DNA of 64,000 nt from the NCBI RefSeq assembly GCF_026967795.1, contig NZ_JAPVBH010000004.1, positions 62,001 through 126,000 of the forward strand, written 5' to 3'. Source of the stretch: Modestobacter sp. VKM Ac-2986. GTDB lineage: Bacteria > Actinomycetota > Actinomycetes > Mycobacteriales > Geodermatophilaceae. The first letter of the stretch is position 1. Every line of letters begins with the position of its first letter. Below, piece after piece: positions 1-64,000 of this stretch. The position numbers and the translations under genes are program-made. Under the pieces are notes generated by a model. The model was not told where the DNA came from. It did not search any database and saw only the letters and a list, made by a program, of their open reading frames with translations.

Positions 1-1541
1 TCCACCACCCGGTCGACGGTCTTGGGGTCGTCGAGGTCGCGGCGGGTGGCGACGTCGGGCAGCAGCAGGTGGTGCTCGACCATCGCCGCCAGCGTCGCGA
101 CGTCGGCGGGGCTGAACCCCATCCGGGCGGCCATCTCGGCGACGACGACCATGCCGACGTCGGTGTGGTCGCCGGGCCAGCCCTTGCCGATGTCGTGCAG
201 CAGCGCGCCGACCAGCAGCAGGTCGGGCCGGTCGACGTCCCGGGTGAGCTCGGAGGCCGCGGCGGCGGCCTCGACGAGGTGGCGGTCGACGGTGAACCGG
301 TGCCAGGGGTGGCGCTGCGGCAGCGACCGCACCCGGTCCCACTCCGGCAGCATCCGGACCAGCAGCCCCTCCTGGTCCAGCTGCTCCAGCACCGGGACGG
401 CGCTGCGCCCGCTGGCCAGCAGGCGCAGGAACGACCAGCGCACCTCCGGCGGCCAGGGCTCGGGCAGCGGCGGGGCGTGCACGGCCAGCACCTTGAGCGT
501 GTACGGCGACAGCAGCAGGTCCGCCCGGGCCGCGGCGGCGGCGCCGCGCAGGACCAGGCCGGGGTCGGCCGCCGGCCGGGCGTCGCGGGCCAGCACGACC
601 TCGTCGCCCTGGCGGACCAGCCCCTCGGCCAGCGGCTCGCGGCGCACCCGGCGGTAGCGGGCGCGGGGGCGGCGCACCAGGGCGGTGTCGACCCGGCGCC
701 AGGTCTCGTCGGCGACGAAGGCCAGCCGCCGTCCGGCCAGGCTGACCCGGCGCAGCAGCAGGTCGTCGTCGGGGACGCCGTCGGTGACCAGGCCCAGCGC
801 GCGGGCCACCGGCGCCTGCTCCTGGCGCACCAGCGCGTCGTTGGCCCGGCCGGTGCTCGCGCGCAGGGCGTCGCGGACGTCGAGCAGGAACGCGTAGGCC
901 TCCCCCGCGTCGGCCGGCGCCTCGTCGGCCAGCTGGGCGGCGGCCAGCGCCCGCAGCACCTGCCCCTCGCGGAGCCCGCCGTAGGCCTCCTTGAGGTCCG
1001 GCTCGAGCAGGAAGCCCAGCTCGCCGACCTGTCGGCCGCGGGCCCGGCGGAGGTCGCGCAGCTGGGGCAGCAGCCGGCCGGCGTGCTGCCGCCAGGACGC
1101 GAGGGTGGCGGTGCGCAGCCCCGCGGTGACCGCCGGGTCGCCGGCCAGGTGCCGGGCGTCGAGCAGACCGAGCCCGGCCTTGACGTCCTCGGCGGCCACC
1201 GAGACCGCCTCGGACACGGTCCGCACCGAGTGGTCCAGGCGCAGCCCGGCGTCCCAGACGGGGTACCAGAGCGCGTCGGCGAGCGCGGCGACCTCGGGCC
1301 GACCGTCGTGCACCAGCACCAGGTCCAGGTCGCCGTGCGGCGGCAGCTCCCGGCGGCCGAGGCTGCCCACGGCCACCAGGGCGACGCCGGTCGAGGCCGG
1401 CTCGCCCGACGGGCCGCCGCGCCGTCGGTCGGGGCGCGGGGTGCCGGCGAGGGCCTCGGCCAGCAGGCCGGCGAGCCAGTCGTCGACCACCCGGACCCGC
1501 TCGACGCGGGGCAGGGCGGGCAGGGCTGCGGTGTCGAGCAC
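1..1541 (-). CDS. glnD: [Protein-PII] uridylyl/adenylyltransferase GlnD, partial (C-terminus off left edge)
   Basis: Nitrogen-status sensor enzyme that modifies and demodifies the PII protein encoded next door. About 513 N-terminal residues are visible. A nucleotidyltransferase motif (GSLGRRELPPHGDLDLVL) lies near residues 59-76 and an HD-domain motif (LLHDIGKGWPGDHTDVG) near 455-470. The C-terminal ACT domains lie beyond the window. I chose the GTG at 1541 because GGAAGG lies 5 bases upstream; a GTG at 1547 is in frame but overlaps that site. It is last in the order amtB-glnK-glnD, the usual actinobacterial arrangement. In actinobacteria this enzyme typically adenylylates GlnK at Tyr51 (family knowledge). 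Confidence 0.95.
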   Translation of the reverse strand, partial: MLDTAALPALPRVERVRVVDDWLAGLLAEALAGTPRPDRRRGGPSGEPASTGVALVAVGSLGRRELPPHGDLDLVLVHDGRPEVAALADALWYPVWDAGLRLDHSVRTVSEAVSVAAEDVKAGLGLLDARHLAGDPAVTAGLRTATLASWRQHAGRLLPQLRDLRRARGRQVGELGFLLEPDLKEAYGGLREGQVLRALAAAQLADEAPADAGEAYAFLLDVRDALRASTGRANDALVRQEQAPVARALGLVTDGVPDDDLLLRRVSLAGRRLAFVADETWRRVDTALVRRPRARYRRVRREPLAEGLVRQGDEVVLARDARPAADPGLVLRGAAAAARADLLLSPYTLKVLAVHAPPLPEPWPPEVRWSFLRLLASGRSAVPVLEQLDQEGLLVRMLPEWDRVRSLPQRHPWHRFTVDRHLVEAAAAASELTRDVDRPDLLLVGALLHDIGKGWPGDHTDVGMVVVAEMAARMGFSPADVATLAAMVEHHLLLPDVATRRDLDDPKTVDRVV

Positions 1542-1627
1542 GGGCACCTTCCGGGAGTCCGACGGCGGAACGGCGTCGGCCGGGGCGGCGGGTCTCCCCC
1601 ACCACCCCGGCCGACGTCAGGTCACCG

Positions 1628-1645
1628 CGCGCGCTCGAGCGCGCG
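1628..1645. terminator. 18-bp perfect palindrome between glnK and glnD
   Basis: CGCGCGCTCGAGCGCGCG is a perfect palindrome about 20 bases past the glnK stop. It could end or attenuate the amtB-glnK transcript ahead of glnD. It has no T-run, as is usual for hairpin terminators in high-GC actinobacteria. GlnD could still be reached by read-through. Confidence 0.45.
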
Positions 1646-1665
1646 GGGCGTCACGGCGCTGCGCC

Positions 1666-3341
<1,676 letters not shown>

Positions 3342-3476
3342 GGCAACCTCCTGAGGGTGTCGTCGGCCAGGGGCCGCAAGCGGGGACCCGAGGGACCTCG
3401 GGGGACGAACGCCGCCCCGGGGGGCGGTTCCAGGAAGACGGTGCCGACACCGTGTTTCCGGGGACGGCGTCGACGT

Positions 3477-3492
3477 GTTTCGCGACCGTGAA
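3477..3492 (-). promoter_or_regulatory. Candidate GlnR box upstream of amtB
   Basis: Read toward amtB the site is TTCAC-N6-GAAAC, one base from the actinobacterial GlnR element GTNAC-N6-GAAAC. A second GAAAC (plus-strand GTTTC at 3454-3458) lies 23 bases nearer amtB but lacks a good GTNAC partner. GlnR control of amtB-glnK-glnD is well established in Streptomyces and mycobacteria, so the placement is expected. No binding is shown here. Confidence 0.55.
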
Positions 3493-3608
3493 CTCGCGGT
3501 CGCGTGTCGGTCTCGTGTGTTCCAGTCGTGTTGCCGACGCCCCTCACACCCCCGTGCGCACGGCCCGTCGTGGGCCGGGTCACGTCACCGCCCGTTCACC
3601 GGGCCTTC

Positions 3609-3642
3609 TTGCCAGGCATGTGCAGTTGCCAATGCTGTGCAA
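3609..3642 (+). promoter_or_regulatory. Two tandem Nur-like (Fur-family) dyads upstream of cbiM
   Basis: TTGC-N9-GCAG at 3609-3625 is followed directly by TTGC-N9-GCAA at 3626-3642. The two 17-base units match at 12 positions. TTGC-N9-GCAA is the spacing of the Streptomyces nickel-uptake regulator box (TTGCAA-N5-TTGCAA). The pair lies 60-95 bases before cbiM, suitable for repressing a nickel uptake operon. Confidence 0.5.
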
Positions 3643-3703
3643 TAAGGTCGCCCCGAGCGTTGCGGGCCCAGCTCCTGCAGCCACCCAGGTCCGGAGGTCC
3701 CGC

Positions 3704-4459
3704 GTGCACGTCCCCGATGGCTACCTCGACGCCGCCACCACCGCCGGCACCGCGGCCGTCGCCGCCGCCGGCGTGGCCCTCGCGCTGCGCGGCGCCCGCC
3801 GTGAGCTCGACGAGCGCACCGCCCCGATGGCCGGCCTCACCGCCGCCTTCGTCTTCGCGGTCCAGATGATGAACTTCCCGGTCGCCTACGGCACCAGCGG
3901 CCACCTGATCGGCGGGGCGCTGACCGCGGTCCTGGTCGGCCCGTGGACGGCGGCGCTGTGCATGACCGTCGTCCTGATGGTCCAGGCGCTGGTCTTCGCC
4001 GACGGCGGGCTGACCGCGCTGGGCACCAACGTGGGCCTCATGGGCCTGGTCGCCGTCGGGGTCGGCTACGGCGCGTTCCGGCTGCTGCGTGCGCTGCTCC
4101 CGGCCACCCGGACCGGGCTGCTGGCCGCCGCCGGCGTCGGCGCCTTCCTCTCCGTGCCGGCCGCCGCGCTGGTCTTCGTCGGCCTGTTCGGCCTCGGCGG
4201 CGTCGCCGACGTGTCGGTGGCCTCGGTCGCCGCCGCGATGGGCGGGGTGCACCTGCTCATCGGTCTCGGCGAGGCCGCCATCAGCGTGGCCGTCCTCGGT
4301 GCGGTGCTCGCCGTGCGCCCGGACCTGGTCCGCGGCGCCCGCCACCTGCAGCGGGCCACGGCGCTCGCGCCCCGACCCGAGTCCGCGGGCCGTCCGGTCG
4401 CCCCGAACACCGTGGCCCCGGTCAGCGCGCCCACCAGCGCTCCGGTCGACGCCCGATGA
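3704..4459 (+). CDS. cbiM: Energy-coupling-factor Ni/Co transporter substrate-binding membrane subunit CbiM/NikM
   Basis: Integral-membrane S component that captures Ni2+ or Co2+. The GTG at 3704 gives the N-terminus MHVPDGY. CbiM-type proteins use the free N-terminus and His2 to bind metal, so this fixes the start; GGAGGT lies 5 bases upstream. The protein has 251 residues and several hydrophobic helices, with conserved MNFPVAYGTSGHLIGG and an NVGLMG segment. It begins a four-gene operon with the PDGLE protein, CbiQ and CbiO. The upstream Nur-like dyads favour nickel over cobalt, though sequence alone cannot settle the metal. Confidence 0.93.
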   Translation: MHVPDGYLDAATTAGTAAVAAAGVALALRGARRELDERTAPMAGLTAAFVFAVQMMNFPVAYGTSGHLIGGALTAVLVGPWTAALCMTVVLMVQALVFADGGLTALGTNVGLMGLVAVGVGYGAFRLLRALLPATRTGLLAAAGVGAFLSVPAAALVFVGLFGLGGVADVSVASVAAAMGGVHLLIGLGEAAISVAVLGAVLAVRPDLVRGARHLQRATALAPRPESAGRPVAPNTVAPVSAPTSAPVDAR

Positions 4460-4785
4460 CCCGCACCCGCACGTTCGTGCTGATCGGGGTGGTCCTCGCC
4501 CTGCTGATCGCCGGGGTCGGCTCGTACTACGCCAGTTCCTCCCCCGACGGGCTCGAGGCGACCGCCGAGGAGCAGGGCTTCGGCGACACCGCGCGCGACA
4601 GCGCCGCCGCCGGCTCCCCGCTGGCCGACTACCAGGCCTCCGGCGTGGACGACGAGCGGCTGTCCGGCGGCCTGGCCGGGGTGACCGGTGTGCTCATGGT
4701 GCTGGTGCTGGCCGGCGGTCTCACCCTCGTGCTCCGGCGTCGGTCGACGGCAGAGCCCGCCGACACCACCACCGGGACGCACTGA
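4456..4785 (+). CDS. PDGLE-domain (CbiN-like) subunit of the Ni/Co transporter
   Basis: A 109-residue protein with a membrane helix at about 7-25, the family motif PDGLE at 30-34 facing outside, and a second helix near 75-95 before a polar tail. CbiN/NikN-type proteins assist metal loading of CbiM. The ATG overlaps the cbiM stop (ATGA), so it is translationally coupled. Some related transporters fuse this part to CbiM; here it is separate. Confidence 0.85.
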   Translation: MTRTRTFVLIGVVLALLIAGVGSYYASSSPDGLEATAEEQGFGDTARDSAAAGSPLADYQASGVDDERLSGGLAGVTGVLMVLVLAGGLTLVLRRRSTAEPADTTTGTH

Positions 4786-4786
4786 G

Positions 4787-5578
4787 GTGGGGGCCGGGCA
4801 CGGCACGGGCGGCGGTGGCATCTCGGCGATGTACGTCCCCGGGCACAGCCCGGTCCACCGCCTGGAGCCGCACACCAAGCTCGTCGCCGTCCTGGCCTTC
4901 GCCCTCGTGGTGGTGCTGACGCCGGTGCACGCCGGCTGGGCGCCGGCGGCCTACGTGGGGTTCCTGCTCCTGCTGCTCGGCGTCGCCGCCCTCGCCCGGA
5001 TCCGGCCCGGCCGGATCGTGCGGGGGCTGGTCGTCGAGGTGCCCTTCGTCCTCTTCGCCGCCCTGCTGCCCTTCGTCTCCCGCGGACCGCGCGTGGAGGT
5101 GCTGGGCCTGTCGCTGTCGGAGAACGGGCTGGCCGCCGGGGGCAGCATCCTGGCCAAGGCCACGCTGTCGGTGCTGGCCGCGACCCTGCTCGCCGCCACC
5201 ACCGACCCCCGGGCCCTGCTGCGCGGGCTGGACCGGCTGCGGCTGCCCTCGGTGCTGGTGCAGATCCTCACCTTCATGATCCGGTACGCCGACGTCGTCG
5301 GCGGCGAGCTGGCCCGGATGAAGGTCGCCCGGGAGTCCCGGGGCTTCCGGGCCCGTCGGGTCGGTGCGCTCAAGGTGCTCGGTCCGGCCGCCGGGTCGCT
5401 GTTCATCCGGTCCTACGAGCGCGGCGAGCGGGTGCACCTGGCGATGCTGTCCCGCGGCTACACCGGCCGGCTGCCCACCGGACCGGTCGCGGTGGTCGGC
5501 GGCCGGTCCTGGGCGGCCGCGCTGAGCCTCCCCCTGGCTGCGGGCGCGGTCCTGGCGGCGGGTTCACTGCTGGGGTGA
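4787..5578 (+). CDS. cbiQ: Energy-coupling-factor transporter transmembrane protein CbiQ
   Basis: The T component that couples ATP hydrolysis by CbiO to metal transport. It has 263 residues from the GTG at 4787, one base past the previous stop. The resulting MGAGHGTG start, followed by YVPGHSPVHRLEPHTKL, matches the usual CbiQ opening; an ATG at 4829 is a shorter alternative. Hydrophobic helices are followed by the coupling region with VARESRGFRARR and the second motif LSRGYTGRLP. It overlaps cbiO by four bases. Confidence 0.92.
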   Translation: MGAGHGTGGGGISAMYVPGHSPVHRLEPHTKLVAVLAFALVVVLTPVHAGWAPAAYVGFLLLLLGVAALARIRPGRIVRGLVVEVPFVLFAALLPFVSRGPRVEVLGLSLSENGLAAGGSILAKATLSVLAATLLAATTDPRALLRGLDRLRLPSVLVQILTFMIRYADVVGGELARMKVARESRGFRARRVGALKVLGPAAGSLFIRSYERGERVHLAMLSRGYTGRLPTGPVAVVGGRSWAAALSLPLAAGAVLAAGSLLG

Positions 5579-6324
5579 GCCCTCCCCCGCCGTCGCTGCT
5601 CGTCGACGACCTGGCGTTCGCCTACCCCGACGGCCACCAGGCGCTGTTCGGCGTCGACCTGCGGCTGGAGCCCGGTGAGCGGGTGGCGCTGCTGGGGCCC
5701 AACGGGGCGGGCAAGACCACGCTGGTGATGCACCTCAACGGCATCCTGCGCGGCGGGCGCGGCCGGGTGGAGGTCGCCGGCCTGCCGGTCGAGGACCGCA
5801 CCCTGCAGGAGGTCCGCCGCCGGGTGGGCATCGTGTTCCAGGACCCCGACGACCAGCTGTTCATGCCCACCGTCGGCGAGGACGTCGCCTTCGGCCCCCG
5901 CAACCTGGGCCTGCCCGAGCCCGAGGTGGCCCGCCGGGTCGCCGACGCGCTCGCCGCCGTCGACATGGCCGACGCGCACACCCGGCCGCCGCACCACCTG
6001 TCGTTCGGCCAGCGCCGCCGGGTCGCGGTGGCCACCGTGCTGTCGATGCAGCCGGAGGTGCTCGTGCTCGACGAGCCCAGCAGCAACCTCGACCCGGCCG
6101 GGCGCCGCGAGCTGGCCGAGGTCCTGGAGCAGCTGCCGGTGACGCTGCTGATGGTCACCCACGACCTGCCCTACGCCCTGCAGCTGTGCCCGCGCTCGGT
6201 CGTGCTGGACGGCGGGGTCGTCGTCGCCGACGGCGCGACCCGTGAGCTGCTCGCCGACCGGGAGCTGCTGGCCGCCCACCGGCTCGAGCTGCCCTTCGGG
6301 TTCGACCCCCGCACGGTCGGCTGA
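5575..6324 (+). CDS. cbiO: Energy-coupling-factor transporter ATPase CbiO
   Basis: A 249-residue ABC ATPase that powers the CbiMNQ module. Walker A is GPNGAGKTT (about residues 42-50), the Q-loop region is VFQDPDDQLF, the signature is LSFGQRRRVA, and Walker B is LVLDEPSSNLDP, followed by the switch histidine in VTHDLPYA. The GTG start sits in the overlapping GTGA with cbiQ. It is the last gene of the operon. Confidence 0.95.
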   Translation: MSPPPPSLLVDDLAFAYPDGHQALFGVDLRLEPGERVALLGPNGAGKTTLVMHLNGILRGGRGRVEVAGLPVEDRTLQEVRRRVGIVFQDPDDQLFMPTVGEDVAFGPRNLGLPEPEVARRVADALAAVDMADAHTRPPHHLSFGQRRRVAVATVLSMQPEVLVLDEPSSNLDPAGRRELAEVLEQLPVTLLMVTHDLPYALQLCPRSVVLDGGVVVADGATRELLADRELLAAHRLELPFGFDPRTVG

Positions 6325-6459
6325 GGGGCCCCGGCCCACCGCCGGGCGGGTCGGTGTCGGCGGCCACGTTGCCCCGAGCGCACCCGCCGGGTACCACTGC
6401 AGAGCGCCGCGACCGCGGCGCACCGGACGAACAGGACGAACAGGACGGCAGGCGACACC

Positions 6460-8262
6460 GTGGTCGAGCAGGACCCGTCGGACGACGGGGGCACCGGGCT
6501 CCCCGTGCCGGACTGGGCGCGGGTCTTCCACGCCGCTCCGGCCCCGTTCCTGCTGCTCACCCCGGACCTGGTCATCGTCTCGGCCAACGAGGCGCGGCTG
6601 ACCGCCACGGCGACCACCCTCGCCGACACGGTCGGGCGGCACCTGTTCGACGTCTTCCCGCCCAACCCCGACGACCCGGCCGCCGACGGGATCGCCAACC
6701 TGGGCGCCTCCCTGGCCCTGGCCCGGGACACCGGCCGGCCGGTCACGATGCCCATCCAGAAGTACGACATCCCGATGCCCGACGGCACCTACGAGGAGCG
6801 CTTCTGGGCGCCGCGCAACGTGCCGATCACCGACGCCGAGGGCCGGGTCGTGCTGCTGCTGCACCGCTCGGACGACGTCACCGACTACGTCACGGCCCGC
6901 GACGAGGCCCAGCAGGAGGCCGCCCGGGGGCAGGACCGGGTCGAGCAGGTGGAGTCCGACCTCTACGCCCGCACCCGCGAGCTGGAGCAGGCCAACCTGG
7001 ACCTGCGGGCCAGCGTCGAGCGGGAGCAGCGGACCGCCCGCGCCCTGGCCGGCCTGGCGACCACGGTCTCCGCGCTGGCCGCCGCCGAGAGCGTCCCGGA
7101 GCTGCTGGAGCTGCTGTTCGCCCACGGCCGCGAGGCGCTGCACGCCGACACCGCGGCGGTGGCCCTGCTGGTGCCCGGCAGCGGGGACCTGCGGCTGGCC
7201 CAGGACGGCGACACCGGCCTGCACACCGGCGTCCTGCCGGCCGGGTCCCCGCTGCCGATGGCGGTCGCCGCCACCGGCCGCCGGGTGCTGACGGCCGACG
7301 CGGTCGGCACCGGGACGGCGGCCCCCCTCCCCGGCGTGCGCGCCTGGGCGGCGCTGCCGCTGCGGGCCGGCGGGCGGCTGCTCGGCTCGTGGACGGTCGG
7401 CTGGGCCGCCCCCCGGCCGATGGACGACGACGACGTCCAGGTGCTGGAGGCCTACGCGGCCCAGTGCGCCCAGGCCGTCGACCGGGTCACCCGGCTGGAG
7501 GACGAGCGACGCCGCGCCAGCGCCACCCGCAGCCTCGCGGAGAGCCTGCAGCGGTCGCTGCTGACCGATCCGCCGCAACCGGACCACCTGACCATCGCGG
7601 TGCGCTACCGGCCCGCCGCCCAGGAGGCCCAGGTCGGCGGCGACTGGTACGACGCCTTCGTCTCCCGCGACGGCGCCACGACCCTGGTGGTCGGGGACGT
7701 GACCGGGCACGACCGCACCGCCGCGGCGGGGATGGCACAGCTGCGCAACCTGCTGCGCGGCATCGCCCACGCCATCGACGGCCGACCGGCCGGCGTGCTG
7801 GGCGCCCTCGACCGCGCGGTGCACGACCTGCAGATCCCCACCCTGGCCACCGCGGTGCTGGCCCGGGTCGAGCAGGACCCGGTCCAGGCGACCAACGGGG
7901 AGCGGTCGCTGCGCTGGTCCAACGCCGGGCACCCACCGCCGCTGCTGGTGCCGGCCGCCGGCTCGCCGCTGCTGCTCGAGCGGCCGCGGAACCTGCTGCT
8001 GGGCGTCGACCCCGACGCCCGGCGCACCGACCACGTGCTGCCGCTGTTCCCCGGTGACACGCTCGTGCTGTACACCGACGGCCTCGTCGAGCGCCGCGAC
8101 TCCGACCTCGACGAGGGGCTGGGCCGGCTCGTCGCCGCCGCCACCGAACTGGCCGGCGCGCCCGTCGACGTCCTCGCCGACGAGCTGCTGCGCCGGCTCG
8201 CGCCCGAGGCGGACGACGACGTCGCCCTGCTCGTCCTGCGGGTCGCCCCGCAGGACGGCTGA
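6460..8262 (+). CDS. PAS-GAF-SpoIIE/PP2C serine phosphatase
   Basis: A 600-residue signalling phosphatase of the RsbU/SpoIIE type, expected to dephosphorylate an anti-sigma-factor antagonist and so control a stress sigma factor. Order: PAS-like domain about residues 20-140 (FLLLTPDLVIVSANEA), a coiled linker about 145-190, a GAF domain about 195-345, and the PP2C domain from about 350. Metal-binding acidic motifs are intact: GGDWYDAFV, VGDVTGHD, YTDGLVERRD and DDDVALLVL. It is cytoplasmic, with no membrane helix, and has no kinase or antagonist gene beside it, so its partner is unknown. The 135 bases upstream hold only a short AACAGGACG direct repeat. Confidence 0.92.
   Translation: MVEQDPSDDGGTGLPVPDWARVFHAAPAPFLLLTPDLVIVSANEARLTATATTLADTVGRHLFDVFPPNPDDPAADGIANLGASLALARDTGRPVTMPIQKYDIPMPDGTYEERFWAPRNVPITDAEGRVVLLLHRSDDVTDYVTARDEAQQEAARGQDRVEQVESDLYARTRELEQANLDLRASVEREQRTARALAGLATTVSALAAAESVPELLELLFAHGREALHADTAAVALLVPGSGDLRLAQDGDTGLHTGVLPAGSPLPMAVAATGRRVLTADAVGTGTAAPLPGVRAWAALPLRAGGRLLGSWTVGWAAPRPMDDDDVQVLEAYAAQCAQAVDRVTRLEDERRRASATRSLAESLQRSLLTDPPQPDHLTIAVRYRPAAQEAQVGGDWYDAFVSRDGATTLVVGDVTGHDRTAAAGMAQLRNLLRGIAHAIDGRPAGVLGALDRAVHDLQIPTLATAVLARVEQDPVQATNGERSLRWSNAGHPPPLLVPAAGSPLLLERPRNLLLGVDPDARRTDHVLPLFPGDTLVLYTDGLVERRDSDLDEGLGRLVAAATELAGAPVDVLADELLRRLAPEADDDVALLVLRVAPQDG
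8235..8254. terminator. Hairpin at the 3' end of the SpoIIE phosphatase gene
   Basis: CCTGCGGG-TCGC-CCCGCAGG forms an 8-bp stem overlapping the last codons of the phosphatase gene. A second, weaker GGTCCCC/GGGGATCC hairpin follows at 8263-8281. The convergent ftsY stop is at 8285. Confidence 0.4.
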
Positions 8263-8284
8263 GGTCCCCCTACGGGGATCCGGG

Positions 8285-9484
8285 TCAGACGTTCCCGACG
8301 AGCGCCTCGGCGAAGGCCTCGGGCTCGAAGGGCGCCAGGTCGTCGGGGCCCTCGCCCAGGCCGACCAGCTTCACCGGGATGCCCAGCTCGCGCTGCACCG
8401 CGACGACGATGCCCCCCTTGGCGGTGCCGTCGAGCTTGGTGAGCACCACACCGGTCACGGTGACGGCCTCGGTGAACACCCGGGCCTGCACCACGCCGTT
8501 CTGGCCCGTGGTGGCGTCGAGGACCAGCAGCACCTCGTCGACCGGACCGAGCTTCTCCACGACCCGCTTGACCTTGCCCAGCTCGTCCATCAGCCCGGAC
8601 TTGGTGTGCAGCCGGCCGGCGGTGTCGACGAGCACCGTGTCGACCCCGGCGTCGATGCCGGTGCGCACCGCCTCGTAGGCGACCGACGCCGGGTCGCCGC
8701 CCTCGCGGCCGCGCACGGTGAGCACGCCGACCCGCTCGCCCCAGGTCTCCAGCTGGTCGGCGGCCGCGGCGCGGAAGGTGTCGGCGGCACCGAGGACGAC
8801 GCTGCGGCCGTCACCGACCAGCGCGCGGGCGATCTTGCCGACCGTCGTGGTCTTGCCGGCGCCGTTGACCCCGACGACCAGGACGACGGCGGGGCGGTCG
8901 AGCTGCTCGGTGGCCAGCGTGCGGTCCAGGTCCGGGCCCAGGACGGCGGTGAGCTCGCGCACGACCAGGTCGCGCAGCTGGGTGCCCGAGGCGGTGGCCA
9001 GCACCAGGGTCTGCGTGCGCAGCCGCTGCACGATCTCGGTGGTGGCGGCCAGGCCGACGTCGGCGGCCAGCAGGGTCTCCTCGACCTCCTCCCAGTCGTC
9101 CTCGGTCAGCTTCTCCCGGGACAGCACGGTGAGCAGGCCACGGCCCAGCGAGGACTGCGAGCGGGCCAGCCGGGAGCGCAGCCGCACCAGCCGGCCGGCC
9201 GAGGGCGGCGGGGTGTCGAAGACCAGACCGGGCTCGGGCTGGGCCGGCGGCAGGTCGACCGTCGGGGCCGGCGCCTCGGCCAGCGAGGTCGGGTCCACCG
9301 CGGTCGCACCGGCCTGGGCGGCCGGGTCGGCGGTCGTGACCGGGGGCCGGGGACGGGTCAGCGTGGTGCCCGCCGCAGCGTCGGTGTCGAGCCGGGTGGT
9401 GCGCCGGCCGCGGCCGACGAGCAGGCTCGCCCCCAGCACGAGGGCGACGACGAGGATCGCGACAGCGATCAGCACGAACTCCAT
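8285..9484 (-). CDS. ftsY: Signal recognition particle receptor FtsY
   Basis: GTPase that docks SRP-ribosome complexes at the membrane. It has 399 residues: an N-terminal membrane helix (FVLIAVAILVVALVLGASLL), a proline/alanine-rich linker to about residue 95, then the NG domain. G1 is GVNGAGKTTT near 205-214; DTAGRLHTK and TKLDGTAKGG are also present. The ATG at 9484 has GGAG nine bases upstream and is preferred over the GTG at 9490. In many actinobacteria ftsY sits beside smc; here two phosphoesterase genes lie between them. Confidence 0.96.
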   Translation of the reverse strand: MEFVLIAVAILVVALVLGASLLVGRGRRTTRLDTDAAAGTTLTRPRPPVTTADPAAQAGATAVDPTSLAEAPAPTVDLPPAQPEPGLVFDTPPPSAGRLVRLRSRLARSQSSLGRGLLTVLSREKLTEDDWEEVEETLLAADVGLAATTEIVQRLRTQTLVLATASGTQLRDLVVRELTAVLGPDLDRTLATEQLDRPAVVLVVGVNGAGKTTTVGKIARALVGDGRSVVLGAADTFRAAAADQLETWGERVGVLTVRGREGGDPASVAYEAVRTGIDAGVDTVLVDTAGRLHTKSGLMDELGKVKRVVEKLGPVDEVLLVLDATTGQNGVVQARVFTEAVTVTGVVLTKLDGTAKGGIVVAVQRELGIPVKLVGLGEGPDDLAPFEPEAFAEALVGNV

Positions 9485-9522
9485 GACCACAGTCTCCCAG
9501 CATGATGGGGCAGGCTGTGTCC

Positions 9523-11178
9523 ATGCCCGAGACCGCCGGCACCCGCCCGCTCCTGCTGCTGGGTCCGCTCCTGCGCCATGTCGACCCGGTGTCGGCCACC
9601 CTGTGGGTGGAGACCGACCGCGCGTGCGAGGTCGAGGTGCTCGGCCACCGGGCCCGCACCTTCTGCGTCAACGGCCACCACTACGCCCTCGTGGTCGTCG
9701 AGGGCCTGGAGCCCGGCAGCGTCACCCCGTACCAGGTGCACCTGGACGGCGCGCAGGTCTGGCCGCCGGCGCGCTCGGTCTTCCCGCCCAGCCGGATCCG
9801 CACCACCGGCGGCGACGGCGCCTTCCGGCTGGCGTTCGGGTCCTGCCGGTACGCGACCCCCACGACCGTCGACGTCCGGGACGGCATCCCGCCGGACGCC
9901 CTCGACAGCTACGCCCGCCGGCTGGCCGCCGTGTCCGAGGACCAGTGGCCCGACGCCCTGGTGCTGCTGGGCGACCAGGTCTACGCCGACGAGATCACCC
10001 CGGCGACGCGGGACTGGCTGGCCGCGCGCCGTGACCTCGACGTGCCGCCCGGCCCGCAGGTCGCCGACTTCGAGGAGTACTCCCGGCTCTACCTGGAGTC
10101 CTGGGGCGACCCGCAGGTGCGCTGGCTGCTGTCGACCGTGCCGGCCTCGATGGTCTTCGACGACCACGAGATGATCGACGACTGGAACACCTCGGCCGCC
10201 TGGCGCGAGGAGACCACCGGTCAGGACTGGTGGCAGCGGCGCATCTCCGGCGGGCTGGTCAGCTACTGGGTCTACCAGCACCTGGGCAACCTCTCGCCCA
10301 ACGAGCTGGCCGAGAACGACGCCTGGCAGGCGATCCTGGCCGCACCCGACGAGGACGCCGGCCCGCTGCTGGACGAGATGGCCCGTGTCGCCGACACCGA
10401 GCCGCACACGGTGCGCTGGAGCTACGTCCGGCACTGGGGCACAGCGCGGCTGATCATGGTCGACAGCCGGGCGGGCCGGGTGCTCACCGAGGACGACCGG
10501 AAGATCCTCGACGACGAGGAGTTCGACTGGGTCGAGGCCGCCGTCGCCCGGTCGGTGGAGGACGGCGTCGAGCACGTGCTGATCGGGACGTCGCTGCCCT
10601 GGCTGCTGCCGCACTCGGTGCACGACCTGGAGCGGTGGAACGAGACGCTGTCGGTGCGGCACGCGGGGAAGCCGCTGGGCCGGCTGGCGGAGAAGCTCCG
10701 GCAGGCCGCGGACCTGGAGCACTGGGCGGCGTTCGGGCAGTCCTTCGAGCGGCTCGGCGCGCTGATGGTGCGGCTGGGCCGCGGCGAGCTGGGTCGCCCG
10801 CCGGCCACGGCGCTGGTGCTCTCCGGCGACGTCCACCACGCCTACGCCGCCGAGCTGGTCAACCCCGGGGCCCTGGACACCCGGGTGCACCAGCTGACCG
10901 TCTCGCCGCTGCACAACTCGGCGCCGCACGCGATCGAGATCGGGTTCAAGGTCGGCTGGAGCCGCTGGGCGCAGGCGCTGACCGGCGGGCTGCGCCGGCT
11001 GGCCCGGGTGGAGCCCAGCGAGCTGCGGTGGGCCAAGCAGGCCGGCCCGTTCTTCGGCAACGAGCTCGGCGAGCTGGTGCTGGAAGGCCGCAACGCCCGG
11101 TTCCTGCTGTGGGCCACCAGCCGCGACGACGACGGCGCGCCCCGGTTCACCCAGGTGCTGGACACCCGCCTGTCGTGA
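9523..11178 (+). CDS. PhoD-like metallophosphatase
   Basis: A 551-residue member of the PhoD/alkaline phosphatase D family of calcium- and iron-dependent phosphomonoesterases or diesterases. Motifs: FGSCRYATP, ALVLLGDQVYADEI, VFDDHEMIDDW, and SGDVHHAYAAEL near the C-terminus. The ATG at 9523 has a weak GGCAGG upstream; an in-frame ATG at 9502 lacks any ribosome site. Neither start gives the Tat signal peptide typical of secreted PhoD, so this enzyme looks cytoplasmic. It overlaps the following endonuclease/exonuclease/phosphatase-fold gene by four bases. Confidence 0.88.
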   Translation: MPETAGTRPLLLLGPLLRHVDPVSATLWVETDRACEVEVLGHRARTFCVNGHHYALVVVEGLEPGSVTPYQVHLDGAQVWPPARSVFPPSRIRTTGGDGAFRLAFGSCRYATPTTVDVRDGIPPDALDSYARRLAAVSEDQWPDALVLLGDQVYADEITPATRDWLAARRDLDVPPGPQVADFEEYSRLYLESWGDPQVRWLLSTVPASMVFDDHEMIDDWNTSAAWREETTGQDWWQRRISGGLVSYWVYQHLGNLSPNELAENDAWQAILAAPDEDAGPLLDEMARVADTEPHTVRWSYVRHWGTARLIMVDSRAGRVLTEDDRKILDDEEFDWVEAAVARSVEDGVEHVLIGTSLPWLLPHSVHDLERWNETLSVRHAGKPLGRLAEKLRQAADLEHWAAFGQSFERLGALMVRLGRGELGRPPATALVLSGDVHHAYAAELVNPGALDTRVHQLTVSPLHNSAPHAIEIGFKVGWSRWAQALTGGLRRLARVEPSELRWAKQAGPFFGNELGELVLEGRNARFLLWATSRDDDGAPRFTQVLDTRLS

Positions 11179-11927
11179 ACCGGCTCCGGCTGGTGACCTT
11201 CAACGTCCACCACGGCGTGGGCGTCGACGGCCGGCACGACCTGGACCGGCTGACCCGGCTGCTGGCGGCCACCGACGCCGACCTGCTCTGCCTGCAGGAG
11301 GTCGACCGGCACTTCGGCGCCCGCAGCGAGCACGCCGACCAAGCACGGGCGCTGGCCGGGGCGCTGGGCCGCGAGCTGGCCTTCGCCGCCTCCCTGGACG
11401 AGCCGGCCGACGGCCCGGGACGGCGGCAGTACGGCAACGCGCTGCTGTCCCGGCTGCCGCTGCTGGACGCCCAGGTGCACCGGCTGCCCGGCTCCGGGGA
11501 GCCACGCACCGCCCTGCGCGCGGTGGTGCAGGTCGACGGCGGTGCGCTGGCGGTCACGACCACCCACCTGGCCAACCGGTCGCGGGCTGACCGCGCCGCC
11601 CAGGCCGCGGCGCTCGCCGAGCTGGCCGGGTCGGACGGCGTCGTGGTGGGTGACCTCAACGCCGACGCCCGGGCACCGGAGCTGGCACCGCTGCGCGCCC
11701 GGCTCACCGACGCCTGGACCGCCGCCCCCGACCGCGGCGACCAGTCACGGCGGCTGTCGCTGCACCGGGGGCAGGGCTGCACCCACCCGGTGCGGCGCCC
11801 CCGGGTGCGGATCGACCAGGTGTGGGTGCCACCGGGCGTGACCGTGACCGCGGCCCGGGTCCTGGACGGGTCGGCGGTCTCCGACCACCACCCCCTGCAG
11901 GTCGACCTGTCGGTCACCCCCCGCTGA
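11175..11927 (+). CDS. Endonuclease/exonuclease/phosphatase family hydrolase
   Basis: A 250-residue DNase-I-fold metal-dependent phosphoesterase. Visible catalytic motifs are TFNVHHGV, the metal-binding glutamate in LCLQEVDRHFG, TTHLANRS, VVGDLNADA, RIDQVWVP and the terminal SDHHPLQVDL. No signal peptide is present. The substrate could be a phospholipid, inositol phosphate or nucleic acid and cannot be fixed from sequence. The GTG start overlaps the PhoD-like stop, so the two phosphoesterases are coupled. Confidence 0.88.
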   Translation: MNRLRLVTFNVHHGVGVDGRHDLDRLTRLLAATDADLLCLQEVDRHFGARSEHADQARALAGALGRELAFAASLDEPADGPGRRQYGNALLSRLPLLDAQVHRLPGSGEPRTALRAVVQVDGGALAVTTTHLANRSRADRAAQAAALAELAGSDGVVVGDLNADARAPELAPLRARLTDAWTAAPDRGDQSRRLSLHRGQGCTHPVRRPRVRIDQVWVPPGVTVTAARVLDGSAVSDHHPLQVDLSVTPR

Positions 11928-11975
11928 CCCGGTGGCCATGTTCGCGACCATGGCCCGCTGTGCGGCCCTTCGCCT

Positions 11976-12021
11976 GGGCCCCCGGCGCACGGAGCGTGTC
12001 GCGGGGGCGAGGGGTCCTTCG
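11976..12021 (-). repeat. Hairpin repeat family member A, after smc
   Basis: A degenerate member of the dispersed hairpin family. The arms GCCCCCG (11978-11984) and CGGGGGC (12002-12008) flank a 17-base loop. On the smc strand the stop codon runs straight into CGAAGGACCCC, the family's entry box. Confidence 0.55.
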
Positions 12022-15000
12022 TCAGGCGGTCTCGAGCTCGCGGAGGCGCTGGCTGATGACGCCGGTGATGCCGTCGCCGCGCATGCTCACCCCGTAGAGG
12101 GCGTCGGCGATCTCCATCGTGCGCTTCTGGTGGGTGATGACGATCAGCTGCGAGGTGTCCCGCAGCTGCTCGACGAGGGTGAGCAGCCGGCCGAGGTTGA
12201 CGTCGTCGAGGGCTGCCTCGACCTCGTCGAGCACGTAGAACGGCGAGGGCCGGGCGCGGAAGATGGCGACCAGCAGCGCCACCGCGGTCAGCGAGCGCTC
12301 GCCGCCGGACAGCAGCGACAGCCGCTTGACCTTCTTGCCCGGGGGGCGCGCCTCGATCTCGACGCCGGTGGTGAGCAGGTCCTCGGGGTCGGTGAGGAAG
12401 ATCCGGCCCTCGCCGCCCGGGAACAGGGTGGCGAAGACCGTCTCGAACTCGCGCTGGGTGTCGGCGAAGGCCTCGGCGAACACCTCGTGGATGCGGGCGT
12501 CCACCTCGCGGACCACGGTGAGCAGGTCGCGGCGGGTGTTCTTCAGGTCCTCGAGCTGGGTGGCCAGGAAGGTGTGCCGCTCCTCCAGCGCCGCGAACTC
12601 CTCCAGCGCCAGCGGGTTGACCTTGCCGAGGGCGGCCAAGTCGCGCTCGGCGCGAGAGGCGCGCTGCTCCTGGGTGGCCCGGTCGTAGGGCACCGGCTGC
12701 GGCTCGGGCTCCCCCGCCGCCTCGGCCGCGGCGAGCTGGGCCTGGGTGGGCGCCACCGGCGCGGCCGGCCCGTACTCGGCGAGCAGGGTCGGCAGGTCGA
12801 CGCCGTACTCCTCGGCGGCGCGGGCCTCCAGCGCCTCGATCCGCAGCCGCTGCTCGGCGCGGGCGACCTCGTCGCGGTGCACCTCGTCGGTGAGCCGGTC
12901 GAGCTCGCCGGTGTGCTCCCGCACCCGGGCGCGGACGACCAGCAGCTCGGCCTCCCGCCCGGTTCGGGCCTCGGCCAGCGCGTCCCGCTCGGCGGCGGCG
13001 CGGGCCAGCGACGTCCCGAGGTGGGTCAGCGCCTCCTCGGCACCCGCATGGACGGCGGCGGCCACCCGGGCACCGCGCTCGCGGGCGACCCGGGCGGCAG
13101 CGGCGCGCTCGCGGGCCGCCCGCTCCTGCCGGGCCTGGCGGCGCAGCGACTCGGCGCGGCCGGCCAGCGACCGGGCCCGCTCCTCGGCGGTGCGCACGGC
13201 CAGCCGGGCCTCGGTCTCGGCCTGGCGGGCGGCGGCGGCCTCGGCGCGCAGCCGGTCGCGGGCCTCGGTCGAGGGCTCCTCCGCCACCGGGGCGGCCTCG
13301 GCGGCGGCCAGCCGCTCCTCCAGCTCGCCCAGCCCGGTGAGTGCCTGCTCCCGCGCCTGCTCGGCCCGCACCCGGGCGGCGTCGAGCCGCTCGGCCTCGG
13401 CGAGGGCGGAGCGGGCCGCCGCACCGAGCTCGGCGAGCTCCGCGGCGGCGGCGGACCGGGCGCGGTCGGAGGCCTGGCGGGCGGTCAGTGCGGTGTCGAC
13501 GTCGGCGGACCGGGCGGTGGCGACCTCCCGGGCCTCGGCGAGCTCCTCGGCCAGTCGGGCAGCGGTGGCCGCGGCCTGTTCGAGCCCGGCCGCGGCCTCC
13601 TCGACCCGGGCGCGCACCTCCAGCCCGGAGGGGGCGTTGGCCTGGCCGCCCACCGACCAGTCCGCCCCCAGCAGGTCGCCGCCCCGGGTGACCGCCCGCA
13701 CCCGCGGGTGGACGCCGACCAGCGCGACGGCCGCCGGCAGGTCGGCCACGACGGCCACCCGCTCCAGCGCCCGGGCCAGCGCCGGGCCCAGCTCGGCGGG
13801 CGCCGTGACGAGGTCGAGGGCCCAGCGGGCGCCGTCGGGCAGCTCGGGCCAGCCGTCGCGGGACACCGGTGGGAGCCCGCCGGTGACCAGCAGCCCGGCG
13901 CGCCCGCCGTCGGTCCCGGCCAGGTGGGCGAGCACCTCGGCGGCCTCGGCGACCCCGGAGACGACGACGGCGTCGGCGAGCCCGCCCAGGGCCGCGGCCA
14001 GCGCCACCTCGGCGCCGGGGGTGACGGTCAGCCGGTCGGGCACCGGCCCGACCACCCCGGGCAGCCCGGAGGCCAGCACGGCTGCCGCTCCGTCGGCGGG
14101 GGCGAGCCCGAGCGCCAGGGCGTCCCGGCGGGCCTGCCAGCCGGCCCGGTCGCGTTCGGCGGCCCGCTCGGCGGCGATGAGCTCGGTGACCGCCGCGACG
14201 GCGGCGGTGTGCGCGGCGCGGGCGGCGGTGTGCGCGGCCGAGAGGTCCTCGTCGCCGCCGGCGTCGGTGTCGAGCTGGTCGCGCCGGGCGGCCAGCCGCT
14301 CCTCGGCGACCTGGGCGCGGTCGGCGGCCTCGGTCGCGGCGACGGCCAGCCGCTCGATCTCCGCAGCCCCCGCCGCGGCGCGCGACCGCCCGGCGGCGAC
14401 CTGGCCGGAGAGCCGGGCCAGCTGCTCGCGGCGGTCGGCGAGGGCCCGGGCGGCGGCGACCAGCGCGCGCTCGGCGTCGGTGAGCGCGGCCTCGACGTCG
14501 GTGCGGACGGCGACCGCGGTGGCCAGCCGTTCCCGCTCGGCGGCCAGCGAGGCGGCCAGCTCCTGCTCGGTGGTCTCGATCCGGTCGGCCTCGGCGTCGA
14601 GCTGCTCGGGGTCGCGGCCACCGGGAGCGGCCGGCGGCGCGGCGGCCAGGTGCCGGTGCCGCTCGGCGGCCAGCTGCCCGACGCCGCGGAACCGCTCGGC
14701 CAGGGTGGACAGCCGGTACCAGCTCTCCTGGGCGGCGGCGAGGACCGGGGCGTCGGCGGACAGCTGCCGCTCCAGCGCCGACTCGGAGCGGGCGGCCACC
14801 CCGAGCGCCGCCTCCACGGTGGCCCGGCGGGCGCGGGCGGCGGTCTCGTCGGCGATGTCGGCGTCCAGGGCGTCGCGCAGGCCGACGAGGTCGTCGGCGA
14901 GCAACCGCAGCCGGGCGTCGCGCAGGTCGGCCTGGACGCCGGCGGCCCGGCGGGCCACCTCGGCCTGCCGGCCCAGCGGCTTGAGCTGGCGGCGCAGCTC

Positions 15001-15588
15001 CGAGGTGAGGTCGCCCAGCCGGTCGAGGTTGGCCTGCATCGCGTCGAGCTTGCGGAGCGCCTTCTCCTTGCGCTTGCGGTGCTTGAGGACCCCGGCGGCC
15101 TCCTCGACGAAGGCGCGGCGGTCCTCCGGGCGGCCCGACAGCACCGCGTCGAGCTGCCCCTGCCCGACGATGACGTGCATCTCACGGCCGATGCCGGAGT
15201 CGCTGAGCAGCTCCTGGACGTCGAGCAGGCGCACCTTGTCGCCGTTGATCTCGTACTCGCTCTCCCCGGAGCGGTACATGCGGCGGGTGATCGACACCTC
15301 GGTGTACTCGATCGGCAGCGCGCCGTCGGCGTTGTCGATCGTGAGGGTCACCTCGGCCCGGCCGAGGGCCTGGCGGCCGGCGGTGCCGGCGAAGATGACG
15401 TCCTCCATCTTGCCGCCGCGCAGGCTCTTCGCGCCCTGCTCGCCCAGCACCCAGGCGATGGCGTCGACGACGTTCGACTTGCCCGAGCCGTTGGGCCCCA
15501 CGACGGCGGTGATGCCCGGCTCCAGCCGCAGCGTCGTCGGCGACGCGAAGGACTTGAAGCCCTTGAGCGTCAGGCTGGACAGGTGCAC
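12022..15588 (-). CDS. smc: Chromosome segregation protein SMC
   Basis: The 1188-residue condensin ATPase that organises and segregates chromosomes. N-terminal Walker A is GPNGSGKSN at about 31-39; two long Ala/Glu/Arg-rich coiled-coil arms flank a hinge near residues 500-650. The C-terminal head has LSGGERSLTAVALL and FYVLDEVEAALDDVN. It starts with GTG (MHLSSLTLKGFKSF). The strong codon bias produces long spurious open frames on the opposite strand. A small coiled-coil gene and the acyP-mutM-rnc group lie upstream on the same strand. Confidence 0.97.
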   Translation of the reverse strand: MHLSSLTLKGFKSFASPTTLRLEPGITAVVGPNGSGKSNVVDAIAWVLGEQGAKSLRGGKMEDVIFAGTAGRQALGRAEVTLTIDNADGALPIEYTEVSITRRMYRSGESEYEINGDKVRLLDVQELLSDSGIGREMHVIVGQGQLDAVLSGRPEDRRAFVEEAAGVLKHRKRKEKALRKLDAMQANLDRLGDLTSELRRQLKPLGRQAEVARRAAGVQADLRDARLRLLADDLVGLRDALDADIADETAARARRATVEAALGVAARSESALERQLSADAPVLAAAQESWYRLSTLAERFRGVGQLAAERHRHLAAAPPAAPGGRDPEQLDAEADRIETTEQELAASLAAERERLATAVAVRTDVEAALTDAERALVAAARALADRREQLARLSGQVAAGRSRAAAGAAEIERLAVAATEAADRAQVAEERLAARRDQLDTDAGGDEDLSAAHTAARAAHTAAVAAVTELIAAERAAERDRAGWQARRDALALGLAPADGAAAVLASGLPGVVGPVPDRLTVTPGAEVALAAALGGLADAVVVSGVAEAAEVLAHLAGTDGGRAGLLVTGGLPPVSRDGWPELPDGARWALDLVTAPAELGPALARALERVAVVADLPAAVALVGVHPRVRAVTRGGDLLGADWSVGGQANAPSGLEVRARVEEAAAGLEQAAATAARLAEELAEAREVATARSADVDTALTARQASDRARSAAAAELAELGAAARSALAEAERLDAARVRAEQAREQALTGLGELEERLAAAEAAPVAEEPSTEARDRLRAEAAAARQAETEARLAVRTAEERARSLAGRAESLRRQARQERAARERAAAARVARERGARVAAAVHAGAEEALTHLGTSLARAAAERDALAEARTGREAELLVVRARVREHTGELDRLTDEVHRDEVARAEQRLRIEALEARAAEEYGVDLPTLLAEYGPAAPVAPTQAQLAAAEAAGEPEPQPVPYDRATQEQRASRAERDLAALGKVNPLALEEFAALEERHTFLATQLEDLKNTRRDLLTVVREVDARIHEVFAEAFADTQREFETVFATLFPGGEGRIFLTDPEDLLTTGVEIEARPPGKKVKRLSLLSGGERSLTAVALLVAIFRARPSPFYVLDEVEAALDDVNLGRLLTLVEQLRDTSQLIVITHQKRTMEIADALYGVSMRGDGITGVISQRLRELETA

Positions 15589-15629
15589 GCAGCGACCCTA
15601 GCTACGAGCACTGACGGAACCGGCTCACC

Positions 15630-15696
15630 GGCCCCCTCGCAGGGCCCCGCGCCGAACGGAGTGAGGTGTGGGGGGCGAGGGGGTCCTTCGACTTGT
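15630..15696 (-). repeat. Hairpin repeat family member B
   Basis: Arms GGCCCCCTCGC (15630-15640) and GCGAGGGGGTCC (15675-15686) pair over nine bases with one bulged T. On the gene strand, GAAGGACCCCC follows the stop of the small coiled-coil gene after a short spacer. It probably ends that transcript. Confidence 0.65.
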
Positions 15697-15888
15697 TCAG
15701 GCGAGGACGGAGGAGGCCGAGTCGTCGGCCATGTTCAGCAGCTCGCGGGCGATGACGGCGTCGCGCTCGTCGCGCAGGACGGCCAGCTGGGCCTCCAGGC
15801 GGCGGACCTGGGCGCGCAGTGCGGCGTTCTCGGCGGCCATGCGCATCTCGTGCGGGGCGACGACGGAACCGAACAGGGCCTTGGCCAT
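15697..15888 (-). CDS. Small conserved coiled-coil protein
   Basis: A 63-residue protein of unknown function starting MAKALFG at the ATG at 15888. The middle (RMAAENAALRAQVRRLEAQL) is a clear leucine/charged coiled coil, ending NMADDSASSVLA. Short proteins with this MAKALFG opening and a coiled coil are, from memory, common in actinobacteria. An upstream in-frame ATG at 15906 is possible, but the conserved opening favours 15888. Its place next to smc suggests, but does not show, a chromosomal or envelope role. Confidence 0.7.
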   Translation of the reverse strand: MAKALFGSVVAPHEMRMAAENAALRAQVRRLEAQLAVLRDERDAVIARELLNMADDSASSVLA

Positions 15889-16033
15889 GGCTGCGCGGCC
15901 TCTCACTGCAGAAGGGGTCCCGGCGCACCGCCGGAGCGGTCTGCGCGGGCTGACGACCTCAGGGTGACACCCGTCTCGACCTGGGTCAACGGCACCGGAG
16001 GGACCTCACCGTGTCGAGCAGATGTCGTCTTCG

Positions 16034-16306
16034 TCACCCCACGGTGAAGCCGGTCACCGCCCGTACCGGCTCGTCCCGGGTCTCGACGCCGGTGACCGAC
16101 CCGGGCGCGCGCGGGCCGGCGAGCTCGGCCAGCACCGCGCGGACGTCGTCCTCGGGTCCCTCCAGGACGACCTCGACCCGCCCGTCGGGGAGGTTGGTTG
16201 CCGAGCCGGCCAGACCGCGGGCGGTCGCGGCCTGCCGCGCCGACCAGCGGTACCCGACACCCTGGACGTGCCCGGAGACCAGGGCGACCACCCGGACGGC
16301 GCTCAC
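16034..16306 (-). CDS. acyP: Acylphosphatase
   Basis: A 90-residue acylphosphatase that hydrolyses carboxyl-phosphate bonds. The signature [16 protein letters not shown] supplies the catalytic arginine, and the second motif is [13 protein letters not shown]. The GTG at 16306 overlaps the mutM stop by four bases. Gene order rnc-mutM-acyP-smc is the standard actinobacterial one and supports the call. Confidence 0.93.
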
Positions 16307-17181
16307 GAGCGCCGGGCCCGCGGCCGGGGCTGGCACTGCGGGCACGAGTAGCTGGAGCGGTTCATGAACGCCTCGCGGCGGATCGGCGTGCCGCAGCGCG
16401 GGCACGGCCGGTCGAGCTGCCCGTAGACGGCCAGGTGCCGGGAGAAGTAGCCGCTCTGCCCGTTGACGTCGACGTAGAGGGAGTCGAACGACGTCCCGCC
16501 CTGGGCCAGGCTCTCCCCCAGCACGTCGCGGATGCCCTCGAGCAGGTCGACGACCTGGGCGCGGGTCAGCGCGTCGGTGGGCCGGGCACCGTGCAGCCGG
16601 GCCCGCCACAGCGACTCGTCGGCGTAGATGTTGCCGACGCCGCCGATCAGCGTCTGGTCGAGCAGGGCGCGCTTGACCTCGGTGTGCCGGCGGCGCAGAG
16701 CCGCGCTGAACGCGTCGACGTCGAAGCCGGGGTCCAGCGGGTCGATGGCGATGTGCGCCAGCCGCGGCGGGACGTCGTCCCCGCCCGGGGCGTCCTCCAC
16801 GGCCAGGCCGCCGAAGGTCCGCTGGTCGACGAAGCGCAGCTCGCGCCCGCCGTCGGTGAAGCGGAAGCGCGCCCGCAGGTGCACCTCGTCGGGCTCGTCG
16901 GGCTTCTCGACCAGCAGCTGGCCGCTCATGCCCAGGTGGGCGACGAGCGCGCGGTCCGACGCGGTGCCGTCGGCCTCGGCCAGCGGCAGCCACAGGTACT
17001 TGCCGCGCCGGTGGGTCGCGGTGAAGGTGCGCCCGGTCAGGGCGGCGACGAAGTGCTCAGCGCCCTCCAGGTGGCGCCGGACCGCACGCGGGTGACGCAC
17101 CTCGACCTCGGCGATGGTGCGGCCGGTGACCCACTGCGCCAGACCGCGCCGGACGACCTCGACCTCGGGCAGCTCGGGCAC
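16303..17181 (-). CDS. mutM: Formamidopyrimidine-DNA glycosylase (Fpg/MutM)
   Basis: A 292-residue bifunctional glycosylase/AP lyase that removes 8-oxoguanine. It begins [13 protein letters not shown], with the catalytic N-terminal proline and glutamate. [17 protein letters not shown] marks the helix-two-turn-helix, and the C-terminal zinc finger is [13 protein letters not shown]...SYSCPQCQ. It lies three bases downstream of the rnc stop and is coupled to acyP. Confidence 0.96.
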
Positions 17182-17184
17182 GGC

Positions 17185-18024
17185 TCAGCCCGCCGTCGGT
17201 CCGCCGTCGGCAGGCGCGGCCGGGTCGGGCACGGCGGACAGTGCCCGCCAGGCGGCCTCGGCGGCCTCCTGCTCGGCGGCCTTCTTGGTGCGGCCGCGGC
17301 CCGAGCCCCGTACCTGCCCGGCGAGCAGGACGTCGGCGGTGAAGGTCTTGGCGTGGTCGGGGCCCTCGTCGGCCACGTCGTACACCGGGGCACCGAGGCC
17401 GAGGGAGGCACCGAGCTCCTGCAGGCTGGTCTTCCAGTCCAGGCCGGCGCCGCGGGTGGCGGACTCGGCCAGCAGCGGGTCGAACAGCCGGTGCACGATC
17501 ACCGAGGCGGTGTCCAGGCCCTGGCCCAGGTGGACCGCGCCCAGCAGCGCCTCGAGGGCGTCGGCGAGGATCGAGTCCTTCTCCCGGCCGCCGGTGGCCT
17601 GCTCGCCGCGACCCAGCAGCAGGTGCGGGCCGATGCCGCCCTCGCCGAGGGCCCGCGCGACGCGGGCCAGCGAGGTCATGTTCACCACCGAGGCGCGCAG
17701 CTTCGCCAGCTGCCCCTCGGGCAGGTCGGGGTGGCTGCGGTAGAGCTCGTCGGTGACGACCAGCCCCAGCACCGAGTCGCCGAGGAACTCCAGGCGCTCG
17801 TTGGTGGGCAGGCCGCCGTGCTCGTAGGCGTAGGACCGGTGGGTCAGCGCCAGCTGGAGCAGGTCAGCGGGGAGCTCGACGCCCAGGGCGTCGGTGAGCC
17901 AGGCGGCGGCACGACCCAGGTGCTCGCCGTCCCCGGACGCGCGACCACCGGCGTGCCCGGCCCGGGAGCCCCCGGAAGGGGCGCCCGGTGCCGGGGACGC
18001 CGGTGCGGTGGTCGACTGCGCCAC
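17185..18024 (-). CDS. rnc: Ribonuclease III
   Basis: Double-strand RNA endonuclease for rRNA and mRNA processing, 279 residues. After a low-complexity Ala/Gly/Pro/Ser stretch of about 40 residues comes the RNase III domain with the signature [16 protein letters not shown], the second acidic motif [12 protein letters not shown], then a dsRNA-binding domain ([14 protein letters not shown]...[14 protein letters not shown]). The GTG at 18024 has GGAG ten bases upstream. A longer open frame would run antisense-like through rpmF and is rejected. Confidence 0.95.
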
Positions 18025-18041
18025 GCTGGAGGAGCTCCGGC

Positions 18042-18221
18042 TCAGACCGCGAGGACCTGACGACCGTCGTGCTGACCGCAGGTCGGGCACGCCTGGTGCG
18101 GCGGCTTGAGCTCGCGGCAGGCCGGGTTCGGGCAGGGCGCGAGCGTGGGGGCAGTGGCCTTCCACTGCGACCGACGGGCCCGGGTGTTGGACCGGGACAT
18201 CTTCCTCTTCGGAACGGCCAC
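18042..18221 (-). CDS. rpmF: 50S ribosomal protein L32
   Basis: A 59-residue ribosomal protein, too short for a 60-residue cutoff. It begins [20 protein letters not shown] and carries four cysteines as CPNPAC and CPTC, the zinc-binding (C+) form. The GTG at 18221 is preceded by AGGAG with a 7-base spacer. It starts one base after the yceD stop, the classic yceD-rpmF pair, with rnc just downstream. Confidence 0.96.
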
Positions 18222-18222
18222 G

Positions 18223-18954
18223 TCAGTTCTCCTCTGGGTTGGTGCGGCTGGCGGACCCCGGCTGGGGTCGATCCGCGCTGTCGGTGGTGTCGGGGTCGGC
18301 GAGACGGGCGGCGAGCCCGGCCCACCGGGGGTCGATGACCTCGTGCGAGTGGTCGGCCGGCAGGTCGTCGAGCCGCTCGCCGCAGTCCACGCACAGACCT
18401 GCGCAGTCGGGCGTGCAGGTCGGGGACAGCGGCAGGGTCAGGACGACGGTGTCCCGGACCAGCGGGGCCAGGTCGAGGGACTCGCCGTCGATGCGGCGCA
18501 CCTCGTCCTCCTCGCTGGTGGCCTCGGTGGTGCTGCCGGAGTAGGCGTACAGCTCCTGGACGTCGAGGGTGAGCGTGTCCTCCAGCGGGTCCAGGCAGCG
18601 CGCGCACTGGCCGGTGACCGGGAGCTCCACCTGACCGGAGACGAGCACGCCCTCCATCACCGACTCCAGGCGCAGTCGCAGGTGGACCGGGGCGTTCTCG
18701 GGGACGCCGATCATCTCCACGCCCCAGCCGGGCTGGGCGGGGATGGTCTTGTCCCACTCGCGCATCGAGCCGGCGCGGCGGCCGAGCTCGCGGAGGTCGA
18801 TCTTCCAGGCCTTGTCCCGCGCCTTGTCGGCGGCGGAGCGGGGGGTCGTGTCGGGGGTGGCGTCGACGGGGTCGCCAGGGGGGCGCCGGGCGTCGGAGGA
18901 CGCGGCGCCGCGGGCGGGCGAGGGAGCAGCAGGCATGTCAGTACTCGTCGTCAT
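18223..18954 (-). CDS. YceD family protein (DUF177)
   Basis: A 243-residue DUF177 protein, genetically linked across bacteria to L32 and to 23S rRNA maturation. Conserved regions: [34 protein letters not shown], and the cysteine cluster [13 protein letters not shown], probably a metal site. The N-terminal 55 residues are low complexity. Start choice is uncertain: ATG 18954 (MTTSTD) or ATG 18936 (MPAAPS), neither with a strong ribosome site. Confidence 0.88.
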
Positions 18955-19046
18955 CGTCGGTGGGTTCGCCGGCGCGGGGCACCGCGCAGGGAAGGCACGC
19001 GGCACGGCAACAGCCGGACAGGGGAAGAGACTACCCGACGCCGTCG

Positions 19047-19065
19047 CGCCGTCCTCAGGACGGCG
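19047..19065. terminator. 9-bp hairpin between sepIVA and yceD
   Basis: CGCCGTCCT-C-AGGACGGCG is a perfect dyad about 80 bases past the sepIVA stop and about 90 upstream of yceD. It probably ends the rsmD-coaD-sepIVA transcript. The same 190-base gap must also hold the yceD-rpmF promoter, which I could not place. Confidence 0.45.
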
Positions 19066-19146
19066 AGGTGGTCAGCGGGTACCGGTGTCCGCGAGCTGCC
19101 GCATCACGGTGGCCGCAGGTCGGGGACGGCTGGGTGCCGCCCTCGG

Positions 19147-19836
19147 TCAGGCTTGCCGCAGGTTCGTGCGCGCCTTCTCCACAGAACGGGTCATGTGCGC
19201 CAGCGTGTTCCCGAAGTCGGCGAGCCGGGTGTCGACGTACTCGTCGACCTCCAGCCGCATCCGGGCCACCTCGGCGGCGGTCTGGGCGCCCAGCTCGTCG
19301 GCCCGGTCGACGGCGCTGCGGTACACCTCGGTCTCGGCGATCAGCCGCTCGTGCTCGGCCTGGCCGGCGGCGACCAGCTCGGCGTGCTGCTCGTGGGCGT
19401 CGGCGAGCAGCTGCTCGTGCAGCTGGCGGGCCTCGGCGATGATCGCCTCCGCCTCGGCCTCGGCCTGCCGCAGCAGGTCGTCGGCCTGCGCCTGGGCCTG
19501 GGCGAGCACCTCGTCGCGCTGGCGCCGGGCGGTGCCGATCAGCTCCTCGCGCTGCCGGCGGGCGGTGGCGACCACCTGCTCGCTCTCGCTGCGCGTGCGG
19601 CCGGTGAGGCGCTCGGCCTCGGCCTGGGCCTGCTGCAGGATCTCGGTGCGCTGCTCGACGATGGCGCCGGCCTGCTGCACCTCGTCGGGCAGGTTCTCCC
19701 GCAGGTCGTCGAGCAGGTCCAGCAGGTGGTCGCGCGGCACCATGCAGGAGGCCGACATCGGCACGCTGCGGGCGTTCTCGATGACGGTGGTCAGCTCGTC
19801 GACGGTCTCGTACAGCCGGTACACGACCTCGGTCAC
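19147..19836 (-). CDS. sepIVA: SepIVA-like (DivIVA-related) cell division coiled-coil protein
   Basis: A 229-residue soluble coiled-coil protein. The start TEVVYRLYETVDELTTVIENARSV resembles the DivIVA-type N-terminal domain. Residues about 50-200 are almost entirely Ala/Glu/Gln/Arg heptads, including two RRQREELIGTA-like repeats. The position next to coaD and near rnc matches mycobacterial Rv2927c (SepIVA), which acts in septation and envelope growth; the name rests on that similarity and context. The GTG overlaps the coaD stop by four bases, with GGGGAG upstream. Confidence 0.8.
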   Translation of the reverse strand: MTEVVYRLYETVDELTTVIENARSVPMSASCMVPRDHLLDLLDDLRENLPDEVQQAGAIVEQRTEILQQAQAEAERLTGRTRSESEQVVATARRQREELIGTARRQRDEVLAQAQAQADDLLRQAEAEAEAIIAEARQLHEQLLADAHEQHAELVAAGQAEHERLIAETEVYRSAVDRADELGAQTAAEVARMRLEVDEYVDTRLADFGNTLAHMTRSVEKARTNLRQA

Positions 19837-20321
19837 GACTGCTCCCCCTCGGCGAACCGGGCCACCAGCCGGTCGTCGACCGGCCGGGGCACCAGCGAGG
19901 ACACGTCGCCGCCGAAGCGGGCGATCTGCTTGACCAGGCTGGAGGACAGGTGCCCCACCTGGGGTGCGGTGGGCACGAAGAGCGTCTCGATCCCGGCCAG
20001 CTCGCGGTTCATCTGGGCCATCTGCAGCTCGTACTCGAAGTCACCGACGGCGCGCAGGCCCTTGACGATCACCGGCACGTCGTGGCTGCGGCACCAGTCG
20101 ACCAGCAGCCCCTCGAAGCTGGTGACGGTCACGTTCGGGCACGCCTCCACCGCCAGGCGCAGCAGCTCCATGCGCTCGTCGACGTCGAACAGGCCCGCCT
20201 TGCCGGGGTTGACCAGCACGGCCACGACCAGCTCGTCGTACAGGGCGGCGGCGCGCGTGATCACGTCGACATGGCCGTTGGTGACCGGGTCGAAGGAGCC
20301 GGGACACACCGCACGCCTCAC
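19833..20321 (-). CDS. coaD: Phosphopantetheine adenylyltransferase
   Basis: A 162-residue enzyme of the fourth step of coenzyme A synthesis. The nucleotidyl-transferase motif PGSFDPVTNGHVDVI is at the N-terminus; later VKGLRAVGDFEYELQMAQMN and SSSLVKQIARFGGDVS are conserved. The GTG at 20321 gives MRRAVCPGSFDP and overlaps the rsmD stop by four bases. The rsmD-coaD pairing is nearly universal in bacteria. Confidence 0.96.
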   Translation of the reverse strand: MRRAVCPGSFDPVTNGHVDVITRAAALYDELVVAVLVNPGKAGLFDVDERMELLRLAVEACPNVTVTSFEGLLVDWCRSHDVPVIVKGLRAVGDFEYELQMAQMNRELAGIETLFVPTAPQVGHLSSSLVKQIARFGGDVSSLVPRPVDDRLVARFAEGEQS

Positions 20322-20872
20322 GGGAAGCGACCGTACCGGAGCACGGCCTCCCCGTACCGCCGATCGCGGACCCCCTCCAGGGGTGTCGGCCACTCGAAGG
20401 CCTGCTCGCGGGCGGAGCGCTCGACCACGACCACGGCGTCGGGGGCCAGCCAGTCCCCGGCGACCAGCGCCCGCAGGACGCCCAGCACCTCCTCGAGGGG
20501 GGTCGCATAGGGCGGGTCGGCGAACACCAGGTCGAAGGCCGCGCCCGCCCGGCCGGACACCACGGTCGGCACGCTGCCGGGCAGCACGACCGCCCCGGGC
20601 AGCTTGACCACGCCGATGTTGTCGCGCAGCACCGGCAGCACGCCGCCGCCGTTCTCGACGAACACGGCCTCGGTCGCCCCGCGCGACAGCGCCTCCAGCC
20701 CCAGGGCGCCGGTGCCGGCGTACAGGTCCAGCACCCGGGCGCCCTCGAGGTCCAGCAGGGAGCCCAGGGAGTTGAACAGGCCCTCCCGCGCGCGGTCGCC
20801 GGTGGGCCGCACCCCGGTGCGCGGCACCTTGAGCGTGCGCCCGCCGGCCACGCCGGAGATCAGTCGGGTCAT
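20318..20872 (-). CDS. rsmD: 16S rRNA (guanine966-N2)-methyltransferase
   Basis: A 184-residue SAM-dependent rRNA methyltransferase. It opens with ISGVAGGRTLKVP and RPTGDRAREGLFNSL, has the SAM-binding LDLYAGTGALGLEAL, and the catalytic FADPPY. Length is normal. It sits upstream of coaD on the same strand. A hairpin-repeat region separates it from recG. Confidence 0.95.
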   Translation of the reverse strand: MTRLISGVAGGRTLKVPRTGVRPTGDRAREGLFNSLGSLLDLEGARVLDLYAGTGALGLEALSRGATEAVFVENGGGVLPVLRDNIGVVKLPGAVVLPGSVPTVVSGRAGAAFDLVFADPPYATPLEEVLGVLRALVAGDWLAPDAVVVVERSAREQAFEWPTPLEGVRDRRYGEAVLRYGRFP

Positions 20873-20902
20873 GCGGTCCGCCTCTTCCTGCTGATGTTCT
20901 CC

Positions 20903-21008
20903 GGCCCCCTGCAGGGTCCCGCCGCGAGTCGGAGGACCCCATCCTCCTCATCCCCTCGCAGGCTCGGGGCGAGCCTCGGGACGGGGCCGGGGGGCAGGGG
21001 GTCCTCCC
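20903..21008 (-). repeat. Hairpin repeat family member C, expanded
   Basis: Outer arms GGCCCCCTGC (20903-20912) and GCAGGGGGTCC (20994-21004) match the family, but the loop is about 80 bases and contains a further stem, GGCTCG-GGG-CGAGCC. GGAGGACC follows the recG stop on the gene strand. It lies between co-directional recG and rsmD. Confidence 0.6.
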
Positions 21009-23210
21009 TCACGCCTTCTCGAGGTAGTCGGCGCGCTCGTCCAGGCTCATCGCGGCGACCGCCGCGGCGAGCTCGGGGTGGTCGGCCAGGCCGCGGCCCT
21101 GCTCGACCAGCGCGGTCGCCTCGGCGCGCGCCTCGGCGATGAGCGCCTCGTCGTCGACGAGGGAGAGCAGCCGCACCCCGGAGCGGCGGCCGGACTGGGC
21201 GGCGCCGAGGACGTCGCCCTCCCGCCGGGTCTCCAGGTCCAGCCGGGCCAGGGCGAAGCCGTCGGTGGTCGAGGCGACCGCGGCCAGCCGCTGCCCGGTG
21301 GCCGAGCTGCTGGGCGCCTCGCTGACCAGCAGGCACAGCCCGGCGTGCTTCCCCCGGGCCACCCGGCCGCGCAGCTGGTGCAGCTGGCTGACCCCGAACC
21401 GGTCGGCGTCCATCACGACCATGACGGTGGCGTTCGGCACGTCGACGCCGACCTCGACCACGGTCGTGGCGACCAGGACGTCGACGTCGGCAGCGGCGAA
21501 GGCCCGCATCCGGGCCTCCTTGTCCTCCGGCGTCATCCGGCCGTGCAGCACCTCGACCCGCAGCGCCGACAGCGGTCCGGCGCGCAGGGCCTCGGCGACG
21601 TCGAGCACCGCCAGCGGTGGGCGCTTGTCGCTCGTGCCGGCCTTCTCCTCCGGCGGCGGGGCGCCGTCGGCGCCGTCCGGGCCGTCGTCGCCCTTGCCGC
21701 CGTCGTCGAGGTCGCCGATCCGCGGGCAGACGACGTAGGCCTGCCGGCCGGCGGCGACCTCCTCGCGGACCCGGGCCCAGGCGCGGTCGAGCCAGGCCGG
21801 CTTCTCCCCCACCGGGACGACGGAGCTGGAGACCCCGCCGCGACCGGCGGGCAGCTGGCGCAGCGTGGAGGTCTCCAGGTCGCCGTAGACGGTCATCGCC
21901 ACGGTGCGCGGGATCGGGGTGGCGGTCATGACGAGCACGTGCGGCGGGCGGTTGCCCTTGGCGCGCAGCGCGTCACGCTGCTCGACGCCGAAGCGGTGCT
22001 GCTCGTCCACCACGACCAGCCCCAGGTCGGCGAACTCCACGCCCTCCTGCAGCAGCGCGTGGGTGCCGACGACGATGCCGGCGCTGCCGTCGGCGACCGC
22101 GGCCCGGGCCTGCCGGCGGACGGCGGCCTTCTGCGACCCGGTGAGCAGCTGCACCCGGGTGCCGGACGCGTCGCCGTCCACCTCACCGGCCCGGCCCAGC
22201 GGGCCGAGGATCGCGGCCAGGCTGCGGGCGTGCTGGGCGGCGAGGACCTCGGTGGGGGCCAGCAGCGCGGCCTGCCCGCCGGCGTCGACGACCTGGGCCA
22301 TCGCCCGCAGCGCCACGACGGTCTTGCCCGAGCCCACCTCGCCCTGCAGCAGCCGGTTCATCGGCTGCTCGCGCCCGAGCTCGGCGGCCAGCTCCTCGCC
22401 GACCTCGCGCTGACCGTCGGTGAGGGAGAACGGGAGGGCCGCGTCGACGGCGTCCAGCAGGCCGCCGCTGCGGCGCGGCCGGGCGATGCCGGGCTCCAGG
22501 GCCGCGGCCCGGCGGCGGGCGGCGAGGGTGGCCTGCAGGACCAGCGCCTCGTCCCACTTCAGCCGCTCGTCGGCCTCGTCGACCTGCTCCTGGCTCTCCG
22601 GGCGGTGCTTCTGCCGCAGCGCGGTGGGGAGGTCGACCAGCGCGTGGCGCTCGCGGACCGCTGCGGGGATCGGGTCCTCGAGCATCTGCTCCAGCGACCT
22701 CGGGTCGTCCATCAGCAGCTTGACCGACTTCTGCACCACCCAGCTGGAGACGTCCTTGCTCGCCGGGTACAGCGGCACCATCGCCCGCGCCCAGTCGTCG
22801 TCGTCCCCGGTGATGATGTGGCAGTCGGGGTGGGTGAACTGCTTCTCCCCCCGCCACAGCCCCACCGTGCCGGCGAACAGCCCCCACTCGCCGACGTCGA
22901 GGTGGGCGTGCCGGTTGTTGAAGAAGACCAGCCGCATGCTGCCCGCGCCGTCGCCGACGGTGACCTCGGTGAGGGTGCCGCGGCGCTGCTGCATCCGCCG
23001 GGTGTTCACGCTCTTGACCTGGGCCAGCACGGTCACCCGGTCGCCGACCTCCAGGCCGTCGAGCCGGGTCATCTCCCCGCGCCGGGCGTAGCGCCGCGGG
23101 TAGTGGCGCAGCAGGTCGCGGACGGTGTGCAGGGACAGCTGCTCGGCCATCACCTTGGCCGTCTTCGGGCCCAGCACGCGGGTGAGCGGGGTGCCCATGG
23201 TCATGGCCAT
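21009..23210 (-). CDS. recG: ATP-dependent DNA helicase RecG
   Basis: A 733-residue branched-DNA helicase for fork regression and recombination. A wedge/OB domain is followed by helicase motifs LLQGEVGSGKTVVALRAM, VVDEQHRFGV, VLVMTATPIPRTVAMT, TTVVEVGVDVPNATVM and QLHQLRGRVARG. An acidic low-complexity insert (GDLDDGGKGDDGPDGADG and following) interrupts the second RecA-like domain near residue 500. ATG 23210 follows the DAK-domain gene stop with GGAG four bases upstream; further ATGs at 23204 and 23198 are possible. Confidence 0.96.
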   Translation of the reverse strand: MAMTMGTPLTRVLGPKTAKVMAEQLSLHTVRDLLRHYPRRYARRGEMTRLDGLEVGDRVTVLAQVKSVNTRRMQQRRGTLTEVTVGDGAGSMRLVFFNNRHAHLDVGEWGLFAGTVGLWRGEKQFTHPDCHIITGDDDDWARAMVPLYPASKDVSSWVVQKSVKLLMDDPRSLEQMLEDPIPAAVRERHALVDLPTALRQKHRPESQEQVDEADERLKWDEALVLQATLAARRRAAALEPGIARPRRSGGLLDAVDAALPFSLTDGQREVGEELAAELGREQPMNRLLQGEVGSGKTVVALRAMAQVVDAGGQAALLAPTEVLAAQHARSLAAILGPLGRAGEVDGDASGTRVQLLTGSQKAAVRRQARAAVADGSAGIVVGTHALLQEGVEFADLGLVVVDEQHRFGVEQRDALRAKGNRPPHVLVMTATPIPRTVAMTVYGDLETSTLRQLPAGRGGVSSSVVPVGEKPAWLDRAWARVREEVAAGRQAYVVCPRIGDLDDGGKGDDGPDGADGAPPPEEKAGTSDKRPPLAVLDVAEALRAGPLSALRVEVLHGRMTPEDKEARMRAFAAADVDVLVATTVVEVGVDVPNATVMVVMDADRFGVSQLHQLRGRVARGKHAGLCLLVSEAPSSSATGQRLAAVASTTDGFALARLDLETRREGDVLGAAQSGRRSGVRLLSLVDDEALIAEARAEATALVEQGRGLADHPELAAAVAAMSLDERADYLEKA

Positions 23211-23211
23211 G

Positions 23212-24813
23212 TCACTCCACCCCGGCCAGCAGGGGCACCGCCCCGGCACCGCCGGCGTACCGCACGACGTCGACGGTGGGGTGCACCGCGGCCAGGTGGG
23301 CGCAGACCGCGTCGCCCAGCGCGGGGTCCTCCCCCACCACCACGGTGACCATCTCCCCGCCGGCCGACAGCAGCCGGTCGAGCAGGTCGCGGGCCACGGC
23401 GGCCGGGTCGGCGCCGATGACCACCACGTCGCCCTCGGCGCTGCCCAGCACGTCGCCGGCGGCGCAGCGACCGGCGGAGGTGAGCGCGTCGTGCTCGGCA
23501 ACGGTCACCTCGGCCCAGCGGGTGGCGGCGGCGGCCTCGGCCATGGCGACCACGTCGTCGCCGAAGCGGCGCGCCGGGTCGGTGACGGCGAGGGCAGCCA
23601 GCCCCTGCACCGCCGACCGGGTCGGGACGACGACGACGTCGCGGCCGTCCTCGCGGGCGCGCTCGGCGGCGCGGGCGGTGACCGCGGTGACCTCGGCGTG
23701 GTTGGGCAGCACGACGACCTGCGCGGCACCGGTGCCCAGCACCGCGGCCAGCACGGCGTCCTCGGTGAGCTCGCCCACCGGCGCCGTGAGCACCACGACC
23801 CCCTCGCCGGCGAACAGGTCGGCCAGGCCGGCGGAACAGGTGAGCGCCACCGACGCCCGGGTGCCCGCGGCCGCGACCGGCGCCCGGACCGGTGCCAGTG
23901 CGGTGACCGAGATCCGGTGCGGCCGCCCGGCCTCGATGCCGGCCTCGACCGCGGCGCCCACGTCGGCCACGTGCACGTGCACGTTCCACTCCCGGCCGCC
24001 GGGGGTGTCGACCCCGACCACGACCAGGCAGTCGCCCAGCTCGGCGAGCCGGGCGCGCAGCCGCGCCACCGCGGCCTCGTCGGAGTCGGCCAGCAGGAAC
24101 TGCACCTCGCTGCCCGGCCCGGGCGCCGGCGCGGCGGGGGCCGGGCTGGGCACGCCGCGGTCCCGGAGGGGGCGGCGGCCCAGCGGGGCCCGGGTCGGCG
24201 CGGTGCCGGTGACCGTGCCGACCAGGGCGTCGAGCACCAGACACCAGCCCGCGCCGCCGGCGTCGACGACCCCGGCGTCGCGGAGGGCGGCCAGCTGGCC
24301 GGGCGTTGCCTGCAGGGCGGTGAGCGCGCCGTCGGCGGCGGCCCGGACGACGTCGGCCAGCAGCGCCCGGCCGCCGGACACCGCGGCCTCGGCGGCCTCC
24401 GCGCCGGCCCGGGCGACGGTGAGGAAGGTGCCCTCCTCGGGGTCGGCGACCGCGGTGTACGCGGTGCGGGAGGCCGCCGACAGCGCCTCGGCCAGCACGC
24501 GCCCGTCGACGCGGGCGGCGCCGGCGAGGCCGTCGGCCAGCCCGCGCAGCAGCTGGGCCAGGATCGCGCCGGAGTTGCCCCGGGCGCCGAGGACCGCACC
24601 GCGGGCCAGCACGGTCCAGGCCGACTCGGCACCGGCGGCCGCCTCCAGGGCGGCGTGCCCGGCCTCGGCGGTCATCAGCAGGTTGGTGCCGGTGTCGCCG
24701 TCGGGGACCGGGAAGACGTTGAGCTCGTCGAGCCGGCCCCGGGCCTGGGCAAGGGTGTCGACCACGGCGCGGCTCCACCGGCCGACCGCGGCCTCGTCCA
24801 GCGCCTCGAGCAC
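23212..24813 (-). CDS. DAK-domain fatty acid kinase-like protein (FakA/YloV family)
   Basis: A 533-residue protein. The N-terminal DhaL-type domain has LNVFPVPDGDTGTNLLMT and GARGNSGAILAQLLRG, the nucleotide- and metal-binding motifs, and DAGGAGWCLVLDAL closes it near residue 200. The C-terminal half is the YloV-type second domain. FakA proteins phosphorylate fatty acids held by a FakB (DegV) protein; no fakB is visible here. Gene order with recG and rpmB is conserved across Gram-positives. Start GTG at 24813. Confidence 0.88.
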   Translation of the reverse strand: MLEALDEAAVGRWSRAVVDTLAQARGRLDELNVFPVPDGDTGTNLLMTAEAGHAALEAAAGAESAWTVLARGAVLGARGNSGAILAQLLRGLADGLAGAARVDGRVLAEALSAASRTAYTAVADPEEGTFLTVARAGAEAAEAAVSGGRALLADVVRAAADGALTALQATPGQLAALRDAGVVDAGGAGWCLVLDALVGTVTGTAPTRAPLGRRPLRDRGVPSPAPAAPAPGPGSEVQFLLADSDEAAVARLRARLAELGDCLVVVGVDTPGGREWNVHVHVADVGAAVEAGIEAGRPHRISVTALAPVRAPVAAAGTRASVALTCSAGLADLFAGEGVVVLTAPVGELTEDAVLAAVLGTGAAQVVVLPNHAEVTAVTARAAERAREDGRDVVVVPTRSAVQGLAALAVTDPARRFGDDVVAMAEAAAATRWAEVTVAEHDALTSAGRCAAGDVLGSAEGDVVVIGADPAAVARDLLDRLLSAGGEMVTVVVGEDPALGDAVCAHLAAVHPTVDVVRYAGGAGAVPLLAGVE

Positions 24814-24898
24814 GTCCGGGAGGGTACCGCCGACGGCCGACAGGACTCCCCGACCGCAGGTCCGGCGCCCGGTGCGGGGCGCTCCGGACCGGGGCGGT

Positions 24899-24928
24899 CC
24901 GACACCCGCCCCGGCGACCGTCTACAGT
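24899..24928 (+). promoter_or_regulatory. Candidate promoter for rpmB
   Basis: CCGACA (24899-24904) and TACAGT (24923-24928), separated by 18 bases, fit an actinobacterial housekeeping promoter (TANNNT at -10). This leaves a leader of roughly 90 bases before rpmB. Sequence resemblance only. Confidence 0.45.
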
Positions 24929-25023
24929 GAGCCAGGCGTGTGCCGAGCTGGACCGTGCCCTCGGGCACCCGGCGAGCACCGCGAACCGACTTCAGCTCAA
25001 CCAATCTTCTGGGAGTGATCACC

Positions 25024-25215
25024 GTGGCTGCCGTGTGCGACGTGTGTGGCAAGGGGCCCGGTTTCGGCATGGCGGTGTCCCACTCGCACCGCCGGACGCC
25101 GCGCCGTTGGAACCCGAACATCCAGTCCGTGCGGGCTGCGCTCACCGGCGGTGGCCGGAAGCGCATCAACGCCTGCACGTCCTGTATCCGCGCCGGCAAG
25201 GTCGCCCGGGTCTGA
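25024..25215 (+). CDS. rpmB: 50S ribosomal protein L28
   Basis: A 63-residue ribosomal protein: AAVCDVCGKGPGFGMAVSHS, TPRRWNPNIQSVRA, and NACTSCIRAGKVARV. CDVC and CTSC form a zinc ribbon, so this is the zinc-containing form, as with L32 in this window. The GTG at 25024 has GGGAG eight bases upstream; the longer open frame from 24940 adds an unrelated N-terminus and is rejected. It stands alone on the plus strand. Confidence 0.97.
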   Translation: MAAVCDVCGKGPGFGMAVSHSHRRTPRRWNPNIQSVRAALTGGGRKRINACTSCIRAGKVARV

Positions 25216-25265
25216 ACCCGGGCGCTGACTGCCAGCGCCTCAGCACCATCCCCGCCCCGGCGGGT

Positions 25266-25304
25266 CCGGAGACCCCGGAGGTCAGCGACCTCCGGGGTCT
25301 CCGG
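25266..25304. terminator. 18-bp perfect hairpin after rpmB
   Basis: Arms 25266-25283 and 25287-25304 are perfectly complementary, with an AGC loop. It sits between the convergent rpmB and cytidylate-kinase-like genes and can serve both strands. Confidence 0.8.
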
Positions 25305-25312
25305 CGTGTGCC

Positions 25313-25942
25313 TCAGGTCGTGCCGATGCCCAGCGCCCGGGCCGCGGTGACCACCAGCCCCACGACCGTGTCGTGCGGGACGACGGTGCTGTCCACCACC
25401 AGGTGGTAGTGCCGGGCGTCGGCCGGGTCGGCGCGGTAGAAGTGCCGGACGTAGGCGACCCGGCCGGCGTCGGCGGCGTCCCGGTCACGCCGGACCTCGG
25501 CCTCGGGCCGGCCCGAGTGCGCCACCGCGGCGGCCAGCCGGCGCTCCGGCGGGCCGTCGAGCCGCACGTGCAGCACGCCGGGCCGGTCGCGCAGGACCAT
25601 CGCCGCCGCCCGGCCCAGCACCACTCCCCCGGGACCTGCGGCGATCTCGCCCAGCACCCGCTCGGTCTGCTGGCGGTAGGCGCGCTCGTCCGGGAGCGAC
25701 GAGGTGGGCAGCACGCCGCCCACCGGGTCGGGCATGGTGCCCAGCGAGCTGACCAGCCGCCACAGCCCGCGGGTGATCGTCTCGTCGTTGGCCTCGGCCT
25801 CGGCGACGGGCACCCCGAGCCGTCCGGCCACCTGCGCGGGGATGACCCGGTCGTGGAAGGGCAGGCCGAGCGCCTCGGCGACGGCCGGGGCGATCTCCGC
25901 CCCGCCGCAGCCGAACGGCGCCGACACCGTCACGACGCCCAC
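25313..25942 (-). CDS. Cytidylate kinase-like family protein
   Basis: A 209-residue P-loop-type protein of the AAA/cytidylate-kinase-like family. The start VSAPFGCGGAEIAPAVAEAL is a degenerate nucleotide-binding loop, followed by LGLPFHDRVIP and GGVVLGRAAAMVLRDRPGVLHVRL, then a basic lid (RRDRDAADAGRVAYVRHFY). Substrate unknown; true cytidylate kinase is a different protein. It overlaps the upstream GNAT gene by 13 bases. In mycobacteria this interval holds ung. Confidence 0.75.
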   Translation of the reverse strand: MGVVTVSAPFGCGGAEIAPAVAEALGLPFHDRVIPAQVAGRLGVPVAEAEANDETITRGLWRLVSSLGTMPDPVGGVLPTSSLPDERAYRQQTERVLGEIAAGPGGVVLGRAAAMVLRDRPGVLHVRLDGPPERRLAAAVAHSGRPEAEVRRDRDAADAGRVAYVRHFYRADPADARHYHLVVDSTVVPHDTVVGLVVTAARALGIGTT

Positions 25943-26448
25943 GAGTCCTCCACCGCCGTCCCGTCCGGGACCAGGTCCTTGCCCAGGAACACCGCGTCGG
26001 GCGAGTCGGCGTAGACGCCGTACCCGGGGACCGGCGCGTAGCCCTCGCGGGCGTAGAGCGCCAGCGCCTCGGGCTGCCGGTCGCCGGAGTTGAGCACCAG
26101 CCGGGTGTGGCCGGCCGCGGCGGCGGTGCGCTCCAGCTCGGCCAGCAGGACCCGCGACAGCCCGCGCCGCCGGAAGTCCGGCTCCACGTACATCCGCTTG
26201 AGCTCCGCGGCCCCCTCGCCGGCGCGGTGCGCCCGCCAGCCGCCGCAGCCGGCGGGCACGCCGTCGACCTCGGCCACCAGGAACAGCCCCCGTGGCGGGG
26301 AGAACTCGGCCGGGTCGACGACCGCCTCGTCGCGCCCGCCGTAGCGGACCACGTACTCCTGCTGCACCCGTTCGATGAGGTGCTGGGCCACCGGGTCGGC
26401 GTAGCCGACCTGCCGCAGGGTCACCCCCCGCTCAGCCGAAGTGGACAT
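25930..26448 (-). CDS. GNAT family N-acetyltransferase
   Basis: A 172-residue acetyltransferase. The acetyl-CoA loop is MYVEPDFRRRGLSRVLLAELE (motif A, RRRGL), preceded by CGGWRAHRAGEGAAELKR and followed by LNSGDRQPEALALYAREGY. Substrate unknown. It overlaps thiL by 17 bases and the kinase-like gene by 13, so all three probably form one transcript. Confidence 0.85.
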   Translation of the reverse strand: MSTSAERGVTLRQVGYADPVAQHLIERVQQEYVVRYGGRDEAVVDPAEFSPPRGLFLVAEVDGVPAGCGGWRAHRAGEGAAELKRMYVEPDFRRRGLSRVLLAELERTAAAAGHTRLVLNSGDRQPEALALYAREGYAPVPGYGVYADSPDAVFLGKDLVPDGTAVEDSWAS

Positions 26449-27487
26449 GGCCGGTCCCCTCCCCCAGGTCCTCGGCGACCCGCGCGGCGGGCACCCCGTC
26501 CACCCGGACGCCGGGCTCCCCGCCGGCCGGGACCGCGCTCACGGTGCCGATCGTCGTCCATCCTGCCGGGAGCTCCGCCTCCGCCGGGAAGGTGGCCACC
26601 AGGGCGTGGTCCTCCCCGCCGGTGAGCACCCAGGCCATCGGGTCCCCGCCGAGGGCGGCGGCGACCTGCGCCAGCGGCCCCACCGGGTCCAGGAAGCCCG
26701 CGGCGAGCGCGGCGCGGTCCAGGTCGAGGAGCACGCCGCTGTCGGCGGCCAGGTGCCCGGCGTCGGCCAGCAGCCCGTCGCTGGTGTCGCACATCGAGGT
26801 GGCCCCGGCGTCGGCCGCCGCCGGCCCGGCCGCGTAGGGCGGCGTGGGACGGCGGTGGGCGGAGACCGCGGCGATCGGTGAGTGGAAGCCGCGACGCAGC
26901 ACGGCCAGCCCGCACGCCGACCAGCCCAGCCGGCCGGCGACGGCGACGACGTCCCCGGGCCGGGCACCGCTGCGCAGCACCGGCACCCGGCCCTGCAGGT
27001 CGCCCAGCGCCGTCACCGACAGCACGACGGCCGAGCTGTCGGGGGCGCTGGCCGAGGTGTCACCGCCGACCACGGCGGCACCGAAGCGCTCGCACTCCTC
27101 GGCCATGCCGGAGGCGACGTCCTCCAGCCATGCGGCCGGGGTGCCCGCGGGGCAGGCCAGCCCGACCAGCAGCGCGGTGGGGACCGCGCCCATCGCGGCG
27201 ACGTCGGCGAGGTTGGCGGCGGCGGCCTTGTGCCCGACGTCCTCCCCCGAGGACCAGTCGCGGCGGAAGTGCCGGCCCTCCACCAGGACGTCGGTGCAGG
27301 CCACCACCCGCCCGTCGGGGGTGCGGACGACCGCGGCGTCGTCGCCGGGGCCCACCTCGGCCAGCGCCGCGGTGCCCGAGCGGGCGACCACCCGGGCGAT
27401 GAGGCCGAACTCCCCGACGACGCCGACGCTGTCGGCGGCGTCGGGCCGCGGGATCAGCGGCCGGGGACGAGTCACCGGGCGCCCCAC
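26432..27487 (-). CDS. thiL: Thiamine-monophosphate kinase
   Basis: A 351-residue enzyme that makes thiamine diphosphate. Motifs: VGPGDDAAVV, TDVLVEGRHFRRDW, AAANLADVAAMGA, VVGGDTSAS, and CDTSDGLLADAGHLA; GGEDHALVATF near the C-terminus. GTG 27487 is used; GTG 27475 is an alternative, and neither has a clear ribosome site. It is divergent from the Lrp-domain gene, as in other actinobacteria. Confidence 0.94.
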   Translation of the reverse strand: MGRPVTRPRPLIPRPDAADSVGVVGEFGLIARVVARSGTAALAEVGPGDDAAVVRTPDGRVVACTDVLVEGRHFRRDWSSGEDVGHKAAAANLADVAAMGAVPTALLVGLACPAGTPAAWLEDVASGMAEECERFGAAVVGGDTSASAPDSSAVVLSVTALGDLQGRVPVLRSGARPGDVVAVAGRLGWSACGLAVLRRGFHSPIAAVSAHRRPTPPYAAGPAAADAGATSMCDTSDGLLADAGHLAADSGVLLDLDRAALAAGFLDPVGPLAQVAAALGGDPMAWVLTGGEDHALVATFPAEAELPAGWTTIGTVSAVPAGGEPGVRVDGVPAARVAEDLGEGTGHVHFG

Positions 27488-27582
27488 GGGGCTGCGGTAC
27501 GTTGCCGGTCTGTCCGCTGCTCGGCGGGCAGGTCGAGCCAGTGACGGTCGTCGTCACCGCACTGCCCGAGGAAGGTCACGTC

Positions 27583-27816
27583 GTGGTCCACGCCTACATC
27601 CTGATCCAGACCGAAGTCGGCAAGGCAGCCGCGGTCGCCGCGAGCATCGGCGAGATCGCCGGCGTGACCAAGGCCGAGGACGTCACCGGCCCCTACGACG
27701 TCATCGTGCGGGCCGAGGCCAACAGCGTCGACGAGCTCGGCCGGCTGGTCGTGGCCCGCGTGCAGTCGGTGGACGGGATCACCCGCACGCTGACCTGCCC
27801 CGTCGTCAACATCTGA
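27583..27816 (+). CDS. Stand-alone Lrp/AsnC ligand-binding domain protein
   Basis: A 77-residue RAM (regulation of amino acid metabolism) domain without a DNA-binding half: VHAYILIQTEVGKAAAVAA, EDVTGPYDVIVRAEA, and ITRTLTCPVVNI. GTG 27583 follows GGAAGG with an 8-base spacer. Such proteins may bind amino acids or form mixed oligomers with full Lrp regulators (family inference). The neighbouring DUF3515 gene is conserved. Confidence 0.88.
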   Translation: MVHAYILIQTEVGKAAAVAASIGEIAGVTKAEDVTGPYDVIVRAEANSVDELGRLVVARVQSVDGITRTLTCPVVNI

Positions 27817-27898
27817 GCCCCTGAGCACGCCCGCCGCCGACGTCCCGGCCGGCCAGACCCCCGGGCGGCCGCCGGCCGACCCGCTGCGCCGCGCCGCC

Positions 27899-28447
27899 GT
27901 GCTGTCCACGGCGGTGCTGGTGCCGCTGGTCGTCGTGCTGCTCGTGCTGGTCAACGTGCTGGGCCGGGACGAGGCCGACGACGCGGACGGCGGTCCCGCC
28001 GACATCTCGGGAGCGACCACAGGCCCGCGGGGCAACCTGCCGCCGGTGCCGGTCGACACCCCCGACGTCACCCCGGCCGCGGAGCTCGCCTGCCCGGTGC
28101 TCATGAGCCAGCTGCCGCTGGAGGTCGCCGGGGAGACCTCCCGGCAGGTCGACTCCGACACCTTGAACGCCTACGCCTGGGGCGAGCCGCCGGTGGTGCT
28201 GGTCTGCGGCGTCGCGCCGCCGGCCGGCTTCGTGGTGGGCGGGCCGCAGACCTTCGCCGTCTCCGGCGTCGAGTGGTTCGTCGACACCACCGACCCGGCC
28301 TTCTTCGTGTGGACGACGGTCGACCGCATTGTGCCGGTCGAGGTGCGGGTGCCCTCGACCAGCGACAGCGCCATCCCGACGGCCCTGAGCCCGGTCATCG
28401 CCGGCGCCCTGCCCTACGTCGAACCGGTCCCCGCACCCGCCGAGTAG
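27899..28447 (+). CDS. DUF3515 membrane-anchored protein
   Basis: A conserved actinobacterial protein of unknown function. One N-terminal membrane helix (STAVLVPLVVVLLVLVNVLG) is followed by an external domain with three cysteines (ELACPVLM, VVLVCGVA) and VEWFVDTTDPAFFVWTTVDR. The GTG at 27899 gives 182 residues but has no ribosome site and puts the helix at the very start. A CTG at 27821, four bases after the Lrp-domain stop, would add 26 residues (STPAADVPAGQTP...) and looks more natural. Confidence 0.8.
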   Translation: MLSTAVLVPLVVVLLVLVNVLGRDEADDADGGPADISGATTGPRGNLPPVPVDTPDVTPAAELACPVLMSQLPLEVAGETSRQVDSDTLNAYAWGEPPVVLVCGVAPPAGFVVGGPQTFAVSGVEWFVDTTDPAFFVWTTVDRIVPVEVRVPSTSDSAIPTALSPVIAGALPYVEPVPAPAE

Positions 28448-28451
28448 TCCC

Positions 28452-28511
28452 GGCCCCCGTGCAGGGACCCGCCGCGAGCCTGCGAGTGGCGGGGGGCACG
28501 GGGGTCCTTCG
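28452..28511 (-). repeat. Hairpin repeat family member D
   Basis: Arms GGCCCCCGTGC (28452-28462) and GCACGGGGGTCC (28496-28507), with an inner CCCGCC/GGCGGG stem. It lies between convergent genes and matches member G at 62640 in 52 of 56 bases. The lipoprotein stop is followed by CGAAGGACCCCC. Confidence 0.8.
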
Positions 28512-29168
28512 TCAGGAAGGGGGCAGCCGGTCCAGCTGGCTGCGGGTGACCGCGAGCACCTCGGCCCGGGCGGCCTGGACATCGGCGGCGACCGAGGCCA
28601 CGGACACGGTGAACGGCCCGGCGGGGCACCAGGTGAACGCGGCCGGCCCGGCCATGCCCAGCTCGGGCGCCGGGGTCGTGCGCAGCAGCAGCGTGCAGTC
28701 CTCGGGCAGGCCGGTGGGGTCGTCGTCCAGGGTGCCGCCGTAGTACTCCGCGTCGTTGCCGGCCAGGTCGACCGCGTAGGACGAGGCGCCCCCGGCGTCG
28801 GTGAACTGGTCGAGGAAGACGCTGGTGAGCTCGTCACCCGACCGCCAGAACCGCTCCCAGCCGCGCTGGTAGCCGTACTGGCCCAGCACGTCCTCCTGGT
28901 GCTGGGCGTCGTCGCCGTAGCGGGCGACGTCGTCGATGGTCTTCTCCCCCGCCGGCGGCTGCAGCTCGTCGTCGGGCACCCGCGGCCGCCCCGAGGGGAC
29001 CTCGTCCAGCAGCAGCGGCTCGAGGCCGGCGCCGTCGGTCGGCAGTGCCGCAGACGACGTGCCGCTCGCCGCGGGCGGCTCCGCGCCGGAGGCCGAGCAC
29101 CCGGCCAGGACCGGGCCGGCGAGCAGCAGCAGCGCCGCCGCGGCGGCGGGCCCCCACCGGGGGGTCAC
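28512..29168 (-). CDS. Putative lipoprotein of unknown function
   Basis: A 218-residue secreted lipoprotein. The signal peptide AAAALLLLAGPVLAGC ends in a lipobox (LAGC), predicting anchoring at Cys24. The mature part starts with a low-complexity Ala/Ser/Gly stretch, then a globular region (YGDDAQHQEDVLGQYGYQRG, two cysteines later). I recognise no family. In mycobacteria the ddl gene occupies this slot beside DUF3515. Confidence 0.75.
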   Translation of the reverse strand: MTPRWGPAAAAALLLLAGPVLAGCSASGAEPPAASGTSSAALPTDGAGLEPLLLDEVPSGRPRVPDDELQPPAGEKTIDDVARYGDDAQHQEDVLGQYGYQRGWERFWRSGDELTSVFLDQFTDAGGASSYAVDLAGNDAEYYGGTLDDDPTGLPEDCTLLLRTTPAPELGMAGPAAFTWCPAGPFTVSVASVAADVQAARAEVLAVTRSQLDRLPPS

Positions 29169-29231
29169 GGTGCCTGCCCGGTCATCGCCACCGACCCTAG
29201 TCGAGCGCGCCGCACCCGGCCCCCGGGACGC

Positions 29232-30404
29232 TCAGCCGCGCAGGTCCGGCAGCCCGGCCAGGGCCTGCTCGAGGTCGGCGACCAGGTCGGCGGTGTCCTC
29301 GATGCCACAGGAGAAGCGCACGAACCCGCCCGGGACGGCGTCCCCGCCCCACTGCGCGCGCCGGTCGATCGTGGTGTGCAGGCCGCCGAAGCTGGTGGCG
29401 GCGAAGAAGAACCGGCTGGCCTGGACGAACGCGGCGACGGCATCGGCGTCGGCGAGCTCGGCGGAGACGACCCCGTTGTGCCGCAGCATCTGCCGGCTGG
29501 CGAGGGCGTACGACGGGTCGCCGGGGCGGCCGGGCCAGCGCACCCCGCGCACCGCCGGCGAGGCGGCCAGCACCTCGACCAGCGCCGCGGCGTTGGCCGC
29601 CTGCCGGGCCAGCCGCAGGTCCAGGGTGCCCATCGAGCGGTGCGCCAGCCACGCCTCGAACGGCCCGGGCGGGTTGCCGGTGGTCTTCCGCCACGCCGCG
29701 ACCCGGGCGTACAGCTCGCGGCCCTCCTCCGTCCGCGCGGTGCTGACGTGCCCGAGCAGGACGTCGCTGTGCCCGGTGAGCGCCTTGGTGTCCGCGGCGA
29801 CGACGACGTCGGCGCCGAGCTCCAGCGGCCGCTGCCCGATCGGGGTGGCCGTGGTGTTGTCGACGACCAGCACGGCCCCGGCGGCCTGGGTGGCCCGGGC
29901 GACGGCGGCGATGTCGCAGACGTCGAGCTGGGGGTTGCTCGGGGTCTCCAGCATCACCAGCCGGGCGCCGTCGAGGTCACCGCGGGCGGCGACGGCCTCG
30001 ATCTCCAGGGTGGGCACCAGCTCGACGGTCAGGCCCAGCCGCTCGAGCTCGTCGCGGCCGAGCACCCGGCTGGCGTAGTAGCCGTCCGAGGGCAGCACCA
30101 CCCGGTCGCCGGCGGAGGCCAGCGCGAGCACCGCGGAGCTGATCGCGGCCATGCCGGTGGCGAAGGACAGGCAGTCGCCGCCGTCGAGCTCGCCGACCGC
30201 CCGCTCGAAGACCCGCAGCGTCGGGTTGTCGGCCCGGGCGTAGGAGTCGGCTCCGTTCGCCCCCGGCGGCTGGTCGCCCAGGTGGTACGGGGCGGCGAAC
30301 ACCGGCGAGGGCCGCAGCGGCGTGCCCGGCACGACCGGCTCGTCGCCGGCGTGGGCCAGGCGGGTCCCGTCGCCGAAGCGGCTCAGGTCGTCGGCAGTGC
30401 TCAC
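29232..30404 (-). CDS. PLP-dependent Cys/Met metabolism enzyme, probable cystathionine gamma-lyase
   Basis: A 390-residue fold-type I PLP enzyme of transsulfuration. The PLP lysine is in AADTKALTGHSD; SYARADNPTLRVFERAVGELDG and FATGMAAISSAVLAL are conserved, as is VRFSCGIEDTADLVADLEQAL at the end. Lyase, synthase and methionine gamma-lyase activities cannot be separated from the sequence alone. GTG start with GAGGAGGA upstream. It is downstream of gpsA on the same strand. Confidence 0.85.
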   Translation of the reverse strand: MSTADDLSRFGDGTRLAHAGDEPVVPGTPLRPSPVFAAPYHLGDQPPGANGADSYARADNPTLRVFERAVGELDGGDCLSFATGMAAISSAVLALASAGDRVVLPSDGYYASRVLGRDELERLGLTVELVPTLEIEAVAARGDLDGARLVMLETPSNPQLDVCDIAAVARATQAAGAVLVVDNTTATPIGQRPLELGADVVVAADTKALTGHSDVLLGHVSTARTEEGRELYARVAAWRKTTGNPPGPFEAWLAHRSMGTLDLRLARQAANAAALVEVLAASPAVRGVRWPGRPGDPSYALASRQMLRHNGVVSAELADADAVAAFVQASRFFFAATSFGGLHTTIDRRAQWGGDAVPGGFVRFSCGIEDTADLVADLEQALAGLPDLRG

Positions 30405-30428
30405 GTGGTCCTCCTCGGTGCGGCGGCC

Positions 30429-31424
30429 CTACTCGGGCTTCGCCTCGCGGGACATCATCTCCCGCACCATCTGCCCGGCCGACTCGCCCTCGTGGCAGAC
30501 CCGGACGACGGCCTCGGTGATCGGGACGTCGACCCCGTGCGCCCGGGCCAGGTCCAGCACCGACCGGCAGCTCTTCACGCCCTCGGCGGTCTGCCGGGTG
30601 ATCTGCTCGACCTGGGCCACCGACATGCCCTGGCCCAGGTGCTCGCCGAACGTGCGGTTGCGCGAGAGCGGGGAGGAGCAGGTGGCCACCAGGTCACCGA
30701 GCCCGGCCAGCCCGGCGAAGGTGGTGGGGTCCGCGCCCAGCGCCATGCCCAGCCGGGCGGTCTCGGCCAGGCCGCGGGTGATCAGCGAGGCCCGGGTGTT
30801 GTCGCCGTAGCCCAGCCCCTCGGCGACCCCGCAGGCCAGCGCGATGACGTTCTTGACCGCCCCGCCCAGCTCGCAGCCCACCAGGTCGGCGTTGGTGTAC
30901 GGGCGGAAGTAGCGGGTGTGGCAGGCGGCCTGGAGGGTCTCGGCGCGGGCGGTGTCGGTGCAGGCGATCACGGTGGCCGAGGGCTGCTCCTCGGCGATCT
31001 CCCGGGCCAGGTTCGGCCCGGACAGCGCGGCCACCCGGTCCGCACCGGCGCCGGTGACCTCGCAGATCACCTCGCTCATCCGCTTCGTCGTCCCGAGCTC
31101 GACGCCCTTCATCAGCGACAGCAGCGAGGCCTCGGCCGGCAGCAGCGGCGCCCAGCCGGTGAGGTTGGCCCGCAGCGTCTGGCTGGGCACGGCCAGGACG
31201 ACGACGTCGGCGCCGTCGAGGGCGTCGGCGGCGTCGGCGGTCGCCCGGACGGCGTCGGGCAGCCGGACACCGGGCAGGTACTCGGTGTTCTCCCGGCCGG
31301 CCTGGATCGCGGTGACCAGCTCGGGACGGCGGGCGTGCAGGGTGACGCTGCACCCGGCGTCGGCCAGGACCTTGGCGAAGGTGGTGCCCCAGGAGCCGGC
31401 GCCCAGCACCGCGGCGCGGGTCAC
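30429..31424 (-). CDS. gpsA: Glycerol-3-phosphate dehydrogenase [NAD(P)+]
   Basis: A 331-residue enzyme that supplies sn-glycerol-3-phosphate for phospholipids. NAD(P)-binding [17 protein letters not shown] is at the N-terminus; the catalytic lysine lies in [17 protein letters not shown], and [13 protein letters not shown] is conserved. Its start overlaps the plsC stop by four bases, so glycerol-3-phosphate and its acylated product are made by a coupled pair. Confidence 0.96.
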
Positions 31425-32218
31425 GCCGCTGCCCCGGGCAGGTCGCGGCCGGCCGGGCGCGGGTGGAAGGTCGTCGGCGGCTGCTCGCCGCGCAGTTCGC
31501 CGAGCTGGTCACGGACGCGGGTCATCAGCAGGTCGGTCACCTCACGCAGCAGCTCGCCCGACAGGGGCTCACCGGCGCGCACCGCGGCGCGCTGGGCGGA
31601 CAGGTCGACGGGCTCGCCGACCAGGTACTCGGCCGGCGCCCGCAGCCGCAGGTGCAGCCGCTTGGCGTGGTAGTCGTGCACCCGCTGCGGCCCCCACTGG
31701 GCGACCGGCAGCACCGTGACGTCGGTGGTCAGCGCCAGCCGGGCGACCCCCGAGCGGGCCTGCATCGGCCACCAGTCGGGGTCGCGGGTGACCGAGCCCT
31801 CCGGGTAGATGACCACGACGTCACCGGCGTCGAGCGCGGCCTTCGCCGCGTGCACCGAGGAGCGGGCCGCGCTGGTGCCACGGGAGACCGGGATCTGCCC
31901 GGCCCCGCGCAGGATGGTGCCGGCCAGCCCGGTGAACAGGGCGTCCTTGGCCAGGAAGTGCGGGACCCGCCCGGCGTCCCAGACCAGCCGGGCGGAGGCC
32001 AGCGGGTCGAGCACCGAGACGTGGTTGGCCACCAGCAGCACCCCGCCGGTGGGCGGGATCCGCTCGGCGTGCCGGTAGCGCAGGGAGAACACGAGCGACG
32101 CGACCGGGTACACGACGGCCACGCACAGGGCGAGCGCGAAGGGCACCGGGCGGCGGGTCTGCCGGCGCGGTGGGCGGCGGGTGTCCCCGGCCCCGGCGGG
32201 CGACTCGTCCTGCGGCAT
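31421..32218 (-). CDS. plsC: 1-acyl-sn-glycerol-3-phosphate acyltransferase (PlsC family)
   Basis: A 265-residue membrane-bound acyltransferase for phosphatidic acid. The N-terminal helix ([17 protein letters not shown]) is followed by the catalytic HX4D motif NHVSVLDP and the substrate-binding [14 protein letters not shown], a variant of the usual EGTR. ATG 32218 has GGGAGAGG upstream. Coupled to gpsA. Confidence 0.9.
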
Positions 32219-32310
32219 CGGGCACCTCTCCCCTCGGTCGGGCCGCTCCCCGACCCGCGCCTGATCGTGCCCCCCGGGCCCGGGCGGCGCGCACGCGCCC
32301 CCGGGTGCGC

Positions 32311-33801
32311 TCAGGCCAGTGCGGCCGACCGGTGGGTGGTGCGGCCCCCGACCAGGGTGGCGAGCACCTCGGTCGACCGCAGGCCCGCGGCGCCGTCCCG
32401 GGCCAGCACCACCGCCGGCGGCTCGGCCACCACGACCAGGTCCGCGACGTCGCCGACCCGCACCGCGCGGCGGCCGCCACTGGCCGCGGCCAGCGCGACG
32501 TCGAGGTCCAGGTGCTGCTCGGGGTGCCAGGCGGACCGGGCGTCCAGCGACCGGTGCACGGCGGCGGCGATCCCGTCCCAGGGGTCCAGGGCGGCGACCG
32601 GGGCGTCGGAGCCCAGCACCAGCTCGGCACCGGCGTCGGCCAGTGCCCGGTAGGGGAAGGCGCGGGCGGTGGCGCCGGCCCAGTGCAGGTCGGCGGCGTC
32701 CCGGTCGTCGACGGCGTGCCGGGGCTGCACGCTGGCGACCACCCCGAGCGCGGCGAAGCGCGGCAGGTCGGCGTCGTGCACCTGCTGGGCGTGCTCGACC
32801 CGCCCGGTGACCCCGGCGGCGGCGAACCCGTCGAGGGCGGTGGCCACCGCCCGGTCGCCGATGGCGTGCACGGCCCGGTCGAGACCGGCGTCCGCGGCCC
32901 GGCGGAGCAGACCCGCCAGCTCGTCGGCCGGGGTGCGCAGCAGACCGTGCGCCCCCGGCCCGGTGGCGCCGGGGTAGGGAGAGGAGCAGAAGGCGGTGCG
33001 GGTGCCCAGCGACCCGTCGACGAAGACCTTGAGCGGGCCGACCCGCAGCCGGTCAACGGCCACCGCGTCGGTCACGCCGGGCAGCGGGTCGCCGCTGCGC
33101 AGCCCGGCGGCGATCGTGGCCTCCAGCCGGTCGACCCAGACCGCGGTGCGCACCCGCAGCGGCGGGCCGCCGGGTGCCAGCGCGGCCCGGCGGGCCCACG
33201 CGGCCACCAGGTCGCCGTACTCGAAGTCGGTGACGGCGGTGACCCCGCGGGCGGCGGCCGCGGCGGCGGCGTCGAGGACCCAGCGGTCGACCACGGCCGG
33301 GTCGGCCCCGCCGGCGCGGGCGAAGACCTCCATCGCCTCGTGCTCCCGGACGACGCCGGTCGGGTCGCCCACCCCGAGCAGCCGCGCGGCGGTGGTGCTG
33401 CACCAGGCGGTGTGCAGGTCGCCGCTGACCAGCACGACGGGCACACCGGGCAGCGCGGCGTCCAGCACCGCGGCGTGGGCCGGCTCCGGCCAGAGCGCGT
33501 CCCGGAAGCCCTGGCCGACGACCACGGCGTCCCCGGGGCCGTGCGGCGCGGCGGCCACCAGCGCGGCGGCCTCGGCGGCCGAGCGCGCGGCCGAGACGTC
33601 GACCCGCTGCCGCGCCGCCGCCCACTGCTCCAGGTGCACGTGCGCGTCGACCAGCCCGGGCAGCAGGACGGCGCCGTCGAGGTCGATCACCTGGCCGGCG
33701 GCGGGCAGGTCCGCGCCGATCGCGGTGACCCGTCCGCCGTCCACCCGGACGTCGTGCACCGCGCCGTCCAGCCGGGCCCGGCGCAGCAGCAGGCCGCTCA
33801 C
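32311..33801 (-). CDS. Amidohydrolase family 3 (YtcJ-like) metal-dependent hydrolase
   Basis: A 496-residue TIM-barrel amidohydrolase. The metal-binding HxH is GLVDAHVHLEQW; later VFVDGSLGTRTAFCS, AVHAIGDRAV, RVEHAQQVH and ELVLGSDAPVAALDPW carry the remaining ligands. The substrate is unknown; relatives act on N-substituted formamides or imides. The GTG at 33801 overlaps the stop of the upstream serine hydrolase gene by four bases. A much longer open frame through the neighbour is an artefact. Confidence 0.85.
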   Translation of the reverse strand: MSGLLLRRARLDGAVHDVRVDGGRVTAIGADLPAAGQVIDLDGAVLLPGLVDAHVHLEQWAAARQRVDVSAARSAAEAAALVAAAPHGPGDAVVVGQGFRDALWPEPAHAAVLDAALPGVPVVLVSGDLHTAWCSTTAARLLGVGDPTGVVREHEAMEVFARAGGADPAVVDRWVLDAAAAAAARGVTAVTDFEYGDLVAAWARRAALAPGGPPLRVRTAVWVDRLEATIAAGLRSGDPLPGVTDAVAVDRLRVGPLKVFVDGSLGTRTAFCSSPYPGATGPGAHGLLRTPADELAGLLRRAADAGLDRAVHAIGDRAVATALDGFAAAGVTGRVEHAQQVHDADLPRFAALGVVASVQPRHAVDDRDAADLHWAGATARAFPYRALADAGAELVLGSDAPVAALDPWDGIAAAVHRSLDARSAWHPEQHLDLDVALAAASGGRRAVRVGDVADLVVVAEPPAVVLARDGAAGLRSTEVLATLVGGRTTHRSAALA

Positions 33802-35204
33802 CCGGCCACCTGGGCGGCGCGCCGGGCGCGGAAGACCTCCTCCGGCCACGCGGTGATGCCGCCGAGCCGGACCGACGCCGCCGTGCCGTCCGAGGCCCAG
33901 TCGTAGGTGACCGGCTCCCCGGCCGAGCCGAACCCGGCCACCGCCTCCTGGCGCAGCACACCCGGGGCCTCCAGGGTCAGCTCCAGGAAGTCCTCGGCCG
34001 GCTCGAGCGCGCCGGGGTGCAGCAGCACCAGCCGCCCGCCCAGCAGCGCGACGTCGGTGACGCCCCAGAGGTTGACGAACCGGCCGGTGTGCCGGGCCAG
34101 TTCCGCGGTGGGCGGCTGCGGGCCGCCGGGCGCGGCCAGCGCCAGGTCGAGCAGGGCGAACAGCCCGCGGGCGAGGGCGTCGGCGGGGCCGTCGACGGCG
34201 TTGGTGAGCACGCTGACGACCACCTGGGCGTCCGGGTCGATCCAGGTGCGGGTGATGTGGCCGGGGTAGCCGCCGCTGTGCCCGACCAGCGTGCGGTCGC
34301 CGGAGGTGCGCAGGTCCATCCCGAGCCCGTAGTGCCGCGCCGGCTTGCCGTGCGCCTCGACGACCGACTCCGGCCGGCGCATCAGCCGCTTGCTCGCCTC
34401 GGTGAGCAGCGAGGAGTCGCCGGTGGTGTGCGCGGCACCGAAGGCGGTGAGGTCGCGGGCGGTGGCGTAGAAGCCGGTCGCGGCGGCCATCGCCCGGGTG
34501 TCGACGTGCGGGATCGTGAGCCGGACGTCCTCGCCGTCCAGCAGTCCGGTGTGCCCGGCGGCGTACTCCCCCGCCCGGGCGGCGTCCCACTCCGGGCCGG
34601 TGTCGGCCAGGCCCAGCCGGTCGACCACCGCGGCCTGCACGTGCGCGGCGTACCCGGTGCCGGTGACGGCCTCGATGGCCAGGCCGAGCAGCGAGTAGCC
34701 GATGTTGGAGTACTTGAAGTGCTCGTTGCGGTCGAACACCGCGCCCTCGGCGGTGGCGATCTGCAGCAACAGCGCCTCGTCGGGGAAGGGCTGCAGCAGC
34801 TGCCAGTGGTCGTTGTCGCCGCCGTCCCGGATCACGCCGCCCTGGTGGCCGAGCAGCTCGCGGACGGTGACCGGCGCCAGCGGCGTCCCGGCCAGCGCGG
34901 GCACGTGCGCGGCGATCGGGTCGTCCAGCCGCATCCGGCCGGCCTCGACCAGCTGCAGGACGGCGGTGGCGGTGAAGGTCTTGGAGTGCGACGCGATCCG
35001 GAACAGGTGCCCGGGTGTCAGCGGCGCGCCGGTGTCCACGTCGGCGACGCCGAGGGCGGTGTCCAGCACCAGCCGGCCACCCACCCGGACGGCGGCCTGC
35101 ACGCCCGGGACGCGGAGCTTGCGGCGCTGCAGCTCCAGCCACGACTCCAGGTAGGAGGCGGCGGCCGCGGCCACCTCGGCGGTCTGCTCGGGGCTGCTGC
35201 TCAT
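33798..35204 (-). CDS. Beta-lactamase family serine hydrolase (class C type)
   Basis: A 468-residue penicillin-binding-protein-like hydrolase. The active-site SxxK is SHSKTF, the YxN motif is KYSNIGYSLLGLAIE, and the HSG triad element is LVGHSGGYPGH; a C-terminal beta domain follows. No signal peptide, so probably a cytoplasmic esterase or D-aminopeptidase rather than a resistance enzyme. ATG 35204 has AGGAG eight bases upstream. It is coupled to the amidohydrolase, suggesting a shared catabolic role. Confidence 0.85.
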   Translation of the reverse strand: MSSSPEQTAEVAAAAASYLESWLELQRRKLRVPGVQAAVRVGGRLVLDTALGVADVDTGAPLTPGHLFRIASHSKTFTATAVLQLVEAGRMRLDDPIAAHVPALAGTPLAPVTVRELLGHQGGVIRDGGDNDHWQLLQPFPDEALLLQIATAEGAVFDRNEHFKYSNIGYSLLGLAIEAVTGTGYAAHVQAAVVDRLGLADTGPEWDAARAGEYAAGHTGLLDGEDVRLTIPHVDTRAMAAATGFYATARDLTAFGAAHTTGDSSLLTEASKRLMRRPESVVEAHGKPARHYGLGMDLRTSGDRTLVGHSGGYPGHITRTWIDPDAQVVVSVLTNAVDGPADALARGLFALLDLALAAPGGPQPPTAELARHTGRFVNLWGVTDVALLGGRLVLLHPGALEPAEDFLELTLEAPGVLRQEAVAGFGSAGEPVTYDWASDGTAASVRLGGITAWPEEVFRARRAAQVAG

Positions 35205-35296
35205 CAGGTGGGCTCCTGGGCCGGGGACGGGTGCTGCGGGAGCAGACCACCACACCGGCCGGTCCGCGCTGCGCCGGGGTGTGCTCACATCGGGGG

Positions 35297-35941
35297 GTGC
35301 AGCCGTGGTCCCTCGTCGTCCCCGCCAAGCTGCTGAGCCGCGCCAAGACCCGGCTGGCGCCGCTGACCGGCCGCTTCGGCGACGACGCCCCCGCCCGGCA
35401 CCGGGAGCTGGTGCTGGCGATGCTGGCCGACACCGTGGCCGCGGCCCTGGCCAGTCCGGCGGTGGCCGGGGTGCTCGTGGTGACCGACGACCCGGGGGTC
35501 GGGGACCTGGTGCGGTCGCTGGGGGCACGGACGGTCCCCGACACCCCCGACCGCGGGCTGAACGCCGCGCTCGCCCACGGCGCGGCCGCCGCCCGGGTCG
35601 CCGGGGCGGGGGCGGTCGCGGCGATGAGCTCGGACCTGCCGGCGCTGCGCCCGGCCGAGCTCACCGAGGCCCTGGCCGGGGTGAGCGGGCGCGGCTTCGT
35701 CGCCGACGCCGAGGGCACCGGGACGACGCTGCTGTGCGCCGCGGCGGGCGGGCTGGAGCCGCGCTTCGGGCCCGGGTCGGCCGCCGCGCACGCCGCGGGC
35801 GGGGCGGTGGCGCTGGGCGGTGAGTGGCCGGGGCTGCGCCGCGACGTCGACACCGCCGCCGACCTGGAGGCGGCCAGGGCCCTGGGCGTGGGCCCCCGGA
35901 CCACCCGACTCCTGGCCGCCACTCCCTGGTCACCGGGGTGA
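35297..35941 (+). CDS. cofC: 2-phospho-L-lactate guanylyltransferase (CofC/FbiD family, F420 synthesis)
   Basis: A 214-residue nucleotidyltransferase that activates phospholactate or phosphoenolpyruvate in coenzyme F420 synthesis. [17 protein letters not shown] is at the N-terminus, with [32 protein letters not shown] and a C-terminal [19 protein letters not shown] 35297 has no good ribosome site. Gene order cofC-ppk-mutT1 matches mycobacteria (Rv2983-Rv2985), which supports the call. Confidence 0.9.
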
Positions 35942-35955
35942 GGCAGGATCCACCC

Positions 35956-38016
35956 GTGCCCGCCGCTCCCTCCCCGCTGCCCGCCGATCGTTTCCTCAAC
36001 CGAGAGCTGTCCTGGCTGGACTTCAACTCCCGGGTGCTGGAACTGGCCGAGGACCCCGACGCCCCCCTGCTGGAGCGGGTCAAGTTCCTCTCGATCTTCG
36101 CCAGCAACCTCGACGAGTTCTTCATGGTCCGCATCGCCGGGCTCAAGCGCCGGCAGAGCACGGGCCTGGCCGTCCGCTCCCCCGACGGCCTCACCATCCG
36201 CGAGCAGCTGACCCGGGTGACCGACCGCACCCGTGACCTGGTGCACCGGCACGCCGCGGTGTTCAACACCGACGTCGTCCCGCAGCTGGCCGAGCACGGC
36301 ATCCGGATCGTGGGCTGGTCCGACCTCGACGACGCCGACGCGATGCGGCTGCGGGAGTACTTCCGCGACCAGGTCTTCCCGGTGCTCACCCCGCTCGCGG
36401 TCGACCCGGCGCACCCCTTCCCCTACATCAGCGGACTGTCGCTGAACCTCGCCGTCTCCGTGCGCGACCCCGAGACCGGTGCGCCCAAGTTCGCCCGGCT
36501 CAAGGTGCCCAACAACGTGCCCCGGTTCATCCCGGTCGGCCCGGTCGGCGAGACCGCGGTGTTCCTGCTGCTGGAGGAGCTCATCGCCGCCCACCTGAGC
36601 GCGCTGTTCCCCGGCCTGGACGTGCTGGACCACCACCTGTTCCGGGTGACCCGCAACGCCGACCTGGAGGTCGAGGAGGACCGCGACGAGGACCTCCTGC
36701 AGGCCCTGGAGCGCGAGCTCGCCCGGCGGCGGTTCGGCCCGGCGGTGCGGCTGGAGGTCACCGACACCATGGACCCGCAGATCCTCGAGGTCCTGGTGTC
36801 GGAGCTGGAGATCAGCAGCGCCGACGTCGTCTCCGTCCCCGGCCCGCTGGACCTGGGCGCGCTGATGGCCCTCTACGACCTCGACCGGCCCGAGCTCAAG
36901 GACGACCCGTTCGTCCCGGCCACCCACCCGCGGCTGAGCGACGGCGAGACGCCCAAGAGCGTGTTCGCCACCCTGCGCGAGGGCGACGTCCTGCTGCACC
37001 ACCCCTACGACTCCTTCGCCACCAGCGTGCAGCGGTTCATCGAGCAGGCCGCCGCCGACCCGCACGTGCTGGCGATCAAGCAGACGCTGTACCGCACCTC
37101 GGGTGACTCCCCGATCGTGCAGGCGCTGATCGAGGCGGCGCAGGCCGGCAAGCAGGTCGTGGTGCTGGTGGAGATCAAGGCCCGCTTCGACGAGGAGGCC
37201 AACATCAGCTGGGCCCGCTCGCTGGAGCGCGCCGGCTGCCACGTCGTCTACGGCCTGGTGGGCCTGAAGACCCACTGCAAGACCGCGCTGGTGGTGCGGA
37301 TGGAGAACGGCGTGCTGCGCCGCTACTGCCACATCGGCACCGGCAACTACAACCCCAAGACCGCCCGGGTCTACGAGGACCTCGGCGTCCTCACTGCCGA
37401 CGCCCGGGTCGGCGCCGACCTCACCGACCTGTTCAACACCCTCACGGGCTACTCCCGGCAGACCACCTACCGCTCGCTGATGGTGGCCCCGCACGGGATC
37501 CGCAACGGGCTGCTGGAGAAGATCCGTCGGGAGGCCCGGCACGCCGCCGAGGGCCGCCCGTCCGGCATCCGGATCAAGGTGAACTCCCTCGTCGACGAGC
37601 AGCTCATCGACGCCCTCTACGAGGCCTCGCGCGCCGGGGTGCCCGTCGAGCTGCTGATCCGCGGCATCTGCGCGCTGCGCCCGGGGGTGCCGGGGCTCAG
37701 CGAGAACATCCGGGCGCGCTCGATCGTCGGCCGGTTCCTGGAGCACTCGCGGGTGGTCGCCTTCGCCAACGACGGGACGCCGGAGTGGTGGCTGGGCAGC
37801 TCCGACCTCATGCACCGCAACCTGGACCGCCGGGTGGAGGTGCTGCTGCGGGTCAACGACGCCGCCGCCCAGCGCCAGCTGCAGCGGGTGTTCGACCTGG
37901 ACATGGCCCCCGACGTCCGCAGCTGGGAGCTGTCCGCCGACGCGACCTGGACGCACACCGGCGGGCGGGACTCCCAGGCCGAGCTGCTCGCCGCCCGGGG
38001 TGAGAACGCTGGCTGA
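35956..38016 (+). CDS. ppk: Polyphosphate kinase 1
   Basis: A 686-residue enzyme that polymerises phosphate from ATP. It opens with [20 protein letters not shown] and [12 protein letters not shown]; the catalytic region includes [13 protein letters not shown] (candidate phospho-histidine near residue 439) and [24 protein letters not shown] 35956 lies 14 bases past cofC. It overlaps mutT1 by 17 bases, so the three genes form one transcript. Confidence 0.96.
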
Positions 38017-38947
38017 GGAGACTCGGCTGATCCCGGCTGCCGGGGGGGCGCTGTGGCGCCTGGACGAGGGCGGGGTGCTGGAGACCGCGCTGGTGCACCG
38101 GCACAAGTACGACGACTGGTCGCTGCCCAAGGGCAAGCTGGACGCCGGGGAGCACGCGCTGGCCGCCGCCGTCCGCGAGGTCGTCGAGGAGACCGGCCTG
38201 GACGTCGTGGTGGGGCGGCGCAGCGTGCAGACCCGTTACGTGCACCGGCACGGCCCCAAGCGGGTCGACTACTGGGTGATGCAGGTCGTCGGCGGGGAGT
38301 TCGTGCCCAACGACGAGGTCGACGAGCTGCGCTGGCTGCCGGTGCCCGAGGCCGTGGCGCAGGTCAGCCACGACCACGACCGGGCGGTGCTGGTCGACCT
38401 GGCGCGCACCGACGTGCCGCGGGCGCCGCGGGTGCTGCTGGTGCGGCACGCCTCGGCCGGCGACCGGTCGTCCTGGGACGGCCCGGACGCCGAGCGCCCG
38501 CTGGACCGCCGCGGCCGCGACCAGGCCGCCCGGCTGGCGGCACTGCTGCCCGTCTTCGCCCCTGCCCGGCTGCTCACCGCGCCCCCGGTGCGCTGCCGGG
38601 AGACCCTCGCGCCGCTGGCCGAGGCGCTCGGGCTGCCGGTGGGCGAGGCCCCCGAGCTCGGCGAGGAGCACTTCGCCCTCGACCCGCAGGCCGGCCTGGA
38701 CCTGGTCGAGGAGCTGCTGGCCGTCGACGACGGCGCCGGCCCGGCCCTGGTCTGCAGCCAGGGCGGTGCGATCCCCTCGGTGCTGCTGGCCCTGGGCGTG
38801 CGCTGGCACGCCGGCGCCGCGGCGCTGCACCCGCCGGCGGCCAAGGGCAGCGTGTGGGCGCTGGGCGGGCGGCCCGACGAGGAGACCGACGGGCTCGTCG
38901 CCGACTACTACCGCGACTTCTCCGCCGACCCCTCCGCCCCGCGTTGA
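38000..38947 (+). CDS. mutT1: Fused NUDIX hydrolase/histidine phosphatase (MutT1 type)
   Basis: A 315-residue two-domain enzyme. NUDIX domain about residues 10-140 with a complete box ([23 protein letters not shown], matching GX5EX7REUXEEXGU); histidine phosphatase about 145-310 with [14 protein letters not shown]. Mycobacterial MutT1 has this fusion and hydrolyses 8-oxo-GTP and dinucleoside polyphosphates. The GTG start overlaps ppk. In mycobacteria hupB follows; here it does not. Confidence 0.92.
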
Positions 38948-39034
38948 GCTCGGCCGGCCCGGACGCCGTCCCGCGCCGACGCCGGGCGTCCCACCTCACC
39001 GACGGCTGTCCTCCCGCACCGACGCTGCTGAGGT

Positions 39035-39075
39035 GGGCCAGACGGTGACCAGGTGACCTGATCACCGTCTGGCCC
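39035..39075. terminator. 14-bp perfect hairpin between mutT1 and leuD
   Basis: GGGCCAGACGGTGA (39035-39048) pairs with TCACCGTCTGGCCC (39062-39075). The 13-base loop holds a second dyad, CAGGT-G-ACCTG. It lies five bases from the convergent leuD stop and can serve both strands. The rest of the 131-base gap has no gene. Confidence 0.75.
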
Positions 39076-39079
39076 GAGG

Positions 39080-39688
39080 TCAGCGGGTGGGCAGGGCCGG
39101 CAGCGACGCCGGCTTCCAGGCCGGACGGCGGGACTCGAAGGCGGTGATGTCGTCGAGGTGCCGCTCGGTCAGCCCCACGTCGTCCAGGCCCTCCAGCAGC
39201 CGCCAGCGGGTGTACGGGTCGATCGTGAACGGCACGGTGGTGCTGCCGTAGGTGACCTGCTCGGTCTGCAGGTCCACGGTCACCGGCAGCGCCGGGTCCG
39301 CCTCGACCGCGGCCCACAGCGCCTCGACGTCGGCCTCGGGCAGGACGACGGTGAGCAGCCCGGCCTTGGTCGAGTTGTTGCGGAAGATGTCGGCGAACCG
39401 GGAGCTGATGACCACCCGGAACCCGCCGTCCAGCAGCGCCCAGTTGGCGTGCTCGCGGGAGGAGCCGGTGCCGAAGTCCGGGCCGGCGACCAGGATCGAG
39501 GCGTTCGCGTACTGCGGCTGGTTGAGCACGAAGTCCGGCTCGTTCTTCCGCCAGGCCACGAACAGCCCGTCCTCGAACCCGGTGCGGGTGATCCGCTTGA
39601 GGTACTCGGCCGGGATGATCTGGTCGGTGTCGACGTTGCTGCGCCGCAGCGGGGCGGCGGTGCCGGTGTGCGTGGTGAACGCGTCCAT
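39080..39688 (-). CDS. leuD: 3-isopropylmalate dehydratase small subunit
   Basis: A 202-residue subunit of leucine-pathway isomerase. It has the small-subunit signature [34 protein letters not shown] and a typical end with [18 protein letters not shown]. The ATG at 39688 lies two bases past the leuC stop. With LeuC it isomerises 2-isopropylmalate to 3-isopropylmalate, and in actinobacteria also serves the citramalate route. Confidence 0.97.
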
Positions 39689-39690
39689 CG

Positions 39691-41103
39691 TCAGACTCCA
39701 GCGGTCTCGAGGTCGGCCGGGGCGGTGAGCTTCCCGGTCAGCGCGGTGGCGGCGGCCACGGCCGGGGACACCAGGTGGGTGCGCCCGCCCTTGCCCTGCC
39801 GGCCCTGGAAGTTGCGGTTGCTGGTCGAGGCCGAGCGCTCGCCGGGCTTGAGCTGGTCGGGGTTCATGCCCAGGCACATCGAGCAGCCCGCACCGCGCCA
39901 CTCCGCGCCGGCCTCGGTGAAGACCTGGTCCAGGCCCTCGGCCTCGGCCTGCAACTTCACCGCCACCGACCCGGGGACGACGAGCATGCGGGTCTCGGCG
40001 TCGACCTTCTTGCCCTTGAGCAGGGCGGCGGCGACCCGCAGGTCCTCGATCCGGCCGTTGGTGCAGGAACCGAGGAAGACGGTGTCGACGGAGATGTCCC
40101 GCAGCGGGGTGCCGGCGGTCAGGCCCATGTACTCCAGCGCGGACTCGGCGGCCAGCCGGTCGCTCTCGTCGGCGATGCCGGCCGGGTCGGGCACGCTGGC
40201 GCCGATCGGCAGCCCCTGGCCGGGGTTGGTGCCCCAGGTGACGTAGGGGGTGAGCGAGGCGGCGTCGATGCGCACCTCCCGGTCGAAGACGGCGTCGTCG
40301 TCGGTGCGCAGCGTCGACCAGTGCGCGACCGCGGCGTCCCAGTCCGCACCCTGCGGGGCGTGCGGGCGCCCGGCGAGGTAGTCGAAGGTGGTCTGGTCGG
40401 GGGCGATGAGCCCGGCGCGGGCACCGGCCTCGATCGACATGTTGCAGATCGTCATCCGGGCCTCCATCGACAGCGCCTCGATCGCGCTGCCGCGGTACTC
40501 GATGACGTGACCCTGGCCACCGCCGGTGCCGATCTCGGCGATGACGGCGAGGATGACGTCCTTGGCGCTCACGCCCGGGGGCAGCTCGCCGTCGACGGTC
40601 ACCGACATCTGCTTGGCCGGGTACTGCGGCAGCGTCTGGGTGGCCAGCACGTGCTCGACCTCGCTGGTGCCGATGCCGAAGGCCAGCGCGCCGAAGGCGC
40701 CGTGCGTGGAGGTGTGGCTGTCGCCGCACACGATGGTCATGCCCGGCTGGGTGAGCCCCAGCTGCGGGCCGATGACGTGCACGATGCCCTGGTCGCGGTC
40801 GCCCATGGGTGCCAGCCGGATGCCGAACTCGGCGGCGTTGCGGCGCAGCGCGTCGACCTGCGCGCGGCTGACCGGGTCCGCGATCGGGCTGAGGATGTCC
40901 AGCGTCGGGACGTTGTGGTCCTCGGTCGCCATGGTCAGGTCGGGACGGCGGACGGTGCGCCCCGCGGCCCGCAGCCCGTCGAAGGCCTGCGGGCTGGTCA
41001 CCTCGTGCACGAGGTGGAGGTCGATGTACAGCAGGTCGGGCTCGCCCTCGGTCCGCCGGACGACGTGCTCCTCGTACACCTTCTGCGCCAGGGTCTGGCC
41101 CAC
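39691..41103 (-). CDS. leuC: 3-isopropylmalate dehydratase large subunit
   Basis: A 470-residue aconitase-family enzyme holding a 4Fe-4S cluster. Cysteine ligands are in [10 protein letters not shown] and [12 protein letters not shown]; also ATEDHNVPT and [22 protein letters not shown] start with GAGGAGG upstream. It is transcribed away from an IclR regulator with a dyad between them, the usual NdgR/LtbR arrangement. Confidence 0.97.
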
Positions 41104-41136
41104 CGGTCCTCCTCGTTGCGACGTGCTCGGGGTGTC

Positions 41137-41170
41137 ACTCGCTTGTCATCTCACAGAGTGGGATGCGAGT
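41137..41170. promoter_or_regulatory. Candidate IclR (NdgR/LtbR-type) operator between leuC and iclR
   Basis: CATCTCAC-AGA-GTGGGATG (41147-41165) is a dyad with one mismatched pair, flanked by ACTCGC (41137-41142) and GCGAGT (41165-41170), also complementary but asymmetrically spaced. It lies in the 75-base divergent gap, 9-14 bases upstream of the iclR start. It would let the regulator control both leuCD and itself. Confidence 0.5.
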
Positions 41171-41178
41171 ATCAGTAC

Positions 41179-41880
41179 GTGGTACAGCCTAACCCCGTTG
41201 CCGTCCTGGACAAAGCAGTGGCCATCCTCCGCGCGGTGGCCGACGAACCGGCCAGCCTCGCCGAGCTGGTCACGCGCACCGAGCTGCCCCGCGCGACGGC
41301 CCACCGGCTGGCCACGGCGCTGGAGGGCCACCGGCTGCTGCGCCGCACCTCCGCCGGCACCTGGGCACCGGGCCCGGCGCTGTCCGAGCTCGGCCGGGGC
41401 GGCGCCGACCTCGCCGAGGTCTCCGCCCGGCCGCTGGCCGCACTGCGCGACGTCACCGGGGAGAGCGCCCAGTTCTACGTGCGCGACGGCGGCAGCCGGG
41501 TCTGCATCGCCGCCGCCGAGCGCAGCAGCGGGCTGCGCGACACCGTCCCGGTGGGCGCCCGGCTGCCGCTCACCGCGGGCTCCGCGGCGCACGCGCTGCT
41601 CGCCTTCGCCCCCGCCGACGAGGTGACCCCGCTGCTGCCCGCGGCGAGCTTCACCGCCCGGACCCTGCTCGACGTCCGGCGCCGCGGCTGGGCGCACAGC
41701 GTCGCCGAGCGCGAGCCCGGGGTCGCCTCGCTGTCCGCGCCGGTGCGCGACGGGGCCGGTGGCGTGCTCGGCGCGGTGTCGATCTCCGGTCCGGTCGAGC
41801 GGGTCGGCCGCCGTCCCGGGCCCGAGGTGGTCGCCGCCGTCCTGGACGCCGCGGTCTCCATCTCCCGCGCGGCCCGCTGA
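41179..41880 (+). CDS. IclR family regulator of leucine synthesis (NdgR/LtbR type)
   Basis: A 233-residue regulator with an N-terminal winged helix (AVLDKAVAILRAV, RATAHRLATALEGHRLLRR) and a C-terminal effector domain (GESAQFYVRDGGSRVCIAAAE, SGLRDTVPVGARLPLTAGSAAHALLAF). Divergent from leuCD, the position of NdgR in Streptomyces and LtbR in Corynebacterium, which bind the leuC promoter. The GTG at 41179 has no ribosome site, so a leaderless message is plausible. Confidence 0.9.
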   Translation: MVQPNPVAVLDKAVAILRAVADEPASLAELVTRTELPRATAHRLATALEGHRLLRRTSAGTWAPGPALSELGRGGADLAEVSARPLAALRDVTGESAQFYVRDGGSRVCIAAAERSSGLRDTVPVGARLPLTAGSAAHALLAFAPADEVTPLLPAASFTARTLLDVRRRGWAHSVAEREPGVASLSAPVRDGAGGVLGAVSISGPVERVGRRPGPEVVAAVLDAAVSISRAAR

Positions 41881-41929
41881 ACCCACCTCCCGCACACCGC
41901 GCCGGACCGCGCGACAGGCGGCTGCTCTC

Positions 41930-41987
41930 GCGGTCCTCCCCCCGCTGTTGCGTCCCTGCAGCGACGCAACAGCGGGGGGAAGACCGC
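41930..41987 (+). terminator. 17-bp perfect hairpin after iclR
   Basis: Arms 41938-41954 and 41963-41979 pair perfectly around the loop CCTGCAGC; outer GCGGTC/GACCGC extends the stem across a two-base mismatch. It begins 50 bases after the iclR stop, ahead of the co-directional sulfite oxidase gene. Confidence 0.8.
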
Positions 41988-42043
41988 AGGAGCAGGGCGC
42001 GACGCGGTGGGAGGGCCCCGGTCCGTTGGGCCACACTGCTGCC

Positions 42044-43156
42044 ATGACCGAGACGGAGACGTACCGGGGCCGGGCGCGGGTCGCTGCGGAGGGCGAGGGG
42101 GTCGGGCTCGACGAGCTGGCGCTGGCCACCCGCAACCACGGCCTGCCGCTGGAGGCCCTGCGCTGGGACCTGACCCCGCCGGGGCTGCACTACGTGCTCA
42201 CCCACTTCGACATCCCTGCGCTCGACCCGGCCACCTGGGCACTGGAGGTCACCGGCGCCGTCGAGCGGCCGCTGCGGCTCACCCTGGCCGACCTGCAGGC
42301 CCGCAGCGGCGCCTCGGCGCGGGTGCTGCTCGAGTGCGCCGGCAACGGCCGCGCCCGGTTCACCCCGCGGCCGGTCAGCCAGCCCTGGCTGCTCGAGGCG
42401 GTCGGCACCGCGGAGTGGGGCGGCACCCCGCTGGCCCCGCTGCTGACCGAGGCCGGGATCTCCCCCGACGCCGTCGACGTGGTGTTCACCGGCGCCGACC
42501 ACGGCGTGGAGCGCGGGGTGGAGCAGGACTACGCCCGCGGGCTCCCGGTCGCCGAGGCGCTGCGCCCGGAGACGATGCTGGCCTGGTCGATGAACGGCGC
42601 CCCCCTGCCGCCGCAGCACGGCGCACCGGTGCGGCTGGTGGTGCCGGGCTGGTACGGCATGGCCCACGTGAAGTGGCTGACCCGCATCGAGGTGCTCACC
42701 GAGCCCTTCACCGGCTACCAGAACGCCGTCGCCTACCGGGTCGCCACCGAGGCCGGCGACCCCGGCGAGCCGGTGACCCGGATCCGCCCGCGCGCGCTGA
42801 TGAGCCCGCCCGGCTGGCCGGACTTCATGACCCGGGAGCGGTTCGTCCCGGCCGGTCCGGTGACGCTGACCGGGCGGGCCTGGTCGGGCCGGGCGCCGGT
42901 CACCCGGGTCGAGGTGAGCACCGACGGTGGTACCTCCTGGACCGACGCGGTGCTGGCGCCGGCCGACGAGGCGCACCCCTTCGCGTGGCGGGCCTGGTCG
43001 CACGAGTGGTCCACCGAGCCCGGCACGGCCGAGCTGCTGGTGCGCGCCACCGACGCCACTGGGGAGACCCAGCCGGTGGCGCAGGAGTGGAACCGGCAGG
43101 GCATGGCCAACACCCTCGTGCAGCGCGTACCGGTGACGGTGCTCCCGCCCCGGTGA
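42044..43156 (+). CDS. Molybdopterin-dependent sulfite oxidase family protein
   Basis: A 370-residue enzyme. The molybdopterin domain contains the conserved cysteine in LLECAGNGRARFTPR, NHGLPLEALRW near the start, and PVRLVVPGWYGMAHVKWLTRI; a C-terminal dimerisation domain follows from about residue 260 (ALMSPPGWPDFM, RVEVSTDGGTSWTDA). No signal peptide or haem domain, so a cytoplasmic sulfite or related oxidase with an unknown electron acceptor. It stands alone between two strong hairpins. Confidence 0.9.
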   Translation: MTETETYRGRARVAAEGEGVGLDELALATRNHGLPLEALRWDLTPPGLHYVLTHFDIPALDPATWALEVTGAVERPLRLTLADLQARSGASARVLLECAGNGRARFTPRPVSQPWLLEAVGTAEWGGTPLAPLLTEAGISPDAVDVVFTGADHGVERGVEQDYARGLPVAEALRPETMLAWSMNGAPLPPQHGAPVRLVVPGWYGMAHVKWLTRIEVLTEPFTGYQNAVAYRVATEAGDPGEPVTRIRPRALMSPPGWPDFMTRERFVPAGPVTLTGRAWSGRAPVTRVEVSTDGGTSWTDAVLAPADEAHPFAWRAWSHEWSTEPGTAELLVRATDATGETQPVAQEWNRQGMANTLVQRVPVTVLPPR

Positions 43157-43157
43157 G

Positions 43158-43202
43158 ACGACAGCGGCCCCGCACCCGGTCCGGGTGCGGGGCCGCTGTC
43201 GT
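43158..43202. terminator. 22-bp perfect inverted repeat between convergent genes
   Basis: Positions 43158-43179 and 43181-43202 are exact reverse complements around a single T. It starts two bases after the sulfite oxidase stop and ends seven before the convergent membrane-protein stop. One of the longest perfect hairpins in the window; bidirectional terminator. Confidence 0.85.
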
Positions 43203-43208
43203 ACCGGC

Positions 43209-43547
43209 TCAGTGCTCCGGCAGGTCCGAGCCGTCGCTGGTGCCCTCGCCGGCCTGCTTCTCCAGCGCGGCCGGGTCGACGACGACCGGGCGGAGCTTCA
43301 GCCAGGCGACGAACACCAGGGCGACGACGATCATGACGATCCCCGCCCACAGGTTGGCGTTCACGTCACCGGTCTTGGCCCGGTCGGCCTCGCTGTCGTC
43401 GACGATGCCGACGACCGTCAGCACGATGCCGTAGAAGCCGATCAGGCCGGCGATCACGGTGCGGACGTCGTAGGCGCCCGCCGTGTGCTTCTGTCCGGAC
43501 GCCGCGCTCTTGCCCGCGGCGTCGGAGGCGTGCGATGCGGTGCTCAT
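43209..43547 (-). CDS. Small membrane protein of unknown function, partner of the sodium symporter
   Basis: A 112-residue protein with two membrane helices (VRTVIAGLIGFYGIVLTVVG and ANLWAGIVMIVVALVFVAWL) and polar ends. The charged loop between them has DDSEADRAKTGDVN. I do not recognise a named family. It begins 31 bases after the symporter stop on the same strand, so it may be an accessory subunit. Confidence 0.8.
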   Translation of the reverse strand: MSTASHASDAAGKSAASGQKHTAGAYDVRTVIAGLIGFYGIVLTVVGIVDDSEADRAKTGDVNANLWAGIVMIVVALVFVAWLKLRPVVVDPAALEKQAGEGTSDGSDLPEH

Positions 43548-43578
43548 GTGCTGCTCCTCTCGGGGACGCTGGCGACGG

Positions 43579-45276
43579 TCAGCGGAAGATCAGGTTCAGG
43601 ACGACGACCAGCACCAGGGCGATGCCGGCCAGCTTGGTGGGCGAGGAGTACCAGGGCAGCAGGTGCGCCTCGGGGTCGGTGCGCGTCTCCTTGGGCGTCT
43701 CGGAGTACACCAGCCCGGCGAGCTCGGAGACCGGCTTGGGGCGGGTCACCATGCTGACGGCGACGCTGACCACGATGTCGACGACGAACGCGGTGGCAGC
43801 GGCCACGAAGCTGGCCCCCTGACCGCTCAGCGGCAGCACACCGGTCGACAGGCCCCCGAGGGAGTCCTCGCTCAGGACGGCGACGACGACGGCGCCCAGG
43901 GTGCCGGAGACCAGGCCCGTCCAGCCGGCGGTCGGCGTCATCCGCTTCCAGAACATGCCCAGGATGAACGTGGCGAACAGCGGGGCGTTGAAGAAGCCGA
44001 ACAGCGTCTGCAGGTAGTCCATCAGGTTGCTGTAACCGGCGGCGATGAGCGCGGTGAAGATCGCGATCACGGTCGCCCCGACCGTCGCCAGCCGGCCGAC
44101 CTTCAGGTAGTACTCGTCCGGCCGGTCCTTCTTCACGTACTGCTGCCACAGGTCGTAGCTGAAGACGGTGTTGAAGGCGGAGATGTTGGCCGCCATGCCG
44201 GCCATGAACGAGGCCAGCAGACCGGCGATCGCCACCCCGAGCAGGCCGTTGGGCAGCACGTCGCGGATCAGCAGCAGGATCGAGTTGTTGTAGTCGAAGT
44301 CCGGGTCGGCCGCCGCCTTGGCGCTGGTGACGTCGTTGACCAGGACCGCGGCGATCATGCCCGGCACGATGACGATGAACGGGATGAACATCTTCGGGAA
44401 CGCACCGATGATCGGGGCGCTGCGCGCCGCGGACATCGACTTGGTCGCCATCGCCCGCTGGACCTCGACGAAGTTGGTCGTCCAGTAGCCGAAGGACAGC
44501 ACGAAGCCCAGGCCGAACACCAGGCCGATGACGGACAGGACCGGGTTGTCGATGCCGGTGAGGTCCGTGCCGGGCCAGGAGCTGAGGTCGCCCTCGTTGC
44601 CGCTGCCGCGGACGGCGTCGACCAGACCGCCGACACCACCGACGCGGTGGAGGCCGATCAGGGTCAGCGGCAGCAGCGCCGCGACGATGACGAAGAACTG
44701 CAGCACCTCGTTGTAGATGGCCGCCGACAACCCGCCCAGGGTGATGTAGCTCAGGACGATGACCGCGGCCAGGATCAGCGAGACCCACAGCGGCCAGCCC
44801 AGCAGGGCGTTGACGATGTTGGCCAGCAGGTACAGGTTGATGCCGGCGATCAGCACCTGGGCGATCGCGAAGCTCAGCGCGTTGACCAGGTGGGCACCGG
44901 TGCCGAAGCGGCGGCGCATGAACTCCGGGACGCTGCGGACCTTCGAGCCGTAGTAGAAGGGCATCATCACGACGCCCAGGAAGAGCATCGCCGGGACGGC
45001 GCCGATCCAGAAGTAGTGGAACGTGGCCATGCCGAACTGGGCACCGTTGGCCGACATGCCGATGATCTCGACGGCGCCGAGGTTGGCCGAGATGAAGGCC
45101 AGACCGGTCACCCATGCGGGCAGCGACCGGCCGGACAGGAAGAAGTCGAGGCTGTCGGACACCCGCCGGCGGGCGGCGAATCCGATGAGCATGACGACCG
45201 CGAAGTAGGCGACGACGAGCGTGTAGTCGACGGCGTTCGCATCGAGACGCAGTGTCTCGTCTGCAGCGAGGACCAC
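43579..45276 (-). CDS. Sodium:solute symporter family (SSS) transporter
   Basis: A 565-residue transporter with about 14 helices. Family features: FFLSGRSLPAWVTGLAFISANLGAVEIIGM, YGSKVRSVPEFMRRRFG, and FGYWTTNFVEVQRAMATKSMSAAR. It resembles the galactose/glucose SglT branch more than proline or acetate carriers, but the substrate is not certain. GTG 45276 has GGAGGG with a 7-base spacer; a longer open frame upstream is non-coding. Followed by the small membrane protein. Confidence 0.9.
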   Translation of the reverse strand: MVLAADETLRLDANAVDYTLVVAYFAVVMLIGFAARRRVSDSLDFFLSGRSLPAWVTGLAFISANLGAVEIIGMSANGAQFGMATFHYFWIGAVPAMLFLGVVMMPFYYGSKVRSVPEFMRRRFGTGAHLVNALSFAIAQVLIAGINLYLLANIVNALLGWPLWVSLILAAVIVLSYITLGGLSAAIYNEVLQFFVIVAALLPLTLIGLHRVGGVGGLVDAVRGSGNEGDLSSWPGTDLTGIDNPVLSVIGLVFGLGFVLSFGYWTTNFVEVQRAMATKSMSAARSAPIIGAFPKMFIPFIVIVPGMIAAVLVNDVTSAKAAADPDFDYNNSILLLIRDVLPNGLLGVAIAGLLASFMAGMAANISAFNTVFSYDLWQQYVKKDRPDEYYLKVGRLATVGATVIAIFTALIAAGYSNLMDYLQTLFGFFNAPLFATFILGMFWKRMTPTAGWTGLVSGTLGAVVVAVLSEDSLGGLSTGVLPLSGQGASFVAAATAFVVDIVVSVAVSMVTRPKPVSELAGLVYSETPKETRTDPEAHLLPWYSSPTKLAGIALVLVVVLNLIFR

Positions 45277-45587
45277 CAGGGTTCCCTCCAGGTCACGATG
45301 ACGGACCGGGCCGTTGGCCGGCGCCGGTCCCTGCCTGCCGTTCAGGGCGGGGCACGGTGGTGCGGCGCGGTGATCAGCAACGGGGACGCTAACACCGCAC
45401 GATCGTCCGACCACTTCGTTGGTCACCGAAAAGGTGACCGTGTGTGAGCAGCGCCACGAGGCCCACCCACTCGGCGGACGACGGTGACGCGGGTCACCCT
45501 CGCCGGTGCGGTGCTCATGATGGCACCGCCCCACGGCGACGGCCCACCGAACGGATCGGGGCCGGCGGGACGGGCCCGGAGACGACC
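45277..45587. other. Intergenic region upstream of the sodium symporter
   Basis: A 311-base region with no credible gene. It carries the exact dyad GGTCACC-GAAAA-GGTGACC at 45421-45439. The region must contain the symporter promoter and borders the tRNA terminator at 45588. Confidence 0.6.
45421..45439. promoter_or_regulatory. Perfect 7-bp dyad, operator-like
   Basis: GGTCACC-GAAAA-GGTGACC is an exact inverted repeat about 145 bases upstream of the symporter start, in an AT-richer patch. It could bind a dimeric regulator. No regulator gene adjoins it. Confidence 0.35.
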
Positions 45588-45619
45588 AGAGCCCCCGACC
45601 CTGGTGGGTCGGGGGCTCT
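45588..45619 (-). terminator. 14-bp hairpin after tRNA-Glu
   Basis: AGAGCCCCCGACCC (45588-45601) and GGGTCGGGGGCTCT (45606-45619) pair perfectly around TGGT. It begins nine bases beyond the 3' end of tRNA-Glu on that strand. Confidence 0.85.
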
Positions 45620-45627
45620 GCGCGTTG

Positions 45628-45700
45628 TAGCCCCGAAGGGATTCGAACCCTCGCTACCGCCGTGAGAGGGCGGCGTCCTGGGCCGCTAGACGACGGGGCC
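45628..45700 (-). tRNA. tRNA-Glu (CTC)
   Basis: A 73-base cloverleaf. The anticodon stem CCGCC/GGCGG holds the loop CTCTCAC with anticodon CTC (codon GAG). T arm GAGGG-TTCGAAT-CCCTT; acceptor GGCCCCG/CGGGGCT with a G-U first pair. The 3' CCA is not encoded in full. Co-directional with tRNA-Gln and gltX. Confidence 0.93.
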
Positions 45701-45717
45701 CCAGAAGGTGACGCTGT

Positions 45718-45781
45718 GGTGCTGATCTTACCGGATGGTGCTCGTGGTGCTGTCGTGCGGTGGTGCTGAGGAGGTGGTGCT
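45718..45781. repeat. Five copies of GGTGCT between the tRNA genes
   Basis: GGTGCT occurs at 45718, 45737, 45746, 45762 and 45776, most copies as TGGTGCT. On the tRNA strand this reads AGCACC five times in 64 bases. Spacing is irregular. It may be a processing spacer or simple slippage product. Confidence 0.4.
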
Positions 45782-45787
45782 TCCTCG

Positions 45788-45859
45788 CTGGGGTACCAGG
45801 ACTCGAACCTAGACTAACGGAACCAGAAACCGTCGGGCTGCCAATTACCCCATACCCCA
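45788..45859 (-). tRNA. tRNA-Gln (CTG)
   Basis: A 72-base cloverleaf starting TGGGGTATGGGGTAATTGG. The anticodon loop TTCTGGT has anticodon CTG (codon CAG). Acceptor TGGGGTA/TACCCCA with discriminator G; T arm with GGTTCGAGTCC. Upstream of tRNA-Glu on the same strand. Confidence 0.94.
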
Positions 45860-45942
45860 AAGGCCGTTCAGCACCTTTCGGCGCCGGGAGAGAACTGTAC
45901 CCGATGCCCGCAGGGGGGTTCCACCCACCCCCCTGCGGCGCG

Positions 45943-47328
45943 TCACGGGGCCGGCGGCCGGGCCCAGTCCTGCGGCCGGTCGGGCCCCGGCTGGGTCCCG
46001 CCGGACGGCCCCCAGCCCGGTGCCGACGGCTGCCCCCAGCCGGGCCCGTACGGCTGTCCCCAGCCCGGTCCCGCCGGTGGCCCCCAGCCCGGTCCACCCG
46101 GGTGCGCCCAGCCCGCCTGGGGCGCGCCCCAGGGCGGCGGAGCCGGCCCCCAGGCCGGCTGCCCCCACGGAGCCGGGGCCGGCGGCCCCCACCAGGGGGC
46201 CGACTGGCCCCAGGCCGGGCCGGCGGGCACCGGCGGCAGCTCCAGCGCGTCGCTGAGCAGCTCGGTCCGGAGCCGTCCGCGGGCCAGCGCGACCGCGGCC
46301 ACGAAGCCGGCCATGCCGGCGATCCCGAGCAGCGTGGTCAGCCAGCCGATCGCACCCCCGGGGTCGGCGGAGGCGACCTGCTCACCGAGCACACCGGCCA
46401 GCAGGAAGATCACCACGTTGTTCACCGCGTGCAGGACGATCGCCGCCTCGAGCCCGCCGGTCAGCCAGACGACGGCGGAGAAGGCCAGCCCGATCGCGAA
46501 GCGGTAGAGGAACGTCTCGAAGTCCGGGGGGAGGTGCGCGGCGGAGAACAGCGCCGCGGTCACCACGGCGGCCACGACCGCCCCGGCGCGCGGTCTGCCG
46601 ACCCAGCCGGCGATGGCCTGGGCGAGGTACCCGCGGAACACGTACTCCTCGGCGGCGGCCTGCAGCGGGGTGGTGAGCAGCACGACCAGCAGCAGCCAGC
46701 CGAAGGAGTCGGTGACACCGGTCACCTCGACGTCGGTGGCCACCAGACCGATGACCAGGCCCAGCACCACGGCCACGCCGAGCGTGAGCAGGGCCCGCCA
46801 GGTCCAGGGCAGCAGCAGCCGCCAGCGCAGCCTCCCCAGCACCGACGACGACCAGCCGATCCGCATCCCGTGCGTCACGTACCAGCACAGCCAGACGATC
46901 GGGATGGCCACGATCAGCGAGATGTTCGTGACCAGCAGGACGGCGGGGTCGGTGACCTCCAGCAGCGCCAGGTCCGGCACCAGCCCGGTCACCGCCGACA
47001 CCAGCAGCACCGCGAGGCTGGCCACCAGGTACACGACGGTGAACAACAGCAGGCCCAGCAGCGGGCGCCACCAGGCCCAGTCACGGGCGCGCATGAGCAG
47101 CTCGAAGGGCTGCCGGACGGCGTGCGGCGGCGCTCCCGGCGGGGTCACCGGCCGTGGCGGCCGCACCGGTGCAGGCACCGGCCCGTACCCGGGGAACGGG
47201 TACGGGGCCGGCTGCAGCCACGGCGGCGGGCCGACCGGCACCTGGGGCGGTGCCCCGTACCGGCCGGTCGGCGGCGGCCCCGTGTAGGAGGGCTCGGGCG
47301 GCGGCCCGCCCCAGCCGCCGGCGCTCAT
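45943..47328 (-). CDS. CPBP family intramembrane glutamic endopeptidase with low-complexity tails
   Basis: A 461-residue membrane protein. About 70 Pro/Gly/Tyr-rich residues precede roughly eight helices. CPBP (CaaX protease/bacteriocin-processing) motifs are [15 protein letters not shown] (catalytic glutamates, near residue 228), [10 protein letters not shown] and [11 protein letters not shown]. The last 95 residues are Trp/Gly/Pro-rich with repeats like GPGWGQP. The ATG at 47328 overlaps the gltX stop. Substrate unknown. Confidence 0.87.
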
Positions 47329-48800
47329 CCGGTGGCGGCCGTGCGGGCGGCCGCCAGCCGGGCGAGCGTGCGCTCCCGGCCGAGCAGCTCCATCGACTCG
47401 TACAGCGGCGGGGACACCGTGCGGCCGCTGACCGCGACCCGGACCGGACCGAAGGCCTGCCGCGGCTTGCGCCCCAGCCCCTCGACGAGGGCGTCCTTGA
47501 GCGCGGTCTCGATCGCCTCGGTGGTCCACTCCGGCAGCGCCTGCAGGGCCACGGTGGCGGCGTCGAGCACCTCGCCGGCGCCGGCACCCAGCTGCTTGTC
47601 CGCGGCGGCCGGCTCGATCTCGACCTCGTCGGTGAACAGGAAGCCCAGCAGCCCGACGGCGTCGGAGAGCACGATCATCCGCTCCTGCGCCAGCGGCGCG
47701 ATCGCGGCGAGCACCCGGGACTGCTCGGCCGTGGGCGGGTCGGCGACCAGCCCGGCACCGGCCAGGAACGGGGTGACCCGGGTGAGGAAGTCCTCGACCG
47801 GCAGCGCCCGCAGGTGCGTGGCGTTGATCGCCTCGGCCTTCTTCAGGTCGAAGCGGGCGGAGTTGGCGTTGACGCTGTCGACGTCGAAGGCGGCGGCCAT
47901 CTCCGCGGGCGAGAACACGTCCCGGTCGTCGGCGATCGACCAGCCCAGCAGCGCCAGGTAGTTGACCAGGCCCTCGGGGAGGAAGCCACGGTCCCGGTAG
48001 ACGTCGAAGTTCGACTGCGGGTCGCGCTTGGACAGCTTCTTGTTCCCCTCCCCCATGACCAGGGGCAGGTGCCCGAAGCGCGGCGTCCCACTGGCGACAC
48101 CGATGTCGGTGAGGGCCGCGTAGAGGGCGAGCTGGCGGGGCGTGGAGGACAGCAGGTCCTCACCGCGCAGCACGTCGGTGATGCCCATCAGCGCGTCGTC
48201 GACCGGGTTGACCAGCGTGTACAGCGGCGTCCCGTTGCCCCGGACGAGGGCGAAGTCGGGGACCGCGCCGGCGGCGAAGCGGACCTCCCCGCGCACGTGG
48301 TCCACCCAGGTCAGGTCGGTGTCGGGCATCCGCAGCCGGACGACCGCCTCCCGGCCCTCGGCCAGGAACGCGGCCCGCTGGGCGTCGGTCGTCGTCCGGT
48401 CGGCGTTGTCGTAGCCGAGCTTGGGGTCCTGCCCGGCGGCCCGACGACGGGCGTCGACCTCCTCGGTGGTGGAGAAGGACTCGTAGGCGTGCCCGGCCTC
48501 CAGCAGCCGGGCGACGACGTCGCGGTAGACCCCGCTGCGCTCGGACTGCCGGTACGGCCCGTGCGGGCCACCCACCTCGGGGCCCTCGTCCCAGTCCAGG
48601 CCCAGCCAGCGCAGGCAGTCCAGCAGGTGCCGCTCGGACTCCGGGGTGTTGCGGGCCGGGTCGGTGTCCTCGATCCGGACGACGAACTGGCCGCCGGTGT
48701 GCCGGGCGTAGGCCCAGTTGTAGAGCGCCGCCCGCATCACGCCGACGTGGACGGTGCCGGTCGGCGACGGGCAGAAGCGGGTGCGCACGGGGGCGGTCAC
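47325..48800 (-). CDS. gltX: Glutamyl-tRNA synthetase
   Basis: A 491-residue class I synthetase. HIGH-type motif [34 protein letters not shown], and KMSKS-type KLSKRD near residue 257. Actinobacteria usually make Gln-tRNA by amidating Glu-tRNA-Gln, so this enzyme probably charges both tRNA-Glu and tRNA-Gln, which lie just downstream. The GTG at 48800 overlaps the FAH gene stop; it is coupled at its 3' end to the CPBP gene. Confidence 0.96.
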
Positions 48801-49606
48801 CGGGTACCGGCCGTGGAGGTCGGGTCGGCGCCGGCGACGGTGCTGGTCAGCGTGCCCAGGCCCTCGATCGAGCACTCGACGCGCTGGCCGGGACGGATCG
48901 GGCCCACCCCGGCCGGGGTGCCGGTGAGCACCACGTCGCCGGGCAGCAGGGTCATCACCTGGGAGATGTGGCTGATGATCGTCGGGACCGAGAACAGCAG
49001 CTGGCTGGTGCGGCCGGACTGGCGCAGCTCGCCGTCCACGGTGCAGGTGACCGCCAGGTCGGCCGGGTCCTTGCCGACGCCGGCCAGGTCGGTCTCGATC
49101 CAGGGACCCAGCGGGCAGAAGGAGTCGAAGCCCTTCGCCCGGGTCCACTGCCCGTCGGAGCGCTGCATGTCCCGCTCGGTCACGTCGTTGCCGATCGTGT
49201 AGCCGAAGACGCTGGCCGTGGCCTGCTCCGGGGTGACCTGCCGGGCGCCGCGGGCGCCGATGACGACGGCGAGCTCGACCTCGTGGTGGACGTTGGTGCT
49301 GCCCGGCGGGATGCGGATGGCGTCACCGGGGCCGATCACCGAGGTGGAGGGCTTGAGGAAGACCAGTGGCTCCTTCGGCGCCTCGCCGGTGTTCATCTCC
49401 TGGACGTGGTCGGCGTAGTTCTTGCCGACGCACACGACCTTGCTCGGGAGGATCGGGGAGAGCAGCCGGACGTCGGCGGCAGCGAACCGCTGCCCGGTGA
49501 AGGAGATCTGGCCGAAGGGGTGGCCCTCGATCTGGGCGACCTGGCCGTCCCCGTCGAGGACCCCGAAGGACATGCCGGCTGGGTGGGCGAAGCGGACGAT
49601 GCGCAC
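48797..49606 (-). CDS. Fumarylacetoacetate hydrolase family protein
   Basis: A 269-residue enzyme of the FAH/HpcE fold, acting on 2-oxo acid or diketone C-C bonds. Motifs: [31 protein letters not shown], and metal ligands in [13 protein letters not shown] and [12 protein letters not shown]. The FAH-gltX order is conserved in actinobacteria (Rv2993c-Rv2992c). Exact substrate unknown. GTG start; the stop overlaps gltX. Confidence 0.9.
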
Positions 49607-49662
49607 GTCCAGAGGTTAGTCGCCGCTCCGGCGGGTCCCGCGCGACGGCGCTACGGTGCCCC

Positions 49663-50058
49663 ATGGCCGCCCGGATCACCGCGATCACCGTCAACAGCCC
49701 GCACCCGGCCGAGCTGGCTGCCTGGTGGTGCGAGGTGCTGGGGTTCGAGGTGGTCGAGACCGCCGACGACGGCTACACCGAGATCGGCCCGCCCGGTCAG
49801 GGCGACAAGGGCCCGGTGCCGACCGTCGCCTTCGTCCTGGTCCCCGACCCGACGCCGGGCCGGCGCCGGCTGCACCTGGACCTCAACGCCACCGACCGCT
49901 CCCAGGCCGAGGAGCTGCAGCGGCTGCTGGCCCTGGGCGCCACCCCGGTCGACGTCGGTCAGGGCCCGCTGACCGAGCAGATGACCTGGCACGTGCTGGC
50001 CGACCCCGAGGGCAACGAGTTCTGCCTGCTGGCCAGCACGGTCACCCCGCTGGGCTGA
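49663..50058 (+). CDS. VOC (glyoxalase/bleomycin-resistance-like) family protein
   Basis: A 131-residue vicinal-oxygen-chelate protein with two beta-alpha-beta modules: ITAITVNSPHPAELAAWWCEVLGF and WHVLADPEGNEFCLLAS. The metal-binding pattern is partial, and the function cannot be named. Its 3' end overlaps the convergent monooxygenase gene by 17 bases. Confidence 0.85.
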   Translation: MAARITAITVNSPHPAELAAWWCEVLGFEVVETADDGYTEIGPPGQGDKGPVPTVAFVLVPDPTPGRRRLHLDLNATDRSQAEELQRLLALGATPVDVGQGPLTEQMTWHVLADPEGNEFCLLASTVTPLG

Positions 50059-51235
50059 CCGGTGGCTCCCAGCGCAGCACTGCTGCACCCGCTGCCGCGG
50101 CCGGTCCGGCCGGCACCGCCCGGAGGGCGGCGTTGCGGAGCACCTGCGGCAGCCCGCCCGGCACGTGGGCACCGAAGCGGGCGGTGAGCGCCGACCGACG
50201 GGCCATCTGCCGGCACCGCGGACGGCGGGCCCGGTCGAAGGCGGTCAGCGCGGCGGCCAGCGGGGCCCCTGCGGCGACCGGCTCCCCGATGAGCCGGCCC
50301 ACGCAGACCCCGTCCTCGAGCGAGGAGTTGGCGCCCTGGCCCATCGTCGGGAGCATCGCGTGCGCGGCGTCGCCGACGAGGACCGTGCGCCCGCGCGCGT
50401 AGCCGGGCAGCCCGCGCGGCAGGTGGTGCACGTCGTGGCGGAGCAGTCGGGCCGGGTCGGTGGCCGCCACGACCGCCCGGACGTCGGCCGACCAGCCGGA
50501 GAACAGCTCGACCGCCGCGGCCAGCTCGTCAGCGAGGGGCGTCCGCTCGGGATGACGGACGTAGCCGTACCAGTAGAGCTCGCTGCCGCTGATCCGCAGG
50601 GCGCCGAACTCGGCCGCCGGCCCCCACGACGGGGCGAACCCCTCCTCGAGGGTGCTGTCGTCGTCCACCACCGCACGCCAGCTCGTCCAGCCGCTGTAGC
50701 GGAGGGCGACCTCGGGGAAGAGCACCCCTCGGACGGCGCTGCGGATGCCGTCGGCGGCGACCACGAGGTCGGTGGTGACGGTGTGCTCCCCGTCGTCGTC
50801 GGTCCAGGTGACCACGGCCGGCGCACCGTCCGGCGCACCGGGCACCAGCCCGGTGACGCGGGCGCCGGTCACCAGGTCGGCCGCCGCTGCTGCACCGAGC
50901 AGCGCCCCGTGCAGCCGCTGCCGGTGCACTCCCCAGGCGACGGTCGGCGCCCCGGGGTCGGTGCTGCCCGGGAGCTGCAGCAGCCACCGGCCGTGCTGGT
51001 CGCGGGTGCCGGCCGCCCGGGTCAGGTGCCCGGCGGCGCGCACCTGCTCCCCCACCCCGAGGCCGTCGAGGGCGGCCATCCCGTTGCGGGTGACCGCCAG
51101 CCCGGCGCCCACCTCGTCGAACGCCGTGGACCGCTCCAGCACCTGCACCCGCCACCCGGCCCCCAGCAGGGAGACCGCGGCAGCGAGCCCGGCGATCCCC
51201 CCGCCGACCACCGTCGCCGAACGCCGCGCGGTCAC
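50042..51235 (-). CDS. FAD-dependent monooxygenase
   Basis: A 397-residue group A flavoprotein hydroxylase-like enzyme. FAD-binding VVGGGIAGLAAAVSLLGAGW with ERS at the end of strand 2, DLVVAADGIRSAVR (DG motif), and VLVGDAAHAMLPTMGQGANSSLEDG (GD motif). Substrate unknown. The GTG lies 10 bases past the cimA stop, so it may be cotranscribed with it. A Tyr/Gly-rich middle is ordinary for the family. Confidence 0.88.
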   Translation of the reverse strand: MTARRSATVVGGGIAGLAAAVSLLGAGWRVQVLERSTAFDEVGAGLAVTRNGMAALDGLGVGEQVRAAGHLTRAAGTRDQHGRWLLQLPGSTDPGAPTVAWGVHRQRLHGALLGAAAAADLVTGARVTGLVPGAPDGAPAVVTWTDDDGEHTVTTDLVVAADGIRSAVRGVLFPEVALRYSGWTSWRAVVDDDSTLEEGFAPSWGPAAEFGALRISGSELYWYGYVRHPERTPLADELAAAVELFSGWSADVRAVVAATDPARLLRHDVHHLPRGLPGYARGRTVLVGDAAHAMLPTMGQGANSSLEDGVCVGRLIGEPVAAGAPLAAALTAFDRARRPRCRQMARRSALTARFGAHVPGGLPQVLRNAALRAVPAGPAAAAGAAVLRWEPPVSPAG

Positions 51236-51245
51236 GCCGGCGCCC

Positions 51246-52916
51246 TCAGTCCCGGGTGCCCGACGAGCGGTGGCGCACCGCGTATGTGAGCGCGTCGACC
51301 AGGGCCCGCCAGGAGGCCTCGACGATGTTGTCGTGCACCCCGACGGTGGTCCACTCCCCCGCGCCGTCGGTGGTGTCGACCAGCACCCGGGTGGTGGCGC
51401 TGGTGCCGCCCTTCCAGCCCAGGATGCGCACCTTGTAGTCGGCCAGGGAGACCCCGGCCAGGTGCGGGTGGCGGCCGACCAGCGCCTGGCGCAGCGCGTT
51501 GTCCAGGGCGTTGACCGGGCCGTTGCCCTCCGCGGTCATGATGACCCGCTCCGTCGTCCCGTCGGCGTTGGGCAGGTGCACCTTGACCGTGGCCTCGCTG
51601 ACCACCGCACCGGTGGCCGCGTGCTCGACCGAGGCCCGCCAGCTCTCCAGCTGGAACAGCGGCGCGGGGGCGTCCGGCAGCTCGGCGCGCAACAGCAGCT
51701 CGAAGGAGGCGTCGGCGGCCTCGAAGGACCACCCCTCGGCCTCGAGCACCTTGACCTGGTCGACGACCCGGCCGATCGCGTCGCCCTGCCCGGTGACGTC
51801 CACGCCGAGCTCGCGGCCCTTGAGCTCGACCGAGGCCCGCCCGGCCATCTCGGTGACCAGGATGCGCATGTCGTTGCCGACCACGGCGGGGTCGAGGTGG
51901 TTGTACAGCTCGGGGTCGACCTTGATCGCGCTGGCGTGCAGCCCCGCCTTGTGCGCGAAGGCCGAGGCGCCGACGAAGGGCTGGTGGTCGTCGGGGGCGA
52001 TGTTGGCCAGCTCGGCGATGGCGTGGCTGACCCGCTTGAGCTCGGGCAGGCACTCGGCGGGCACGACCGGCAGGCCCATCTTGGTGACCAGGTTGCCGAT
52101 CAGGGCGAAGGTGTCGGCGTTGCCGGCCCGCTCGCCGTAGCCGTTGGCGGTGCCCTGCACGTGCGTGACGCCGGCCTCGACCGCGGCGAGGCTGTTGGCC
52201 ACCGCGCACCCGGTGTCGTCCTGGCAGTGGATGCCGAGCTTCCCGGTGGTGCGGGCGCGCACGTCGGCGACCACCCGGCCCAGGCCCATCGGCAGCATCC
52301 CGCCGTTGGTGTCGCACATGACGCCCACCTCCGCACCCGCGGCGAACGCCGTCTGGAGCACCTGCACGCCGTAGTCGGGGTCGGCGGCGTGGCCGTCGAA
52401 GAAGTGCTCGCAGTCGACGAACACCCGCCGGCCGTGGGCCACCAGGTGGGCGACGGTGTCGGCGACCATGGCCAGGTTCTCCTCCGGCGTGGTGCGCAGC
52501 GCCTCCCGCACGTGCCGGACGTCGGACTTGGCGACCAGGCAGACCACCGGGGTCCCCGCGTCCAGCAGCGCCTGCACCTGCGGGTCCTCGGCGACCGCGA
52601 CCCCGGCCTTGCGGGTGGCACCGAAGGCGACCAGCTGGGCGTGCCGCAGCTGCAGCTCGGTGCGCGCGCGGGCGAAGAACTCGGTGTCCTTGGGCAGGGC
52701 GCCGGGCCAGCCGCCCTCGATGAACCCCACCCCGATCTCGTCCAGCAGCCGGGCGACGGCGAGCTTGTCGGCCACGGAGTAGCTCACGCCCTCGCGCTGG
52801 GCGCCGTCGCGCAGCGTCGTGTCGAAGACGTGGAAGTCGGTGACGGCGGAGCGTGCGTCGGCGCCGTGGAAGCCGGTGGCGTCGACGGTCGGAGTGGTGG
52901 CGGGCTGGTCGGCCAC
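51246..52916 (-). CDS. cimA: Citramalate synthase
   Basis: A LeuA-like enzyme condensing pyruvate and acetyl-CoA to citramalate for isoleucine synthesis without threonine. Catalytic FHVFDTTLRDGAQREGV, GFIEGGWPGALPKDTEFF (the CimA-type variant), HCQDDTGCAVANS and GTANGYGERAGNADT; a C-terminal regulatory domain follows from about 420. GTG 52916 has GGGAG with a 5-base spacer, giving 556 residues. The ATG at 52952 adds 12 residues but abuts a G6-T6 element. Downstream of an Ile-Ile-Val leader peptide. Confidence 0.9.
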   Translation of the reverse strand: MADQPATTPTVDATGFHGADARSAVTDFHVFDTTLRDGAQREGVSYSVADKLAVARLLDEIGVGFIEGGWPGALPKDTEFFARARTELQLRHAQLVAFGATRKAGVAVAEDPQVQALLDAGTPVVCLVAKSDVRHVREALRTTPEENLAMVADTVAHLVAHGRRVFVDCEHFFDGHAADPDYGVQVLQTAFAAGAEVGVMCDTNGGMLPMGLGRVVADVRARTTGKLGIHCQDDTGCAVANSLAAVEAGVTHVQGTANGYGERAGNADTFALIGNLVTKMGLPVVPAECLPELKRVSHAIAELANIAPDDHQPFVGASAFAHKAGLHASAIKVDPELYNHLDPAVVGNDMRILVTEMAGRASVELKGRELGVDVTGQGDAIGRVVDQVKVLEAEGWSFEAADASFELLLRAELPDAPAPLFQLESWRASVEHAATGAVVSEATVKVHLPNADGTTERVIMTAEGNGPVNALDNALRQALVGRHPHLAGVSLADYKVRILGWKGGTSATTRVLVDTTDGAGEWTTVGVHDNIVEASWRALVDALTYAVRHRSSGTRD

Positions 52917-52953
52917 GGTGTCTCCCGGTGGGTTCGGTTCGGGCCCGGACATG

Positions 52954-52979
52954 AAAAAACCCCCCGGGGCACGGGAGGT
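52954..52979 (-). terminator. Putative attenuator terminator upstream of cimA
   Basis: On the cimA strand, ACCTCCC-GTGCCCC-GGGGGGT forms a 7-bp stem followed by a run of six T (overlapping the stem end). T-runs are very rare in this genome. It lies 38 bases before the GTG of cimA. Confidence 0.55.
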
Positions 52980-52981
52980 GG

Positions 52982-53010
52982 GCGCGCAGTCGGTGGTGCT
53001 GACTGCGCGC
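52982..53010 (-). promoter_or_regulatory. 10-bp hairpin starting at the leader stop codon
   Basis: GCGCGCAGTC-AGCACCACC-GACTGCGCGC: a perfect stem whose first base is the last of the leader TAG. A ribosome paused on the Ile codons would cover its first arm. It sits between the leader peptide and the terminator-like hairpin. Confidence 0.6.
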
Positions 53011-53039
53011 TAGACGATGATCGAGCCGGTGGTGTGCAT
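53010..53039 (-). CDS. Nine-residue leader peptide MHTTGSIIV upstream of cimA
   Basis: ATG CAC ACC ACC GGC TCG ATC ATC GTC TAG. Two isoleucines and a valine end the peptide, with two threonines before. This codon content matches the product pathway of cimA. There is no Shine-Dalgarno site, so the message may be leaderless; TACTGG lies at -11 to -6 from the ATG, and TTCCAC at -37 to -32. It follows the leuB terminators. Confidence 0.55.
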   Translation of the reverse strand: MHTTGSIIV

Positions 53040-53070
53040 CACGGCCAGTACAGCACGCCCGGGCCGGTGA

Positions 53071-53110
53071 GTGGAACGGGGCGTCCACTGTGCGGGACGC
53101 CCCGTTCCAC
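53071..53110 (-). terminator. 16-bp perfect hairpin between leuB and cimA
   Basis: GTGGAACGGGGCGTCC (53071-53086) pairs exactly with GGACGCCCCGTTCCAC (53095-53110), loop of 8. It directly follows hairpin repeat member E, making a double terminator after leuB and isolating the cimA leader. Confidence 0.75.
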
Positions 53111-53176
53111 GCCCCGCTGCCGGGCCCCGCCGCGAGCTCGCTCGTGGTGGGGGGCAGCGGGGGCCCTTCGTCTCCG
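53111..53176 (-). repeat. Hairpin repeat family member E, after leuB
   Basis: Arms GCCCCGCTGC (53111-53120) and GCAGCGGGGGC (53154-53164); the loop contains CGAGCTCG. On the gene strand GAAGGGCCCCC follows the leuB stop after eight bases. Confidence 0.65.
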
Positions 53177-54196
53177 TCAGCCGGCGAGCGCGGCCAGGCG
53201 GTCGCCGACCTCGGCGGTGCGGATCGTCGCCTTCGGGTCGCGGGTGGACAGGTCGAAGGCGACCGCGGCGTTGACCTTCTTGGCCAGCTCCGGCCGGCCG
53301 AGGTGCTCCAGCAGCAGGCCGACCGACAGCACGGTGGCCGTGGGGTCGGCGACGCCGGTGCCGGCGATGTCGGGGGCCGAGCCGTGCACCGGCTCGAACA
53401 TGCTCGGGTTGGTGCCCGAGACGTCGAGGTTCCCGCTGGCGGCCAGGCCGATGCCACCGGTCACGGCGGCGGCCACGTCGGTGACGATGTCGCCGAAGAG
53501 GTTGTCGGTGACGATGACGTCGTAGCGGCCCGGGTCGGTGATGAAGAACATCGCCGCGGCGTCGACGTGGGAGTAGGCCACGGTGACCTCGGGGAACTCC
53601 GTGGACACCTCCTCGACCGTGCGCGACCACAGCGACCCGGCGTGGGTGAGCACGTTGGTCTTGTGGATCAGCGTCAGGTGGCGGCGGGGGCGGGCCAGCG
53701 CCCGTTCGAAGGCGTAGCGCACCACGCGCTCCACGCCGAAGGCGGTGTTGAGGCTGACCTCGGTGGCCACCTCGTGCGGGGTGTCCCGCCGCAGCACGCC
53801 GCCGTTGCCGACGTAGGGGCCCTCGGTGCCCTCGCGGATGCAGAGCATGTCGATCTCGCCGGGCGCGGCCAGCGGACTGCGCACGCCGTCGAAGAGCCGG
53901 GCCGGGCGCAGGTTCACGTGGTGGTCGAGCTCGAAGCGCAGCTTGAGCAGCAGCCCGCGCTCGAGGATGCCGCTGGGCACCGAGGGGTCGCCCACCGCGC
54001 CGAGCAGGATCGCGTCGTGGCCGCGCAGCTCCTCCAGCACGGAGTCCGGCAGCAGCTCACCGGTGCGCTGCCACCTCGCCGCCCCCAGGTCGTAGGGGGT
54101 CGCCTCGACGTCCGGGGCGACCGCGCCCAGGACCTTGAGGCCCTCGGCCACCACCTCGGGACCGATGCCGTCTCCAGGTACCACTGCCAGGCGCAT
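53177..54196 (-). CDS. leuB: 3-isopropylmalate dehydrogenase
   Basis: A 339-residue NAD-dependent oxidative decarboxylase of leucine synthesis; also able to serve the citramalate route. [19 protein letters not shown] opens it, with the substrate region [19 protein letters not shown] and the signature [25 protein letters not shown]. The ATG at 54196 is chosen over an upstream in-frame start at 54244 because it gives the family's start. It lies downstream of the subtilase gene. Confidence 0.96.
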
Positions 54197-54245
54197 GAGG
54201 CCAGAGGTTAGTGGGCGCCAGTACCGGACCGCGCACCCGCACACG

Positions 54246-54283
54246 CCGGACGCCCCCCGCGTCGTGCTGCGGAGGGCGTCCGG
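54246..54283 (-). terminator. Hairpin after the subtilase gene
   Basis: CCGGACGCCC (54246-54255) and GGGCGTCCGG (54274-54283) pair exactly; an inner CCGC/GCGG adds to the stem. It begins 21 bases past the subtilase stop, upstream of leuB. Confidence 0.7.
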
Positions 54284-54304
54284 GTCGTGCGGTGGTGCCG
54301 GAGG

Positions 54305-57300
54305 TCAGCCGGCCGGCGGTGCGCTCACCGCCGTCGCCGCCGGTGCGACCGGCACCGACTGGGCCCGGCCGGTGGCCGAGTCGTTGTGCGGGAGGACGAC
54401 CAGCGCCCCCTTGGTCCCGCCCACGGCCACGTCAGCGGCGTAGGACACCGGGTCCTGCGTCACGGTGATCGTGGTCCCGCCGGTGGCCGGCAGCAGGAGT
54501 GCCGGGTCACCGCCCGGTCCGGTGAACGAGAGCCCGGGCGCCAGCGGGTCGAAGCTCATCGGCGTGCTGAGCTCCGTCCCGGCCTCCCCCGACCCGGTGC
54601 CCAGGTCGTCGACCGTGCCGTAGGCGCTGATCGACTGGACGCCGAAGGAGATCCGGCCCTGCACCAGCGGCATGGCCGACAGCGGCACGCCCATCACCTG
54701 GACGTCGTTGTCCAGGGCGTTGGTGTCCACGAGCCCGTCGACCAGGTTCAACGCACCGATGTAAGGAGCGTCGTTGCTGGGCAGCAGGTCGTAGTTGCGG
54801 TCGGTGATCACGACCAGGGCCACGTCGTAGTCGGCGATGCGCGTGGTGGTGACCTGGTAGTCCCACTGCCCGTCGCCGGTGGCGTCGATGTAGACCCCGT
54901 AGTTCACCGCCGTCTCCGGCGAGGTGTAGGTCCCGTGCGCGGCGACGGCGACGTACAGCCCCGGGTCGTCGGCGAAGGCCCGGACGTCGGAGGCGACGCC
55001 CACGGAGGCCAGGTCGACCGACCGCTCCAGCTCGGACTTGTAGCAGTCCGGTGCCGGCGTGGTCGAGCACCGGGGCATCTCCGGGCTGGTGCCGAGCTGC
55101 TCGAAGGCGTCGACCAGGGAGGTGTAGGAGCTGGGCTCGTACGCCTCGCCGTTGGCCACGCCGCCACCGGTCAGGGTGATGGTCGAGCCGTCGCCGGACG
55201 CCGACGCCGACAGCGTCGACGCGGGCTTGGCGTTGCTGTGCACCGGGACGCGCAGGTCCACGCCCTTCTTGTTGATCGGCGACAGGACGACGCGACCGCT
55301 GGCCTCACCGACGAACTGGCGGCCGTCGTCGACCACCACGGTCGGGTCGGCGACCTTGCGCAGCTCGTCCTGCGAGGCGGTCATGGTGACGGTCACCGTG
55401 CGGGTCTGCCCCGGGGGCACGGTCACGCGCTGCGCCGACAGCGAGTAGCGCACGCCGGGCTGCTCGACGAGCGCCTGGTAGGCCACCCGGTAGACGGCCG
55501 CGCTGGTGCCCTTGTTGGCCACCGTGATGACCTTGGTGGCCTGGACCCGCTCGGCCGCCACCTCCACGACCCCGAAGGACGCCGACACGACACCGGTACC
55601 GGCCTCGGCGTAGGCGAGCACCTGGTTGTCCAGGGCGGCCTTGGCGTCGATGCGGCCGGCGCCCTGGCGGTTGGGTCCGTAGACCGTGCCGTCGGCGGTG
55701 TGGACGTCGTGGCCGGCGGTGTTCATCAGGTCGGCCTTGACCTCCTCCGTCGTCCACTCCGGGTGGGCCGCACGGACCAGTGCGGTGACCCCGGCGGTGG
55801 TCGGTGTGGCCATCGAGGTGCCGGACTCGCTGACACCCTGGTCACCGGTGCCGACGGCGGCGGAGAACAACGTCACGCCGGGTGCGGAGACGTCCGGCTT
55901 GAGGCCGTTGGCCTGCCGCGTGCCCCGCGAGGAGAACGAGGCGAGCAGGTCGACCTGCTCGGGCGCGGTGAAGACGGAGGCGTCCTTGAGGCTGTCACCG
56001 AAGGTGACGGTGACGGTCTGGCCGGCCGAGACCGCGCCGATGACCGCCTCGCCGTCGGTCCCGGTGACGAGGATGCCCGGGATCTGCGCGACACCGGTGA
56101 TGCCGGTCTCCAGCAGGTCGTCGTCCCCGACGATCATGAACCCGGCCGCGCCGGCCCTGACCGCGTTCGTGCCCTTGCCGACCGAGCCGCAGTCGGCGAA
56201 GCCGTCGGCGAGGAAGAGCTGGACCGAGCCGGCGGGCACCGCGTACCCGGCGGGCAGGGTGCAGCCGTCCTCGTGACCGGCCGGCGGCAGCACCAGCGGG
56301 CCGGTGACGTCACCGGTGCCCTCGTAGGCGAGCGACCGCAGGCCCGGGCGCACGCCGTCGATGACGCCCGCGGGCGAGTCGACCCGCCAGCCGTCGAAGA
56401 CGCCGTAGCCGTCGTTGGAGGCGGCGACGCCGATGCCGCGCGGGGCGTTGCCCGGCGAACCACCGATGTCGTAGGCGTCACCGGCGTTGCCGGCGGCCAG
56501 GACGACGAGCATGCCGTGCGCCATCGCCTCGTCGGCGACCATGGCGTCGGCGTCGTCGGCCAGCCCGTAGTCCGACCCCAGGGACAGGTTCACGACGTCG
56601 AGGTGGTCGTCGATCGACCCGTCGCCGTTGGGGTCCATGGCCCACTCGAGGGCCTTGATGGTGACGTCGGTCGAACCCTCGCAGCCGAAGACCTTCAGGG
56701 CGTAGAGGGAGGCGTCGGGCGCCATGCCCGGGCCGATCTTCAGGGCGCCGGCGTCGAAGCCCGCGCCGTAGGTGCCGGTGTAGGTGCTGCCGTCGGCGTT
56801 GACGCCGTAGCCGGCGGAGGAGCCGGCGACGTGCGTGCCGTGCCCGTTGCAGTCCAGGGGGTTCTCGTCGGGGTGCGCGACGGGCTGGTAGGCGTCGCTG
56901 GACGGGTCGGCGTTGTAGTCGTCACCGACGAAGTCGTGACCGCCGACGACCTTGGCGCTGGGGAAGACCCCCGGCGCGGGCGCCTTCTCCGCGGCCTGCA
57001 GGGCGTCGAACTGTGCGACGTCGCCGCTGCCGCCGAAGTCGGCGTGGGTGTAGTCGATGCCGGTGTCGATGATGCCGATCGACACGTCCTTGCCGGTGTT
57101 GCCCAGGGACTCCCAGGCGTCGACGGCCCGGACCACCGCGGCGGCACCGGTGTTGCTGATCTCCTTGGGCGTGATCGGCAGCACCGCCGTCACGCCGGGC
57201 AGGGTGCGCAGGGCCTCGTAGTCGGCGGCGTCCGCGGAGACCGCCACACCGGAGACCACGGTGGAGGCGGTGTAGAGCACCTCGGCGCCGGAGGCGACCG

Positions 57301-57715
57301 CGGGCAGCTCCGACACCACGTCGTCGGCGGCGGCCTCGACCGCGGGCTGCGCGGAGCGGGCCGCGTCGGCGGCCTCCGCCTGCCCGCCCGTGGCCAGCGC
57401 GTCGGCGTAGACCTGGGAGGTGGAGGGCGTGTCGATCCGGAGGAAGAAGGACGCCGGACCGCTGTCCGGGAGCCCCGCCAGCCTCGTGGAGTCAGCCCGG
57501 TCTGCCAGCTGGGACCTGACCTGGTCCAGCTGGGCCGGGGTCAGGTCGATGGCCGCCGGCTGTCCGGCGACCCGCTGGGCCACGCCGGCCGGGGCGGCCA
57601 GCGCGCTGCCGAGGCCGCCGGTGGTGACCAGAGCGGCCGTCACGACGACGATCCCCGAGCGGGACAGGGCGTGTCGACGCCCTGCCCGGTTGGACTGAGT
57701 ACTTCTGGGACTCAC
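54305..57715 (-). CDS. Secreted S8 family serine peptidase (subtilase) with PA domain
   Basis: A 1136-residue exported subtilisin-like protease. Signal peptide GIVVVTAALVTTGGLGSALA after a basic start; inhibitor-like propeptide to about 190. Catalytic Asp in GIIDTGIDYTHADFG (near 218), His in CNGHGTHVAGSSAGYG (near 293), Ser in SESGTSMATPTTAG (near 633). A PA domain (GFADCGSVGKGTNAVRAGAAG) is inserted near 400-540, and about 450 residues of beta-rich C-terminal sequence follow. GTG 57715 has AGGGG upstream; GTG 57721 is possible. Confidence 0.92.
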   Translation of the reverse strand: MSPRSTQSNRAGRRHALSRSGIVVVTAALVTTGGLGSALAAPAGVAQRVAGQPAAIDLTPAQLDQVRSQLADRADSTRLAGLPDSGPASFFLRIDTPSTSQVYADALATGGQAEAADAARSAQPAVEAAADDVVSELPAVASGAEVLYTASTVVSGVAVSADAADYEALRTLPGVTAVLPITPKEISNTGAAAVVRAVDAWESLGNTGKDVSIGIIDTGIDYTHADFGGSGDVAQFDALQAAEKAPAPGVFPSAKVVGGHDFVGDDYNADPSSDAYQPVAHPDENPLDCNGHGTHVAGSSAGYGVNADGSTYTGTYGAGFDAGALKIGPGMAPDASLYALKVFGCEGSTDVTIKALEWAMDPNGDGSIDDHLDVVNLSLGSDYGLADDADAMVADEAMAHGMLVVLAAGNAGDAYDIGGSPGNAPRGIGVAASNDGYGVFDGWRVDSPAGVIDGVRPGLRSLAYEGTGDVTGPLVLPPAGHEDGCTLPAGYAVPAGSVQLFLADGFADCGSVGKGTNAVRAGAAGFMIVGDDDLLETGITGVAQIPGILVTGTDGEAVIGAVSAGQTVTVTFGDSLKDASVFTAPEQVDLLASFSSRGTRQANGLKPDVSAPGVTLFSAAVGTGDQGVSESGTSMATPTTAGVTALVRAAHPEWTTEEVKADLMNTAGHDVHTADGTVYGPNRQGAGRIDAKAALDNQVLAYAEAGTGVVSASFGVVEVAAERVQATKVITVANKGTSAAVYRVAYQALVEQPGVRYSLSAQRVTVPPGQTRTVTVTMTASQDELRKVADPTVVVDDGRQFVGEASGRVVLSPINKKGVDLRVPVHSNAKPASTLSASASGDGSTITLTGGGVANGEAYEPSSYTSLVDAFEQLGTSPEMPRCSTTPAPDCYKSELERSVDLASVGVASDVRAFADDPGLYVAVAAHGTYTSPETAVNYGVYIDATGDGQWDYQVTTTRIADYDVALVVITDRNYDLLPSNDAPYIGALNLVDGLVDTNALDNDVQVMGVPLSAMPLVQGRISFGVQSISAYGTVDDLGTGSGEAGTELSTPMSFDPLAPGLSFTGPGGDPALLLPATGGTTITVTQDPVSYAADVAVGGTKGALVVLPHNDSATGRAQSVPVAPAATAVSAPPAG

Positions 57716-58112
57716 GTGCACCCCTGTCGACGAGACACCTGGACGAGATGACCCTCACTGGTCCGTGAGGCACTCATGACAGACGGTTGCCGTTGCGATG
57801 GCCAACGGCCATAGGCCGGATGGCCCAGTCGACACCAGCTGTGATCGGCACCTGCCGAGTCCGTGACACGGCTGTGTCTCCTCCCGGTGTCCCCGGTCAC
57901 ACGAGCGGCGTGGTGCGGGCGAACGGAGCAACGCCGCGACGCAGACGACACGTTGCACCAGCTCTCAACCACCGCGGCGGTGGCCGGGAGGTGGCGGCCG
58001 GGTGTCGTGCCCCCGACGAGTACACAGCGAGGCCGCGCCGTCCAGGGGACGACGCGGCCTCGGTGTGCTGCGGGGTCGGCGGGGCCGACCGGTGGGTCAG
58101 GTCAGGCGGGGG
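57716..58112. other. Intergenic region upstream of the subtilase
   Basis: A 397-base stretch with no credible gene. It holds the serA terminator (58028-58062) and a dyad GCCGTTG-CGATGGC-CAACGGC (57789-57809) about 75 bases before the subtilase start, near a CCTCAC/GTGAGG pair (57751-57768). Base composition is slightly less GC-rich, as in promoter regions. Confidence 0.6.
58028..58062 (-). terminator. Hairpin after serA
   Basis: CGAGGCCGCG-C-CGTCC and GGACG-A-CGCGGCCTCG pair over 15 bases with one mismatch and an AGG loop. Located about 50 bases past the serA stop. Confidence 0.75.
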
Positions 58113-59726
58113 TCACAGCGGGCTGAGGTCGGCGGTCTGGGCCTGCCGCGCGCCGATGCGGGCACCGATCTGGTCGAGCAGCTCGCCGCTGACCGGGCTG
58201 TCGACGGTGACGGCCATCAGCGCCTCCCCGCCCTGCGTCGTCCGGCTGACCTGGGCGCCGGCGATGTTCACGCCGGCCTCCCCCAGGGCCGCACCGACCG
58301 TGCCGACCACACCGGGGCGGTCGGCGTAGACGAAGAAGAGCAGGTAGCCGTCGGCGGTGAGGTCGATCTCGAAGCCGCCGACCTCGGTCAGCTTGGGCAC
58401 CTGGTTCTTGCCGTAGAGCGTGCCCGACACGGTGACCTCGGCGCCGTTGGCCATGGCGCCGCGGACGCTGATCAGGTTGCGGTAGTGCGGGCTCTCGGTG
58501 TTGCTGGACAGGCTCACGTCCAGCCCGCGCTGCTCGGCCAGGAGGGGGGCGTTGACGTAGGTGACCGGCTCGGAGACGACGTCGGCGAACACGCCGCGCA
58601 GCACGGCCAGCTGGACGACCGAGACGTCGAACTCGGCGATCTTGCCCTGCACCTCGACGTGCACCGACTGGGCCAGCCCGCCGGCGACGGCGGTGAAGAC
58701 CCGGCCGAGCTTCTCCGCCAGCGGCAGCCCCGGGCGCACGTCCTCGGCGACGACCCCGCCGGCCTGGACGTTGACCGCGTCGGGCACGAACTCCCCCTGC
58801 AGGGCCAGCCGGACGCTGCGGGCGACCGCGGTGCCGGCCTTGTCCTGGGCCTCGGTGGTGGAGGCGCCCAGGTGCGGGGTGACCACGACGTTGGGCAGCC
58901 CGAACAGCGGTGAGTCGGTGCAGGGCTCCTTGGCGTAGACGTCGATGCCCGCGGCCCCGACCTGGCCCGACTGCAGCGCCTCGGCCAGGGCGGCCTCGTC
59001 GACCAGCCCGCCCCGGGCGGCGTTGACGATGATCACGCCGCGCTTGGTGGCGGCGAGCTCCTCGGCGCCGATGAGCCCCAGGGTCTCCGGGGTCTTGGGC
59101 AGGTGGACGGTGATGAAGTCCGACTCCCGCAGCAGCTCGTCCAGGGAGACCAGCCGGACGCCGAGCTGGGCGGCGCGGCCGGCCTGGATGTAGGGGTCGT
59201 AGGCGATGAGCGTGACGCCGAAGGCGGCCAGCCGCTGGGCGACCAGGACACCGATCCGGCCCAGGCCGACGACGCCGACGGTCTTCTCGGTGACCTCCAC
59301 GCCGGTGAACTTCGACCGCGCCCACGTCCCCTCGCGCAGCGAGGCGTCCGCGGCGGGGATGTGCCGGGCGGCGGCCAGCATCAGGGCGATGGCGTGCTCG
59401 GCGGCGCTGACGATGTTCGAGGTGGGGGCGTTGACCACCAGCACCCCGCGCTCGGTGGCGGCGGGGACGTCGACGTTGTCCAGGCCGATCCCGGCGCGGG
59501 CGACGACCTTGAGGTCCGGTGCGGCGGCCAGCGCCTCGGCGTCGATCTGGGTGGCCGACCGGATGAGCACCGCGGAGGCCTCGGCCAGCGCCGGGAGCAG
59601 CGCGGCCCGGTCGGCGCCGTCGACGTGGCGGATCTCGACGTCGTCGCCGAGCACCTCCAGCACGCTGGGTGCGAGCTCTTCGGCGATGAGGACGACGGGC
59701 ACGGACCCCGGCTGAGTGGCTGTCAC
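58113..59726 (-). CDS. serA: D-3-phosphoglycerate dehydrogenase
   Basis: A 537-residue first enzyme of serine synthesis, long form. Substrate and NAD domains: ARAGIGLDNVDVPAA, VGVVGLGRIGVLVAQRLAAFG, NAARGGLVDEAALAEAL and the catalytic HLGASTTEAQDKAG. An intervening (ASB) domain precedes the C-terminal ACT domain (YADRPGVVGTVGAALGEAGVNIAGAQVSR), expected to bind serine. GTG 59726 gives a normal N-terminus. Located between the subtilase and ilvC, as in mycobacteria for the ilvC side. Confidence 0.96.
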   Translation of the reverse strand: MTATQPGSVPVVLIAEELAPSVLEVLGDDVEIRHVDGADRAALLPALAEASAVLIRSATQIDAEALAAAPDLKVVARAGIGLDNVDVPAATERGVLVVNAPTSNIVSAAEHAIALMLAAARHIPAADASLREGTWARSKFTGVEVTEKTVGVVGLGRIGVLVAQRLAAFGVTLIAYDPYIQAGRAAQLGVRLVSLDELLRESDFITVHLPKTPETLGLIGAEELAATKRGVIIVNAARGGLVDEAALAEALQSGQVGAAGIDVYAKEPCTDSPLFGLPNVVVTPHLGASTTEAQDKAGTAVARSVRLALQGEFVPDAVNVQAGGVVAEDVRPGLPLAEKLGRVFTAVAGGLAQSVHVEVQGKIAEFDVSVVQLAVLRGVFADVVSEPVTYVNAPLLAEQRGLDVSLSSNTESPHYRNLISVRGAMANGAEVTVSGTLYGKNQVPKLTEVGGFEIDLTADGYLLFFVYADRPGVVGTVGAALGEAGVNIAGAQVSRTTQGGEALMAVTVDSPVSGELLDQIGARIGARQAQTADLSPL

Positions 59727-59910
59727 GGGTCCACAGCCTAGGGAGGCGGGACCTCCCGCGGGGCGCCGGTGCCCACCGGTCCCACTGGGTGGACGGCCGC
59801 CGTGGTGGCCCTCCCGGGGGAACCGCCGCCCGGCGTGCTTGCCCGCCTCCCGACGCACGGTCAAGCTGACGGCGCAGCGCCGGGACGACCGGCCCCGTGC
59901 GGAGGAGACC

Positions 59911-60870
59911 ATGAGCAACGACCGGGACGACGCCCAGGGCCGGCAGCAGCCGGACCCCTCCGGCACGGAGGGCGCTCAGCACCCGGCGGAGGACACCGGT
60001 GCGGTGGACCGGGGCGGGGTGGACGACGCCCCCGCGGCCGGCGCCACGGCGGCCGCTGCCGGGGCGACGGCGGCGGGCCCCCACTCGTCCTGGGCGTCGC
60101 CCGAGCAGGACCAGGGGTCCTGGGGGACGCCGCAGCACGGCTCAGGGACCGGCGTGCAGACGCCCCCGTACGGGCAGCAGCCCCCGTACGACCAGCAGTC
60201 CTACGGGCAGCAGTACGGCTCCCCCTACGGCCAGGCACCGCAGTACGGCCAGTCCCCCTACGGCCAGGCACCCTGGGGTCAGGCCCCGTACGGACAGGGC
60301 CCGCAGTACGGGCAGTCCCCCTACGGCCAGCCCGTCGCCCACGGCGGCCCCGGGCAGCCGGCCGTGCCGGGCCGACCGGGCACGGTGATCACCTCGGCGG
60401 TGCTCGGCCTGCTCTACGGCGTCCTCGGTCTGCTCACCGCGCTGCTGTTCGTGATCGGTGGCGCCTACGCCGACGACTTCCTCGACGCCGTCGAGGACAC
60501 CGACCCCTCGCTCGAGGGCACGTTGGGGTCCTCCGAGGTCGACGGCTTCCGGGCCGTCCTGGTGGTGTTCGGCGTCGTCGCCCTGGTGTGGGCCGTGGTG
60601 ATGGTCTGGGGCAGCTTCCTGGCACTGCGTGGGCGCAGCCGCGTGCTGCTGCTGGTGGGGGCCTGGATCGCGGTCGCCGTCACCGCGGTGCTGCTGCTCC
60701 TCGCGGTCGTCGGCGCGGCCACCGCCCCCGAGGGCGGCGGGGCGGGCGGGATCGTCCTCTTCCTGCTGCTCTTCCTGGGCACCGTGGCGATGGCCGTGCT
60801 GCTCCTGCTGCGGCCCTCGGCCGCGTACTTCGCCATCCACCGCCAGCGCCGGGCCCTGGCCCCCCGCTGA
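59911..60870 (+). CDS. Membrane protein with Pro/Tyr/Gly/Gln-rich N-terminus
   Basis: A 319-residue protein. The first 160 residues are disordered, with repeats of the type SPYGQ, APYGQ and QYGQ, followed by four membrane helices (TVITSAVLGLLYGVLGLLTALL, VLVVFGVVALVWAVVMVWG and two more) separated by an acidic loop. ATG 59911 has GGAGGAG three bases upstream. Function unknown; such proteins are common in actinobacteria. Confidence 0.85.
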   Translation: MSNDRDDAQGRQQPDPSGTEGAQHPAEDTGAVDRGGVDDAPAAGATAAAAGATAAGPHSSWASPEQDQGSWGTPQHGSGTGVQTPPYGQQPPYDQQSYGQQYGSPYGQAPQYGQSPYGQAPWGQAPYGQGPQYGQSPYGQPVAHGGPGQPAVPGRPGTVITSAVLGLLYGVLGLLTALLFVIGGAYADDFLDAVEDTDPSLEGTLGSSEVDGFRAVLVVFGVVALVWAVVMVWGSFLALRGRSRVLLLVGAWIAVAVTAVLLLLAVVGAATAPEGGGAGGIVLFLLLFLGTVAMAVLLLLRPSAAYFAIHRQRRALAPR

Positions 60871-60877
60871 ACGACGA

Positions 60878-60908
60878 CAGCCCCCGCAGCACACGGCTGC
60901 GGGGGCTG
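60878..60908 (+). terminator. 13-bp hairpin after the membrane protein gene
   Basis: CAGCCCCCGCAGC (60878-60890) and GCTGCGGGGGCTG (60896-60908) pair exactly around ACACG. It follows the plus-strand stop by seven bases. Confidence 0.85.
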
Positions 60909-60911
60909 CTC

Positions 60912-60975
60912 GGCCCCGTCCCGGGTCCCGCCCTGAGCGTGCTCAGGGCGGGGAGGACGGGGTCCTCCGACTTCG
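60912..60975 (-). repeat. Hairpin repeat family member F, after ilvC
   Basis: Outer arms GGCCCCGTCC (60912-60921) and GGACGGGGTCC (60955-60965); inner CCCGCCCTGAGC/GCTCAGGGCGGG is a perfect 12-bp stem with a two-base centre. The ilvC stop is followed by CGAAGTCGGAGGACC. Confidence 0.8.
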
Positions 60976-62079
<1,104 letters not shown>

Positions 62080-62610
62080 TCACGCGGAGCGCTGGTCGAC
62101 GGGACGCAGGCTGCCAGAACCGCTCATCGACCGCGGACCCCGGCCGAGCGCGACCGTGCCGGACTGGGCCATCTCCTTGATGCCCAGCGGCGCGAGCACC
62201 GCCAGCAGTGCCCGCAGCTTCTCCGGCGTCCCGGTCGCCTCGATGGTGACGGTGTCGGTGTTGACGTCGACCACCCGGGCCCGGAACAGCTCGGCGGTCT
62301 GCAGGACGGTGGCGCGGTCGGTCAGCGGTGCACGCACCTTGACCAGCAGCAGCTCCCGCTCCACCGACGCCTCGCCGTCCAGCTCGACGATCTTGATCAC
62401 CTCGATGAGCTTGTTCAGCTGCTTGGTGATCTGCTCCAGCGGCGCGGACTCCGCCTCGGCGACGATCGTCATCCGGGACAGGTCGGGGTTCTCGGTCGGG
62501 CCGACGGCGAGGGACTCGATGTTGAACCCGCGCCGGCTGAAGAGCGCCGACACCCGGGCCAGCACACCGGACTTGTTCTCGACCAGGACGGACAACGTGT
62601 GCCGTGGCAT
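62080..62610 (-). CDS. ilvN: Acetolactate synthase small (regulatory) subunit
   Basis: A 176-residue regulatory subunit that confers valine feedback. N-terminal ACT domain: HTLSVLVENKSGVLARVSALFSRRGFNIESLAVG; then NKLIEVIKIVELDG and the C-terminal domain with TPEKLRALLAVLAPLGIKEMAQSGTVALGRG. ATG 62610. It lies 85 bases past the ilvB stop, with hairpin repeat member G between. Confidence 0.96.
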   Translation of the reverse strand: MPRHTLSVLVENKSGVLARVSALFSRRGFNIESLAVGPTENPDLSRMTIVAEAESAPLEQITKQLNKLIEVIKIVELDGEASVERELLLVKVRAPLTDRATVLQTAELFRARVVDVNTDTVTIEATGTPEKLRALLAVLAPLGIKEMAQSGTVALGRGPRSMSGSGSLRPVDQRSA

Positions 62611-62639
62611 CAGACGGACCTCTTCCGATCAGGCAGTTC

Positions 62640-62695
62640 GGCCCCCGTGCAGGGGCCCGCCGCGAGCTTGCGAGTGGTGGGGGGCACGAGGGTCC
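62640..62695 (-). repeat. Hairpin repeat family member G, between ilvB and ilvN
   Basis: Arms GGCCCCCGTGC (62640-62650) and GCACGAGGGTCC (62684-62695) with one mismatch; inner CCCGCC/GGTGGG. It abuts the ilvB stop and is 52/56 identical to member D. It sits inside what is normally one operon. Confidence 0.75.
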
Positions 62696-64000
62696 TCACA
62701 CCTGGTCGCCGCCGAAGTCGGGGCGCAGGCCCCGGGCGGCCATGATCGCGTCGTTGCTCGCCCCGGCGGCGACCATCGGCCACACCTGGGCGTCGGAGCC
62801 GACGATGAAGTCGATGACCACCGGCCGGTCGGTGATCGCCATGGCCTTCTCGATCACCGCGTCGACGTCGTCCTCGGTCTCGCACCGCAGCCCGACGCAG
62901 CCCAGCGCCTCGGCCAGGGTCACGAAGTCCGGGATGCGGACCTGCCGGGCGGCGGGGTCCTTGGCGCCGTGGGTGGCCAGGTGGGTGTTGGAGTAGCGGC
63001 CCTCGTAGAACAGGGTCTGCCACTGGCGCACCATGCCCAGGTTGCCGTTGTTGATGACGGCGACCTTGATGGGGATGCCCTCGATGGCGCAGGTGGCCAG
63101 CTCCTGGTTGGTCATCTGGAAGCAGCCGTCGCCGTCGATGGCCCACACCGTGGTGTCCGGACAGCCCACCTTGGCGCCCATGGCGGCCGGCACCGAGTAG
63201 CCCATGGTGCCCAGGCCCCCGCTGTTGAGCCAGGTGCCCGGCTTCTCGTACTTGATGAACTGGGCGGCCCACATCTGGTGCTGGCCGACGCCGGAGGTGT
63301 AGATCGTGTCCGGGCCGGCGATGGCCCCGAGGCGCTCGATCACGTACTGCGGCGAGAGCATGCCGTCCTCGGGCCGGTCGTAGCCCAGCGGGTAGCGGGT
63401 GCGCCAGTCCTCCAGCTGCTCCCACCACGCAGTCAGCTGCGGGGTGCGCCCGGCCTCGTGCTCGGCCCGCACGGCGGTGACCAGCTCGGCGATGGTGGCC
63501 TTGGCGTCGCCCACGATCGGGACGTCGGCGCGGCGGTTCTTGCCGATCTCGGCCGGGTCGATGTCGGCGTGGATGACCGCCGCGTCGGGGGCGAAGCTGG
63601 ACAGCTGGCCGGTGACCCGGTCGTCGAAGCGGGCGCCAAGGGTGATCAGCAGGTCGGCCTTCTGCAGGGCGGTGACGGCCGCGACCGTGCCGTGCATGCC
63701 CGGCATGCCCAGGTTCTGCGGGTGGCTGTCGGGGAACGCGCCGCGGGCCATCAGCGTGGTGACCACCGGCGCACCGGTCAGCTCGGCCAGCTCGGCCAGC
63801 TCGTCGGTGGCGTGGGCCTTGAGGACGCCGCCGCCGACGTAGAGCACCGGCTGGCGCGCGGCGGCGATGAGCGCGGCGGCCTCGCGGACCTGCTTGCCGT
63901 GCGGGCGGGTGGTGGGCTTGTAGCCGGGCAGGTCGATCCGCGGCGGCCAGCTGAAGTCGGTGGTCGCCTGCAGGACGTCCTTGGGGACGTCGACCAGCAC
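62696..64000 (-). CDS. ilvB: Acetolactate synthase large subunit, partial (N-terminus off right edge)
   Basis: The last 434 residues of the ThDP-dependent catalytic subunit, first step of valine, leucine and isoleucine synthesis. Visible: the central FAD-type domain ([48 protein letters not shown]) and the C-terminal ThDP domain with [20 protein letters not shown] and [12 protein letters not shown] (GDG-NN motif). The glutamate and N-terminal PYR domain are beyond the window. Followed by ilvN and ilvC. Confidence 0.96.

Follow-up and report, generated by a model that had tools for sequence, protein, structure and literature searches.

A Candidate Isoleucine-Responsive Attenuator in the Leader of Actinobacterial cimA

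1. Introduction

The trp, his and ilv attenuators of E. coli carry their control codons in the first hairpin and can form a 2:3 antiterminator. Among Actinobacteria, one of the closest described systems is the mycobacterial ilvB1NC leader, for which it is reported that a stalled ribosome allows an antiterminator to form, while a ribosome on the stop codon masks it (PMC13236596). According to the available text of the same paper, replacing LVVI by AAAA in the M. tuberculosis ilvB1 leader gave a low, inducer-independent expression, and this phenotype was eased when the terminator was disrupted. Other ilvB leaders are treated in PMC1262725 together with the LEU element of leuA; as cited there, codon changes in the leader peptide of S. 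coelicolor ilvB had no effect on regulation. IlvL of S. lividans is described as being transcribed leaderless (PMC8079986). For Corynebacterium, an antiterminator that overlaps the terminator was modelled both in the ilvB-II motif (PMC10272879) and in the three-hairpin attenuator of C. glutamicum ilvBNC (PMC11857589).

A term search of PMC1262725 returned neither cimA nor citramalate, and cimA is absent from the eight S. lividans leaders listed in the available part of PMC8079986. Two papers contain both citramalate and attenuation words (PMC12452182 and PMC13158618), and no cimA leader is treated in the portions of their text that were available. Among the matches listed in a search of papers available without subscription, no title or abstract opening was on a cimA leader.

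2. The Leader in Modestobacter sp. VKM Ac-2986

The window analysed here is a stretch of 64,000 nucleotides. From its sequence, an initial annotation had proposed that cimA is preceded by a leader peptide ending in Ile-Ile-Val and by an attenuator-like structure. A check of the sequence placed all the named elements (an upstream open reading frame or uORF, a hairpin, a stem with a U run, a GGGAG site and a GTG) on the minus strand where they had been claimed (Table 1). It was also correct that the stop codon opens the hairpin, but the opening base is the last base (G) of the TAG and not the first. The spacer between hairpin 1 and the terminator-like stem is 2 nt.

Table 1. Features of the cimA leader region and the second leader of the same genome. 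Positions are those of the window.
Feature	Position	Strand	Details and basis
Extended -10 promoter element TGC TGTACT	53047..53055	-	7 nt 5' of the uORF ATG; sequence
uORF MHTTGSIIV + TAG, probably leaderless	53010..53039	-	ATG 53039, TAG to 53010; sequence
Ile codons of the uORF	53021-53016	-	sequence
Hairpin 1	52982..53010	-	10 perfect bp, 9-nt loop; sequence, folding, covariation
Intrinsic-terminator-like element	52954..52979	-	8-bp stem 52979-52959, 5-nt loop; sequence, folding, covariation
U run of the terminator-like element	52959-52954	-	six U; sequence
GGGAG ribosome site of cimA	52922..52926	-	sequence
cimA, citramalate synthase	51246..52916	-	TIGR00977 602.8 bits (cut-off 450); likely start GTG 52916
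ilvBNC leader of the same genome (L112), peptide VPRTRLLVAIH	64712-64792 (G000:C10:126712-126792), just past the right end		covariance model R1

Folded alone, the leader of the window gave a z-score of -1.82, and 10 of 200 shuffled sequences folded equally well. By itself, it is only mildly remarkable, folding being weak evidence; a chance origin is excluded by the comparison with relatives and not by the folding of the window.

Upstream, leuB ends at 53177, and the leuB-cimA gap of 260 bases contains an inverted repeat, followed by the leader with its own promoter box. The repeat, seen by eye at 53071-53110, is a perfect one of 15 bp with a 10-nt loop and is perhaps a leuB terminator or a regulator site.

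The initial annotation also considered that the second stem could act on translation, should the ATG at 52952 be the true start of cimA. This was addressed with 26 leaders that were pattern-matched out of the window and 29 relatives; where a further start codon lies ahead of the ATG, the peptides read for this set are too long by at least one codon. An ATG is in frame at this site in the window only, eight leaders having an in-frame GTG and 17 neither. A GTG or ATG lies 33-42 nt 3' of the U run in all 26. Because the ATG at 52952 is unique to the window within this set and a start at 33-42 nt past the U run is general, GTG 52916 is the likely start of cimA. Translation control from ATG 52952, in frame in one (the window) of the 26 leaders, was therefore unsupported and was rejected.

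A search of the window against Rfam yielded two tRNAs and nothing else, and 12 loci with leaders gave seven matches at a threshold of E 1, none of them at its own gathering score. A known riboswitch or T-box was rejected for the window and the 12 leader loci on the grounds that no Rfam match reached the gathering score; the families concerned include T-box, ilvB-OMG and ilvH.

3. Conservation and Distribution

Twenty leaders, none of them titled Geodermatophilaceae, served to build a covariance model (R1). Against the whole genome of the window, it found the cimA leader with an E-value of 1.2e-9 (R1 is short-calibrated, and its E-values are rough), and the second match, with an E-value of 1.0e-6, was the leader of ilvBNC (Table 1). 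Two weaker matches (E 0.02 and 0.13) were taken as chance, as no gene for branched-chain amino acids (BCAA) was recognised among the neighbouring open reading frames listed. For the matches at E 1.1 and 4.5, the comparison with cimA and ilvB was negative.

The attenuator-like leader claimed for the window turned out to be real and widely kept. One scan of genome contigs gave 80 named cimA loci that were kept, and the element was found in 76 of them by R1 (E up to 1e-4) and in 76 likewise by a pattern with inspection by eye, so that both methods agree; since R1 had been trained on 20 of the 80, the independent part of the R1 figure is 56 of 60. The element is missing from L060, L106 and L109, where cimA lies, by eye, close behind leuB. 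At the remaining locus (L043), the contig ends 30 bases upstream of cimA.

A second set was drawn from the same family or the same order. It was taken from 22 places, of which G019 and G047 were left out with a partial cimA. The element was present in 15 of these 20 loci, a set that overlaps the others (L160 and L085 share a contig; L159 and L118 are the same place, as are L165 and L133). R1 matched none of the other five (L149, L151, L162, L163 and L164) at E up to 1, and in each of them cimA stands close behind a gene recognised by eye as leuB. L018, L029 and L030 likewise have no element; the first two lie behind leuB, and L030 is on the contig of L060. As the leader-less loci follow leuB closely, absence of the leader goes with a short gap behind leuB.

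Within the class, R1 gave a match at E up to 0.01 in 256 of 394 genomes. Seventy matches were classified, namely the 30 top-scoring loci and, from among the matches listed, 40 selected to cover other families, and cimA was downstream of all 70 (at L170, only its first codons are visible); some of the lower-scoring matches will be ilvB leaders. One genome (G310) has two cimA stretches (L169 and L170), each preceded by a leader of its own. cimA was not found in 24 genomes of family f8, 20 of which had no R1 match and four a match at E 2.5e-6 to 0.005; an empty result of this type of search means nothing by itself, and the positive control was a search that found 52 of 59.

In a sample of the phylum, 29 of 119 genomes gave a match at E up to 1e-3, and 24 of the 29 are outside the class. 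The gene downstream was examined for 20 of the outside-class matches, from 18 of the 24 genomes: 15 precede ilvB, one cimA (L251; TIGR00977, 647 bits) and one leuA (L245; TIGR00973, 711 bits), and three were unclear. By eye, L251 follows the same plan with an unrelated stem sequence (GCACACACGC). Two matches in other classes precede unexpected genes, one standing before isocitrate lyase with a uORF ending in FVAIA (L254) and one before a region leading to a prephenate-dehydratase-like frame with a uORF ending in RVLLIT (L253).

4. The uORF and Its Isoleucine Codons

For the comparison of leaders, an alignment (A5) of 98 sequences fitted to R1 was used. It started from 122 matches in 100 sources; L112 (the ilvB leader) and L165 (the same place as L133) were removed, and a stricter threshold took out 22 weak, mostly antisense matches. 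The uORFs were framed by script in 90 leaders and by eye in eight.

Conservation of the Ile codons had been suggested as a check on the leader peptide, and the result was positive: all 98 aligned leaders, every one chosen from loci having the element, encode Ile close to the stop, with two or more Ile codons in 91 and a single one in seven. The leader ORF thus shows the clustered product codons of a classical attenuator. Isoleucine accounts for 45% of the final five residues in the 63 uORFs that have their TAG at the opening of hairpin 1. In 86 of the 98 leaders, the distance from the first Ile codon to hairpin 1 is 14 nt (57 leaders) or 11 nt (29 leaders), the other 12 having a different spacing or not being framed.

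In 71 of the 98 leaders (63 framed by script and eight by eye), the stop codon coincides with the base of hairpin 1; in the other 27, it lies 10, 13 or 16 nt inside the hairpin. Examples in which the stop at the base was lost and the uORF runs on to a later one are L061, L105, L121 and L129; in L067 and L072, both outside the set of 98, the uORF also runs into hairpin 1. None of the 27 leaders whose frame crosses into the hairpin has an Ile codon inside the 5' arm, and three (L090, L120 and L126) have one just after it. The control codons that a classical leader carries in the 5' arm of its first hairpin were therefore not found here.

The peptides are 8-16 residues long in 86 of the 91 framed uORFs, with ATG as the start in 44 and GTG in 47, the only two start codons that both framing rules permitted. 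A -10 box of the TGN-hexamer type was found 5-10 nt before the nearest in-frame ATG or GTG in 70 of 90 uORFs, compared with 10 of 455 control windows upstream, and the other 20 are without a box at the tested spacing. This count follows a box-free rule, as a count of 71 of 91 was biased by starts chosen partly by the box. Since the -10 box sits just upstream of the start codon, the uORF is probably leaderless.

Some 30-60 nt before the promoter box, part of the cimA leaders (for example L158, L155 and L156) show a loose palindrome of the type TCTCAnnATGTGAGA with TTCCCA, which is possibly a regulator site. A simple pattern matched 15 of the 98 leaders, compared with 4.3 when single bases were shuffled. 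Similar boxes seem, by eye, to occur before ilvB.

5. RNA Structure

Compensatory changes, the other check that had been suggested, were found in both stems, in the 98 leaders as well as in a model-free set of 48. In A5, where pair counts lean to the structure of R1, 95.8% of cells are paired, and double changes occur at 16 of 21 pairs; 193 double-changed cells were observed against 44.4 (sd 6.7) after shuffling and at most 26 with the partners slid. Double changes fall on seven of the ten pairs of hairpin 1 and on nine of the 11 pairs of helix 2, the terminator, where 98.3% of cells are paired; the U run is present in the aligned rows. The outer GCGCG pairs of hairpin 1 are nearly invariant, and it is the upper half and the terminator that hold the changes. 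A MAFFT alignment of 48 leaders made free of R1 (A1) recovered the same two helices, and two hairpin 1 pairs show double changes in 24 of the 48 each. A putative intrinsic terminator thus appears to stand between the leader ORF and cimA.

The two hairpins share no base, and the spacer between them is 0, 1 or 2 nt in 75, 19 and four of the 98 leaders, respectively. The mean predicted pairing probability of the terminator was 0.98 when hairpin 1 was present and 0.94 when the 5' arm of that hairpin was masked. As the two states differ so little, equilibrium folding gives no switch. With the 5' arm masked, the probability fell below 0.5 in four of the 98, which is opposite to the direction proposed below.

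The initial annotation had failed to identify a convincing antiterminator pairing, and its doubt was right. A scan of column pairs in the 98 leaders found no third covarying helix and returned isolated pairs only, several of them with third positions of Ile codons. An antiterminator helix that is mutually exclusive with the terminator, as in classical attenuators, is absent from these leaders, and a conserved base-paired antiterminator was rejected. Classical attenuation might still operate through a pairing that is not conserved as a helix, for example one in which the loop of hairpin 1, rich in C, binds the 3' arm of the terminator, rich in G. The C-rich loop present in many Geodermatophilaceae could, by eye, pair with the GGGGGG arm, and a loop-arm pairing is so modelled for the Corynebacterium ilvB-II motif in the available text of PMC10272879. 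However, the loops of hairpin 1 vary between 2 and 51 nt in the 98 leaders and differ in sequence, the scan found no third covarying helix, and the 3' arm of hairpin 1 is too close to the 5' arm of the terminator (0-2 nt) for a hairpin loop to fit in between. This form of classical attenuation is therefore considered unlikely.

6. The Same Chassis before ilvB and leuA

The ilvB survey covered 34 genomes with ilvB, 30 of them with loci, and the other four (L265-L268) were inspected singly. R1 found an ilvB leader at 29 of the 30 loci, with the genome of the window included; at the remaining one the contig is cut. An abutting two-hairpin leader stands before ilvB in 28 of 29 relatives and in the genome of the window, where it is a separate copy from the cimA leader. 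The predicted gap between the hairpins is 0-1 nt in 29 of 29, and the leader peptides are rich in Leu and Val, mostly with Ile. The same plan is shown by L266-L268 and by L265, in which the uORF runs on into hairpin 1. L265 belongs to family f8 of the same order; its ilvB leader encodes LVVI and forms, on folding, two hairpins separated by 1 nt. This would tie the chassis to the tested mycobacterial case if f8 is, as we infer, mycobacterial.

While ilvB serves all three branched-chain amino acids, cimA serves isoleucine only and leuA leucine only. The leuA leader of another class (L245) encodes MSQNLLLT with Leu-Leu-Leu, and the cimA leader of another class (L251) encodes MSASIIIIA. With Ile at cimA, Leu/Val/Ile at ilvB and Leu at leuA, the leader codons, as read from the sequences, track the product of the downstream pathway. 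The cimA leaders share the ilvB-type layout, in which a BCAA uORF stops at or in hairpin 1 and the terminator follows 0-2 nt later, but the gene is cimA instead of ilvB, and Ile takes the place of the mixed Leu/Val/Ile codons.

The match between codons and product bears on the possibility that the leader does not respond to isoleucine at all, the uORF and the terminator setting a constant low level of cimA or acting via translation or mRNA decay. Such a reading would agree with the ineffective codon changes in the S. coelicolor ilvB leader reported in PMC1262725. It is, however, hard to reconcile with product-matched codons in samples across the phylum, with the covariation of the terminator or with the in vivo result for mycobacterial ilvB1 described in PMC13236596, and it is considered very improbable.

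The initial annotation had assigned the leader to the threonine-independent route to isoleucine. A qualifier is needed: a gene for a threonine ammonia-lyase (TIGR01127, 408 bits; cut-off 379) is present in the genome as well, so that cimA provides one of two possible ways into isoleucine synthesis, and it is this one that the leader would govern. No R1 match was reported within 12 kb of the threonine ammonia-lyase gene.

7. Proposed Mechanism

Leader-peptide attenuation of cimA, as first suggested from the window, is supported by the Ile codons, the covarying stems, the terminator-like stem with its U run and the parallel with ilvBNC. Taken together, the cimA leader is likely to be an isoleucine-responsive transcription attenuator that works through translation of the uORF. 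To judge from the -10 box, transcription would start at or beside the start codon of the uORF, and a ribosome would translate the leaderless frame of nine codons. When Ile-tRNA is ample, the ribosome would reach the stop codon and mask the 5' arm of hairpin 1, and the terminator would close before cimA. When Ile-tRNA is scarce, the ribosome would stall at the first Ile codon with its leading edge at or just short of hairpin 1, and hairpin 1 would fold. The folded hairpin, almost spacer-free, may then block the lower pairs of the terminator in the exit channel of RNA polymerase, which would result in readthrough into cimA.

This geometry was examined with a 26-nt ribosome mask centred on the decoding codon, as assumed in PMC13236596. 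With the first Ile codon being decoded, the mask extends approximately to the start of hairpin 1, whereas a ribosome on the stop codon, which lies at the base of the hairpin or inside it, covers the 5' arm. Hairpin 1 would thus be permitted by a stall at Ile and forbidden by completed translation. If cimA rises on isoleucine shortage, hairpin 1 must oppose termination, and physical hindrance is proposed because it shares no base with the terminator and folding shows no switch. The block is suggested to be steric, since no more than 0-2 nt separate hairpin 1 from the foot of the terminator; two duplexes lacking a linker would not fit together at the polymerase exit. Taken alone, this steric step is put forward tentatively and may well be wrong.

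The sign of the switch could also be the opposite one, with hairpin 1 aiding termination as a stacked helix or a pause site and a stalled ribosome that covers its base lowering termination. Hairpins at which polymerase pauses are a regular part of trp and his leaders. With two to three Ile codons, a ribosome stalled on the last of them would cover the first base pairs, and the four leaders whose terminator is predicted to be weaker with the 5' arm masked fit such a model. However, in 57 of the 98 leaders the first Ile codon is 14 nt upstream, roughly as far as a ribosome extends, and a ribosome stalled there would leave hairpin 1 almost or fully intact. Classical leaders, moreover, have their control codons in the first hairpin, which does not hold for any of the 27 frame-crossing leaders. 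The opposite sign is thus regarded as quite unlikely. For an attenuator in which hairpin 1 opposes termination, it is only the mycobacterial ilvB1 precedent that argues for the direction of the switch.

Attenuation as such is known; what sets this leader apart is the gene, the tuning to isoleucine, the broad distribution and, most of all, the missing antiterminator helix. The leader points to a regulator for the citramalate route into isoleucine synthesis in Actinobacteria. Furthermore, the Ile leaders of cimA, the Leu/Val/Ile leaders of ilvB and the Leu leader of one leuA provide a natural series of codon swaps on one RNA chassis. It is conceivable, if somewhat doubtful, that attenuation here dispenses with an antiterminator helix, the sensor hairpin acting by hindrance in the exit channel and the choice of codons alone adapting the chassis to cimA, ilvB or leuA. 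As no antiterminator was found in 98 strongly covarying leaders, the non-classical behaviour reported for the BCAA leaders of Streptomyces becomes directly testable. If the steric reading is true, it would represent a simpler design of ribosome-controlled termination and a usable isoleucine sensor.

8. Comparison with Known Systems

Like the trp, his and ilv attenuators of E. coli, the cimA leader would set termination by the position of a ribosome on product codons. Unlike in these attenuators, neither control codons in the first hairpin nor a 2:3 antiterminator was found in the cimA leaders.

With the Corynebacterium ilvB-II motif (PMC10272879) and the C. glutamicum ilvBNC attenuator (PMC11857589), the candidate shares the attenuation of an actinobacterial BCAA gene through a uORF and a terminator hairpin. 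It differs from both, as their texts describe them, in having no overlapping structures. The uORF of ilvB-II spans most of P1, whereas the cimA uORF ends at hairpin 1 in 71 of the 98 leaders.

The resemblance to the actinobacterial ilvB leaders described in PMC1262725 and PMC8079986 lies in the short leader ORF with BCAA codons and the terminator with a U run; the cimA codons are, however, Ile rather than a mix of Leu, Val and Ile. The mycobacterial ilvB1NC attenuator differs in its gene, ilvB, in its mixed codons and in a terminator and antiterminator that its authors describe as mutually exclusive, but it has in common with the cimA leader a BCAA uORF, hairpins and an intrinsic terminator (PMC13236596).
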